A stretch of 40,239 bases of DNA from positions 1-40,239 of IMG/VR virus record IMGVR_UViG_3300050821_003082; one strand, written 5' to 3'. A program made the position numbers and the translations under genes. Within the stretch, counting starts at the first letter, position 1. Every line of letters starts with the position of its first letter. Origin of the DNA: a virus. Positions 1 to 40,239 of this stretch are shown here, piece by piece. The notes under the pieces are model-generated. The model was not told the origin of the DNA. It saw nothing but the letters and a program-made list of their open reading frames with translations, and searched no databases.

Positions 1-97
1 ATTATTATTATTAATATTATTATTATTATGTCTCGCTGTAGCGAGGGGGGGGGTCTCGCTGTAGCGAGGGGGGGGGTCTCGCTGTAGCGAGGGGGGG
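1..97. repeat. Left copy of 97-bp exact terminal direct repeat
   Basis: The first 97 bases are identical to 40143-40239: the (ATT)n tract followed by two and a half 23-bp repeat units. The minus-strand gene that starts at 405 stays open through the junction when the two copies are merged. The repeat is therefore best read as the overlap of a circular assembly of 40142 bp, not as a biological terminal repeat. Confidence 0.9.
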
Positions 98-405
98 GTA
101 TTAGTATTCGTTATTTCCATTTTATCTATTTCTGTAGATAAAACATTCACTATAAATCTCTGTTCGCCTTTTATAACTCTTTTCATCACTCCTGCATTTT
201 CAAAGAATTTAAAAGCATGGGAAATAGTAGAATCTGATTTCATCCCTGTTCTTTCTTTAATCGCTTCATTAGAAAGATAGCAAGATTTACCGCTATACCA
301 AAAATGGAAAATAGTTTCATAAAACTTTAACAATTGAATTGTTAAACCTTCTAATTGCATTATTTGATTTGGAACAGTAAAAAATGATTGTTGATAATTA
401 CTCAT
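1..405 (-). CDS. Winged-helix replication initiator-like protein, N-terminal part (continues at 40142-39984)
   Basis: Joined across the circle (405 to 1, then 40142 to 39984) this is a 187-residue protein starting MSNYQQSFFTVPNQ. Residues 1-100 form a helix-rich domain with a winged-helix look (SNEAIKERTG, then SDSTISHAFKFFENAG), typical of phage and plasmid replication initiators. Residues 102-126 are encoded by the three 23-bp repeats. Because 23 is not a multiple of 3, each copy is read in a different frame (PPSLQRD, PPRYSET, PLATAR). An Asn/Ile tract from the (AAT)n run follows. The start overlaps the stop of the upstream gene by 8 bases, suggesting coupled translation. By analogy with lambda O the protein would bind the repeats in its own gene. 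The fold is judged from sequence pattern only. Confidence 0.65.
   Translation of the reverse strand, partial: MSNYQQSFFTVPNQIMQLEGLTIQLLKFYETIFHFWYSGKSCYLSNEAIKERTGMKSDSTISHAFKFFENAGVMKRVIKGEQRFIVNVLSTEIDKMEITNTNTPPSLQRDPPPRYSETPPLATARHNNNNINNNN
31..98. repeat. Three 23-bp tandem repeats with internal dyad; candidate replication origin
   Basis: Units start at 31, 54 and 77 and are 23, 23 and 22 bp long. Each holds the dyad CTCGCTGTAGCGAG (6-bp arms, 2-base centre) followed by a run of 8-9 G. They abut an (ATT)n tract at 1-30. The block lies inside the coding sequence of an initiator-like gene. Lambda has the same arrangement: dyad-containing iterons inside gene O beside an AT-rich stretch. 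The origin role is inferred from this architecture. The copy number may be wrong, because the assembly breaks here. Confidence 0.6.
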
Positions 406-646
406 TGGATGCCACTCCTTGACCTGGGTATATTTTACGTAAAATAGATAATGTTTTTTCTATTGATAAATTAAAATGCTCGGCTATTTGTTTGAAGCTA
501 ACTATGGAGGTATTTAATGATTGAATATAAGCCCATACACCAAGAGCTTCCAAATCATCAAATTTCTGAATTTCTTCATTTGAAAATGTTGTAAAGGACG
601 ATTCTTCCTTAGTTATCGTTTGAAAATCTAATTTTTCGATACTCAT
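398..646 (-). CDS. Small helix-turn-helix protein of the replication operon
   Basis: An 82-residue protein starting MSIEKLDFQ. I chose the ATG at 646 because GGAGAG sits 7-8 bases upstream; the longer reading from 676 has no such site. Residues 35-75 (LEALGVWAYIQSL, FKQIAEHFNLSIEKTLSILRKI) match the pattern of a helix-turn-helix or wHTH domain that senses or binds DNA. Its stop overlaps the start of the initiator-like gene, so the two form one operon. It could be a copy-control or accessory initiator protein; the exact role is not visible. Confidence 0.7.
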   Translation of the reverse strand: MSIEKLDFQTITKEESSFTTFSNEEIQKFDDLEALGVWAYIQSLNTSIVSFKQIAEHFNLSIEKTLSILRKIYPGQGVASNE

Positions 647-677
647 AAAAATTCTCTCCGTATAAATTTTAAACAAT

Positions 678-1267
678 AGAAAACAACGCCTCCGAGTGGA
701 AGCGTCGCATTTTTGAGAAAAAGTGAAATAAAGTTGAAAATACCCCGTCTGGGGTCTTGTGCCGTGGTGAAGGCTAAGTTACTATTTTGCCCATATCGGG
801 CAGTTAAGCGCTCGCTAGCACAGACTCTCCAACCAAGAAGATAGGTGCTGGCGGGCGAACCCGCTAATATCATAATCAAACCCTGTATAAAAACAATCCA
901 ACATCTCGCTCGCCTTGAGCTTCAATGCAACTTTTTTCAGTAATAGGTAAAAAACCCCGTATAGCGCAAGAGAATGGCCTAAATTCGAGAGATTGTAAAG
1001 AGGTAATGGGGTAGGGAGGCAATAGGCCAGAATTGAACTGGCTAGAAAACCTGTTTCACGCGCTAGTTAATGATGGCCGGTTTTCGTTGCTAGCACCTGC
1101 GTGTCACGTCCACGCCGCTATTGCCATAAATTGGTGGCAAGCAAAGGACTTTCACCCTCCGTCCCTTTTGGGGTCGTGTACCGCTCGCCGTAAACTATTG
1201 GCCTATTTTCCCTAGGCTCCCTTCTTGGTGCTTACGTTCTCACCAGAGAGGCTAAGTATCGTCAGCC
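678..1267 (-). ncRNA. Candidate large structured non-coding RNA (about 590 nt)
   Basis: This stretch holds no credible gene. A minus-strand transcript is bounded by an extended -10 promoter at 1274-1282 and the terminator at 680-707. Long-range complements are 832-840 with 1221-1229 (9 bp), nested in 825-829 with 1246-1250 (5 bp), and 1021-1029 with 1198-1206 (9 bp). Local hairpins include 788-802 (TGCCC/GGGCA), 851-864 (GCGGG, UUCG-type loop on the minus strand, CCCGC) and 742-755 (ACCCC/GGGGT). The 5' end GGCT can pair with AGCC at 1250-1253. Size and phage context recall the ornate phage RNAs GOLLD and ROOL, but I recognise no family motif. One helix (814-821 with 845-852) pairs better on the plus strand, so strand is probable rather than certain. 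Confidence 0.6.
680..707 (-). terminator. Intrinsic terminator of the large RNA
   Basis: On the minus strand ACGCTTCC (705-698), loop ACTC and GGAGGCGT (693-686) form an 8-bp stem, extendable to 10 bp, followed by TGTTTTCT. The stem is fully paired only on the minus strand, using a G-U pair; the plus-strand version has an A-C mismatch. It lies 32 bases before the SD-preceded start at 646, so read-through here could also feed the replication genes. Confidence 0.65.
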
Positions 1268-1273
1268 AAGAAA

Positions 1274-1282
1274 ATTATATCA
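1274..1282 (-). promoter_or_regulatory. Extended -10 promoter for the large RNA
   Basis: On the minus strand the sequence reads TGATATAAT: a perfect TATAAT (1279-1274) with the upstream TGn motif of extended -10 promoters. No good -35 box lies 16-18 bases upstream, which is usual for this promoter type. Transcription would start near the G at 1267. Confidence 0.65.
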
Positions 1283-1299
1283 TGAGTATCTGAAATGCG

Positions 1300-1327
1300 T
1301 TGACTTATTTTTAATATTCAATAATAT
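1300..1327 (+). promoter_or_regulatory. Promoter of the plus-strand regulator operon
   Basis: TTGACT (1300-1305), a 16-base spacer and TAATAT (1322-1327), 34 bases before the ATG at 1361. It is back to back with the promoter of the large RNA, so the two transcripts diverge from about 70 bp of DNA. Confidence 0.6.
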
Positions 1328-1335
1328 CCGCAATA

Positions 1336-1347
1336 TAATAATTATTA
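1336..1347. promoter_or_regulatory. 12-bp perfect palindrome, possible operator
   Basis: TAATAATTATTA is a perfect palindrome just after the expected start of the plus-strand transcript and 13 bases before the ribbon-helix-helix gene. Such proteins often repress their own promoter through short palindromes, so autoregulation is a reasonable inference. AT-rich palindromes also arise by chance. Confidence 0.4.
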
Positions 1348-1360
1348 AAAAGGGTTCAGA

Positions 1361-1534
1361 ATGTCCAAAGAGGATAAAACAGGAAAAGATGTAAAGTGCA
1401 GAGTGTCCAAAGAAGTCTGGAAGAAACTAAAAGTTCTTTCAGTGATGAAAGAGATAAAAATGTCAGAATTGGTCATTCAGGTACTTGAAAGCTTTGTTAG
1501 CAAGAAAAAACTTGAAGGAGAAGAAGTATCATGA
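1361..1534 (+). CDS. Ribbon-helix-helix DNA-binding protein (57 aa)
   Basis: The protein begins MSKEDKTGKDVKCRVSKEVW. The pattern VKCRVSKEVWKKLKVLS (strand, then helix) and IKMSELVIQVLESFV (turn and second helix) is that of an Arc/CopG/MetJ-like ribbon-helix-helix repressor, which binds DNA as a dimer. AAGGG lies 7-8 bases before the ATG. It is the first gene of the divergent plus-strand operon and overlaps the next start (ATGA). It probably controls the divergent promoters beside it. Confidence 0.75.
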   Translation: MSKEDKTGKDVKCRVSKEVWKKLKVLSVMKEIKMSELVIQVLESFVSKKKLEGEEVS

Positions 1535-1647
1535 AAACATTAATTGTAGCTACATTAATCTTTATATCAGCAATAACACCAGTAATGGCCGGAAATAATG
1601 GTAATCCAGTAAAATGCAGTCCAGAAACGCCACATGATTGTGAATAA
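1531..1647 (+). CDS. Small secreted peptide (38 aa)
   Basis: A clear signal peptide (MKTLIVATLIFISAITPVMA, likely cleavage after the second Ala) is followed by an 18-residue mature part with two cysteines, ending HDCE. The start overlaps the previous stop as ATGA. The product would be a short periplasmic peptide. With the membrane protein that follows it may form a surface or exclusion module; that role is inferred from context only. Confidence 0.6.
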   Translation: MKTLIVATLIFISAITPVMAGNNGNPVKCSPETPHDCE

Positions 1648-1650
1648 ATA

Positions 1651-1851
1651 ATGTTATTCTATTTAATATCCACAATTATAGGCAGTTATTTCTTAATTAG
1701 CACTATTGGACTTATATCACCAAAAGCTGCAAATATATGTCTTAAATTATATAACAACACGGAAAGTAATATTGAGAGAAATAAATTTACATGGGTTTTA
1801 ACGCTCACATTATTTATGATCTATTATTGCTATCTTTGGTTTAATGTTTAG
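1651..1851 (+). CDS. Small membrane protein with two transmembrane segments (66 aa)
   Basis: Two hydrophobic stretches, residues 1-25 and about 47-65 (WVLTLTLFMIYYCYLWFNV), flank a polar loop with several Asn, Glu and Lys. The gene starts 3 bases after the secreted peptide gene. It is not next to the endolysin, so a holin role is unlikely. Superinfection exclusion or another envelope function would fit, without direct evidence. Confidence 0.6.
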   Translation: MLFYLISTIIGSYFLISTIGLISPKAANICLKLYNNTESNIERNKFTWVLTLTLFMIYYCYLWFNV

Positions 1852-1949
1852 AATTCATGGCCGAAGATACTATTCAATGCTCCGGCTAATTACCATGCAC
1901 AGAGCGAATGGGAAAATAGGCCACCAAATAAATAAAAAGGATAATGAAA

Positions 1950-2282
1950 ATGAGTAAAATGTTCCTTGTGAAAAGTGATCATGAGAGAGAGGATATAGGA
2001 GATATTATTATTAATCTCGATAAGATTTTAACAATTAGATCAGCCATTAAGAATGATGAGTATGTATTGGTAGCCGATTATACTTCAGATGATCATGTTA
2101 GAGCATGGTTTAGAAGTAAGGAAAACTTAATTGCCACACTAAAAAGTATTCTTGTAGCGATGGATTCTGATCCTAATATTGCAGATGAATATGTTTTAAT
2201 GAAGGATAGAGGAAATGATAAGACAGAAAAAGTTTTGTCCGCTTTAAAAGAGTTAAAAGGAAAACTTGAGAATATAAAATAG
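1950..2282 (+). CDS. Unknown soluble protein (110 aa)
   Basis: Two ATGs are possible, at 1944 and 1950. AAGGA at 1937-1941 sits 8 bases from 1950 but only 2 from 1944, so I prefer 1950 (MSKMFLVKSDHERED). The N-terminal half alternates short strands (IIINLDKILTIRSA, EYVLVADY) and the C-terminal 20 residues are a lysine-rich amphipathic helix. No family is recognised. It is the last gene of the plus operon. Confidence 0.6.
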   Translation: MSKMFLVKSDHEREDIGDIIINLDKILTIRSAIKNDEYVLVADYTSDDHVRAWFRSKENLIATLKSILVAMDSDPNIADEYVLMKDRGNDKTEKVLSALKELKGKLENIK

Positions 2283-2286
2283 TTTA

Positions 2287-2373
2287 TGGTCGGTTGAATA
2301 TTAGAACTAGAAGTGCATTTAATTATTATATTGAATGATGAACACACTTACTTATTTCTGATTCAATCGGCCA
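2287..2373 (+). repeat. Long imperfect inverted repeat between converging operons
   Basis: TGGTCGGTTGAAT (2287-2299) can pair with ATTCAATCGGCCA (2361-2373) over 13 bp with two G-U pairs, enclosing about 60 nt. It sits between the converging plus and minus operons and could slow transcription or protect the 3' end. No U-run follows, so it is not a classical terminator. Confidence 0.35.
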
Positions 2374-2387
2374 CCAATTGTATTCAA

Positions 2388-2546
2388 TTACAATAATCTA
2401 TGCCCACATTTGGAACATATTATGTTGAAGCGGATACTTCTAAATATCGACCCATCGGGATAATAGGTGTAATTGTAATCATCTAGATCATCTTTTTTAT
2501 AATCGTGCCCAGACCACCAGCATTTAAGCCTACCTAGAATTCTCAT
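2388..2546 (-). CDS. Zinc-ribbon microprotein (52 aa)
   Basis: It begins MRILGRLKCWWSGHDYK and ends IICSKCGHRLL. The layout, a Cys and a GH motif near the N-terminus, a middle that shows the value of some text-like loop, and a CxxCGH close to the C-terminus, is common in small phage proteins that hold one zinc. It overlaps the end of the upstream gene by 17 bases and is the last gene of the early minus-strand cluster. Function unknown. Confidence 0.6.
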   Translation of the reverse strand: MRILGRLKCWWSGHDYKKDDLDDYNYTYYPDGSIFRSIRFNIICSKCGHRLL

Positions 2547-2688
2547 TTATTTCTTTTTCATCCTTATCGGCACATTCCTGTGAGCAGTAAATGTAATAAC
2601 CGCCTGGGTCACGATTCTCATTGACATCCTTTCCGCAATATCCACACCAGAAATCATCATTAGGATCTGCATCTATTGGTCTAGCCAT
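2530..2688 (-). CDS. Zinc-finger-like small protein (52 aa)
   Basis: It begins MARPIDADPNDDFWCGYCGK. Cysteines are arranged CxxC, then CSQEC after about 24 residues, fitting one zinc site. The composition is acidic. It overlaps genes on both sides, as usual in this cluster. Such proteins often bind host enzymes during early infection, but no specific partner can be named. Confidence 0.6.
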   Translation of the reverse strand: MARPIDADPNDDFWCGYCGKDVNENRDPGGYYIYCSQECADKDEKEINENSR

Positions 2689-2917
2689 AAATTAGTCTCC
2701 AATAAAACATAATTACATTCCTATAGAATCTTGTGAAAATACCAGGTTTTTTAGCGTCAGATTCTTTGGTAGCCCATAATGAAAAACAATTAGAGCATCG
2801 GTATTCTGTTATATATTTATATCCAGTGTCTGTTATCTTGTTTTTATTAGATATAAAGTATCCTTGTAATTTACAGGTATGGCATTTAACTTCGTTTAAA
2901 TCTATGACCGTTGCCAT
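2681..2917 (-). CDS. Zinc-ribbon protein (78 aa)
   Basis: I place the start at 2917 (MATVIDLNEVKCHTC) because GGAGA lies 7-8 bases upstream; this ATG shares a base with the stop of the preceding gene (TGATG). CHTC and CSNC, about 27 residues apart, form a four-cysteine ribbon. A positively charged aromatic tail follows (FTRFYRNVIMFYWRLIYG). Function unknown. Confidence 0.65.
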   Translation of the reverse strand: MATVIDLNEVKCHTCKLQGYFISNKNKITDTGYKYITEYRCSNCFSLWATKESDAKKPGIFTRFYRNVIMFYWRLIYG

Positions 2918-3093
2918 CACATATTCTCCAGAAACCATTTATCTAAACTATCAAACAATTGTTGAGGACTAAACCCCATACCTTGACCATCATGAGTTCT
3001 TAGAAAGTAAGGACAACTATTATGAAAATTAGTATCGATTATATAAAATTGGTCTGAATTACTAGGGTTGATTATTTTTATCTGTAGACTCAT
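2917..3093 (-). CDS. Unknown small protein (58 aa)
   Basis: It begins MSLQIKIINPSNSDQFYIID. It is a soluble, mixed alpha/beta-looking protein with aromatic residues and no recognised motif. Coupling to the next gene through TGATG supports that it is translated. It begins one base before the 3' end of the upstream gene. Confidence 0.55.
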   Translation of the reverse strand: MSLQIKIINPSNSDQFYIIDTNFHNSCPYFLRTHDGQGMGFSPQQLFDSLDKWFLENM

Positions 3094-3462
3094 TTAATTC
3101 ATGCTCTTTAGTAATTCTTTAGAAATTAACTCGGCATCTCTTTGTGCTTTGATTATTTGTCTGATAGATAGACAAACTTGCTTTATAATCTCTTTATGCC
3201 ATCCTTCTAGCCCATTATTTCTTTCTAAAGTAAATGCAATCATCTGCCAAACCTTGAATATATCATCCTGGCTCAATTCTTTTCCTGTCCTTCCGTCAGC
3301 AGACATAATCATTTGAGAATATGATCCATCTTCAGGAAATAATATGGATACAACCATCATCGCATCGCAAAGACCGTCATGTTCGCCTTTTATATCCTCT
3401 TTTGAAAAGTTACCTGCTACTGCATCCCATGAGTATTTTAGATTATATTTTTTATCTTTCAT
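3094..3462 (-). CDS. Unknown protein (122 aa)
   Basis: The start MKDKKYNLKYSWDAV at 3462 has GGAG 8 bases upstream and overlaps the previous stop as TAATG. The sequence is mostly helical (FKVWQMIAFTLERNN, WHKEIIKQVCLSIRQIIKAQRDAELISKELL) and probably soluble. The pattern is seen in hypothetical phage proteins of this size; no function is known to me. Confidence 0.65.
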   Translation of the reverse strand: MKDKKYNLKYSWDAVAGNFSKEDIKGEHDGLCDAMMVVSILFPEDGSYSQMIMSADGRTGKELSQDDIFKVWQMIAFTLERNNGLEGWHKEIIKQVCLSIRQIIKAQRDAELISKELLKSMN

Positions 3463-3827
3463 TATTCTTTCTCCGGTGGATTCGGAAGTGGCATCCAATG
3501 AGTTACTTTATAATAATATGAAGATTCGCAAAAATGAGTTACTTGCCAAGGATCTTCTTTTCCAGTGTATTTTCCTGACTGAATACCAGTTTCATAATAT
3601 CCTGCACAACCATGATCAAAAACCAAGACCTGCTGTCCAATTTCAGGCAATCTTATTTTAACGCTTATCCAAGGAGCATTAGCAGTGCAATCATTGCAAT
3701 TAGGCTGCAAATATCCTAAATCACCTGTATTTTCAGGCGTTAGAACTTTCTGGCACATTCCGCAAATTCTCGCCATATTACCCATTTTGAATACATCTTT
3801 TGGCAGCACACTAGTTTTAACTGTCAT
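3462..3827 (-). CDS. DUF551 protein with N-terminal zinc-binding part (121 aa)
   Basis: The C-terminal 70 residues are a clear DUF551 domain: it opens with WISVKIRLPEIGQQVLVF and closes with VTHWMPLPNPP. The first 50 residues add four cysteines (ICGMC and NCNDC), probably a zinc site. DUF551 is common in small phage and prophage genes and its function is unknown. Two more DUF551 genes occur in this genome (4005-4241 and 33169-33372). Confidence 0.8.
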   Translation of the reverse strand: MTVKTSVLPKDVFKMGNMARICGMCQKVLTPENTGDLGYLQPNCNDCTANAPWISVKIRLPEIGQQVLVFDHGCAGYYETGIQSGKYTGKEDPWQVTHFCESSYYYKVTHWMPLPNPPEKE

Positions 3828-4012
3828 TAGCCATCCTTTTTATGTAATTCAGCTTCTTCTATTATGTGGGCTTTAAAATCTTCAATAAAATCCCAAACCG
3901 AAAACTTAGCGATAATATTACTATCTTGGCTATCAAGAGAATTTAAGACCATTTCGATAGCCGCATCAAAACCCTCCCAAAAAATAATATCGCCTTTTTT
4001 ACATTCACTCAT
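3827..4012 (-). CDS. Unknown small acidic protein (61 aa)
   Basis: It begins MSECKKGDIIFWEGFDAAI and continues as amphipathic helices ending EEAELHKKDG. No domain is recognised. Its stop overlaps the start of the DUF551 gene downstream and its start overlaps the end of the DUF551 gene upstream, so it is embedded between two paralogues. Confidence 0.6.
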   Translation of the reverse strand: MSECKKGDIIFWEGFDAAIEMVLNSLDSQDSNIIAKFSVWDFIEDFKAHIIEEAELHKKDG

Positions 4013-4241
4013 TAGGCAACTCCGGCAATTCCATCCAGTGTGTAATTTTCAATTTCTTCTCATCATTCGTTAATGGCACAGAAACATAATGATAGCAAAC
4101 ATTCCAGCCTTTTTCATCGCGGTGACCACAGACAATATCTTTCTTAATTACTTGTCCATTCATGCGATAGATTTCAAATATAAACATGACTTCATGGTAA
4201 ATATCGGGGAGTCGATCTTTTACGCTGATCCATTTGTTCAT
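4005..4241 (-). CDS. DUF551 protein (78 aa)
   Basis: A bare DUF551 domain with the two hallmark ends: MNKWISVKDRLPD at the start and ITHWMELPELPNE at the end, separated by strands suitable for a small beta fold. The function is unknown. The gene lies just downstream of 4245-4472 with a 3-base gap. Confidence 0.85.
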   Translation of the reverse strand: MNKWISVKDRLPDIYHEVMFIFEIYRMNGQVIKKDIVCGHRDEKGWNVCYHYVSVPLTNDEKKLKITHWMELPELPNE

Positions 4242-4244
4242 TAT

Positions 4245-4472
4245 TTATTCCTTAAATATAGGTGGATAATTCATGGATAGAGTTTTGATAAAATGCTCTA
4301 ATAAATGTCCTTTGTGAAAGTTTAAGTCTCTTTCTATAGAATTAAGATTAATTAATATGAACATACAAAGAGCATCAAATAACTCACTTACTTGTAAATT
4401 ATCTTCAACAAATGGGAGTAAAGCAGCCGTTAATGCTTTCCCTACTTCTCTTATTTTCTTATCACTGTCCAT
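4245..4472 (-). CDS. Unknown helical protein (75 aa)
   Basis: It begins MDSDKKIREVGKALTAALLP and is predicted by eye to be almost wholly helical. GAGG lies about 6 bases before the ATG, and the 28-base inverted repeat at 4491-4518 lies just upstream. It is the first gene after the 248-base intergenic segment, so a promoter or control site may lie there. Confidence 0.6.
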   Translation of the reverse strand: MDSDKKIREVGKALTAALLPFVEDNLQVSELFDALCMFILINLNSIERDLNFHKGHLLEHFIKTLSMNYPPIFKE

Positions 4473-4490
4473 TATTTACCTCATCATATA

Positions 4491-4518
4491 ATTACCGATA
4501 ATTAACATTATCGGTAAT
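4491..4518. promoter_or_regulatory. 12-bp perfect inverted repeat upstream of 4472
   Basis: ATTACCGATAAT and ATTATCGGTAAT are perfect complements separated by TAAC. The element ends 18 bases upstream of the ATG at 4472, close to the ribosome-binding site. Its symmetry suits a dimeric repressor operator; as RNA it would form a stable hairpin in the leader. I see no U-run after it. Confidence 0.5.
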
Positions 4519-4591
4519 GGAAAATCCTTATTTTAGTTTAACTTCTATTCATTAACTCTATTATTATTCTTATATTGCTCAAATCTTAAAG

Positions 4592-4645
4592 TTATACACA
4601 AGCAGAGTTTATTTTATACAGGGATTATTCTGGTTTTGTGGATAA
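4592..4645. other. Two DnaA-box-like 9-mers in an intergenic region
   Basis: TTATACACA at 4592-4600 (plus strand) and TTATCCACA at 4645-4637 (minus strand) both match the DnaA box TTATNCACA exactly. They lie in opposite orientation 36 bases apart, inside the AT-rich gene-free segment 4473-4720. They could recruit host DnaA. About one or two such 9-mers are expected by chance in this genome. Confidence 0.4.
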
Positions 4646-4720
4646 AGTACCCTCTTTTGCTTGCTTCATGCTTTCATTTAATCTGTCAGCATTTGCTTTA
4701 CTTTTTAATAAATATTCAGT

Positions 4721-4948
4721 TTAGTCTGCATTTTGCCAACCTACTTTATTCAAACGTTCAAAATCCAGATAAGGTTCCACTTTTTTAAATTCAACATCAT
4801 TCATCATTTTATCAATATTATGAAAACCAATGTCAGCCATGTATAAAAGGACTTTATCCGGCTCATCAGGAATTTTAATTGTAAGACAACCGCCACCAAT
4901 CAAACATTTTACATCTTCCTCATCTAATCTAATTCTTAATACATTCAT
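4721..4948 (-). CDS. Unknown small protein (75 aa)
   Basis: It begins MNVLRIRLDEEDVKCLIGGG and continues with short strands and helices; the middle reads LTIKIPDEPDKVLLYMADIGF. It has no recognised domain. It is the last gene before the gene-free segment with the two DnaA-box-like sites. The start lies 7 bases after the upstream gene. Confidence 0.6.
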   Translation of the reverse strand: MNVLRIRLDEEDVKCLIGGGCLTIKIPDEPDKVLLYMADIGFHNIDKMMNDVEFKKVEPYLDFERLNKVGWQNAD

Positions 4949-4955
4949 TATTCAC

Positions 4956-5252
4956 CTATAGATTACCGATTATTTTATCTCTTCTAGGATCGGGATTTGC
5001 TTCCCAATATAGAAGCATTTGAACCTGGATTCCCTTTAATCTATTCCTTTCAATAGCATCTTCAATCGAATTTAGATCAAATTTAATAAGATTTAATTTC
5101 TTGTCAAATTCTGATGGTTCAGTACACATTATACAGAAAGATAAATCCCCAGGCTTAGGCTTGCCGTTTTTCTTAAACAATAAAGTCGATGCGTCACAAA
5201 GATAACCGCAATAGGGACAGTAATTTTCTTTTCTGAAGCGATTATCTTTCAT
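4956..5252 (-). CDS. Zinc-ribbon protein (98 aa)
   Basis: An N-terminal CPYCGYLCD and a later CIMC give a four-cysteine ribbon in the first 45 residues. The C-terminal half is a helix followed by LLYWEANPDPRRDKIIGNL. Function unknown. It starts one base before the stop of the upstream gene at 5253, so the two are coupled. Confidence 0.65.
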   Translation of the reverse strand: MKDNRFRKENYCPYCGYLCDASTLLFKKNGKPKPGDLSFCIMCTEPSEFDKKLNLIKFDLNSIEDAIERNRLKGIQVQMLLYWEANPDPRRDKIIGNL

Positions 5253-5462
5253 TTATTCTTTTCCTATATTTTCAGCATCTTCATAAAGATTTTTTCTATA
5301 CTCTAAGAGATTTTTAAATACGGATGGTTCCAAGCCAACCCAATGATTGCCACTTTCTCTTTCTGTACTGAGAACAATATGATATCCGTCAAAATTCACA
5401 TATAACCCATCCCCTAAATGCATTTTTTTTGAATATCTTTCGATAAAATCTTCTCTTTTCAT
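5253..5462 (-). CDS. Unknown small protein (69 aa)
   Basis: It begins MKREDFIERYSKKMHLGDGL. The middle is a beta-type stretch (LYVNFDGYHIVLST) and the end is helical and charged. No family is recognised. It follows 5493-5768 after a 30-base gap. Confidence 0.55.
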   Translation of the reverse strand: MKREDFIERYSKKMHLGDGLYVNFDGYHIVLSTERESGNHWVGLEPSVFKNLLEYRKNLYEDAENIGKE

Positions 5463-5492
5463 TTACTCCATACCTCCACCATTTCATAGAAC

Positions 5493-5768
5493 TTATAAAG
5501 GTTCGCTTAAAAATCCTTCAGGCAAAAATATACCTCTTTCCAAAATATCGCATGTAACCAATTGTGTGAACCATCCGCATCTTTTATCAAAACAATTATG
5601 TTCATCAGGATAAAAGCCCGTAATAATGCCAAAATTATTATTTTTTTCTCCTTTAAACATATCATAAGATTGCTTAATAACAGTCATTAGGTCGGTCATA
5701 TTCTTAACTATAACAGTGGTCTTTAATGAATCATCCAATTGACCACGGTGAAACCTAAATAAAGGCAT
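5493..5768 (-). CDS. Unknown protein (91 aa)
   Basis: It begins MPLFRFHRGQLDDSLKTTV. The N-terminal part, ending near FGIITGFYPDEHNCFD, looks alpha/beta, and the C-terminal part has three cysteines. The opening pattern, beginning with a short strand followed by LDDSLKTTVIVKNM, recurs in phage proteins without a known role. The upstream gene ends one base before its ATG. Confidence 0.6.
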   Translation of the reverse strand: MPLFRFHRGQLDDSLKTTVIVKNMTDLMTVIKQSYDMFKGEKNNNFGIITGFYPDEHNCFDKRCGWFTQLVTCDILERGIFLPEGFLSEPL

Positions 5769-5769
5769 T

Positions 5770-5946
5770 TTATGTTACTCTCCTATTCCATCTCTCTATA
5801 GCCTCATCCTCAGAATAAAATCCATGCTGCTCAATCTCGCAATTGTCGCATCTTATCCAGAATCCATCGCCCTGTTTAGCGCCAATCTCAGAAACATACA
5901 TTTCAGCTTCACTACCGCAGAATGGGCATGATTTTAATTCGCTCAT
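5770..5946 (-). CDS. Lar-like restriction alleviation family protein (58 aa)
   Basis: The order of motifs is that of the Lar family: SCPFCGSEAEM at the start, RCDNCE in the middle and EAIERWNRR at the end. Two CxxC pairs hold a zinc. Lar of the Rac prophage reduces type I restriction, but most family members are untested and often serve only as small zinc proteins. A second Lar-like gene lies at 6619-6804. The start overlaps the end of the upstream gene. Confidence 0.75.
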   Translation of the reverse strand: MSELKSCPFCGSEAEMYVSEIGAKQGDGFWIRCDNCEIEQHGFYSEDEAIERWNRRVT

Positions 5947-6149
5947 TCCGGTTTATCCAAATGTTTATAGTAAAGCTCATGCAAATGAACTCCGGCAGCA
6001 TTGCTTATATCAAGAAGTTCTCTGTATATGTAGTCTCTATTTAGATCGCCTGATTTAATTGAATTTAGTAGCTGTGATATTTGACCAACTACCTGGCCAA
6101 TACATAAGGCCAATCTCTCCATTCTTAAGTTAATTTCATTGTGCAGCAT
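5943..6149 (-). CDS. Unknown helical protein (68 aa)
   Basis: It begins MLHNEINLRMERLALCIGQV and is helical throughout, with a hydrophobic heptad pattern that suggests an oligomer. Its start lies inside the end of the membrane protein gene and its stop overlaps the Lar-like gene. No family is recognised. Confidence 0.55.
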   Translation of the reverse strand: MLHNEINLRMERLALCIGQVVGQISQLLNSIKSGDLNRDYIYRELLDISNAAGVHLHELYYKHLDKPE

Positions 6150-6427
6150 TCGTACTCCTTATATGCTTTCAGCAATTCTTTATCTAGCCTAATATTAGTT
6201 TTTATTTCGCCTATCATAATCACCCATATATAAAACACGTTAGATAAACAAAACCCGATACCCCCGCCATTAACCCACTCGAACTGCGTATTTCCATCGA
6301 TTAGTGGCACTAAATTAAGTATGATAGCCATTATATTTAAGGCTAATAAAAAGTAATTCGTCTTAAGCAGTTTTCTATCTTTCTCGATAGACATTTCTAA
6401 TAATTCAATTTTAAAGTTATCCATCAT
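6125..6427 (-). CDS. Two-span inner-membrane protein (100 aa)
   Basis: Hydrophobic segments lie at about residues 25-43 (YFLLALNIMAIILNLVPLI) and 56-74 (GIGFCLSNVFYIWVIMIG), between charged, helical ends that likely face the cytoplasm. The role is unknown; membrane-associated early proteins often affect host energy state or superinfection. The stop-proximal 25 bases overlap the next gene. Confidence 0.65.
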   Translation of the reverse strand: MMDNFKIELLEMSIEKDRKLLKTNYFLLALNIMAIILNLVPLIDGNTQFEWVNGGGIGFCLSNVFYIWVIMIGEIKTNIRLDKELLKAYKEYECCTMKLT

Positions 6428-6454
6428 TATCCATCCATTGTTTTATTGTTTTGA

Positions 6455-6622
6455 TTAAAGATCATCAATTCTTCTAACTATTTCTCTTAAAACAACTCGT
6501 AAATCTCTATCCATTGCATTAATGGCATCAATAATATTGGCTATATAATATTGAATATTTATTTCAGCAATCTTTTTACCTTCATTTTCAGCCTCTCGCC
6601 AAGGATTATCTAAAAGCGTCAT
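6455..6622 (-). CDS. Unknown helical protein (55 aa)
   Basis: I place the start at 6622 (MTLLDNPWREAENEGKKI) because AAGGAG lies just upstream and the ATG overlaps the stop of the Lar-like gene as ATGA. A longer reading in this frame lies inside that gene and has no ribosome site. The protein is one or two helices with an arginine-rich end. Confidence 0.6.
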   Translation of the reverse strand: MTLLDNPWREAENEGKKIAEINIQYYIANIIDAINAMDRDLRVVLREIVRRIDDL

Positions 6623-6804
6623 TTTTTCTCCTTTTTTATTCTTATATTCCATAGTTCGGCAGCTTTTTCCGAAGTTACAGCCCAATCTGATCGAGCGCAA
6701 CATTGGCTACATTCAATATAAGCATGATTTTTATCATGCGGTGTCAATAATTCAGGTGTAGATCCACAAAAAGGACAATTTTTTAATTTAATATCGCTTC
6801 TCAT
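6619..6804 (-). CDS. Lar-like restriction alleviation family protein (61 aa)
   Basis: It shows the Lar layout: LKNCPFCGSTPEL, then ECSQCCARSDWAV, then KAAELWNIR. Two CxxC pairs bind zinc. This is the second Lar-like gene here; the two copies share the frame of motifs but differ elsewhere, so they are not recent duplicates. Restriction alleviation is known only for Lar itself and is inferred here. Confidence 0.8.
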   Translation of the reverse strand: MRSDIKLKNCPFCGSTPELLTPHDKNHAYIECSQCCARSDWAVTSEKAAELWNIRIKKEKK

Positions 6805-7247
6805 TTCTGAACCTCTATTAATTTATTCTCAATCAAATATATCAGCATCTTGGCCAAAGCATTAGCTGGATTATCATCCCATATATTACTAGTTAATTGC
6901 TTTCCAATTGGTAAATCAGAAAACCTGAACGTATCGCATTCATAATTTACAGAGTAGACACGCTTTAAATCATCCAGGTTATTTGTTTCTGTAAGAATCA
7001 TCATTTCCATTTTAAATCTGTATGTATTGAATGGCTCGTCTTGTTTAGTGTCAACCATGCGAGGCAATAAATATAATAATTCGGCAATGGTGAAGGCAGC
7101 ACATTCTCTATTATTTAAGTAATTAGTAGGCCAAACTTCATATTGACCAGTTAATTTAAGCCAAGAGAAATAACTATTTTGTTTCACCCCAATAGTTAAT
7201 AGTTTTTTCGCTAACTCAAGACTACATACTTGCTCACTTAGGTTCAT
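6801..7247 (-). CDS. Phage protein, tandem paralogue B (148 aa)
   Basis: It begins MNLSEQVCSLELAKKLLTIG and ends near NALAKMLIYLIENKLIEVQK. The framework (SLELAKKL, FTIAELLYLLPR, ANALAKMLIYLIENK) is shared with the next gene at 7234-7668, so the two arose by duplication. Proteins of this pattern are frequent in phages and prophages; the function is unknown. The two genes overlap by 14 bases. Confidence 0.75.
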   Translation of the reverse strand: MNLSEQVCSLELAKKLLTIGVKQNSYFSWLKLTGQYEVWPTNYLNNRECAAFTIAELLYLLPRMVDTKQDEPFNTYRFKMEMMILTETNNLDDLKRVYSVNYECDTFRFSDLPIGKQLTSNIWDDNPANALAKMLIYLIENKLIEVQK

Positions 7248-7668
7248 AAAGTTTATTCTCGATTAGATAAATGAGCATCTTTGCGCGGGCATTGGCTTCG
7301 CTTGTATCTAAAAATTCTTTCTTAATAAAGTTAGGCTGCATACGCATATAAACACAATAATATGTCTTTGGTGTCAATAATGTCGTGGGTTTATTATTTT
7401 CGTCAACATTCCATTCAGGGTCTGTAGCATAAAAAAATTGTTCGGCTGGATAACCGCCAATCATTATTATAAATGGAAGCATCTCACCCAATTCAGCAAC
7501 GGTGAAGGCTGAACATTGTTCATAATCAGAAGCTTTACCCTCTGATAGGCTCCAATCATCATTACACATTAAACATCTTTGCCAATAGTAAAGACTATTT
7601 TTTTCAACTTTTAATTCCTTCAACCGCTTTGCAAGGTCTAAACTTACTACTTGTGACTCAAGATTCAT
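7234..7668 (-). CDS. Phage protein, tandem paralogue A (144 aa)
   Basis: It begins MNLESQVVSLDLAKRLKELK. It shares with its downstream neighbour the opening, AFTVAELGEMLPF in the middle and ANARAKMLIYLIENKL at the end. The central parts differ (here FFYATDPEWNVDENNKPT), so the pair has diverged in its likely binding surface. Function unknown. Confidence 0.75.
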   Translation of the reverse strand: MNLESQVVSLDLAKRLKELKVEKNSLYYWQRCLMCNDDWSLSEGKASDYEQCSAFTVAELGEMLPFIIMIGGYPAEQFFYATDPEWNVDENNKPTTLLTPKTYYCVYMRMQPNFIKKEFLDTSEANARAKMLIYLIENKLYEPK

Positions 7669-7672
7669 AAAA

Positions 7673-7774
7673 TCACCAGTAAAGATGTAATATTAAGATG
7701 GTCATGCTAATAACGAAAAATGCAAAACTTAATAGCAAAAAGATAGCAGTATAATCTTCAAGATCTAATTTCAT
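7673..7774 (-). CDS. Single-span membrane microprotein (33 aa)
   Basis: After a short acidic start (MKLDLEDYTA) nearly the whole protein is one transmembrane helix ending LILHLYW. The ATG overlaps the stop of the upstream gene as ATGA, which argues for real translation. The role is unknown. Confidence 0.5.
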   Translation of the reverse strand: MKLDLEDYTAIFLLLSFAFFVISMTILILHLYW

Positions 7775-7938
7775 TTAACTTCCCCATGAAACTCTAACCA
7801 TAAATGTTCTGCAGCCATTTTTACTAAATCATCGAATCCGGTCACATTCTCAATAGGCTGCATAAATCTACTTGCAGCGAAGTGTAACCCTATTCTTATT
7901 CCATGCTCATAGCCTTTAGCAAAGCTTTCATCTTTCAT
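7771..7938 (-). CDS. Unknown small protein (55 aa)
   Basis: It begins MKDESFAKGYEHGIRIGLHF and is helical, with the YEHGIRIG stretch common to small phage proteins that have a GxxxGxxxG-like start. It ends HLWLEFHGEVK. It is coupled to the membrane microprotein through ATGA. Function unknown. Confidence 0.55.
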   Translation of the reverse strand: MKDESFAKGYEHGIRIGLHFAASRFMQPIENVTGFDDLVKMAAEHLWLEFHGEVK

Positions 7939-7956
7939 ATATCAATCCCAAATAAT

Positions 7957-8154
7957 TTAATTCTTTTCCATCTTACTGTGATAATTAATCATTTCTTCGC
8001 AAAGTTTAATTGCAGATACATGGATACCTCTATAGGATTTATATATAGATTCATCATCGGGTAGCAATTTGTAAAGATCATCTAATCTTTTCATAAATTC
8101 AAAATAAGCTCTCTGCAATTCTTTTTCATCTATCTCAGTGAATTGTTTTTTCAT
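7957..8154 (-). CDS. Unknown helical protein (65 aa)
   Basis: It begins MKKQFTEIDEKELQRAYFEF and is helical throughout, with alternating charge. No family is recognised. Its ATG overlaps the stop of the upstream zinc-binding gene. Confidence 0.55.
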   Translation of the reverse strand: MKKQFTEIDEKELQRAYFEFMKRLDDLYKLLPDDESIYKSYRGIHVSAIKLCEEMINYHSKMEKN

Positions 8155-8399
8155 ATATCAATCCTGATCAATTTATCGCACTTCATATCGCCCTTTTCTG
8201 CCATCTCTAATAAGCAATGCCAACATGCCACGAATGGCTCAGGATGCTCCATTATCAATATCCTCTTCTTTTCTGATAGCCACATTTTTTTATTGCAATG
8301 ATTACAGGTCACTAATTTGCATCCAGGTTGATCAGTAGGCGCGATAGGAAAGTCCTTAAGGGGCATTCCAGGGATGATAAATAAATGTTCATCATCCAT
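8151..8399 (-). CDS. Zinc-binding protein (82 aa)
   Basis: Cysteines fall as CNHC (with KKMWLSEKKR after it) and CWHC, about 30 residues apart, a single zinc-ribbon site. The N-terminus is Pro-rich (FIIPGMPLKDFPIAP). Function unknown; the layout is familiar from small phage proteins. Confidence 0.65.
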   Translation of the reverse strand: MDDEHLFIIPGMPLKDFPIAPTDQPGCKLVTCNHCNKKMWLSEKKRILIMEHPEPFVACWHCLLEMAEKGDMKCDKLIRIDI

Positions 8400-8616
8400 C
8401 GCTCTTAGCCTTATTGAAATTCAAAGAGCAACATTCTATGTCATATCCAAGATAATCATACAAAGCATTATAGAATGGCTCCAATATTTCTGCATTTTCA
8501 AGTTGTATAGGTGTTTTCATGTCAGTGACAAAAATATAAATGCAATCAGCCACTCGGTTAATGTAATAGACCTTATCAAAATCAATCCAAAATTCATCTG
8601 TGATTTTAGTTATCAT
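8392..8616 (-). CDS. Unknown protein (74 aa)
   Basis: It begins MITKITDEFWIDFDKVYYIN, a beta-rich start, and continues as a helix (LEPFYNALYDYLGYD). The pattern resembles small beta-sheet phage proteins of about this length. It overlaps both neighbours by a few bases. No function is known. Confidence 0.6.
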   Translation of the reverse strand: MITKITDEFWIDFDKVYYINRVADCIYIFVTDMKTPIQLENAEILEPFYNALYDYLGYDIECCSLNFNKAKSDG

Positions 8617-8798
8617 TCCGTATCACCTTGTTTTTTTAGCCATTCCCGATATCCATGAATATTCTCGGCTTGATCAATCATTTCTTCGAGCTCCCCAATA
8701 TAATTTAACATACTGATGCCTTTATATCGTTTTGCAGTAAGAACAGCAGTTTCTAGACCTAAAATATAGGCTCTCACTTCTTTAGGATTGAGATTCAT
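8613..8798 (-). CDS. Unknown helical protein (61 aa)
   Basis: It begins MNLNPKEVRAYILGLETAVL and is a set of amphipathic helices ending REWLKKQGDTE. The ATG overlaps the stop of the upstream gene as ATGA. Function unknown. Confidence 0.55.
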   Translation of the reverse strand: MNLNPKEVRAYILGLETAVLTAKRYKGISMLNYIGELEEMIDQAENIHGYREWLKKQGDTE

Positions 8799-8944
8799 TT
8801 CTTGTCCTTGTTTTCACATTCTTTATGCGAAAAATATCTATCTTCCGATGTATATTCATTATCAGGTTGGAAATGAACGTCTACTTTTTCAGATTCAATA
8901 TCATTATATGAGATGAATTTTCCACAAACAAAACAATTAATCAT
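8795..8944 (-). CDS. Zinc-binding microprotein (49 aa)
   Basis: It begins MINCFVCGKFISYND and has a second Cys/His pair near the end (SHKEC), consistent with one zinc bound by CxxC and HxxxC. The rest is acidic. Both ends overlap the neighbouring genes by 4 bases. Confidence 0.6.
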   Translation of the reverse strand: MINCFVCGKFISYNDIESEKVDVHFQPDNEYTSEDRYFSHKECENKDKK

Positions 8945-9165
8945 TTCTTACCCTTATTAGCTTTCCACCATTCTTGAATATCATCATCTAACCAGTCAAC
9001 TGATTCACTATGTTCCCAATGATCATCCTTCATGGATTGTAAATGAGATAAAGTTCTTTTAAGCATATCAGTGAGTTTATCTATTTCTGCTTTTAAATCA
9101 CATTGCATATTTAGATCATAAGCTTTGCAGGCTTCTTCCATTGTTTTATCAGGGTTGAATATCAT
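8941..9165 (-). CDS. Unknown coiled-coil protein (74 aa)
   Basis: It begins MIFNPDKTMEEACKAYDLNM. Residues 25-45 have a leucine-rich heptad pattern (EIDKLTDMLKRTLSHLQSM) and the end reads DDIQEWWKANKGKK. A similar W-W-K/N-E-N-K ending occurs in the gene at 32978-33169, so the two may share a C-terminal motif. Function unknown. Confidence 0.6.
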   Translation of the reverse strand: MIFNPDKTMEEACKAYDLNMQCDLKAEIDKLTDMLKRTLSHLQSMKDDHWEHSESVDWLDDDIQEWWKANKGKK

Positions 9166-9240
9166 CTAGCACCTGAAATCTTTAGGATGGACGTTTCTGC
9201 ATTTAGGGCATCTGAAATAGGCCATTAATTGATGAAACAT
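9166..9240 (-). CDS. Zinc-knuckle micropeptide (24 aa)
   Basis: A very short reading frame beginning MFHQLMAYFRCPKCRNVHPK, with three Cys and two His that could hold a zinc. It has a good ribosome site (GAGAGG about 6-7 bases upstream) and fills the gap between two genes exactly. Short, but the codons and spacing suit a real gene. Confidence 0.4.
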   Translation of the reverse strand: MFHQLMAYFRCPKCRNVHPKDFRC

Positions 9241-9254
9241 TTTTTGTCCTCTCT

Positions 9255-9518
9255 TTAATTATTACCTATCTTTTCTTCGTGTTGCTTAAACCAATGCTCA
9301 AATTTATCTACATTAAAAAGCACCTTCCCTCCGATCTTAAATACACAATCATTAATGCCATCTGTATTTTTATGAAGCATTTGCCTTAATGATGATTCGG
9401 TAAATAATGGTGCGTACTTTTTAGCCATTTCTTTGATTGTTTTATAATTATCCGCATTTACCATATGAAAGCTCCTATTTTGTACTGTTTCCGTATTTGA
9501 CCACTTTTTAGTTAACAT
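9255..9518 (-). CDS. Excisionase-like helix-turn-helix protein (87 aa)
   Basis: Residues 25-80 hold a MerR/excisionase-type pattern: YKTIKEMAKKYAPLFTESSLRQML, then FKIGGKVLFNVDKFEHWF. It is the first gene of the long minus-strand early operon, just downstream of the divergent promoters at 9547-9596, so it probably regulates them. The first ATG (9518) has GGGGGAT upstream; an internal ATG at 9464 also has GGAG and would give a 69-residue form. With no integrase in the genome, a regulator is more likely than an excisionase. Confidence 0.7.
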   Translation of the reverse strand: MLTKKWSNTETVQNRSFHMVNADNYKTIKEMAKKYAPLFTESSLRQMLHKNTDGINDCVFKIGGKVLFNVDKFEHWFKQHEEKIGNN

Positions 9519-9546
9519 TTCTATCCCCCTTTATTTCATTTTATTT

Positions 9547-9596
9547 ATTATAATCTATTTAATATTGTTTGCAATTGTTTTAATTTGTTGTATACT
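9547..9596. promoter_or_regulatory. Divergent promoters sharing one palindromic -35 box
   Basis: TTGCAA at 9569-9574 is its own reverse complement. On the plus strand it is followed by 16 bases and TATACT (9591-9596); on the minus strand by 16 bases and TATAAT (9552-9547). One hexamer can thus serve both early operons, making their use mutually exclusive at any moment. ATTGTTT direct repeats around it could be operator half-sites. Confidence 0.65.
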
Positions 9597-9627
9597 ATCT
9601 CTATATTAACTAACTAGGGTAAAGAAG

Positions 9628-9816
9628 ATGAAGATGACCACTATTCAAGCAGACAGATTGAGCAAAGCGCAAAACAATCCCGCCAATATCAACCAGGACA
9701 TCATGACTTTCACAGCATTCTTTGAAACAGAAGCCGAACTTGAAAAACACATTCAATATTATGAAGAAAGGGCTGCTCAATATGTAACCCCAAAAAAGAG
9801 AAAAAGAGCTGCTTAA
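9628..9816 (+). CDS. Small basic-tailed protein, first gene of plus early operon (62 aa)
   Basis: It begins MKMTTIQADRLSKAQNNPAN and ends with a basic tail TPKKRKRAA that could bind nucleic acid. The middle (FFETEAELEKHIQYYEERAA) is a helix. AGGG lies upstream; the second ATG at 9634 is also possible. First gene after the TTGCAA/TATACT promoter. Function unknown. Confidence 0.6.
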   Translation: MKMTTIQADRLSKAQNNPANINQDIMTFTAFFETEAELEKHIQYYEERAAQYVTPKKRKRAA

Positions 9817-9824
9817 TAGCAGCT
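9807..9824 (+). terminator. Small perfect hairpin over the stop codon of the first early gene
   Basis: AGCTGCT, loop TAAT and AGCAGCT form a perfect 7-bp stem; the loop contains the TAA stop codon of the 62-residue protein. The bases after it are TTCCCCC, too poor in T for an efficient terminator. It may trim or stabilise the mRNA or give partial termination. Confidence 0.4.
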
Positions 9825-9855
9825 TTCCCCCTTAAATCGCTATGAGGTAGTAAAA

Positions 9856-10023
9856 ATGTGGAAGCATAAGAATTGCGGTGGGCAGTTATACCCCCTACCA
9901 GGAAATAACGCAGAATGCTGCACAAAATGTGATCATTATATCGTGGACGATAGCCAAGCATACCTTGACCATTATATAATCAATCCTGACGGCCATTCAT
10001 TAGTTACCTCGGAGGCAACCTAA
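9856..10023 (+). CDS. Zinc-ribbon microprotein (55 aa)
   Basis: It begins MWKHKNCGGQLYPLP and has CCTKCD in the middle, giving a four-ligand ribbon. A good GAGG lies 8 bases before the ATG. Its TAA overlaps the next ATG (TAATG). Function unknown. Confidence 0.6.
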   Translation: MWKHKNCGGQLYPLPGNNAECCTKCDHYIVDDSQAYLDHYIINPDGHSLVTSEAT

Positions 10024-10172
10024 TGACCATTCGATGCGATCAAGATAATTCTATTACCAACTGTGATCAACCTCTCTGCCGTATTTGCTGGCCGGATGAG
10101 GATTTCACTAATTACGATGATTTCGAGGGATATTGCTCAACCAACCATGGAGAGAATTGCGATGCTTACTAG
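10023..10172 (+). CDS. Cysteine-rich acidic microprotein (49 aa)
   Basis: It begins MTIRCDQDNSITNC and has six cysteines (RCD, TNCD, PLCRICW, GYCS, ENCD) and many acidic residues, suggesting one or two bound metals. It starts on the last base of the previous stop. Another frame across the same bases is open but lacks a ribosome site. Confidence 0.55.
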   Translation: MTIRCDQDNSITNCDQPLCRICWPDEDFTNYDDFEGYCSTNHGENCDAY

Positions 10173-10311
10173 AGATTTTATGTCTGCAAAAGAACGCTTA
10201 GCCAGCCCACTGAAAAAGTGGGTTAGCGAGAACGTGAAGGATTTACTATTAGCTACAATTTTAATGACGGCTTTATTTATCGTTTTAACCAAACCAGGAG
10301 TGATTTTATAA
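10162..10311 (+). CDS. Single-span membrane microprotein (49 aa)
   Basis: I place the start at 10162 (MLTRDFMSAKERLASPLKKW), 7-8 bases after GGAGAG. A charged helix is followed by one transmembrane segment, LLLATILMTALFIVLTK. It overlaps the end of the cysteine-rich gene and ends on the first base of the next ATG. Role unknown. Confidence 0.6.
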   Translation: MLTRDFMSAKERLASPLKKWVSENVKDLLLATILMTALFIVLTKPGVIL

Positions 10312-11111
10312 TGACATCATCTAATCAAGTTATGGCTCAACCGCATCAGATAAACGGCGCGATTATGGAGAAAGTAGTCCTAGGGAATGACTTAGCTAGC
10401 CTTTCATCGATTGAAAAAGTGAAATATATTAATGGGGTATGTAAGAGTTTAGGACTTAATCCAGCGACAAATCCTATAAAATTAATGAAATTTAATGGTA
10501 AAGAAATACTCTACTTCTCCAAGGAATCGACTGAGCAATTAAGGACGATAAATCATGTTTCAATTGAGAATATTGAATCGAAAACAATGGATGGTATTTA
10601 TATCGTGACAGCTCATGCCGTTACACCTGATGGAAGAAAAGATGCATCAACAGGTGCTATTGCGATTAAAGGACTCCAGGGGGATGCTTTATGCAACGCC
10701 ATTATGAAGGCAGAGACTAAAGCAAAACGCCGTGTGACGCTCTCTATATGTGGGTTAGGATTTAATGATGAATCGGAAATGGATTCATTAAAAGGTGCGA
10801 GTAAAGTCAATCTCGATGCTCACAGACAAGCTGCCAACAACCAAAAGTTAGTCACTCAGCAAATAGAAGATACAACCGAGCTAGAGATAAAATTCATTGA
10901 TTTCATGGCAGATATAAACTCACAAGATCATATTGATGGACTGCAATCTGTATTTGGAAGAATAAAGAAAACGGACTTCAATGCTAAACCTGATCTATTT
11001 AAGAAGTTGATTGATGCAAAGGATAAAAGAAAATCTGAATTAATTATATCCAGCATAGATAATCAATCAGAAGAATCTTATAGCAATCCTGAAACGGGGG
11101 AAGTTGAATAA
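10311..11111 (+). CDS. Putative single-strand annealing / recombination protein (266 aa)
   Basis: The first 165 residues match a phage family with the landmarks YINGVCKSLGLNPATNP, LYFSKESTEQLR, IVTAHAVTPDGR and AIMKAETKAKRRVTLSICGLG. Proteins of this layout sit in phage recombination or replication modules and resemble Rad52/RecT-type annealing proteins in size and context. The last 100 residues are charged and less conserved. AGGAG lies 9 bases upstream. The neighbour at 11697 is a Gp157 protein, which often accompanies annealing proteins. The recombination role is inferred, moderate confidence. Confidence 0.6.
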   Translation: MTSSNQVMAQPHQINGAIMEKVVLGNDLASLSSIEKVKYINGVCKSLGLNPATNPIKLMKFNGKEILYFSKESTEQLRTINHVSIENIESKTMDGIYIVTAHAVTPDGRKDASTGAIAIKGLQGDALCNAIMKAETKAKRRVTLSICGLGFNDESEMDSLKGASKVNLDAHRQAANNQKLVTQQIEDTTELEIKFIDFMADINSQDHIDGLQSVFGRIKKTDFNAKPDLFKKLIDAKDKRKSELIISSIDNQSEESYSNPETGEVE

Positions 11112-11371
11112 TGGATATAGAGAAAATATTAGAAAAAAGATTTCCGACTCAAGGTTTTTGTGGAGATCATATACAAGTGACGATTGAGCGAATAAATGCT
11201 TTTGAAGAATTTGGACACCATGAAGATTGGTCATCTTATTACAAAATTTCATGGAATAAGGAGCGCCCTTGGAAACCTGATACTAGTAAATCCGTTAAAG
11301 CGGAAAAATTGCATGATGCTATTCACTTAATGGAAATTGAGATGGACAAAGAAAAAGAGGTTACTGAATAA
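11111..11371 (+). CDS. Unknown protein of the recombination operon (86 aa)
   Basis: It begins MDIEKILEKRFPTQGFCGDH. The middle (SSYYKISWNKERPWKPD) is rich in aromatic and basic residues and the end is an acidic helix. It starts on the last base of the preceding stop. No family is recognised. Confidence 0.6.
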   Translation: MDIEKILEKRFPTQGFCGDHIQVTIERINAFEEFGHHEDWSSYYKISWNKERPWKPDTSKSVKAEKLHDAIHLMEIEMDKEKEVTE

Positions 11372-11595
11372 TGATAATGAATCCTACAGAGTTAAATGTA
11401 TACAAGAAAGGCTTTGAACACGCAGCATTAGGCTTTACGGAAATTATATCTAAACATTGCGACTCTATGCCAAAGGATAAACTTGGAAAAATGTTAGAGG
11501 ATCTATATCAATATTGCCGAGGATTTGATTATGAGATAGGCGAAACAATAAGCGGTTCAATGGATCATTATATAGAGGAGAAAGAAAATGGGTGA
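11371..11595 (+). CDS. Unknown acidic helical protein (74 aa)
   Basis: It begins MIMNPTELNVYKKGFEHAAL and consists of amphipathic helices with a KDKLGKMLEDLYQYCRGF stretch. It overlaps its upstream neighbour by one base and its downstream neighbour by 8. Function unknown. Confidence 0.6.
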   Translation: MIMNPTELNVYKKGFEHAALGFTEIISKHCDSMPKDKLGKMLEDLYQYCRGFDYEIGETISGSMDHYIEEKENG

Positions 11596-11707
11596 TGCAG
11601 CAGATGCAGTTATAGAAGGCGCTTGTTGTGAGTCTTGCGGTGAATTTTTTGATGACGATGGATGGGGCTGTCCAAGAACATGTGAGGGTTGCCAAAATGA
11701 GTCTTAG
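11588..11707 (+). CDS. Zinc-ribbon micropeptide (39 aa)
   Basis: It begins MGDAADAVIEGACCESCGEF and ends CPRTCEGCQNES; its six cysteines form two CxxC pairs plus extras. It overlaps the previous gene by 8 bases and the Gp157 gene by 11. The MGDAADAVxEGxxCExCGxxF opening is seen in many small phage zinc proteins. Confidence 0.65.
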   Translation: MGDAADAVIEGACCESCGEFFDDDGWGCPRTCEGCQNES

Positions 11708-12191
11708 ATTATACGAATTAGCAAATGAGTATAAATTCCTTCAGGATAGTCTCTTTGATTCTGAAACAGGTGAAATAAATGAGTCGGCCATGAACCGACT
11801 CAATGAACTAGATAAACCAATACAGGACAAATGCATAAACACTGTGAGAGCTATGAAATCACTGGAGGCCGAGTATAAAGCAATTGAACAGGAACGCAAG
11901 GCCATGCAAGCAAGGGAAAAGGCACTCAAGGATCAAGTGGAATGGATTAAAGGATATTTATTGGCCAATATGGAAAAGAGTGAGATCAAGGAAATATCTT
12001 GTCCTCAATTTGTGATTAAACTCAGAAAGAATCCTGAATCAGTAGAAATTTTTGATGAAGATTCGATTCCAGAGGAATACACTCAGATCGAAATTAAAAT
12101 ATCCAAGGAAGCGATTAAGCTAGCTATATCTGGCGGTATTGAAGTGCCAGGGGCTAGACTGATTCAGAAAAATTCATTGAGCATTAAATAG
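11697..12191 (+). CDS. Gp157-family protein (164 aa)
   Basis: It starts MSLRLYELANEYKFLQDSLF; the ATG at 11697 has GAGGG 8 bases upstream, whereas a longer reading from 11628 runs inside the zinc peptide gene. It shows the family pattern: a long central helix (KSLEAEYKAIEQERKAMQ, then VEWIKGYLLANME), FVIKLRKNPESVEI, and the end IEVPGARLIQKNSLSIK. In Streptococcus phages Gp157 is linked to phage resistance, but its biochemical role is unclear; it usually lies beside annealing proteins. A perfect 8-bp inverted repeat (11780-11787 and 11795-11802) lies inside the gene. Confidence 0.85.
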   Translation: MSLRLYELANEYKFLQDSLFDSETGEINESAMNRLNELDKPIQDKCINTVRAMKSLEAEYKAIEQERKAMQAREKALKDQVEWIKGYLLANMEKSEIKEISCPQFVIKLRKNPESVEIFDEDSIPEEYTQIEIKISKEAIKLAISGGIEVPGARLIQKNSLSIK

Positions 12192-12212
12192 TAATCTGTT
12201 ATATAGCTTCTC

Positions 12213-12269
12213 GGCAATAGAAAATCTATCTCATAGCGAAATAGTGCCATCTTCGGGTGGCCTATTGCC
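12213..12269 (+). promoter_or_regulatory. Compound RNA hairpin with C(UUCG)G loop
   Basis: GCCATC (12246-12251), UUCG and GGTGGC form a 6-bp stem capped by a stable tetraloop. The bases CTATT after it can pair either with AATAG at 12240-12244, or, as CTATTGCC (12262-12269), with GGCAATAG at 12213-12220 (8 bp). The two outer pairings exclude each other, as in attenuators. Only ATTTTAAG follows, a weak U-run. It lies between the Gp157 gene and two short genes. Confidence 0.5.
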
Positions 12270-12285
12270 ATTTTAAGGGATTAAC

Positions 12286-12420
12286 ATGACAGCAGAAGAA
12301 GCAAAAGAGAAAATAGAGAAAGAAATCGAAATGTATTCAGAAATTATCAGCGTGTTGAATGATAAAATTCTCGAGTTAAGGCTCAGGCATGTATCTATTG
12401 ATTCAATAGAGAATATGTAA
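12286..12420 (+). CDS. Coiled-coil micropeptide (44 aa)
   Basis: It begins MTAEEAKEKIEKEIEMYSEI and continues LNDKILELRLRH, a short amphipathic or coiled-coil helix. AAGGGA lies 6-8 bases upstream of the ATG. Role unknown. Confidence 0.5.
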   Translation: MTAEEAKEKIEKEIEMYSEIISVLNDKILELRLRHVSIDSIENM

Positions 12421-12591
12421 ATGAACTTCGATCCCTATCAGATCATTTCACCTGGCGACTATGATGTTGCCTATCAACATTACGCTACAAAGGAATCTCT
12501 TGCATGGCGTTGGTCGTTATGTACACGCATGTATCTTCGGGTATTCTTCAAAGATTACTATATCGTTACAGCTATTAGACAAGTTAGGTGA
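12421..12591 (+). CDS. Unknown aromatic-rich protein (56 aa)
   Basis: It begins MNFDPYQIISPGDYDVAYQH directly after the previous stop and is rich in Tyr, Arg and Trp. The ribosome site is weak. The stop is immediately followed by the stop of the converging tail gene at 12592, with no base between. The protein may be real; no family is recognised. Confidence 0.4.
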   Translation: MNFDPYQIISPGDYDVAYQHYATKESLAWRWSLCTRMYLRVFFKDYYIVTAIRQVR

Positions 12592-13050
12592 TTATCTGGG
12601 CCTCCTCGCAGTAAGATATCCGCATGCAGCCCCATTTCCAGAAACGTTGCTCAAATAACCAGAAATATAAATTGTGGTAGTAGTTGATAAACTAAATCTT
12701 ATTCTGGGAATAGCAATAGAGAAATTAGCTGTCATTCCTGTAGCATTTATGCCAACTCTCAATGAAACATCTGGAAGAGTGGCGGACGTACTACTAATCC
12801 ATCCAAGCAAGCCATTAACGCCCGTCCCAAGATTTGTAAATGTAAGCAATCCATCGCAATCCCAATCACCAGCTGCAAGTGAAATGCTAGTCATATCTGT
12901 CGCTGTACTTGAAACCATAGTCACTGCAGATGCAAATGGTATTATACTAGAGACATATTGCCCTAGATGCCCTGCGCTCGCACTATCATTTGTAGTTGTA
13001 CAAGTTATAGCTGCTGAGGTAGGGCTATTTAGCATATTTTGAGTAGCCAT
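12592..13050 (-). CDS. Tail fibre tip / receptor-binding-type protein (152 aa)
   Basis: It is rich in Ser, Thr, Ala and Gly, with strand-rich repeats (TTTNDSASAGHLGQYVSS, AAGDWDCDGLLTF) and the end IYISGYLSNVSGNGAACGYL. Such short beta proteins follow the main tail fibre gene in many phages and form fibre tips or head decorations. It is the last gene of the late unit. The role is inferred from position and composition. Confidence 0.55.
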   Translation of the reverse strand: MATQNMLNSPTSAAITCTTTNDSASAGHLGQYVSSIIPFASAVTMVSSTATDMTSISLAAGDWDCDGLLTFTNLGTGVNGLLGWISSTSATLPDVSLRVGINATGMTANFSIAIPRIRFSLSTTTTIYISGYLSNVSGNGAACGYLTARRPR

Positions 13051-13061
13051 GCTTTACTCCA

Positions 13062-13556
13062 TTAAACAACCGTTAAACCTGCGGACACCGCGTTGGAGAG
13101 TCCCCACGTTGTGTTTGCAACAATATTGACAACGTAACAACTATCGCCAGCATTAGTAGATGACCATGAGCCAGCAGAAGATGATGAAGTATTGCCGAAT
13201 TGGATTGTCTGACCCGTATTTGCTGTCAGAGTCCATCCACCTGAACCAGCTAATCCGACAATTTCAATCTTGCTACCTAATGCAGCAGTAGCAGGCAATG
13301 TAACAACGCATGGAGTTGAAGCATGATTTAATACATAGCCGTTATTGATTGCAGCGGAAAGAGTAGAAGCCGTTACAGTTGACCATGTTAGACCACCTCC
13401 GCTAGTTGCAATGGTAATGCTATTTGCGGCATTTGTTATATTTATACCTGTTCCAGGCGTTATATTTTCAGCAATGGCGGGGCCACTACTGGATCCGATA
13501 TAAATCTTACCGTCTAATAATGGGCCTGTAGCATTTATCTGATTATTTGTACTCAC
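13062..13556 (-). CDS. Tail fibre-type protein (164 aa)
   Basis: The N-terminal part is a fibre-type stretch (GPLLDGKIYIGSSSGPAIAE, GTGINITN). The C-terminal 100 residues (SAAINNGYVLNHASTPCVVT, then GWTLTANTGQTIQFGN) form a beta module that is also found, clearly related, at the end of the 315-residue protein encoded next to it. Likely part of the adsorption apparatus. Confidence 0.65.
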   Translation of the reverse strand: MSTNNQINATGPLLDGKIYIGSSSGPAIAENITPGTGINITNAANSITIATSGGGLTWSTVTASTLSAAINNGYVLNHASTPCVVTLPATAALGSKIEIVGLAGSGGWTLTANTGQTIQFGNTSSSSAGSWSSTNAGDSCYVVNIVANTTWGLSNAVSAGLTVV

Positions 13557-13569
13557 GTTAATATCTCCT

Positions 13570-14517
13570 TTATAAAAATGTTGGGTTACTATTCACCGAG
13601 TCAATTGTCCAGGTTAAACCAGGGACAATCCCTCTCAATGTAATATTTGAATATTGAATATCTGATTGAATTGATGTTGATGCTGTTACACTACCAAACT
13701 GAATTGTTTGTCCGACATTTGGCAGTACAGCCCATCCACCAGTCCCTAGCCCCCTAACCTCAACAACATCGCCGATATTAAATGTCGAAGGAAGCAAAAC
13801 TTGAACCTGTGAAGCTCTATTAGTTATATAGCCATGCTCAACTAATGCATTAACGGATGGTGTCGTAATAACTTGCCAAATGAACTGGGCTGGAACAAAT
13901 TGCCATATACTCCAATTGATAGCAGTAGTTCCTACAACAACAGGAGGTAAGAATGTATCTTGCCAATATATGCCAGCATATAGAAAACCAGTTTCGACAA
14001 ATACAATACCATCTTCAATTATTCCGTTAGGAGGAGGAACTGTCGCTGTATTAGCTTGATTAAAATCTATCGAGCGAGTTAATACCCAGTTTGTAGTAGA
14101 TGATCCGACATTAGTTAAAATATAAATACCATTCTGTAATGGACTACTTTGCATCTGAATAAGATATCGTCCATTTAATACACCTGTTTGACCATCCAGA
14201 ATAAATGCAGTCTGAGAGCCAGAGTTGGTTAATGTTGCTCCTACTCCTGATATACCATTGTTATATATCGCCGTGAGATTTCCTGTAGCAGCAGCTAGTA
14301 CAGGAGCATATAAATAGAAACCAAGCGCACCAAAGATATAATTAACTAACTGTTGTATTTGATACGGCTTTGTCGTCCCTTGAGGGGATTGCGTTTGATC
14401 AGTCACATCAACAGCAGGATAAACATCAGTCGGTTTGACTGTGCCAAATACTCCGCCGTTCAAACTGGTTATATTGACAATAACCGTTGGATAGAAATAT
14501 TGAGGGTTAATCGTCAT
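13570..14517 (-). CDS. Tail fibre-type protein with shared beta module (315 aa)
   Basis: The N-terminal 100 residues look like a coiled or linker region; the middle (residues 100-200) is an all-beta module containing GVGATLTNSGSQ and VLNGRYLIQMQSSPLQNGIY, a pattern found in many phage fibre proteins. The last 95 residues duplicate the module of 13062-13556 (VEHGYITNRASQVQV, GWAVLPNVGQTIQFG). Probably a receptor-binding or side fibre protein. Confidence 0.65.
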   Translation of the reverse strand: MTINPQYFYPTVIVNITSLNGGVFGTVKPTDVYPAVDVTDQTQSPQGTTKPYQIQQLVNYIFGALGFYLYAPVLAAATGNLTAIYNNGISGVGATLTNSGSQTAFILDGQTGVLNGRYLIQMQSSPLQNGIYILTNVGSSTTNWVLTRSIDFNQANTATVPPPNGIIEDGIVFVETGFLYAGIYWQDTFLPPVVVGTTAINWSIWQFVPAQFIWQVITTPSVNALVEHGYITNRASQVQVLLPSTFNIGDVVEVRGLGTGGWAVLPNVGQTIQFGSVTASTSIQSDIQYSNITLRGIVPGLTWTIDSVNSNPTFL

Positions 14518-14529
14518 TATAATCCCCTA

Positions 14530-14913
14530 TTATGTCTGCCAGTAAAATGCAACGCTTACATAAGCAGCAGATGCAGCACTAATGAAATGCAGTACATCTC
14601 CACTTTTAACAAGATATTCACAAACATTATTATCTAATAATTCTGATGAAGCCTGAACAGGAGTTGTACTGCTTGGAATAACAGCAGTTGCATTCACAGA
14701 AAACCAAACATCATTGTTTGGAGTATGTCTAATTCGTGCTACAAGATAATTTACTGATGCTGTATTGGTTCCTCCAAGGTCAGATGATTTAGGAACTGCT
14801 ATCGTAGTATCAGTGCTTGTTTTTAACTCTGTTTGCCATATTGTATCGCTCAATGGGGCATCAGACGCTTGCAAATTATTATAGTTTGCACTCAATGGAA
14901 TCTTTGTAGGCAT
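14530..14913 (-). CDS. Small tail-associated beta protein (127 aa)
   Basis: It begins MPTKIPLSANYNNLQASDAP and is rich in beta and Ser/Thr/Ala, ending AAYVSVAFYWQT. It lies between the large tail fibre and the other fibre genes, 12 bases downstream of the large one. A structural, surface-exposed role is likely; no specific family is recognised. Confidence 0.55.
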   Translation of the reverse strand: MPTKIPLSANYNNLQASDAPLSDTIWQTELKTSTDTTIAVPKSSDLGGTNTASVNYLVARIRHTPNNDVWFSVNATAVIPSSTTPVQASSELLDNNVCEYLVKSGDVLHFISAASAAYVSVAFYWQT

Positions 14914-14924
14914 TTTAAAATCTC

Positions 14925-17399
14925 CTAATATCTAATATAGTAATCAACAAACATATTGACTGGCCTTGTTTCAGTACCACCATCAATTGCTATTGGAAGT
15001 TCAGCCGTTCCCGTACTGGTGTTAGTAGGCTCAAATACACTGATCATGCCACTGCCAGCAATACCGGTATTCACAAAAGCCATCGAACCAGGATGGTCAT
15101 GCGCTGTATAACTCTGAAATTCAAATGATCCGGTTGTAATTGAATTTAAAGTGTTATTAATCATCCATCTTAATTCAAAGTCTAAGTCCCATTCGCCTGT
15201 GGGATCAGCTCCTCTTAAAAACATCCCTCTAAGATCAGGAACGGCAAATGAATAACTATTTATCGCAGCTTGTGTTTTTGTAGCTACTTGAGCAGCAGTT
15301 TCTGTCCCAGTTAATTGAACCATTATTGCAGTACCTGGAAGAACTGGCGCTGATGAAGGTAAACTTGCTATTTGATACCAGACACTATATTCAATTGGGC
15401 CGGATCCAGCGAAGAAGTTAAACCAACTACCAGCAGTCATACCACTCGCTGCTACTGTGCTGATAGCATTTGTTTGTTCACCTGAAACGACTCGCGCAAT
15501 GACATTTGCAACATCCAAAGTTCCCATTGTAGAAATCAGGTTACATCTTATTCCTGTTCCACCAGGAGCTGGATCAGTCTCATTTGAGACAAAAAACCAT
15601 ACATAATAGTCAGTTGCATGATTGGAGAATGTGAAATACTTTCCTGCGCTACCTGTATTAGCTAATGCTGAAGCGGACAGTGCCGTTGTATTTGCAGCAA
15701 AGAGTGGCCCAGAAAGACCATTTCCATAGTTTGTGAATGTCATCCCGCTTGTTCCAGCAGCAAAACTATTTCCACTATGAGTTCCGTTAGTGAATGTCGA
15801 TATAAAACTAACAACTGATTGCCCATTGGCATAACAATTATAACCATAGCTTGCATGTCCAGCGTTGCTCAGGGGGGCTGTCGTTGTAAATGTGAATCCC
15901 GTTCCTGTTGTACCATCTGCAGGATTGGTAACAGATCCTGCAGCATTTGTACCCAATATCATTTGAGATGTAGCGCCGGAGTTAATGCTTACCTGGGCAA
16001 AGTTAGAGCCAGTGCCAAATAATGGGACTTGTGATGTAGGATTCCACAACACACTTTGCAATCTGCTGAATGGAATACCTAAATAAGAATATCCTGATGT
16101 TAATAATGTCTGACCATCGCAATAAAGAAGATTATTAATTCCATAATGTATACTCCCCACCGTTATAAATGTTTGAATACTTCCTTCGATCATACCTATC
16201 TGAGAATGATCAAATGTCATTCCTTGCGGAGTTAATATCAATGGAAGAAAAAGATCATTTCCATTTTGATTAGGCGTAGGCATCCATCCGGCAACGCCTT
16301 GAGAAAGCATCTCTGCATTAGTATCTGTTGGGAATGAGGTTAATGCCGTATCACCTTCATATAGGACGAAATCTGTAACAGAAACATTCCAAGGAGTTGT
16401 AGGCCCACGCAACGATAAAGCTACGTAGTCATCATTATTCCCACTTAATGAACCTGCAGGCGTAGGAAATGTTATCTGATAATTGTATGTAGCATAACTT
16501 GTTGATCCAATAGAGACGGTAGCCAATGGTATTACGACAGGCGCTTGTCCTCCGCCAAGATAGAACGTTTGTTCCAAAGTAAATATATAAGTATTGCTAT
16601 CATTACTTTTAGCATTAAAGAATAAATTATATGTCGGAAATACGCCTCCTGATTGAACCCCTGCTGAAAATTTATAAACATCAGGCCATGAAATCTGTAA
16701 ATCCCTTATCAGAGGCGTATCACCTATTGATGTACAGTGAAAATTGAATGCATATCTAGGAAAGCTAGTTATACCAGGATAGCCACCACTATTTGGGATT
16801 TGAGAAAATGAGTTACTGAATGTCGCTGTCGTGCCATTGGTATAAACAAAATTCCATCCACCTTGCGCTATAGGTTGAGCATCAACAATAGTGCTTCCGA
16901 GATTATATTGGACATAAGGCTGAACATTAGGCGCGAGCATCGCTATAGCATTATTATTGGCTAGAAATTGCCCATTCGGAATGAAGTTTATTAATTCAGC
17001 GCCCGTAGTAGGGCTTTCGCCGTTTCCAGCTGCTTGAGGCCATCCCTGACGGGTAAATTGTGGAACTAGACCAGAATTTACACAAACAACATAGTACAAT
17101 TCCTGTACATTCGTATTTTGGGCAGGAGTACCCGTAAATGGGTAATAATAGGGAACAATGTTATTTCCCAGTGCATCTTGATACGTGCCTGAACTGGATA
17201 GCGTAATAGGGTTATTTAAAGGGGCATACGTATAGTTCCCAGGTACACCAGTAAGCTGATAGACGGGCTTTAATACCGTTCTATTAATATCCAAATAGAA
17301 TGTGACAATACCCCCAGACATAGGCAAGCCAGAGGCATTGTCCACGAAATAGCTATCGACATCACTTGTACATATAAAGCGCGGATCTAAGTTAGCCAT
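14925..17399 (-). CDS. Tail fibre protein with collar-type C-terminus (824 aa)
   Basis: The N-terminal ~130 residues (SGLPMSGGIVTFYLDINRT, then GTYQDALGNNIVPYY) are a typical fibre attachment domain. The central part is long and Gly/Ser/Asn-rich beta. Near the C-terminus VPDLRGMFLRGADPTG marks the phage tail-collar domain, and the end GGTETRPVNMFVDYYIRY is the usual collar tail. It follows the ejection genes as the P22 tailspike follows gp16, but it is a fibre-type protein, not a P22 spike. Confidence 0.8.
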   Translation of the reverse strand: MANLDPRFICTSDVDSYFVDNASGLPMSGGIVTFYLDINRTVLKPVYQLTGVPGNYTYAPLNNPITLSSSGTYQDALGNNIVPYYYPFTGTPAQNTNVQELYYVVCVNSGLVPQFTRQGWPQAAGNGESPTTGAELINFIPNGQFLANNNAIAMLAPNVQPYVQYNLGSTIVDAQPIAQGGWNFVYTNGTTATFSNSFSQIPNSGGYPGITSFPRYAFNFHCTSIGDTPLIRDLQISWPDVYKFSAGVQSGGVFPTYNLFFNAKSNDSNTYIFTLEQTFYLGGGQAPVVIPLATVSIGSTSYATYNYQITFPTPAGSLSGNNDDYVALSLRGPTTPWNVSVTDFVLYEGDTALTSFPTDTNAEMLSQGVAGWMPTPNQNGNDLFLPLILTPQGMTFDHSQIGMIEGSIQTFITVGSIHYGINNLLYCDGQTLLTSGYSYLGIPFSRLQSVLWNPTSQVPLFGTGSNFAQVSINSGATSQMILGTNAAGSVTNPADGTTGTGFTFTTTAPLSNAGHASYGYNCYANGQSVVSFISTFTNGTHSGNSFAAGTSGMTFTNYGNGLSGPLFAANTTALSASALANTGSAGKYFTFSNHATDYYVWFFVSNETDPAPGGTGIRCNLISTMGTLDVANVIARVVSGEQTNAISTVAASGMTAGSWFNFFAGSGPIEYSVWYQIASLPSSAPVLPGTAIMVQLTGTETAAQVATKTQAAINSYSFAVPDLRGMFLRGADPTGEWDLDFELRWMINNTLNSITTGSFEFQSYTAHDHPGSMAFVNTGIAGSGMISVFEPTNTSTGTAELPIAIDGGTETRPVNMFVDYYIRY

Positions 17400-19792
17400 T
17401 ATTGATTTCCTTGTAATGCAGTAGCAAGCGCTTGAGCTAATGTTTGAGTAATAGAAACCCTATTAGACTGATTAAATAATGGTCTTTTCTCGATCATTTT
17501 TTTGATTAGGGATTCTCTGAGTTTTTGGCTCGTCAAAGCCTTCGTAGCAAGCCTTCCGCTAGTTATAGTGAGGGCTGGGGTTGCTATAGCGCCTAAATTT
17601 CCGCTTGCGAATTGCCCCAGTAATCCCAGTCCTAATGTGGATAAAGTATCTACAGTTCTTTGTCCTGTATGAGGATTGAACATTAGATTCTGTGCTTCTT
17701 TATTCATGTACTGTAATTTGTTATAATCTTTTAACTGTCTGCGTACATTTGGATCAGGAAATAAGGCCTTAAACTGATTTGGTTTGAGTTTTTCAATTGC
17801 GGTTCCCAATTTAGATGGATTTAAATTGCCCTCATTATCTAGAGCGCGTGATAAATATGAGTAGCCTAATAATTGGCGTTTGTCTGGTGATAATGATGCT
17901 CCTAGCTTCGTAATCTGAGTGGCTAGATCAGCATTAGGACTAGTTTTGATAAAGTCTCTTATAATTTCTTCTGGATTGGCCTTCGGGTTAGCTAAATAAT
18001 AATAAATATCTTCATCAAGGAATTTAGAATATTTCTTTTCATAATTTTCCTCTGCTTGATTATAAGAATTAATTAATTTTGGGTTTTTACTATTGGTAAC
18101 AGATTCTTTAACATCTTTTCTTAACGCTGCGCCAAGATCAGCATATACATTTGCCATTGAACGATCTGAGGCGTCAGGAGAGCTTTTTGATAATTTTGCA
18201 AGTGAATTCAAACGCCCTTTAAGAATATTAGCATCTGTATAGGATGGTTTTTCAGATTCAATTAGTCCTTTAGAATTTAATTTTCCTTTTTCTGGCGAAG
18301 TAATACCACTCTTAGTTATTACTTTCTCATACGTAGGAGGAATTTTATATTCAACAAAACCACCCTGGCCCAACTGTGAATTTGGAATAAAAGGAATTCC
18401 CTCCTTTCCTCTAACATTTTTTATTTTTGAAGGATATTCAACAAAACTTCCTTCTCCTAAAGTTCCTTCTAGTTTATTACCAAATCCTTCTTTTGTTTTT
18501 ATATTTTCTGTGGAATATTGAGGACGGCTAATTCCGGTTAATGGGTCTTTTATATATTCAACTTTTGGCATTGTGGCACTTCTAGATACCAATCTAGATT
18601 CTTTCAGTTTAGATTCATCATCCAAAACTTTAGAAATATTATCTTTTAAACTATATTCTCTAAGTTTATTTTCAAATGTAGGTATTTTTTCCTGCTTTGA
18701 TAATAGTTTTACTTCATTATCTGGCAATCCACCAGATTCAATCAATCTATCAAACATTGCTGAACCCGTTGGATCACCATGTAATAAATTTAAATTCTTA
18801 ATGACATTTTTATTTCTTTTTAAAGCTTCGTTGAAGTTCTTCAATTCTGGATGTGAATTTGTTTCTTGTGCTACATCATTGAAATTGTCATATAACTTAA
18901 TTTTTTCAGTTTGATGTAATTGATGTTGATTAATTAAATCTTTAGTTATTTCTTCAGGAATATTATGTGGATCAACTTCTAATGGTTCACCTGTCGTATT
19001 ATCTCTAATATCAAGCATATTGCTTAATATGTTTTCACCTCTCGATACAACATTTTGACCAGTTCTGGCTAGCGATTCATTTGCACCGCTGAATGGTAAA
19101 CGAGTTAGAGTGTTTTCGAGCATTCTCTTTAAATATGGAGATTGAATTACATCACCCAATCCAGTTTCAGTACCATGAGTTATCAATGAATTTCTTGATA
19201 ACTCCTCCGGCGATAAATTACCTCTTAATAAATTACTTGGCCTCATTGCTTCAAGAGCATTAGCCCCACCATGGGTTAGAGCATTGATTAATGCTCCTTC
19301 AAGTGCTGATCCTGTTTTGCCTTGTGGCAATAAACCAAAGCCATTTTCTTGACCTGGCTGACCTTGAGTTAATCCAAATGCCCCACCAGCAGCGGTTTGA
19401 GCAGCTAATTGAGGAATAAATTTAGTCGATCTTAATAGGGAAGCTGCTTTACCGAATGGCCCATATGCTGACATTCCCTCGATAAATCGTCCGGCTGCAT
19501 TAGGATTCTTTATACCTAGTATTTCATCATAGTTAATATCTTCGCCAGGTGTTCTGCCGATAGCCTCCATTCCTAACTTTCCGATTTCCTGGCCAGTTTT
19601 ACCTAATCCTGCAACAACATGCTTAATCGCTTCTATAGGGTTTTTTAATGGCTCTCCATAACCGAGCGCTGTTTTTAAATCTCTTAATTGTGGTGATTCG
19701 TGATTTTTTTCAAGATGCGAGTAAATCTCCTGATCTGTTGCATCATCAGGAAATGAATATACTTGTCCTTCATATTTTCTAAGTTTTGCCAT
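17399..19792 (-). CDS. Large ejection (DNA transfer) protein, P22 gp16 position (797 aa)
   Basis: The third and largest of three consecutive genes in the order of P22 gp7, gp20 and gp16 (gp16 is 609 residues). It begins MAKLRKYEGQVYSFPDDATD, has a glycine- and alanine-rich segment near 110-150 and two hydrophobic stretches near the C-terminus (LSTLGLGLLGQFASGNLGAI), which suit insertion into the inner membrane. Much of the middle is a low-complexity helical rod. Ejection of the protein with the DNA is inferred from synteny and composition. Confidence 0.65.
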   Translation of the reverse strand: MAKLRKYEGQVYSFPDDATDQEIYSHLEKNHESPQLRDLKTALGYGEPLKNPIEAIKHVVAGLGKTGQEIGKLGMEAIGRTPGEDINYDEILGIKNPNAAGRFIEGMSAYGPFGKAASLLRSTKFIPQLAAQTAAGGAFGLTQGQPGQENGFGLLPQGKTGSALEGALINALTHGGANALEAMRPSNLLRGNLSPEELSRNSLITHGTETGLGDVIQSPYLKRMLENTLTRLPFSGANESLARTGQNVVSRGENILSNMLDIRDNTTGEPLEVDPHNIPEEITKDLINQHQLHQTEKIKLYDNFNDVAQETNSHPELKNFNEALKRNKNVIKNLNLLHGDPTGSAMFDRLIESGGLPDNEVKLLSKQEKIPTFENKLREYSLKDNISKVLDDESKLKESRLVSRSATMPKVEYIKDPLTGISRPQYSTENIKTKEGFGNKLEGTLGEGSFVEYPSKIKNVRGKEGIPFIPNSQLGQGGFVEYKIPPTYEKVITKSGITSPEKGKLNSKGLIESEKPSYTDANILKGRLNSLAKLSKSSPDASDRSMANVYADLGAALRKDVKESVTNSKNPKLINSYNQAEENYEKKYSKFLDEDIYYYLANPKANPEEIIRDFIKTSPNADLATQITKLGASLSPDKRQLLGYSYLSRALDNEGNLNPSKLGTAIEKLKPNQFKALFPDPNVRRQLKDYNKLQYMNKEAQNLMFNPHTGQRTVDTLSTLGLGLLGQFASGNLGAIATPALTITSGRLATKALTSQKLRESLIKKMIEKRPLFNQSNRVSITQTLAQALATALQGNQ

Positions 19793-19794
19793 TT

Positions 19795-21120
19795 CTATTT
19801 CCTATAAAACTTGCCATTTTGATCTCTAGCAATTTCAATAATTCCTTCGTCATTATTGCTTCTATCAGCCTTAGCTTGATCATTATTAGCTTTTTGCACT
19901 AAATCTTTAGTTAATTGTCTCTTAACATTAGAACGCATATTTTTAAGATCCGCGTACTCATCAACAATAAACTTTTTCAAGTTGGCCTGGTTTTCATCCC
20001 TATCGATATTATTGACTAATGGTTTATGATTCTTATAATCATATGCTGGATATTTATTATTATAGTTAAACCAGATTTGCTGTATTTTATTTTTATCAGT
20101 AATTCCCATTTCATTAGCCATATTGACGAATTGACCACCTATTTGCATACGGAGAGATTCAGCAGCCATCTTTTCACCGAATTCTTTCTTGGCTCTAATT
20201 GGATCGCTCATTAACAATTTAACTGATGCAGCTGCATCATCTTTTGCATTTGTGGTTCCATTCCCATAAAGGATTCCAGCATTCCATATACCCATTTGAG
20301 TTAATTCTTTATTAAGCTGAACAGCATCTGCACCTAAATCTTTTAGTCTATGAAGTCCTGGGCCTTGAAGATAAACTTTATCAATCCTATTAGTAGCAGA
20401 CTGTAATGTCTGTGCCATATTTTGAGCTGATTGCGACATATCATTCATATTGTTTAGATAGGTTGCTAATTGTTCGCCTTGCTTAGCACCTTGAGCAGCT
20501 GCAGCTGCTTGTTGACTGTGATAATAAGCCTCATTCTGAAATGATGTAGGTTGTTCACCCAATGTTTGAGGAACTTTAGGCACTCCAGAAACATTGGTTT
20601 CTGTGGTTGAAACAGGCTGAACATCCTGATTTGATTGAATTGGTTGAGTCTGGACTGATTTACCCTGCATGTTCTGGTTAGTCACTTCAGGAGTATTTTG
20701 TGATTTATTTACTCCGAATAGACTTAATAATCCGTCAAATAAGCCAGGAGATGATTGTTGATTACTTTGCGCAGCTTGAAGTAAATTATAAGCTAAATTA
20801 TTCCCGCCTAAATTTCCTGCTGCTGTAGCTATATCTTGAACTCCTTTTGTTCTTTGTGATTCACGTAAATTAGGCCATACTCTTTCATTACCAATAAACT
20901 TCATTGCAGCTTGAGGGCCAACTATTTGTGAATAAGCTATCTTTGATAAAGCATCGGCGAGAGATGTCACTCCAGCAAGGGGAGCCTGAGCTTCTGCTTT
21001 CTGAGCTTGTGCAGCAGCTAATCTTTTAGCAATGGCATCCGATAAAACACCCCCGAGAGGACTCGCCTGCTGAGGTGACAATATCGGGAATGCAGATTGA
21101 TTAAAATTAAATACCGCCAT
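19795..21120 (-). CDS. Ejection protein, P22 gp20 position (441 aa)
   Basis: It is 441 residues against 471 for P22 gp20. It begins MAVFNFNQSAFPILSPQQAS, then has an alanine-rich helix (AKRLAAAQAQKAEAQAPLAG) and a Gln/Ser/Thr linker near 150-210, typical of internal head proteins that unfold for ejection. It ends at the charged tail EIARDQNGKFYRK. Role inferred from order and composition. Confidence 0.65.
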   Translation of the reverse strand: MAVFNFNQSAFPILSPQQASPLGGVLSDAIAKRLAAAQAQKAEAQAPLAGVTSLADALSKIAYSQIVGPQAAMKFIGNERVWPNLRESQRTKGVQDIATAAGNLGGNNLAYNLLQAAQSNQQSSPGLFDGLLSLFGVNKSQNTPEVTNQNMQGKSVQTQPIQSNQDVQPVSTTETNVSGVPKVPQTLGEQPTSFQNEAYYHSQQAAAAAQGAKQGEQLATYLNNMNDMSQSAQNMAQTLQSATNRIDKVYLQGPGLHRLKDLGADAVQLNKELTQMGIWNAGILYGNGTTNAKDDAAASVKLLMSDPIRAKKEFGEKMAAESLRMQIGGQFVNMANEMGITDKNKIQQIWFNYNNKYPAYDYKNHKPLVNNIDRDENQANLKKFIVDEYADLKNMRSNVKRQLTKDLVQKANNDQAKADRSNNDEGIIEIARDQNGKFYRK

Positions 21121-21124
21121 TTTA

Positions 21125-21838
21125 TTATCCTCTTTTCTGCATTAATGCAGAAATTAACTTGTCAGTTTGCCCAGCGCTTCTGTTTGTATTCAATTGCTGC
21201 AAAATACTAGAAAATAAATCACTATTCATTTGATTCTTAGTTGCACCTCTCGCATAATTCAAACCAGCTTTTCCTTGTAGAAGGTTAGATAAACTTGTTC
21301 CTAAGTCGCTACCAGAATTAGCCCCCAATGTTGCAAGACCTTTTTCACCTTCTAATCCAGTCCCATATAATCCGAGTGCATTAGTCATGTAATCGTTATA
21401 GTCTTGACTAGCGAGATTAGTTGCTAATTCTCCAGCCTGTTGTTGATGCTGCGCGGTTCCAGCCATTCCACCCGCTGCTGCTGCATTGTTGATTGAATTC
21501 TCACCTTGATTCAATCGCCATTGATAGCCAGGAGATTGTTTATAGCCTGATCCTATACGAGATATGATGTCGTTAGGATTAGATACCAAATTACCATATT
21601 CTTTCTGTAATCCAGGCAAAGCACCTTGGCCAGCCGTAATATATGGCATGATATATTGCTTAAGTTGATCTGGAATCTGATCTAATAGCTTGTTAGTATT
21701 TTCTTCTTCATCATTACCAAATAAGCCACTTAATGCGCCTAAACCAGCACCTATAGCTGTTCCCCATCCAGGGAAAACTGATCCAGCTGCTGCCCCAGTA
21801 GCACCACCCCTAAATGCATTTCCCCAATCAAAAGCCAT
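21125..21838 (-). CDS. Ejection protein, P22 gp7 position (237 aa)
   Basis: At 237 residues it is close to P22 gp7 (229). The N-terminal 45 residues are Gly/Ala-rich (FRGGATGAAAGSVFPG, IGAGLGALSGLFG), as in phage DNA-transfer proteins that insert in membranes; the rest is helical with Gln/Asn repeats. It lies directly before the gp20-like gene in transcription order. Confidence 0.7.
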   Translation of the reverse strand: MAFDWGNAFRGGATGAAAGSVFPGWGTAIGAGLGALSGLFGNDEEENTNKLLDQIPDQLKQYIMPYITAGQGALPGLQKEYGNLVSNPNDIISRIGSGYKQSPGYQWRLNQGENSINNAAAAGGMAGTAQHQQQAGELATNLASQDYNDYMTNALGLYGTGLEGEKGLATLGANSGSDLGTSLSNLLQGKAGLNYARGATKNQMNSDLFSSILQQLNTNRSAGQTDKLISALMQKRG

Positions 21839-21846
21839 ATTTCACC

Positions 21847-22221
21847 TTAAGTATTCGTTATCTTATGAAAAACTCCATCAGCTAAAATAACTTTAAGCTG
21901 GCCATTTGGTGCTGGAGCAGATCCGCCATTTACCTCTGCTGGATCGAAAACTATCGTTCCAGCATTAACCCCACCTTGCTGACCAAAACTAGCTGCAACC
22001 TGCGCTAGTTGTCCTCCAGATGTAGGAGGAGTAACTGAATTACTAGCTGAACTCACGCTGGGTATCCAAAAACCCTCATTGCTCAATGATTGCTGCCATT
22101 GCTGCGTATTCTGTTCAAAGTAATTCCCCCAGGGTGGCGTCATTTGAACGCCTGTTGGATCACCCTTATGATCTCTCTTCAATTCAACAATATCGTCTGT
22201 TGGTACTGGAATAACTATCAT
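21847..22221 (-). CDS. Unknown virion-associated protein (124 aa)
   Basis: It begins MIVIPVPTDDIVELKRDHKG. Its position between the gp10-like and gp7-like genes corresponds to P22 gp26 or gp14, but it is half the size of gp26 and has no obvious coiled-coil needle. The end (GQLKVILADGVFHKITNT) is beta-like. Its start overlaps the gp10-like stop as ATGA. Confidence 0.5.
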   Translation of the reverse strand: MIVIPVPTDDIVELKRDHKGDPTGVQMTPPWGNYFEQNTQQWQQSLSNEGFWIPSVSSASNSVTPPTSGGQLAQVAASFGQQGGVNAGTIVFDPAEVNGGSAPAPNGQLKVILADGVFHKITNT

Positions 22222-23843
22222 TGATATATCCCCGCTATTCCATCAGTCATAACAAATCTATCTAGACCCCAAAATCTGAATTGTGGAGTTAAATCATTAG
22301 ACCCACCCAATCTCCACCACATTAAACGATTTTGTCTTTTTCCTTCAGGACGCATATTGATTGAAACATTACTACCAAAATTAACAGCTCCATCTTTTGA
22401 AAGAGCTAGATCAACTCTAGGAACATTTGTTCTAAAGTTATAGCCATTACCAATATATTGTCTCGCACCATTTGAGGAATAGTTATTCCCACCTATAGGA
22501 ACTAAATAAGGTTGATCGCCTTGTGTTGTAATGGGATCACCAATTTCATCGGATAATAGTGATCTAGTATCTCTATAGTCATAGCTGAATTGGCCTTGTT
22601 CAATGGTGAATCCCATATAACCAGTAATAAATCTAGATTGATCAGGTAGTCTGATAGGTGGCGGGATTCTTATGCGTGGTATCTCAGCGACATTTCCATT
22701 TCCATAATCATAAGTATAAAGATTGCTTCCCATTTCATAAATGTTGCCATCAATTATACTTACGAAGTAGTATTTACCATTAAAGTAAACAACATCCTTA
22801 GCAATATAGGCCCCCATTTTCTCACTACTCAGGGTAACGAATTCGGAGGTGTTAAAATCGTAAGCATAAGACAAATTGTCACCAGGCCATACAGCAGCAT
22901 ATATTAGATGTCCGTCTTGTCTAAAAAGATAACCATATACATTAGTTGGGTCTGTCAGATTGGCTAATTTGAAATCTATACCATCGTTAGATATTCTCTT
23001 TATAGATCCGCCATCGCTATATGCGATAAATGAACCTGATTTTTCATTGCCAGCAACCCAGCAGACGATATCCTCATTCTGATCGATACTTGCTGGATTG
23101 AGGCATCCATAATCTATATTGCTATATGCAGTCCTCTGATATGGGAATAATTGTGCGCCTACATCTTGCCATTGTTCAGTGACAATATTACCCATAACCA
23201 GTAATAGATTTCCTTTACCTGGGAACCTTACACAAGCCTGGCAAGTATCTGGCTTAGTCTGTAATGCACCTTGGAATTGGGAAGTAGCCTGGAAAGTAAC
23301 AGGATTTACTCCTCCTACTGGAGTTCCATTGAGATTAGATATATACCAAAGATTTGTAGAAAGATCAGGCACAATAAATCTGCCGTTCTGGAAAGTTATA
23401 TAGCCAGGATTTTTTATAACAGACTTTATCCCTGGTATCTGCGCCAAAACATTAGTTGTCGTGTTATAGGTATATAAGAATTCTGTATCGCTCACGAGAA
23501 TTGTTCTAGCGTTATTCTCGGATATAAAACAATTATCTACTGCACTTGTTGCAAGCATACCAATACCTTGCTGAGCGCCTAATGATGAATTTATTGAGTA
23601 AAAACTAGAGTTAATAACTGCAAACATTTTATTTTGCAAAGTGCTTGATGCTATTGCTCTGCCTTCGCCATTTTGATCAATTGGGATTTTCATTTGATAA
23701 CCAGCGAAAGGCACATTAAAACCATCGCTGATTATCATATTGAAAGTTTGCTCGTTTGAAATCTTGCTATAACGGCCAAAATGAGTCCCGCCCACCATTT
23801 TCAGCGGTAAATCCTTATAGCGAGCTGCGGAGTCTTTGGCCAT
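22218..23843 (-). CDS. Packaged DNA stabilisation protein, P22 gp10-like (541 aa)
   Basis: Beta-propeller-like strands run through the protein, and it has the features of the gp10 family: an N-terminal LPLKMVGGTHFGRYSKIS, a central LLLVMGNIVTEQWQDVG, and a C-terminal RLMWWRLGGSNDLTPQFRFW. In P22 gp10 binds under gp4 and plugs the portal together with the needle. Here it is a little longer (541 against 472 residues). It fits its place in the tail hub. Confidence 0.75.
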   Translation of the reverse strand: MAKDSAARYKDLPLKMVGGTHFGRYSKISNEQTFNMIISDGFNVPFAGYQMKIPIDQNGEGRAIASSTLQNKMFAVINSSFYSINSSLGAQQGIGMLATSAVDNCFISENNARTILVSDTEFLYTYNTTTNVLAQIPGIKSVIKNPGYITFQNGRFIVPDLSTNLWYISNLNGTPVGGVNPVTFQATSQFQGALQTKPDTCQACVRFPGKGNLLLVMGNIVTEQWQDVGAQLFPYQRTAYSNIDYGCLNPASIDQNEDIVCWVAGNEKSGSFIAYSDGGSIKRISNDGIDFKLANLTDPTNVYGYLFRQDGHLIYAAVWPGDNLSYAYDFNTSEFVTLSSEKMGAYIAKDVVYFNGKYYFVSIIDGNIYEMGSNLYTYDYGNGNVAEIPRIRIPPPIRLPDQSRFITGYMGFTIEQGQFSYDYRDTRSLLSDEIGDPITTQGDQPYLVPIGGNNYSSNGARQYIGNGYNFRTNVPRVDLALSKDGAVNFGSNVSINMRPEGKRQNRLMWWRLGGSNDLTPQFRFWGLDRFVMTDGIAGIYQ

Positions 23844-23873
23844 CGTATCAGTACCTAATAATTACAATCTTTA

Positions 23874-25022
23874 TTAACCATAACTGCCAGATGTAATTGC
23901 AGCAGACGCTTTAAATCCATTTGGTAGCATCAGAATTAAATTACCTGTGCCTTTCCCTGTGTCGAGAAGACTTAATACGCAGCCCCCTGTCGCGCTAGAA
24001 AATGCAGCTAAGCCTTGGGTAATTGTTGTGCTTCCAGTTGGATCTTTTACACCACCAGAGGTAACGGAATATCCCGTTGAGGCTGCAGACTGTAATGTTA
24101 ATCCAGTCGCATCAGTCGCCAAGTACACTTTAAACGGAATAGTACGGGTCATATTAGTACCACTACCATCCTTTAACTGAACTGTAATGGTGCATGTATT
24201 TGTAGCGCCAGCAGCAGCTGTGATCGTACAAGATGCTGGATCAACTTGAGCGACAGGGGTTGCTCCATAGAGCAAGTTAGTGAAAGTACCCGTGGTCGAT
24301 GTAATGCTCGCGTTAGTTCCGGTATCGAGCACAAAGTTAGCAGTTGCTGCACCTGGATCAGGAATTGTATAAACTGTACCTTGTCCCAATGTGGATTTGG
24401 GGCTAACGGTTGCAGTGAAATTACCTGCGTTACCAACAGCAGCCCATACAAATTTACCATTGGTAGCAGTTGCCGGAAAGGAGGCTAAAGTTCCTGCAGT
24501 TCCAGATAAACCAGCTTGGATATTTCCACCATTAATTGCAGTAGCAGAATCTTCTCCAATTGTTCCTGTTGTATCGGCATATGTTGCAATATGATTTGCA
24601 ATTGATGTTCCATTAGCCATAACAACTCTAGTTTTCGCGGCATTAGAAGGAAGATAGCCATCGTCTGCAATCGCACCTGATGTCCCAGAGAAATTGGCAA
24701 AATGGCCAGAGACAACTGGTAAAATAACAGTCGATTCTGCTAGCGATAATGTAACCACTCCATTTGCGCCGATACTTACTTTAAATAGATCGGTATCTTG
24801 TAAACTGGAATTACCATAAGAATAAGTTATCAAAACTAAGTCTTGTTGGGTTATAGCGGGTTGGCCGCTAGATACTTGCTGATTGTTCCAATATCCGGCA
24901 GTAGTAACTTGGGCTAGAGTGGAAGTAGTAGTATGTCGCACAATTTCATTTGATAAACCAGTATAACCTTGTTCACGAGTCGTTACAGCAGTCATGGTAT
25001 TGCTCCTATTATTGTTGGTCAC
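23874..25022 (-). CDS. Virion structural protein, Thr/Ala-rich beta (382 aa)
   Basis: It begins MTNNNRSNTMTAVTTREQGY and is almost wholly beta with repeated T/A/G patterns. Residues 180-280 (FPATATNGKFVWAAVGNAG, then YTIPDPGAATANFVLDTG) are a module I know from phage fibre and decoration proteins. It lies between the gp4- and gp10-like genes, so it may decorate the head or stick to the tail hub. Role inferred. Confidence 0.55.
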   Translation of the reverse strand: MTNNNRSNTMTAVTTREQGYTGLSNEIVRHTTTSTLAQVTTAGYWNNQQVSSGQPAITQQDLVLITYSYGNSSLQDTDLFKVSIGANGVVTLSLAESTVILPVVSGHFANFSGTSGAIADDGYLPSNAAKTRVVMANGTSIANHIATYADTTGTIGEDSATAINGGNIQAGLSGTAGTLASFPATATNGKFVWAAVGNAGNFTATVSPKSTLGQGTVYTIPDPGAATANFVLDTGTNASITSTTGTFTNLLYGATPVAQVDPASCTITAAAGATNTCTITVQLKDGSGTNMTRTIPFKVYLATDATGLTLQSAASTGYSVTSGGVKDPTGSTTITQGLAAFSSATGGCVLSLLDTGKGTGNLILMLPNGFKASAAITSGSYG

Positions 25023-25066
25023 TTATTTTTCGGCGGCCAACTCTATAAGAGCAATTGACAGCCTAT

Positions 25067-25154
25067 CTATTCTTCATGTTCCTTTAAATAATCTATCGCC
25101 TTTTGTAATAACTCTTTATTTTCCTTATCTTACTAACATTTCAATCGGCGTCAT
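25067..25154 (-). pseudogene. Possible broken microgene (frameshifted)
   Basis: Two short pieces that read like one protein are out of frame by one base: MTPIEMLVR then, one base later, KENKELLQKAIDYLKEHEE. The first starts right on the upstream gene's stop. A 1-bp insertion or a shift at AGA-TAA would join them into about 28 residues. It could also be chance. Confidence 0.3.
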
Positions 25155-25930
25155 GAGACGTTCCAACTTGGAGAAATGTTGATATGCGCCCAGTTAAAGG
25201 GACTATTAGTATTCATAAAGCTAATCTTCTTCATATGGAAATCAGGAGGGCTTACATAAAGTAATTTCTTTTCAATCTGTCGAAGCTTTTTAACTTTATC
25301 TGCGCCAAATTCAATATCGTAGTCTTGGCTCATTTGTTCAGCTAATAGATAACGCAGATACCTGATATAAAATAAATCATATAGTTGTGCTAAATTCGTA
25401 TTCTCTTCGACATTTGTTAATGCAAATTTCCCACTAATCTTTGCTAAAAATGTTTGCATAGGTAGATAGTAAACATAAAGATAACAACCACCGAAAGTAC
25501 GCTCTAAATGCCACTCAAAAGGAAGTGACTGAATGTTATCTACCCGACCATCTCCGAAATACTGCTTTCTTCCTGCAGAAAAAGTTGGAAATCTAACGCT
25601 ACCGATATTGAATGTGAACGTTTCAATTTGATAAAGATTAGGAATATAATATCTTTCCTGCCCTTGAACTAAGTTGAATTCAATTCTTCCCCAATACGGT
25701 ATTAGTTTTAAATCGTAGGATTTCTCTGCTAGCACTTCATTTAGCATGAATAACCCATCAGATCCTTCTTGCCCGCTAGTTTGTTCAAACTGACGGGCAA
25801 CGATACCTGATAGGTTCCAAGACCTACTAATTAGTAAAGATGCAGGATATGGAGCATTAGGCGGCACAATGTTTGTATTCACTGGCGCATTTAAAAAGTC
25901 ATCAATGCTCTTATATACTGGGTAGAACAT
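25151..25930 (-). CDS. Head completion / tail accessory protein, P22 gp4-like position (259 aa)
   Basis: It begins MFYPVYKSIDDFLNAPVNTN. The middle contains IPNLYQIETFTFNIGS and LYDLFYIRYLRYLLAEQMSQ, and the order and length are those of a portal-side adaptor, larger than P22 gp4 (166). It would form the ring under the portal. The assignment rests on synteny with the portal-coat-gp4-gp10 order. Confidence 0.6.
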   Translation of the reverse strand: MFYPVYKSIDDFLNAPVNTNIVPPNAPYPASLLISRSWNLSGIVARQFEQTSGQEGSDGLFMLNEVLAEKSYDLKLIPYWGRIEFNLVQGQERYYIPNLYQIETFTFNIGSVRFPTFSAGRKQYFGDGRVDNIQSLPFEWHLERTFGGCYLYVYYLPMQTFLAKISGKFALTNVEENTNLAQLYDLFYIRYLRYLLAEQMSQDYDIEFGADKVKKLRQIEKKLLYVSPPDFHMKKISFMNTNSPFNWAHINISPSWNVS

Positions 25931-25944
25931 AGTCCACCTATTTA

Positions 25945-26760
25945 CTAGATAAAGAACTCAAAGCCATCAACCAAGATAGCAACAGTATCTGTACCGCTAT
26001 TTTTATAATTAATAGTGGGTGAGTTAACTGTGCTAATTAGTGTATTCTGGGCGAGTAGCATGACCTGTTGTGTTGCAGCTTGACTGTTAACTTGAGCAGT
26101 CATAGTGATTGCATCACCTGTCGCATTACCTGGCTGCAACTTCAATGTGTCATTTGCAGTCCCAGTAAAGCTGACATTCAACCAAACAGGAGTGTTATTG
26201 ACTAACGGGACAAACTTCGTCAAATCAATTGCTGTGTAAGACGCCTGACTTGATGTAGTACCAACAGAAATCGGAGCATCGTACATAAATAGACGAGTGC
26301 TATTAAATCCTGCCTGGTAGAACTTCAAGAAATGATTGCTAGAATCTGTCACCGCAAAACCAATATGGCGAGAAATACTATAGCCGAATGGCAATAGCGG
26401 GCCTGTTGCTGGTGCAGCTAATGAAACCATCGCGCCAGATGCTTGACCACTAACAGGATCTGAAACGATGTAAACATAATAAACTTTAGATACACCAAGA
26501 GATCCGGTATCTAAGCCATTCAGACCGTTAACGGCTGCATTAATAGAAGTGCTTACATTTGCAGCAGCGCTTTGATTAGTTTCACCGTTAAAGTTACCTA
26601 GGATCATGTCATAGGTATTTGAAGAATCACGGCATTGGCACGCTGAAACATTTAGTACCGTGTTAGGAGTGGTCGCATCATTGCTGACAACACCACCATT
26701 GATGTAATACATTGGCAAGTTAACAATCGGAACTGCAAAATTATCATATTGAGTAGTCAT
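25945..26760 (-). CDS. Head-associated structural protein (271 aa)
   Basis: It begins MTTQYDNFAVPIVNLPMYYI and is beta-rich. The first half has ASACQCR-type and AANVSTSINAAVNGLNGLD features, and the second has VWLNVSFTGTANDTLKLQPG. It lies directly after the coat gene, where other P22-like phages carry a decoration or head protein. Proteins of this shape and position are common in podoviruses; the exact role is not known. Confidence 0.55.
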   Translation of the reverse strand: MTTQYDNFAVPIVNLPMYYINGGVVSNDATTPNTVLNVSACQCRDSSNTYDMILGNFNGETNQSAAANVSTSINAAVNGLNGLDTGSLGVSKVYYVYIVSDPVSGQASGAMVSLAAPATGPLLPFGYSISRHIGFAVTDSSNHFLKFYQAGFNSTRLFMYDAPISVGTTSSQASYTAIDLTKFVPLVNNTPVWLNVSFTGTANDTLKLQPGNATGDAITMTAQVNSQAATQQVMLLAQNTLISTVNSPTINYKNSGTDTVAILVDGFEFFI

Positions 26761-26789
26761 TTAATAAATCCTCTAATTTGTTAAATTCA

Positions 26790-26812
26790 GTCGGTGACAC
26801 ATTGCCACCGAC
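26790..26812 (-). repeat. Perfect 7-bp hairpin after the coat gene
   Basis: GTCGGTG and CACCGAC pair around a 9-base loop between the coat stop and the next gene. TGAATTTAAC follows rather than a U-run, so it is more likely an RNA processing or stability element that raises coat expression over the genes after it than a terminator. Confidence 0.5.
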
Positions 26813-26827
26813 CTATTCTTCAATAGC

Positions 26828-28159
26828 CTATTGCGGGAAAATCAATCTCATGCAGTTTTCAGAAACCAGCGAGCTTCCCCAAATGCTGTCACGCACATAA
26901 GACCTAACGTTCTGGCCGAACTGGACGCCCCAGTAGTGGCGAATAGATGCACCTGAATCTTTATCCTGTTGATTCACAGTCGAGAACGGCTCTTGATCAG
27001 GCAGTTGAGGCATAGCCAAATAGAACTGATCGCCAGACATCAAAATGCCAGCTCTGTGGGAAGGAAGAACTGTAGCCTTCATGCCTGCATCAATGACATT
27101 GTTGAGATTCTGATTGAGTGTCTGCGCCGAGACTAAGCCAATACCGTTTGTTGTTTGGATAGTCGCAGTGAATGTTCCAGAGACAGATGCAGTGCTTGAA
27201 AGAACTCTGAATTGGACAGGTTGCTGAGAAGGGACATGGCCAATATAGGTCAAGAAACGCATATTCGGCTGACCAGATACCCCATCGTTGAACTGGAGAA
27301 GATCGCCAGGATTCAACGGATTTGCAGCGGATGTTCCAGTAGGTTCCGTAAAGGTGATTTGAGTCACATTCACGCCTGTAGGGTCATTCGTAGATACAAC
27401 CGTTACAATGTTATTAGGAGCAGCTGCTTGACCAACATATCCAGCTATCTGGGTGGGTAGAAGGTTAGAGGCATACCATTTAACGCCTGCGAACTCGCCC
27501 AGTTCCCAGGAATTAGCCATGGTGTTATTACGATTCATAGCGAATTGCTGTAAACCAGTATTAACGATCTGGGGAATGGATGTGGTGGGCAGAATTCCTA
27601 TCATTTTGCTCTTAGCGCAACCATAATCCTCGAAATTGGCAACACTTTGAGCTAGCTGACCAAAACTGTTTATTTGTTGTACACCGTCTCCGTAGAAGCG
27701 ATACGGGCCGTTGTTCAATTGTGAAGCGGTTTGCGTCCCATAGTTCGGATTTTGCGGGTCGTTGATGAAAACACCAGAGATGAAGTTCTTGAGAATGTCA
27801 GTTTCAATCTTAGTCCCCAATTCCTTCATTGCAGCTTCACCAAAGCGATCCATATATTCTCTAACTTGGAAGATGAATTGTTGGTCTGTATAGGCTGCTG
27901 AAACGTTTGCGGATTGTGATGCTGTTAAGGTTTGAACTAATTGATCTGATTGCTGCTGTGTGATCACTAGACCGTTATAAGTGATATAACGTGGCCCTCT
28001 ATCGAAGGTGACCGTATCACCCAAATTCGCAGTGAGTTCATTGAACCGTTGGAATTTCTTGTTAGAGAGAGAGATACCGCAAAAACTATTAAGTAAAAAT
28101 GCCAGTTCAGCTTTTTGATAAGTCTGTACTGTCTGTAAAATATTTTGTGGGACAGCCAT
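26828..28159 (-). CDS. Major coat protein, P22 gp5-like (443 aa)
   Basis: The length (443) is close to P22 coat (430) and the N-terminal region matches the family: MAVPQNILQTVQTYQKAELA, GISLSNKKFQRFNELTANLGD, and TVTFDRGPRY. It contains the long spine-helix region and an insertion-type domain with FTATIQTTNG. It lies immediately after the scaffold gene, as expected. No maturation protease gene is seen, again as in P22. Confidence 0.85.
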   Translation of the reverse strand: MAVPQNILQTVQTYQKAELAFLLNSFCGISLSNKKFQRFNELTANLGDTVTFDRGPRYITYNGLVITQQQSDQLVQTLTASQSANVSAAYTDQQFIFQVREYMDRFGEAAMKELGTKIETDILKNFISGVFINDPQNPNYGTQTASQLNNGPYRFYGDGVQQINSFGQLAQSVANFEDYGCAKSKMIGILPTTSIPQIVNTGLQQFAMNRNNTMANSWELGEFAGVKWYASNLLPTQIAGYVGQAAAPNNIVTVVSTNDPTGVNVTQITFTEPTGTSAANPLNPGDLLQFNDGVSGQPNMRFLTYIGHVPSQQPVQFRVLSSTASVSGTFTATIQTTNGIGLVSAQTLNQNLNNVIDAGMKATVLPSHRAGILMSGDQFYLAMPQLPDQEPFSTVNQQDKDSGASIRHYWGVQFGQNVRSYVRDSIWGSSLVSENCMRLIFPQ

Positions 28160-28211
28160 TGTGAATTCTCCAAAATTGTTTGTCTTGGAGATGAATGGCT
28201 GCTCGGCTTAA

Positions 28212-28955
28212 CTACCCTCTAAGCCAGGGCTGGTTCCTATAATCGGTCACCGACAAATTGCCATCATCCCCGCCAATGTTGGAGGCTCTGATTTGGCTTA
28301 ACGGTGCATCGACTTTAGGCGTTTTCTTGGCTTCTTCATTAGTCTTAATTGAAGCTGAAAGCTTATTCAGTTCCAATTGAGCTAATTTATGTGAACCACC
28401 ATTTGCTAATGTGAGGATGTTGGCATATTTAGAAGGGTTTTTAGCAAGGTCTTTAACGACCAATGCTTTATTATCCATTCCAGCCATCGCAATAATTAGT
28501 CCTGGCTGTGCCTCTATTCCAATCGCATCATACAAATCTGCAAAATCAGGATCTGCTAATTTCTCGGCATCCATCGCGCTTTTCCAGTTCTGCTCAATCT
28601 GTTGTGCCTGATGTTCGCGAGACATGTTAAATGCCTCTTGCCTTATCAATCGCTGGATATCCTCCGGCGATTGCTGCTGCATTCCCCCCACATTCTGGGG
28701 TTGAGCCTGTTGCTGTGGAGTTTGAGCCATCCTACTTTCGTATTCTGCCCTCACTCTAGCTTCGGCACTTTCAGCGGCTTTTTTCTCTGCTTTTGCGGTT
28801 ATTCCCCGCAATTCAGATTGTGAAAACATCCTTTCAGCTTGAGTCTTTTGCTGACTTTCTGCTGATCCAGCACTTTCAGACTGTGTTTGCGTAACTGGGG
28901 CATCAATAGTTCCCTGGTTTTGCAAGCCACCGTCAATAGCTTGTACGTTATCCAT
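28212..28955 (-). CDS. Scaffold protein (247 aa)
   Basis: The protein is rich in Gln, Ala and Glu with helical low complexity (RMFSQSELRGITAKAEKKAA, EARVRAEYESRMAQ). It lies just before the coat gene, the position of P22 gp8 (303 aa). The acidic disordered start and a basic-free C-terminus fit a scaffold, though P22 gp8 ends in a basic coat-binding helix, which is not obvious here. Confidence 0.7.
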   Translation of the reverse strand: MDNVQAIDGGLQNQGTIDAPVTQTQSESAGSAESQQKTQAERMFSQSELRGITAKAEKKAAESAEARVRAEYESRMAQTPQQQAQPQNVGGMQQQSPEDIQRLIRQEAFNMSREHQAQQIEQNWKSAMDAEKLADPDFADLYDAIGIEAQPGLIIAMAGMDNKALVVKDLAKNPSKYANILTLANGGSHKLAQLELNKLSASIKTNEEAKKTPKVDAPLSQIRASNIGGDDGNLSVTDYRNQPWLRG

Positions 28956-29090
28956 TCAAAACCTCTTATTAGCCATGATCCAGGCCGTGGTAGACACCTC
29001 TTGGATTGCCAAGTCATCCTAGTTTTCGTCTCTCTAGGCAGAATAATCCTCCAGGCTTAAGCTCCTGGTAGCTATGTATATATTTATTCA
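28956..29090 (-). promoter_or_regulatory. Structured leader upstream of the scaffold and coat genes
   Basis: Three local hairpins lie in the 183-base gap before the scaffold gene: 29000-29013 (CTTGG, ATTG, CCAAG), 29018-29038 (CCTAG/CTAGG) and 29051-29068 (CCAGG/CCTGG). A segment this rich in stems is unusual in an otherwise gap-free late operon. It could be an mRNA leader that tunes coat expression, or a small RNA. I see no confident promoter. Confidence 0.45.
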
Positions 29091-29138
29091 TATAGCAATT
29101 TGTCGCGCAACTTATTTCATGTAAATTTTAACGAAAGT

Positions 29139-29354
29139 TTAATGCTTAGATTCCGTAATTAACTTACCGCCATTTATGATATAGCTATGAAACCACATCA
29201 TGGCTTCCTGAATTCTGGTAGATGAATTCATTAAGGCCGGATTTGCTTCACATTGCATGATTAACTGTATGCCATGGCTGCAAATATCCGAGAATTTACG
29301 CATCAGATCTAGTTGTTCTTGGGTAGGTTCTCTATATGTTATTTCATCTGACAT
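29139..29354 (-). CDS. acb2-like: Acb2-like protein, possible anti-CBASS sponge (71 aa)
   Basis: It begins MSDEITYREPTQEQLDLMRK. Residues 14-61 form a helical hairpin with the pattern of the Acb2/Tad1 hairpin family: DICSHGIQLIMQCE, a turn with a small-residue segment (NSSTRIQEAMMWFHSYIINGG) carrying the hallmark R-x-x-A-x-M-W. Acb2 binds cyclic oligonucleotides from CBASS and related defences. It has the length and place of these genes (between structural genes). Family membership is by eye, moderate confidence. Confidence 0.5.
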   Translation of the reverse strand: MSDEITYREPTQEQLDLMRKFSDICSHGIQLIMQCEANPALMNSSTRIQEAMMWFHSYIINGGKLITESKH

Positions 29355-29509
29355 TATTTCTTCCCCTTCTTTTTAGGAATTTTTGCGCCTGATTTGCGAG
29401 CCTCATTCAGGCTGGCAGCAATAGCTTGTTTTGGAGGATATCCACCAGACTCCATCTCACTTATATTTTTACCTATTATTTTTTTACTTTTACCTTTCTT
29501 TAACGGCAT
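29354..29509 (-). CDS. DUF6496-like basic microprotein (51 aa)
   Basis: It begins MPLKKGKSKKIIGKNISEME and ends GAKIPKKKGKK. The pattern of K-rich start, helix (PPKQAIAASLNEARK), and K-rich end is common in phages next to portal and scaffold genes, as here; these are DUF6496-type proteins. Its TAATG stop-start overlap couples it to the Acb2-like gene. Function unknown. Confidence 0.65.
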   Translation of the reverse strand: MPLKKGKSKKIIGKNISEMESGGYPPKQAIAASLNEARKSGAKIPKKKGKK

Positions 29510-29728
29510 TTATATACCCTCCACAATTTTATCTTTAGGCCAATTTGGATCTAAATGTTTATATTTAAATTCAGGATTTAGAATATACTTTCGGAGTTTT
29601 CTACCGCCACTTCCATCACTCTCTAAAATACAATCGATATACTTCCAAGTAGTAGTATCATCCTTTTTATGTGGCCATAACTGAAACATTTTCTTAGATC
29701 TGCTTTTAACCTCTACATCTTTCGTCAT
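29510..29728 (-). CDS. Unknown protein (72 aa)
   Basis: It begins MTKDVEVKSRSKKMFQLWPH, with a basic N-terminus and a beta-like middle (TWKYIDCILESDGSGGRKLRK). It ends directly before the next ATG. Function unknown. Confidence 0.55.
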   Translation of the reverse strand: MTKDVEVKSRSKKMFQLWPHKKDDTTTWKYIDCILESDGSGGRKLRKYILNPEFKYKHLDPNWPKDKIVEGI

Positions 29729-29945
29729 TCGATATTCCCTCCTTAGTCATTCTTCCCATCGTGACATTCTTCTGCGCTCTTACTTTCGTATTATCAAAAA
29801 CCCATATTTCTCCAGTCTTATCCATGAAAACAACCCATTTGAGATGATGCTCACAGGAATAATCTATTAAGAATGTGGCAAGACCACACTCCTTTGTTTC
29901 TGTAATGTAAACTGGTATTGGAGGATCAAGCTGCAATATTGTCAT
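29706..29945 (-). CDS. Small phage protein of the scaffold region (79 aa)
   Basis: It begins MTILQLDPPIPVYITETKEC. The core GLATFLIDYSCEHHLKWVVF and the end IWVFDNTKVRAQKNVTMGR match a family common in podoviruses near the portal gene. Two His and several Cys suggest no clear metal site. Function unknown; it overlaps both neighbours. Confidence 0.7.
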   Translation of the reverse strand: MTILQLDPPIPVYITETKECGLATFLIDYSCEHHLKWVVFMDKTGEIWVFDNTKVRAQKNVTMGRMTKEGISNDERCRG

Positions 29946-30138
29946 TAAATACCTCAGTCTCGATTACAGATTTGCAGTTAATACATATCTTTATGATTTG
30001 CGAGATTTCTTTTTTTTCTTTTTCTTTACCTTTTTCTTTGATTTCAAAGCTGCAGAAACCGTTTTCTTTCCATTTGTGGGAGCAGTTTTTTGCTTTGATT
30101 TTTTGGATGGTGTAGGTAAAACCTCTAGGGATTTGCAT
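29926..30138 (-). CDS. Zinc-ribbon protein overlapping the 157-aa gene (70 aa)
   Basis: It begins MQIPRGFTYTIQKIKAKNCS and has a C-His and CINC pair. Its first 148 bases are also the last part of 29991-30464 in another frame. AAGGA lies 9 bases before the ATG, so it can be translated on its own. An A AAA AAG slippery site in the other frame could also join its last 26 residues to the upstream protein (see findings). Confidence 0.55.
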   Translation of the reverse strand: MQIPRGFTYTIQKIKAKNCSHKWKENGFCSFEIKEKGKEKEKKEISQIIKICINCKSVIETEVFNDNIAA

Positions 30139-30464
30139 TTCTCAATTTCCTTTTGTTTTTCAATTTGTCTCTCGATTTCTTTTTGTCGTTTAATTTCCTT
30201 TAATCTGACTATCTCAATCTTCAATTTACTTGCAACCCATTCAGGTTCATATCCTAGTAAATTGCAGTAGTAGCAAAATAATAAATCATGTTTATTAATG
30301 AATCTTTCAGCGCCATCACAATCATTAACTCTTAACTCAGTTACTGCATCACTAATGGCCTGATTAAAGATTGATGAGACAAGACTTCTATTCCCATCAT
30401 AGTTATTTTCATGAGGTGAATAGTCTATTTGATATAACCAAAGCGCATCCCTGGATTGATTCAC
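29991..30464 (-). CDS. Phage protein with lysine-rich tail, GTG start (157 aa)
   Basis: It starts with GTG at 30464 (AAGGA 8 bases upstream). Residues 1-90 are a conserved-looking domain (SRDALWLYQIDYSPHENNYD, DLLFCYYCNLLGYEPEWVAS) and the rest is a basic coiled coil (KEIKRQKEIERQIEKQKE) ending in KKKKKKKSRKS. Such tails bind nucleic acid. The last part overlaps the zinc-ribbon gene in another frame. Function unknown. Confidence 0.6.
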   Translation of the reverse strand: MNQSRDALWLYQIDYSPHENNYDGNRSLVSSIFNQAISDAVTELRVNDCDGAERFINKHDLLFCYYCNLLGYEPEWVASKLKIEIVRLKEIKRQKEIERQIEKQKEIEKCKSLEVLPTPSKKSKQKTAPTNGKKTVSAALKSKKKVKKKKKKKSRKS

Positions 30465-30474
30465 AATTTATTCC

Positions 30475-30615
30475 TTATTTAAGTTCCCTTTCAAATTTCT
30501 TATTTTCCTTTTCAAGCTTTCTATACATCGTATCTTCTTTCTTCTCATGTTTTTTCACTTTATCCTTAAGCGCTCTCTTTGATTTGAGAGATAGACTTCT
30601 TTTCTTTGACTTCAT
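30475..30615 (-). CDS. Basic coiled-coil micropeptide (46 aa)
   Basis: It begins MKSKKRSLSLKSKRALKDKV and is nearly all Lys, Glu and Arg, a charged helix or RNA/DNA-binding tail. It overlaps the end of the upstream gene by 50 bases. Real translation is likely but not certain, since A/T-rich DNA easily gives such frames. Confidence 0.45.
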   Translation of the reverse strand: MKSKKRSLSLKSKRALKDKVKKHEKKEDTMYRKLEKENKKFERELK

Positions 30616-30763
30616 AATTCATTCCTGTGAGTGGGCCGTGAACTTTCTTGATGTAAGTAATACCTTTCAATCTAGGATCTGGACGAGACATCCATAGTAG
30701 TTTCTCTCGCGGGATATCATTAATAGCTTGCTGTTTTTTTACAAATTCACTGACATATTTCAT
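30566..30763 (-). CDS. Unknown protein after the portal gene (65 aa)
   Basis: It begins MKYVSEFVKKQQAINDIPRE and contains DPRLKGITYIKKVHGPLTGM. It is coupled to the portal stop through ATGA. No family is recognised; it resembles small basic proteins that follow portal genes in other podoviruses. Confidence 0.55.
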   Translation of the reverse strand: MKYVSEFVKKQQAINDIPREKLLWMSRPDPRLKGITYIKKVHGPLTGMNYEVKEKKSISQIKESA

Positions 30764-32934
30764 TCTTTAACTTCCTTTTTATGTTCAGGCTTAGTTGCCT
30801 CATGATGCTTAATAACTAGTTCGCCTAATTCCTTGAATTGAGTATGATCCTGATGATGAGCTTTCATTCCTAAATCTGCTCTAGCTCTTACCTCTTCTGC
30901 CTCTGCTTTAGCAAACCCTACTTCGAGTTTGTCCTGAGATTCACCAGCTTTTTGCATAATATTCAGACGTTCATTATCAACCTTTTCCTTATCAATGAGC
31001 AGTTTCTCAGTCTCTAGAGTAGCTTTTGAGCTAATCTGCTCGCCTTCAAGCTGTAACTTTGTTTCAGCTAATTGTAATTGCTTTGCTTCATTAGCAGCCT
31101 GTTGCTCCATGGCTTTTGCTTTAATAACCTCTGGATCTGGCTGCTGTTTCTTCATTTCTGCTTTTTTCTGCTGCCAAGCTTTAACCTTAGCGCGAACAAT
31201 GTCAGAATTTCTAAATTCGACATTATCAAGGAGAGTCTCAAGGCCAACATCCATCATGAATTCAGAAAATTCAGGAGATACTTTCATCAGCATGGTTAGT
31301 TGCTGCAAAGCCTTGTTCTTAGCGACAGAGAAATTAACTCCGGCCTGGACATTTACCTGTATATGGTTGCTTTCATAATTTAGGCTGATACCGCCTTCCT
31401 GATTGACCTTTACATTCTTTTTAGTGCCATCCTTAAGAATGACAGGCAATTCTCTCTTGCGCTTATTGATCTTCGGTATCAAATCCACAATCCCATTTGC
31501 TAAGGTAGTCAGAGATTGCATGTAGTTAACAATATAAGGGGCTACTGCACCATTTGACATGAGAGCAGCTTCTTCAATAGCATCGCCTGATATTTGCTGT
31601 CTATTCTGCGATAGGTCATATGATCCAAGGATGTTCTGGAGCATTTGAATCCCGCCATTGAATGTTTGTACTACCTCTGGCGGTAATCCAACTCTAGGCA
31701 CAGCTTGAGGTATCGGTAAAGTCTGATCGGGGTTTATATCTGAATAATACTTATGGACAAGTAACTGAGCCTGCTGTGAATTAGTCCAGGCTTCTTGCGC
31801 TTCTTCCTGAGTAGGGAGCGCCTCTTCTGCAATCATAAATTTGTGTTGCACCATGCTCTCGAAATCGTTTCCGATAACCTGGCCAGTGAAATTTATTAAT
31901 CTCTGTAAACCTTCAGTATGATAAATATATGGCTTAGTGAATTGCTCCATATTGGCATTATCTTCATCTTGGATAATGACAGAATCACCATCTACATAGA
32001 CGATATTATTAATCTTATATAGTGTATCTTTTTCTTCTAGGATAGATGATTCAATAAAGCGTTTACGTCTAATGTGAATAAAGTCCCTTTCATCTTCTTC
32101 TATAACGGCTGGCGGTTGAGCAGCATTTCCTGCAGCATTCCATTTCTCAACCTCTTTTTCATATTCATCTTTAAGCATCGTTTCATTATTTGCTAGAAGA
32201 ACAATTTTCTTCTTTGTCTTAACTTTTTGGTAATAATCGCAAATAATAACAACATATTGTTCCTGGTTCCTAAAAGACCAATTGAATAGGCCGTCACTTT
32301 TGACAAACTTTAAGGAATCAATATCAACTTTCGGATGTTCCTTTTTAAACTGTTCTTTATCCATGGGAAACAGTTCAAAATAGAATTCAGCATCAGATTT
32401 ATCTATTTCCTTTGACATAGGATCAAAGCCGACCATCGTATCGTTATATGGCTTGCCTACTTTGATAATCTGGTCAAAACTCATCTCGTTTTCGTATTCT
32501 GTCCAATATTTGAGATGGCTGAATCCGCCAGAAATAGAGTTTCTATAGCTGCCATATTGGACGTTCCGCTTCTTTGCATCGTCAAATATATAGCGCAAAT
32601 GGCCATCTATAAACTCGATTATTTCAGGCTGAATGGGTTTACCAGCGCAGGCAGACACCTCAATAGAAGGCTCTTGTTTACTGAATTCACCGCATTGACG
32701 GGATACCGGAGCATTAACGATATTGAACTCTAGAATAGGCTTTTGAGCAGCATTAAGAGAGGATTTATCACTGGCGCTTAGGCCAGTTTTGAATGTGAAT
32801 TTCTGGAAATCATGGAAGCGTTTAGCATTCGGCTTCCAATAGAGTATAGACCTCTCAACGTTTGCCTTCATTCTAGCAAGGTCATTCTGAGAGTCGTTCT
32901 TATCCTGCTTATTGTCTACAATCCCGTAACTCAT
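30760..32934 (-). CDS. Portal protein, P22 gp1-like (724 aa)
   Basis: At 724 residues it equals P22 gp1 (725). It begins with a helical region (DLARMKANVERSILYWKPNA) and has portal motifs such as RFHDFQKFTFKTGLS, PILEFNIVNAPVSRQ, and a large beta clip (SIVQGEQ-type regions around FEHTEGLQRLINF). The last 110 residues are a Lys/Gln/Glu-rich coiled coil, matching the long C-terminal barrel of P22-type portals. It lies between the terminase and scaffold genes, as expected. Confidence 0.85.
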   Translation of the reverse strand: MSYGIVDNKQDKNDSQNDLARMKANVERSILYWKPNAKRFHDFQKFTFKTGLSASDKSSLNAAQKPILEFNIVNAPVSRQCGEFSKQEPSIEVSACAGKPIQPEIIEFIDGHLRYIFDDAKKRNVQYGSYRNSISGGFSHLKYWTEYENEMSFDQIIKVGKPYNDTMVGFDPMSKEIDKSDAEFYFELFPMDKEQFKKEHPKVDIDSLKFVKSDGLFNWSFRNQEQYVVIICDYYQKVKTKKKIVLLANNETMLKDEYEKEVEKWNAAGNAAQPPAVIEEDERDFIHIRRKRFIESSILEEKDTLYKINNIVYVDGDSVIIQDEDNANMEQFTKPYIYHTEGLQRLINFTGQVIGNDFESMVQHKFMIAEEALPTQEEAQEAWTNSQQAQLLVHKYYSDINPDQTLPIPQAVPRVGLPPEVVQTFNGGIQMLQNILGSYDLSQNRQQISGDAIEEAALMSNGAVAPYIVNYMQSLTTLANGIVDLIPKINKRKRELPVILKDGTKKNVKVNQEGGISLNYESNHIQVNVQAGVNFSVAKNKALQQLTMLMKVSPEFSEFMMDVGLETLLDNVEFRNSDIVRAKVKAWQQKKAEMKKQQPDPEVIKAKAMEQQAANEAKQLQLAETKLQLEGEQISSKATLETEKLLIDKEKVDNERLNIMQKAGESQDKLEVGFAKAEAEEVRARADLGMKAHHQDHTQFKELGELVIKHHEATKPEHKKEVKE

Positions 32935-32977
32935 CCTGATCGCCTGTCATTGCGATTAGGAGATTATAGACTAAGAT

Positions 32978-33169
32978 TTAGTCAGGCGCTAGGGGCGGTT
33001 TATTCTCATTCCACCATTTCTCAATATCACTTGGCAACGATAAACCCTTATCCCAATCACTTTTATCATTAGCTATAAGTAATCGTTTAAGCATATCTGC
33101 AAGTATTTTGTTTTCCTGAATCAAAAAACTATGATCTGGATTTTCAATGTCGAACTGGTTTATAAACAC
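32978..33169 (-). CDS. Unknown small protein (63 aa)
   Basis: It begins MFINQFDIENPDHSFLIQEN. The central helix (ILADMLKRLLIANDK) is followed by WDKGLSLPSDIEKWWNENKP. The W-W-NENK ending is like that of 8941-9165. The ATG overlaps the end of the DUF551 gene by one base. Function unknown. Confidence 0.55.
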   Translation of the reverse strand: MFINQFDIENPDHSFLIQENKILADMLKRLLIANDKSDWDKGLSLPSDIEKWWNENKPPLAPD

Positions 33170-33372
33170 TAATTTTGCTCCGGCGGTTCAGGTAATGGCA
33201 TCCAGTGACTAATTCTGCATTTTTTAAGAGGTTCACCATTTTCTTTATGCCATCCAAAAACTTCATCAAGATTTGCTATTGTCACGAAATTTTTTATAGG
33301 ATCAATGACATTAACTAATACTAATTTGTCATATCCTGGCAAACTTGAATAAACACTAATCCATTCATTCAT
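33169..33372 (-). CDS. DUF551 protein (67 aa)
   Basis: The DUF551 ends are clear: MNEWISVYSSLPGYDKLVLV and CRISHWMPLPEPPEQN. It is the third DUF551 gene, and the only one of the three in the late unit; the others lie in the early cluster. Function unknown. Confidence 0.8.
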   Translation of the reverse strand: MNEWISVYSSLPGYDKLVLVNVIDPIKNFVTIANLDEVFGWHKENGEPLKKCRISHWMPLPEPPEQN

Positions 33373-33575
33373 TTCTCCACCTTCAACAAATTAACAATCA
33401 TGTTATATCGCTTATCTCTTTCTTGAATGCTAGCAAAATGCTCATATCTGACTAGAAGAGGGGTATTAGGCCTAGATAATGTTCCTTTGATCTTGAAATC
33501 CCCATCCTTTTGAATATCATGCGGTAAACACATCATTCCGCTAAATGGTATTGGTTTCATTTGATAATCTCCCAA
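33369..33575 (-). CDS. Unknown protein (68 aa)
   Basis: It begins MGDYQMKPIPFSGMMCLPHD. The rest is strand- and helix-mixed (LLVRYEHFASIQERDKRYNM). A second ATG at MKPIPFS could also be used; GGGAG lies about 7 bases before it, favouring the shorter 64-residue form. Function unknown. Confidence 0.55.
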   Translation of the reverse strand: MGDYQMKPIPFSGMMCLPHDIQKDGDFKIKGTLSRPNTPLLVRYEHFASIQERDKRYNMIVNLLKVEK

Positions 33576-33766
33576 TCATCTGCTGCATAGTGATCCACCA
33601 TAAACTTAGGAAGTATAAAACCAATCTCACGTAGATGGTCAACATCTTTCGGATTATGCCACGCCCATGCTTGTTTTAAATATTTAATATCAACTATTAG
33701 AGGCGAGTCTGGTCGTTTCATTTTAGTTTCATCAGAATATTTCTTAAAAGCTTCTTCAAGTTTCAT
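33557..33766 (-). CDS. Unknown protein (69 aa)
   Basis: It begins MKLEEAFKKYSDETKMKRPD. It has a helical start and ends LPKFMVDHYAADDWEIIK. It overlaps both neighbours and is in a run of small genes between TerL and the portal. Function unknown. Confidence 0.55.
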   Translation of the reverse strand: MKLEEAFKKYSDETKMKRPDSPLIVDIKYLKQAWAWHNPKDVDHLREIGFILPKFMVDHYAADDWEIIK

Positions 33767-33863
33767 TATTGTAATCCTTTATTAAATACATCCCCCATAA
33801 GATTTCAATATTATATTCTCTTAGTAACACAAATTGGTACTTTGGAATATCATCTAGTCTCAT
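33756..33863 (-). CDS. Possible micropeptide (35 aa)
   Basis: It begins MRLDDIPKYQFVLLREYNIE and fills the space between 33850 and the next gene, overlapping both. GGAG lies 11 bases upstream, slightly far. The frame is short and may be chance, though the tight coupling resembles the neighbours. Confidence 0.35.
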   Translation of the reverse strand: MRLDDIPKYQFVLLREYNIEILWGMYLIKDYNNET

Positions 33864-34008
33864 CGTATTCAATTCTCCTGCTATATACTTCCAAAACGTT
33901 TACCGGATTAGTCCAAACTTGGACAGTCTCATCAAATTCATTATCTTCGTATACGCAATGGAATGAATGGCTAAACCATTTGTTAAGAGTAATTTTTCTA
34001 TACTTCAT
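33850..34008 (-). CDS. Unknown small protein after TerL (52 aa)
   Basis: It begins MKYRKITLNKWFSHSFHCVY and has aromatic strands (VQVWTNPVNVLEVYSRR). The ATG overlaps the TerL stop as ATGA. Function unknown. Confidence 0.55.
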   Translation of the reverse strand: MKYRKITLNKWFSHSFHCVYEDNEFDETVQVWTNPVNVLEVYSRRIEYDETR

Positions 34009-35555
34009 TTTTTATTTCTCCTTAATTTCTGTACCTTAGTAAATGTCTTTAATACATTTTTAACTTTCTGATCTGTTTCAGTCTTTCCTGATGCTGATTG
34101 TCTAATTATCATCTTCCGTATTAGAGCTATGTCTATCGCTATCTGGCAGGTATCAGCTATGTCATCTCTCTTATGCACATTGGCTGCTGTGATACTCTTC
34201 ATATGTCTTATAACCATACCATTATGTTTGCCATATAACGGCAGCGTAACTTGCCGGCTGGCTATATATGGCTGCATCTCAATAAATCGGTCTGTCTTGC
34301 TACCATCCGCTACCGATCGCTCTACGTCAATCAATGTTAGCCCTTGACGCTTTTTGAGCAATGACAGTAATGTTGTTCCTGTTGATTTCTTTTCAATAGC
34401 GCTGGCAGTAGGCTTAACATCATGCCTGAGACAACTAGCATAGAAATCCATAAATAAGTCTTCAAGGTCTTTGGGTTCCACCCATTCTTCAATACAATTT
34501 AGCCAGTGTAAGCCATATAAGTCCAGGTCTATACCCTCATGTTGCAGCTTGTATAGACCCCAAAATGACATAGCGGTTGCATCATTATATTGCTTCTCTG
34601 TTTCAGCGCCGTCAAATGTCAAGAATGTAGCTATGATATTCGGCTCTTTATCTAATTGTGGGAACCATTCCTGTTTGAATAAAGCCCCCCCTGCTGGCAC
34701 TGGTTCCTGTTGATATTGGGCAGAGAATACATATGGCTGCTTCTCTTTCATGGTCAAAAGTTTGCTTTTCGGCATCACCTCTGGATAGAGAGCGTTTCCA
34801 TTATCATCAAGCGCTTTTAAGTTTACATGCTTCCAGCTCATGCCATCTGCGCCAGCGAGCAAATGGGCGCATAGATCATCCTCATGCAATCTTTGGCCAA
34901 TAAATACTACGGGGATATTGGCGCTTCTAAGCCTAGTCTCAATCGTTTCAAAATAGTTCTTATGTACTTTCTCTCTGATGGTATCTGAATGGACTTCATC
35001 TGGTTTGTGCATATCATCTAGCAGTAGACAGCCTGAGAAGCGATTTAGGCCAGGCAATCCAGCATCACGGCCCACAATACTTCCTTTACTGCCAAAGGCT
35101 GCAACAGCCCCTCCATCGGTAGTTTCAAAGAAGTCCTTAGCCGATTGATCCCGTCTGAGATTTATATTAAATAGCTGGCGATATTCTTTTAACTCTAATA
35201 TTTTCTTAACTGTGTGGGTATGAGTTGCTGCTAGATCAAATGAATGGCTAAGATAGAGAAAACGACAGTCCCCATACCAGGCATAGCAATAGGCTATAAA
35301 GAACTGGCATAGTGTCGTTTTGGAGAATCCTGGGGGGACATTTATCATTAATCTGAGTGTTCTTAATAGGAAAACATCAGTCAGTTCACGGCAAATAGTC
35401 TGAGCATGAGGCTCTCTATGCAATGGATTGCTTACTATAAATTCACGTTTGGTAAGTAGTTCATAGAAAAAGCGAGTAAATCCAAACACTGAGCTTAATA
35501 GCTTTAGTCTGAGATCATTTAAATCATTTTCTACTTTGTTGAGTTCAGAAGACAT
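34005..35555 (-). CDS. terL: Terminase large subunit (516 aa)
   Basis: The ATPase-nuclease that cuts and pumps DNA into the head. The Walker A-type NVPPGFSKTT is at residues 72-81 and the Walker B LLLDD at 177-181. The nuclease domain begins near FLTFDGAETE (first metal-binding Asp about 315), followed by NDATA. Length is close to P22 gp2 (499). The start lies 25 bases inside the end of the small subunit gene. With P22-type relatives, headful (pac) packaging is likely. Confidence 0.9.
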   Translation of the reverse strand: MSSELNKVENDLNDLRLKLLSSVFGFTRFFYELLTKREFIVSNPLHREPHAQTICRELTDVFLLRTLRLMINVPPGFSKTTLCQFFIAYCYAWYGDCRFLYLSHSFDLAATHTHTVKKILELKEYRQLFNINLRRDQSAKDFFETTDGGAVAAFGSKGSIVGRDAGLPGLNRFSGCLLLDDMHKPDEVHSDTIREKVHKNYFETIETRLRSANIPVVFIGQRLHEDDLCAHLLAGADGMSWKHVNLKALDDNGNALYPEVMPKSKLLTMKEKQPYVFSAQYQQEPVPAGGALFKQEWFPQLDKEPNIIATFLTFDGAETEKQYNDATAMSFWGLYKLQHEGIDLDLYGLHWLNCIEEWVEPKDLEDLFMDFYASCLRHDVKPTASAIEKKSTGTTLLSLLKKRQGLTLIDVERSVADGSKTDRFIEMQPYIASRQVTLPLYGKHNGMVIRHMKSITAANVHKRDDIADTCQIAIDIALIRKMIIRQSASGKTETDQKVKNVLKTFTKVQKLRRNKK

Positions 35556-35917
35556 TTAGTTGCTAGTTCTTTGGTGTCTGCTAGGATTTTCTCAGCCCTT
35601 GAAAGGATGTCCATAACTTCTTCATCTCCTTCCTTCCACTTGGCTCTTGCCTTGAGCCAGAATATATTAGCAGCAGCGTTTCCGGCCTTGGCTAACTTGA
35701 CTAAATTATTAGCCATCATGCCTATTCCTTTAGACTTTCCGCGCTTTATAGCTTCCGCAAATTCTGGATATTCTTTTTCCTTTTCAAACAAAGTTGAATA
35801 ACCCATGTCCAAACAATCAGCTATTTCTTCCTTAGTTAATCCAGCAGCGGATAGTGATTCTGCCTTTTTAATCATTTCTTCCGTAATAATGAGAGGAGGT
35901 TTACCGACTTTCGCCAT
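35531..35917 (-). CDS. terS: Terminase small subunit (128 aa)
   Basis: An N-terminal helix-turn-helix (ITEEMIKKAESLSAAGLTKE, then EIADCLDMGYSTLF) binds the pac site. The second half (FAEAIKRGKSKGIGMMANNL, VKLAKAGNAAANIFWLKARA) is the oligomer-forming, helical terminase small subunit pattern. It sits directly before TerL. Shorter than P22 gp3 (162). Confidence 0.8.
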   Translation of the reverse strand: MAKVGKPPLIITEEMIKKAESLSAAGLTKEEIADCLDMGYSTLFEKEKEYPEFAEAIKRGKSKGIGMMANNLVKLAKAGNAAANIFWLKARAKWKEGDEEVMDILSRAEKILADTKELATKCLLNSTK

Positions 35918-37127
35918 TGGCTACCTCATCGAATGTTTGGTTAGTTGACTCTAGTATAGCTTGTTTCTGTGTGAATTTCTGCCATCGCTTGATAATCACA
36001 TCACAATACTGCGGGCTTATTTCCATTATATAGCATTTGCGGTTTGTCTTTTCGCAGGCGATTAGGGTTGTTCCAGAGCCACCAAAGTAATCAAGTATAG
36101 CAGCTGCTTTCTTTCCCCATTTATCAAAAAATGTAGTGGCCAGTTCAATAGGCTTTTGAGTAGGATGACCCCATCTTGTTTTATGTTTTCCTTCCTGACC
36201 TGTTTCTTCTCTAGCTTTAGCGCCTTTCCATAATTTTCTAATCATCGAATAATGATGGCGCTCTCTTGACCAGCACAATTCAAAGTCGCTTGCAATGCCA
36301 TCGACCGCTTCCACGCTTTTATCCCAAACCACCCAAGAACCGCCCCTTGGCAAACAATCAGGATAATTATCAGCACCCCAAATGAATAGCTCATTACTAT
36401 TGATTGAAAGCGGGTTGTTAATGATTGCATTGAGATCGATTCCTTTATCTTCACCGTAGAATTTAGAAGCTTTACTACTTTTTTCATTTCCATATCTTTT
36501 TACATAATCAGTCTCAAGATTGATACCATACGGCGGATCAGTAAAAACCATGTCAGCCTTTTCACCATTCATCAGCATTTCAACCTGATCAATCATTGTT
36601 GAATCGCCACACATCAACCGATGTTGCCCTAGAATCCATATATCCCCAAGCTTAGTAATAGCCTCAGCTGCGAACCCTGGCACTTCATCGGGGTCACAAT
36701 GTCCTTCATTCGATTGCTCCGGATTCCTTATCGCTAATATCTCATCAATAGTAAATCCCGTCTTGATTAGGTCTAATCCAGCATCTTCTAGAAAGTCGAA
36801 TTGCACATTGAGAATACCAAAATCCCATCCGGCGTTTAGTGCCAATTTATTGTCCTGAATGATATATTGAGCTTTCTTAGCCTCGGATGCGAAGGACAAA
36901 TCAATTGTTGGAACTCTTTTTAGGCCAAGCTTTTGTGCAGCTAGTAATCGACCATGCCCAGCGACTATCCCATTCTGGCCATCTAATAGAATAGGATTAG
37001 TCCAGCCGTTATCTCGGATAGAATCCATTATTTCTTGCAGCTGGAAATCGGAATGTGTTCTAGCGTTCCCGTCATAGGGGATGAGAGATTCAATAGGGAG
37101 GTACTTAATACTTAAATTTTCTTCCAT
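35901..37127 (-). CDS. ParB-like domain fused to N6/N4 DNA methyltransferase (408 aa)
   Basis: Residues 1-130 are a ParB/Srx-type domain with GHGR at 57-60. The methyltransferase part has DPPY at 197-200 and FGGSGTT at 348-354, with HPTQKP at 321-326; motif IV comes before motif I, the order of beta-class enzymes. It would modify adenine or cytosine in the phage DNA and so protect it from restriction. The fusion is common in phages beside terminase genes. Confidence 0.9.
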   Translation of the reverse strand: MEENLSIKYLPIESLIPYDGNARTHSDFQLQEIMDSIRDNGWTNPILLDGQNGIVAGHGRLLAAQKLGLKRVPTIDLSFASEAKKAQYIIQDNKLALNAGWDFGILNVQFDFLEDAGLDLIKTGFTIDEILAIRNPEQSNEGHCDPDEVPGFAAEAITKLGDIWILGQHRLMCGDSTMIDQVEMLMNGEKADMVFTDPPYGINLETDYVKRYGNEKSSKASKFYGEDKGIDLNAIINNPLSINSNELFIWGADNYPDCLPRGGSWVVWDKSVEAVDGIASDFELCWSRERHHYSMIRKLWKGAKAREETGQEGKHKTRWGHPTQKPIELATTFFDKWGKKAAAILDYFGGSGTTLIACEKTNRKCYIMEISPQYCDVIIKRWQKFTQKQAILESTNQTFDEVANGESR

Positions 37128-37334
37128 TCAGCATTGAACCGTATTTTCTAATTTAGGTTTCCTACCTGGCTTTTTCTTCGGCTTCATCACTTCCATGAGA
37201 TCTTGTTCTAGATCTTTATCCTTGCCGTCAATCCAGCCGATGCCCCGGCAAGCGGGGCAATCTTTCTCCATGTTGCCTAATCCTTTTATTTGTTTTCTTC
37301 CCTGACAGCAATCACATCGAATGACATTCGCCAT
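37128..37334 (-). CDS. DnaJ-type zinc-finger protein with AT-hook-like tail (68 aa)
   Basis: CDCCQGRK and CPACRGIGW form a DnaJ-like zinc site. The acidic helix LEQDLMEVMK is followed by KKKPGRKPK, an AT-hook-like basic motif that could bind A/T-rich DNA. It is one base upstream of the methyltransferase start. It may be a DNA-binding helper; the role is not known. Confidence 0.65.
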   Translation of the reverse strand: MANVIRCDCCQGRKQIKGLGNMEKDCPACRGIGWIDGKDKDLEQDLMEVMKPKKKPGRKPKLENTVQC

Positions 37335-37345
37335 TATTTAATCCT

Positions 37346-37546
37346 TTATTTCTTGCTTTCATTGGGCTTATTAGTTCTTTTAGCGCTATTACCTCTATAA
37401 TCTCCTTTTCGCGCCATTCCTTTTTCTTCTTTAGCAGATCCTACTTTTCCAGTTGCCTTTTTCGCCATCTTCATTGCAAGATGCGCGTCTTTCATATGCT
37501 CCATCGCCTTAGCCATGTGATGATGAGCGCCATGTTTTTTTGCCAT
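37346..37546 (-). CDS. Small basic protein, first gene of the late promoter (66 aa)
   Basis: It begins MAKKHGAHHHMAKAMEHMKD and is very rich in Lys, His, Met and Gly, with an SAKRTNKPNESKK end. This composition is common in small phage proteins that may bind nucleic acid. It follows the promoter at 37577-37605. Function unknown. Confidence 0.65.
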   Translation of the reverse strand: MAKKHGAHHHMAKAMEHMKDAHLAMKMAKKATGKVGSAKEEKGMARKGDYRGNSAKRTNKPNESKK

Positions 37547-37564
37547 TTCAGTCTCTCCGAGTAA

Positions 37565-37614
37565 GGTTAAAAATTCATTATATAGTCAATAAACTAGCGA
37601 TGCAATTTTTAACC
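37565..37614 (-). promoter_or_regulatory. Strong late promoter flanked by an 11-bp inverted repeat
   Basis: On the minus strand TTGCAT (37605-37600), 17 bases and TATAAT (37582-37577). GGTTAAAAATT (37565-37575) and AATTTTTAACC (37604-37614) are perfect complements: one arm overlaps the -35 box, the other covers the start region. This suits an operator pair of a repressor or an RNA hairpin at the 5' end. It drives the packaging and head genes. Confidence 0.7.
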
Positions 37615-37938
37615 AACGTCTTTTTGAGGTGCGCCATCCCAGGTTAAGTTAATCTTAATTTCCATATTTCTAAGTTTATTTAGATTATCAACGAATGGTA
37701 AATAGCTACCATGCGTTTTTTCAAGTGCCTCTAGCTTACTCTGAAAATCAGGATCAGATAAAATTGTATGCCCTAGAATAGTTAAATTACCAGGATGTAC
37801 ACCAAAGGCAGAGCCTAATATTGATAGAGCAGTCGTTGATCCAATTCCGAGGTTTCCGGTTAAAACAGAGAAAATAATAGGAGAAAATTTCTGGATCAGG
37901 GGAATAGCATCTGCCAAACCTTCGGTTACGATAGACAT
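37609..37938 (-). CDS. Putative holin (109 aa)
   Basis: It begins MSIVTEGLADAIPLIQKFSP and has hydrophobic stretches at about 12-28 and 30-50 (FSPIIFSVLTGNLGIGSTT, ALSILGSAFG), moderate and Gly-rich, followed by a charged C-terminal half. Its place directly after the endolysin gene fits a lysis protein. The membrane spans are not strong, so a holin role is a moderate-confidence inference. Confidence 0.45.
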   Translation of the reverse strand: MSIVTEGLADAIPLIQKFSPIIFSVLTGNLGIGSTTALSILGSAFGVHPGNLTILGHTILSDPDFQSKLEALEKTHGSYLPFVDNLNKLRNMEIKINLTWDGAPQKDVG

Positions 37939-38507
37939 TAATTATCCCCTTTTCCATAGCTTCTATTAAGCCATCCATCGAGATATTTAGATTCCTTCGG
38001 CTGCTTTTCTACGATAATTCGATATTCTCCGGCCCTCTCAGATCTCATCGCGGGAAGGAGATAGGATGAACATTGATTGATTAAGGAGATGGTTTTATTC
38101 CCGAGGATGCCATCGTCAATGACCGAAGTTCTATCTTTGAGGACAGACCAGCACGCTCTTTGGGCGCACTTAATAGCAGGAGCAATACCCATGTTGACAG
38201 CCATATCAAATATAAAATTACAATTATTTTGATTATTAATCGAGCAAAATTCGGCGTGATCCCAAAATTCTCCTCTATACACCTCAATAACTTGTTCAAT
38301 TTTCAAGTCCCTTATTGTATCTTCTGTAATATAAACTGGAATGTTATAAGCCCTGAGTTTTTCTGGTGCTATGGATTTCAAAAATCTAAATGAGATCCCG
38401 TATTTCGTTATGCCTCCTGGGTCATTTGGATCCTCTTCAAGCTCCTTTTCTTTCCCAATAACATACTCAACAGCAATCTTAAATTCGCTCATCCTTAAGT
38501 TCCTCAT
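37938..38507 (-). CDS. Endolysin, GH108 N-acetylmuramidase type (189 aa)
   Basis: The catalytic half opens with EYVIGKEKELEEDPNDPGGITKYG in family layout, with the catalytic Glu at 20 or 22 and the DPNDPGG motif at 26-32, followed by YRGEFWDHAEF. The last third (CAQRACWSVLKDRTS, DGILGNKTISLIN) is the peptidoglycan-binding type 3 domain. It would cut the cell wall for release. The first ATG has GGAG at 7 bases; an internal one at 38492 has a second possible site. No signal peptide is seen, so a holin is required. Confidence 0.85.
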   Translation of the reverse strand: MRNLRMSEFKIAVEYVIGKEKELEEDPNDPGGITKYGISFRFLKSIAPEKLRAYNIPVYITEDTIRDLKIEQVIEVYRGEFWDHAEFCSINNQNNCNFIFDMAVNMGIAPAIKCAQRACWSVLKDRTSVIDDGILGNKTISLINQCSSYLLPAMRSERAGEYRIIVEKQPKESKYLDGWLNRSYGKGDN

Positions 38508-38679
38508 CTAATATCTCCATACAGGTTATTCTATCGTAAGGCTTAGAACAACTATTACAAACGTAATAAATGACGGATTCATCGCCATCTTGAACAGAGA
38601 ACTGTTGTCCGCAGCAGCTGCTTAGCATCGGTATCATTAACAGTAGGAGAATTAAAAAAATACCCCTATTTATTTTCAA
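38479..38679 (-). CDS. Small lipoprotein of the lysis cassette (66 aa)
   Basis: I place the start at a TTG (38679), with AAAAGG about 10 bases upstream; the product begins with a lipoprotein signal ending LLLMIPMLSSC. Behind it lie five more cysteines in about 45 residues (CGQQ, YYVCNSC, RITCM). Its stop overlaps the endolysin start. The place suits an outer-membrane spanin, but the usual proline-rich part is absent. A longer frame from 38781 exists but runs through the hairpin at 38654-38685. Confidence 0.45.
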   Translation of the reverse strand: MKINRGIFLILLLLMIPMLSSCCGQQFSVQDGDESVIYYVCNSCSKPYDRITCMEILDEELKDERI

Positions 38680-38685
38680 TAGGGG
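38654..38685 (-). terminator. Intrinsic terminator before the lysis genes
   Basis: On the minus strand CCCCTATT, a 7-base loop and AATAGGGG make a perfect 8-bp stem followed by TATTTTTTT, a classical terminator. It ends the VRR-NUC transcript and overlaps the start of the lipoprotein gene. If the lysis genes are read from upstream, the transcript must pass it, as at lambda tR', where antitermination opens the late genes. Confidence 0.7.
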
Positions 38686-38794
38686 CAAACCTTTTTGCAG
38701 AGGAGAAACAAACATCTTACTCGGAGGGATGTTATTAGAAGTATCTTTAACCCTAAAATTCTTTATCATCCCTATAATCAACCGTCAGTGATTA

Positions 38795-39211
38795 CTATAA
38801 TTTATTGGTCAGGTATGCTTCCGTTACCTGGATAGCATGATCACAACCATAAGTCATGGTCGCATAGTGACCAGCTTTATTCAAGCGATCTATCCACATT
38901 ATCTGTTCTTTTCTCTGTTTTTTACCTCTTTCATCGCGTGTTTTCATTTCAATAAAAAGTGAATGAAATCGATTATTAGGTAAAAACATAATAAAATCTG
39001 GGAAGCCACGAGGAAGGCCACCAATTCGTTTAAGTCTCTTTGCGTAACCGATGGATCTTCTGCCTTCATTCGCAAAGTGAACCATATAGTCCTTAATAGC
39101 CGGAATAAGTTGGGTATATTCATAGAAGGCTAAAGACTCCTGATATTCATCAGCAATGTTCCACGAAGAACGTCCTGTATAATTCTTGACTATTGCACTC
39201 TTGAATTGCAT
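38795..39211 (-). CDS. VRR-NUC domain nuclease (138 aa)
   Basis: The catalytic core of this PD-(D/E)XK family is visible: GLPRGFPDFIMF (with Asp at 72), IEMK (88-90) and KKQRKEQIMWIDRLNKAGHY (Gln at 103). Phage members are stand-alone nucleases that cut branched DNA and clear concatemers before packaging. The gene lies directly below the structured RNA segment. Confidence 0.85.
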   Translation of the reverse strand: MQFKSAIVKNYTGRSSWNIADEYQESLAFYEYTQLIPAIKDYMVHFANEGRRSIGYAKRLKRIGGLPRGFPDFIMFLPNNRFHSLFIEMKTRDERGKKQRKEQIMWIDRLNKAGHYATMTYGCDHAIQVTEAYLTNKL

Positions 39212-39230
39212 CCCTTATAAATCCTCTTGT

Positions 39231-39366
39231 CAGGGGCAACGTCTTGCCGATTTAGCCCCTGCCCTAGATTGGCCGTCAAGCCTGTGCGTACCCTATACGC
39301 AATAGTGGCCCTAATCCTGCCACGGTCTAGCACCGCTACGCAGATGGAAGGACATCTGAAGCGTAG
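39231..39366 (-). ncRNA. Structured RNA segment between two late genes
   Basis: Six stems lie in about 136 bases: 39231-39237 with 39255-39261 (CAGGGGC/GCCCCTG), 39286-39300 (GCGTA/TACGC), 39305-39323 (GTGGC/GCCAC), a closing pair 39264-39268 with 39326-39330 (CTAGA/TCTAG), and a long arm made of CTACGC (39336-39341), AGATG, CATCT and GCGTAG (39361-39366). In the first, GGCAA/TTGCC offers an alternative pairing (39235-39248). It may be a regulatory leader of the nuclease gene or a small RNA. No known family is recognised. Confidence 0.55.
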
Positions 39367-39395
39367 AGGTGAATCCTAGATGCAAACACCTTAAA

Positions 39396-39581
39396 CTACT
39401 TATTAAACTTTTCCAAATAGTTTTGTTTCTCAGCATTCATGAAAGTTACGTACTGCAGCATCAATAGAGCGCGTTTAACGACCTGTGTCGATGTTTCTTG
39501 GAAATGGGCCGTCAGTTCATCTAAGTCGCGTATATCGCCTCTCGTGAGGCTTAGGGATATGCGTTTAACGGTAGTCGGCAT
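39396..39581 (-). CDS. Ribbon-helix-helix regulator (61 aa)
   Basis: The pattern MPTTVKRISLSLTRGDIRD (strand), ELTAHFQETSTQVVKRALLM (helix-turn-helix) is that of an Arc/CopG repressor. It lies at the start of the late unit and just above the structured RNA, so it may regulate late expression. Its ATG overlaps the stop of the gene before it. Confidence 0.75.
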   Translation of the reverse strand: MPTTVKRISLSLTRGDIRDLDELTAHFQETSTQVVKRALLMLQYVTFMNAEKQNYLEKFNK

Positions 39582-39871
39582 TATTCAAACCTCGCAAAAT
39601 CACTATATGGCCTATTTCCGAAGGAATAATTCCATTCGTACATATCTTCAGATCTCAGTTTTTCAAAGTGAGCCATAGTTTCTTCATCGGAAGTGAAGTT
39701 TTCCTTAATGTATTTATTCAAGGTTCTCGCTTTTTGTCCTGCTACCTTTTTACTGCAATGGGCTGATATCGTGAATCCATTATTCAATTTTACTACGAAG
39801 TTAAAATTCTCTGGCCTTTCAAGATTGCTATGTCTCGTTGCTTCCTGAACGGCTATGGCCTTAATTTTCAT
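39581..39871 (-). CDS. Unknown protein (96 aa)
   Basis: It begins MKIKAIAVQEATRHSNLERP and has a strand-rich middle (FNFVVKLNNGFTISAHCSKKV) and an end WNYSFGNRPYSDFARFE. GAGG lies about 9 bases before the ATG. It is the first gene after the initiator gene and shares a base with the next start. Function unknown. Confidence 0.6.
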   Translation of the reverse strand: MKIKAIAVQEATRHSNLERPENFNFVVKLNNGFTISAHCSKKVAGQKARTLNKYIKENFTSDEETMAHFEKLRSEDMYEWNYSFGNRPYSDFARFE

Positions 39872-39881
39872 CTCGTACTAC

Positions 39882-39965
39882 CTCATAGCTAGTTAATATG
39901 CATCGCATGGTAACACTATGAGAAGCATCCTTCAAGACTTATCAACAGAAACAGTGGATAAGTCT
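39882..39965. promoter_or_regulatory. Two inverted repeats after the initiator gene
   Basis: CTCATAG (39882-39888) pairs with CTATGAG (39916-39922), and AGACTTATC (39935-39943) with GATAAGTCT (39957-39965). The second pair contains TTATCAACA and, on the minus strand, TTATCCACT, each one base from the DnaA box. The segment could hold operators, a weak terminator or origin-side sites. Confidence 0.4.
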
Positions 39966-39983
39966 GTTAGCAACCGTGAAACA

Positions 39984-40239
39984 TTAGCCAGTCCTATAGT
40001 ATTTCATCATTTCAAGGTGCTTTCTGGCTGCTTCGTCAGGTGTTTCACAGCGATAGCCGTAGCTTGTACTTTGTTTAGTCACATCTGCTAGTGGAGGATC
40101 TTGCTTTTGGTTTTGAAAAGACGAAGCCCTGCTTTTATTAATATTATTATTATTAATATTATTATTATTATGTCTCGCTGTAGCGAGGGGGGGGGTCTCG
40201 CTGTAGCGAGGGGGGGGGTCTCGCTGTAGCGAGGGGGGG
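39984..40239 (-). CDS. Winged-helix replication initiator-like protein, C-terminal part
   Basis: This is the second piece of the 187-residue protein that starts at 405. The true unique part is 40142-39984 (52 residues and the TAA stop); the last 97 bases repeat the left end. After an Asn/Ile tract, the region reads INKSRASSFQNQKQDPPLAD and ends AARKHLEMMKYYRTG. In lambda O the part after the origin binds the helicase loader; here it is short and the partner is unknown. Confidence 0.65.
   Translation of the reverse strand, partial: PPSLQRDPPPRYSETPPLATARHNNNNINNNNINKSRASSFQNQKQDPPLADVTKQSTSYGYRCETPDEAARKHLEMMKYYRTG
40143..40239. repeat. Right copy of 97-bp exact terminal direct repeat
   Basis: The same sequence as 1-97, in the same orientation. 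Merging the two copies gives a circle and keeps the initiator gene open. It therefore marks the assembly overlap, not a packaging repeat. Confidence 0.9.

Follow-up and report, generated by a model that had tools for sequence, protein, structure and literature searches.

The phage record analysed here (the window, 40,239 bases, from IMG/VR) contains a 108-nt tRNA-like RNA module, and on comparative sequence grounds this module and its relatives almost certainly form a family of phage-borne tRNA-like non-coding RNAs with a defined fold, uncatalogued in Rfam. The RNA family appears to be new, non-decoding tRNA mimics as such (YrlA, tmRNA) being already known; no description of it was found in the open-access literature (PMC). 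The structural proteins of the window match the terminase large subunit, a portal protein (phrog_156) and the Hc3 head closure protein, and a ParB/methyltransferase match is also encoded.

The module makes up 18% of a gap region with a GC content of 48%, compared to 38% in the window, which the initial annotation had described as a large structured non-coding RNA of about 590 nt lying beside the origin, with its own promoter and terminator and a resemblance in size and setting to GOLLD and ROOL. No credible gene was found on the minus strand of 1267..683, and for the two open reading frames overlapping the gap (643-879 on the minus strand and 1033-1215 on the plus strand) Pfam gave no match, even with the threshold relaxed to E<=1, in agreement with that description. 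The extended -10 element and an 11-pair hairpin were both present, but neither is statistically remarkable on its own: the sequence TGNTATAAT occurs twice in the window versus approximately 4 occurrences expected from base composition, and one terminator-like site was observed versus 1.2 in shuffled sequences, so neither is rarer than chance. The minimum free energy of the 611-nt region was -179.5 versus -172.5 for shuffled sequences (z -1.4, with 2/20 shuffles equally good), no homologue was found for the 142 nt upstream or the 340 nt downstream of the module within the gap, and blastn of the whole 590 nt against INPHARED gave only chance matches of 23-30 nt. The initial annotation was right about a structured non-coding RNA on this strand, but its conserved part covers only the module. 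The Rfam models for GOLLD, ROOL, OLE, HEARO and the group I and II introns, which had been proposed as a check, gave no match at E<=10 in positions 500-1400 and none at the gathering threshold in the window, and no Rfam family fitted the gap region at E<=10, in line with the earlier remark that no known consensus was recognisable. The proposed location beside the origin is plausible given the Rep-like gene downstream (Table 1). Relatives of the 82-aa neighbour gene (L002-L006) carry no tRNA-like element according to covariance model R1. Positions 1-110 of the window, which fall in the 3′ portion of the Rep-like gene, contain a threefold CTCGCTGTAGCGAGGGGGGGGG repeat beside an ATT microsatellite, and this repeat at the contig end is probably the point of an assembly break.

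Table 1. Features of the gap region and of the tRNA-like module in the window
Feature	Position	Strand	Basis or remark
Predicted non-coding transcript enclosing the tRNA-like module	683..1267	-	No credible ORF; no flank homologue
Extended -10 promoter element TGATATAAT, perfect	1274..1282	-	Sequence
tRNA-like RNA module, 108 nt	1018..1125	-	Covariance model R1 trained without the window sequence: 57.4 bits, E 3.6e-10
P1 5′ strand GGCAAUAG, acceptor-like, 8 bp with 1025..1018	1118..1125	-	8/8 Watson-Crick
2-nt linker CG	1116..1117	-	Family comparison
P2, D-arm-like hairpin GCGUG-GACGUGA-CACGC	1099..1115	-	18 complementary stem types in relatives
Pseudoknot stem S1, 5′ strand GUGCUAG	1090..1096	-	Pairs with 1066..1060
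Pseudoknot stem S2, 5′ strand GAAAACC	1079..1085	-	Pairs with 1051..1045
Pseudoknot stem S1, 3′ strand CUAGCGC	1060..1066	-	Pseudoknot prediction
Pseudoknot stem S2, 3′ strand GGUUUUC	1045..1051	-	Pseudoknot prediction
T-arm-like hairpin GCCAG-UUCAAUU-CUGGC	1026..1042	-	Canonical T-loop UUCAANU; 5-bp stem covaries family-wide
P1 3′ strand CUAUUGCC	1018..1025	-	Abuts T-arm-like hairpin without gap, as in the family
Intrinsic terminator-like hairpin	683..708	-	11 pairs, then TTTC
Downstream small gene, 82 aa	398..646	-	Overlaps start of Rep-like gene; neighbour, not part of the RNA
Replication-initiation-like (Rep-like) gene	Starts 405, runs down into contig end	-	phrog_270, E 1e-5

Covariance model R1 was built from 26 members with the window and its close relatives excluded, and the module was its only match in the window; P1, P2 and the T hairpin are all present there at the fixed spacing of the family. 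The predicted H-type pseudoknot formed by S1 and S2 reached p=0.049 versus shuffled sequences, and UCCC is found where a CCA end would be. Thermodynamic folding of the full window RNA gave P1 a probability of ~0.01, with competing pairings of P1 possible, and forcing the module helices costs only 2 kcal/mol, before any gain from the pseudoknot.

Relatives of the phage were gathered via their terminase and portal proteins and searched with a 661-nt region, and short matches in two of these phages (G034 and G017) pointed to a single stretch of the query. In the window and in three related loci (L066, L067 and L081) the 5′ strand of P1 is followed by CG and then by a hairpin of the GCGUG../CACGC type, with the P1 strands being GGCAAUAG/CUAUUGCC in the window, GGCGGUAG/CUACCGCC in L066, GGCAACAG/CUGUUGCC in L067 and GGUGGUAG/CUGCCGCC in L081. 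The P2 hairpin pattern run over IMG/VR, together with INPHARED queried with the members found, added over 100 further members; reciprocal motif scans of IMG/VR using either the P2 motif or the T hairpin gave well over 100 relatives, which is a lower bound. Named carriers are Caulobacter phage DMCA, Acidovorax phage AP1, Pseudanabaena phage Pan3, the Pseudomonas phages Orimi01, Persinger, PotUPM1 and vB_PaeS-D14H, Ochrobactrum phage POI1126, Komagataeibacter phage phiKX1 and Alcaligenes phage QDWS595, the known hosts of carriers include these seven genera, and in none of these named carriers is a non-coding RNA annotated at the site of the element. Few cultured phages have the element, which is common among environmental phages. 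Searching 84,980 bacterial genomes with the pattern gave 42 matches, none of which had the fold (the best, at 27.5 bits, is coding), and the 2 matches in 321 gammaproteobacterial genomes were chance matches, again without the fold; since no member was found in the bacterial chromosomes searched, the family looks phage-specific. One candidate (L071) was rejected as a chance match that reads as protein-coding, and L069, L077 and L079 contain isolated T-arm-like matches with the rest of the module absent.

From 5′ to 3′, the elements consist of P1 (8 nt), the CG linker, P2, a variable region, a near-invariant A (120/129 among the matches listed), the T-arm-like hairpin and P1′, giving a compact RNA of ~100-230 nt. 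The T-arm-like hairpin is stacked directly on the terminal helix P1 without a gap throughout the family, and the acceptor/T-arm stack and the D-loop/T-loop elbow of canonical tRNA are both represented. By sequence and covariation, the contact between the D-like and T-like loops resembles the tRNA elbow, with the two loops changing together: P2 loops GAAGGA or GAUGGA are accompanied by the T loops UAUCAAGC or UNUCGAGY, the P2 loop GAAAGCAGA by the T loop AGUAGCGC, and GACAGUGA by UGCAAUU, a coupling of loop types of 1.19 bits versus <=0.15 in 2000 shuffles. At the position matching G19-C56 of tRNA, the G-C pair is replaced by A-U in L280 and by C-G in L183, and in the second loop type the C-G elbow pair is replaced by U-A in L117 and L127.

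An anticodon arm with a 7-nt loop is absent from the family, and its position is occupied by the variable region, which measures 42-185 nt in nearly all members and is often pseudoknotted. An H-type pseudoknot was predicted at p<=0.05 in 16 of 84 variable regions, versus 4 expected (Fisher chi2 269, 168 df). The CCA end is not conserved either, as CCA directly follows P1 in only 5/129 members among the matches listed. A tRNA or tRNA-like sequence is nested in the variable region of five loci (L114 2049-2116, L116 7036-7132, L174, L355 and L368), and a second copy in L256 (4812-5010, minus strand) has a long insertion of ~80 nt in the loop of the P2 hairpin. Short frames in some variable regions were considered as tmRNA-like tag frames and rejected, since inspection by eye showed the stop to be unconserved among the close relatives L123, L124 and L128.

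All three helices (P1, P2 and the T hairpin) covary strongly across the family, which provides the compensatory changes that the initial annotation had proposed to look for in an alignment of homologues. In three core alignments, 99.2-99.6% of the pair cells are paired, with 185, 120 and 60 double-change cells versus 47, 29 and 16.5 in shuffled alignments; these alignments had been selected for pairing of P1 and T, and the search pattern had already fixed P2, and therefore the weight lies on the test with P2 only, the test with T only and the independent match of the covariance model. Among the matches listed, 93 of the 106 sites picked by the P2 motif alone had P1′ pairing and an abutting 5-bp T hairpin, and 77/106 had 8/8 P1 pairs, versus 4.3% and 0.5%, respectively, in the control with swapped P1 strands. 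Conversely, 89 of 112 sites picked by the T hairpin alone (among the matches listed) have P1, the 2-nt linker and a 5-bp hairpin, versus 6.3% in the swapped control. Within these 89 members, again among the matches listed, the linker was CG in 76, CA in 12 and CC in one, and 18 types of P2 stem were present, all complementary (including GCGUG/CACGC, GCACG/CGUGC, GCGCU/AGCGC, GCGUU/AACGC, GUGUG/CACAC and ACUCG/CGAGU), with the loop GAAGGA or GAUGGA in 78/89. The P2 loop was left free in length and sequence in this test and complementarity of the stem was itself a criterion, so the weight rests on the variety of stems around one loop.

Most carriers have one copy per genome, although two to three copies in one genome were found for L280, L287 and phage G034, and tandem copies 10-34 nt apart were found in L127, L189 and L275. 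In seven loci (L123, L178, L239, L272, L284, L315 and L334) the element lies 0-20 nt from tRNA genes, always on the same strand, but most members are not near tRNAs, with a tRNA within 600 nt for only 12/133 among the matches listed. In Alcaligenes phage QDWS595 (OK149171.2) the element shares its region with a tmRNA and several tRNAs: the stretch analysed (L310) contains at least 5 tRNAs and, at 67-414, a tmRNA match (RF01850, 93.8 bits), for which the feature table of the record shows no RNA, and the element follows 2 kb further on. In a 150-kb phage (L117), a non-coding stretch of ~330 nt separates tRNA-Met/Arg from the element; it contains the long-range complement CCACATTCCA/TGGAATGTGG and is possibly another structured RNA. 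The copies in G034, a relative of the window phage (L066/L308, L081/L306 and L307), all end in UCCA followed by a Shine-Dalgarno sequence, which could pair with CUCC of the element end.

The fold invites comparison with several RNAs. Like the tRNA-like domain of tmRNA, of which phage-borne examples exist, the family has tRNA-like ends around a pseudoknotted insert, but its acceptor helix is 8 bp instead of 7 bp, it has a real D hairpin, and its minimal inserts of 42-50 nt are filled by the pseudoknot; the tmRNA covariance model gave no match at the window module. The 8+5 bp acceptor/T stack is shared with tRNA-Sec and allo-tRNA, whereas the anticodon arm is missing, CCA is unconserved, and the tRNA-Sec model (RF01852) had no match in the window and recognised no member besides L081, which scored 30 bits, below the gathering threshold of 47. 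Phage T4 makes small stable RNAs of unknown function from its tRNA cluster, and RNAs C and D (species 1 and 2) resemble the family as small stable RNAs within a phage tRNA array, with RNA C ending in a T arm; however, the T4 pair lacks the 8-bp P1 and the D-like hairpin after a 2-nt linker, and model R1 found nothing at E<=1 in T4 70000-73500. In the T4 stretch with rnaC and rnaD (L303 909-1172), GUAGCG is present twice in rnaC and is the exact complement of CGCUAC in the first hairpin of rnaD, and by their sequences these two RNAs could pair with each other.

The acceptor/T stack with its elbow is the signature read by RNase P and by tRNA modification enzymes. Because the element presents this signature, it would be excised by the host tRNA-maturation enzymes, with RNase P acting at the 5′ end and tRNA 3′ exonucleases at the other, after transcription alone or together with tRNAs, and it would then accumulate as a stable RNA; we consider such tRNA-type maturation somewhat probable. 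Aminoacylation is not expected, as the element is unable to decode and CCA is missing from most members, and the scarcity of CCA means that 3′ maturation would need trimming and CCA addition, or another ending. The excised RNA may then serve as a trans-acting decoy or adaptor directed at a host factor that grips tRNA by its upper half, a role that we put forward tentatively. The partner is a guess: RNase P and the enzymes that modify T-loops are candidates, as are PNPase or a similar RNase and defence nucleases that attack tRNA, while the variable, pseudoknotted domain would be the phage-specific part. Taken jointly, the fold and a trans-acting tRNA-like RNA with tRNA-type maturation are the reading we moderately favour.

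The strongest rival among those with a known precedent is an adaptor resembling YrlA: docking of the tRNA-mimic domain on PNPase or a different RNase, perhaps with a Ro60-type ring protein in between, would redirect the decay of RNA. YrlA is likewise a small non-coding RNA (90-150 nt); it mimics the D, T and acceptor arms of a tRNA, has no decoding role and is modified by tRNA enzymes (PMC8394870). The structure of the phage family suggests that its tRNA-mimic domain may also be modified by tRNA enzymes. In the phage RNAs, however, the anticodon arm has given way to the variable domain and the acceptor-like helix contains both ends, the Rfam Y-RNA models gave no match, and Ro60/TROVE was detected in only 1 of 32 records, an 89-kb phage (locus L108) in which the phage-encoded protein (G069 30286-31152) lies ~27 kb from the element, making this adaptor unlikely. 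We also doubt that the gap encodes one large ornate RNA of ~590 nt of the GOLLD/ROOL kind with the tRNA-like module as one of its domains. A single predicted promoter and terminator do span 1267..683, and tRNAs are sometimes present in the linker of GOLLD (PMC12286853), but the flanks lack homologues, the fold of the whole region is hardly better than that of shuffled sequences, and in the relatives only the module is present, within short gaps. What holds of the parallel is the context, as GOLLD and ROOL are also phage RNAs near tRNA islands with unknown function (PMC12286853); the likeness in kind and size was not borne out, as those RNAs measure ~600-800 nt and their structure is unrelated to this compact tRNA-like RNA.

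A leader acting in cis on the downstream gene, as an antiterminator, a riboswitch or a ribosome entry element, could be suggested by the window RNA, which precedes terminator-like hairpins and the Rep operon, and by the three G034 copies just ahead of ribosome-binding sites. This is improbable, as no neighbour gene is shared: the nearest genes fall into ~200 families, none with more than 3 members, and such scatter speaks for action in trans. In addition, the downstream gene is on the same strand in only ~64% of the members, and several members either have a terminator immediately after them or are situated between tRNAs. Still less convincing is a functional decoder that matures from an aberrant true tRNA, or from a tRNA whose anticodon arm is replaced by an intron. 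The elbow and the tRNA clusters fit such an origin, as do the (U/A)CCA ends of L066, L067 and L081 and the canonical UUCGAAU T-loops of L127 and L287, but no conserved intron boundaries were found, minimal members with a 42-nt variable region have no anticodon stem, CCA is as rare as described above, and ARAGORN detected no tRNA in the window or at its nearest relatives. Hammerhead and pistol ribozymes are abundant in phages, and a small self-cleaving ribozyme with conserved loops at a kissing contact would share this abundance and would leave the stems free to vary, but it is the least probable reading, as the conserved nucleotides are those of the tRNA elbow, no Rfam ribozyme matched, and the placement in tRNA clusters would be left unexplained.

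Extended to the family as a whole, our preferred reading of a trans-acting tRNA-like RNA would describe a widespread new class of phage RNA, in which the upper half of tRNA serves as a processing and docking scaffold and a fast-evolving pseudoknotted domain replaces the anticodon arm, and which captures the host tRNA-handling machinery or blunts tRNA-targeting immunity; we consider this wider proposal plausible, though short of probable. The covariance model of the family can be used in annotation pipelines. Phages carry many tRNAs, and the family would explain some of the unannotated gaps in phage tRNA arrays. With a common occurrence and a tRNA elbow that lacks a decoding arm, the family offers a uniform object for asking what phages do with non-decoding tRNA mimics, and if the proposal is true, phages gain an RNA tool against the tRNA-handling machinery of the host or against tRNA-targeting immunity.
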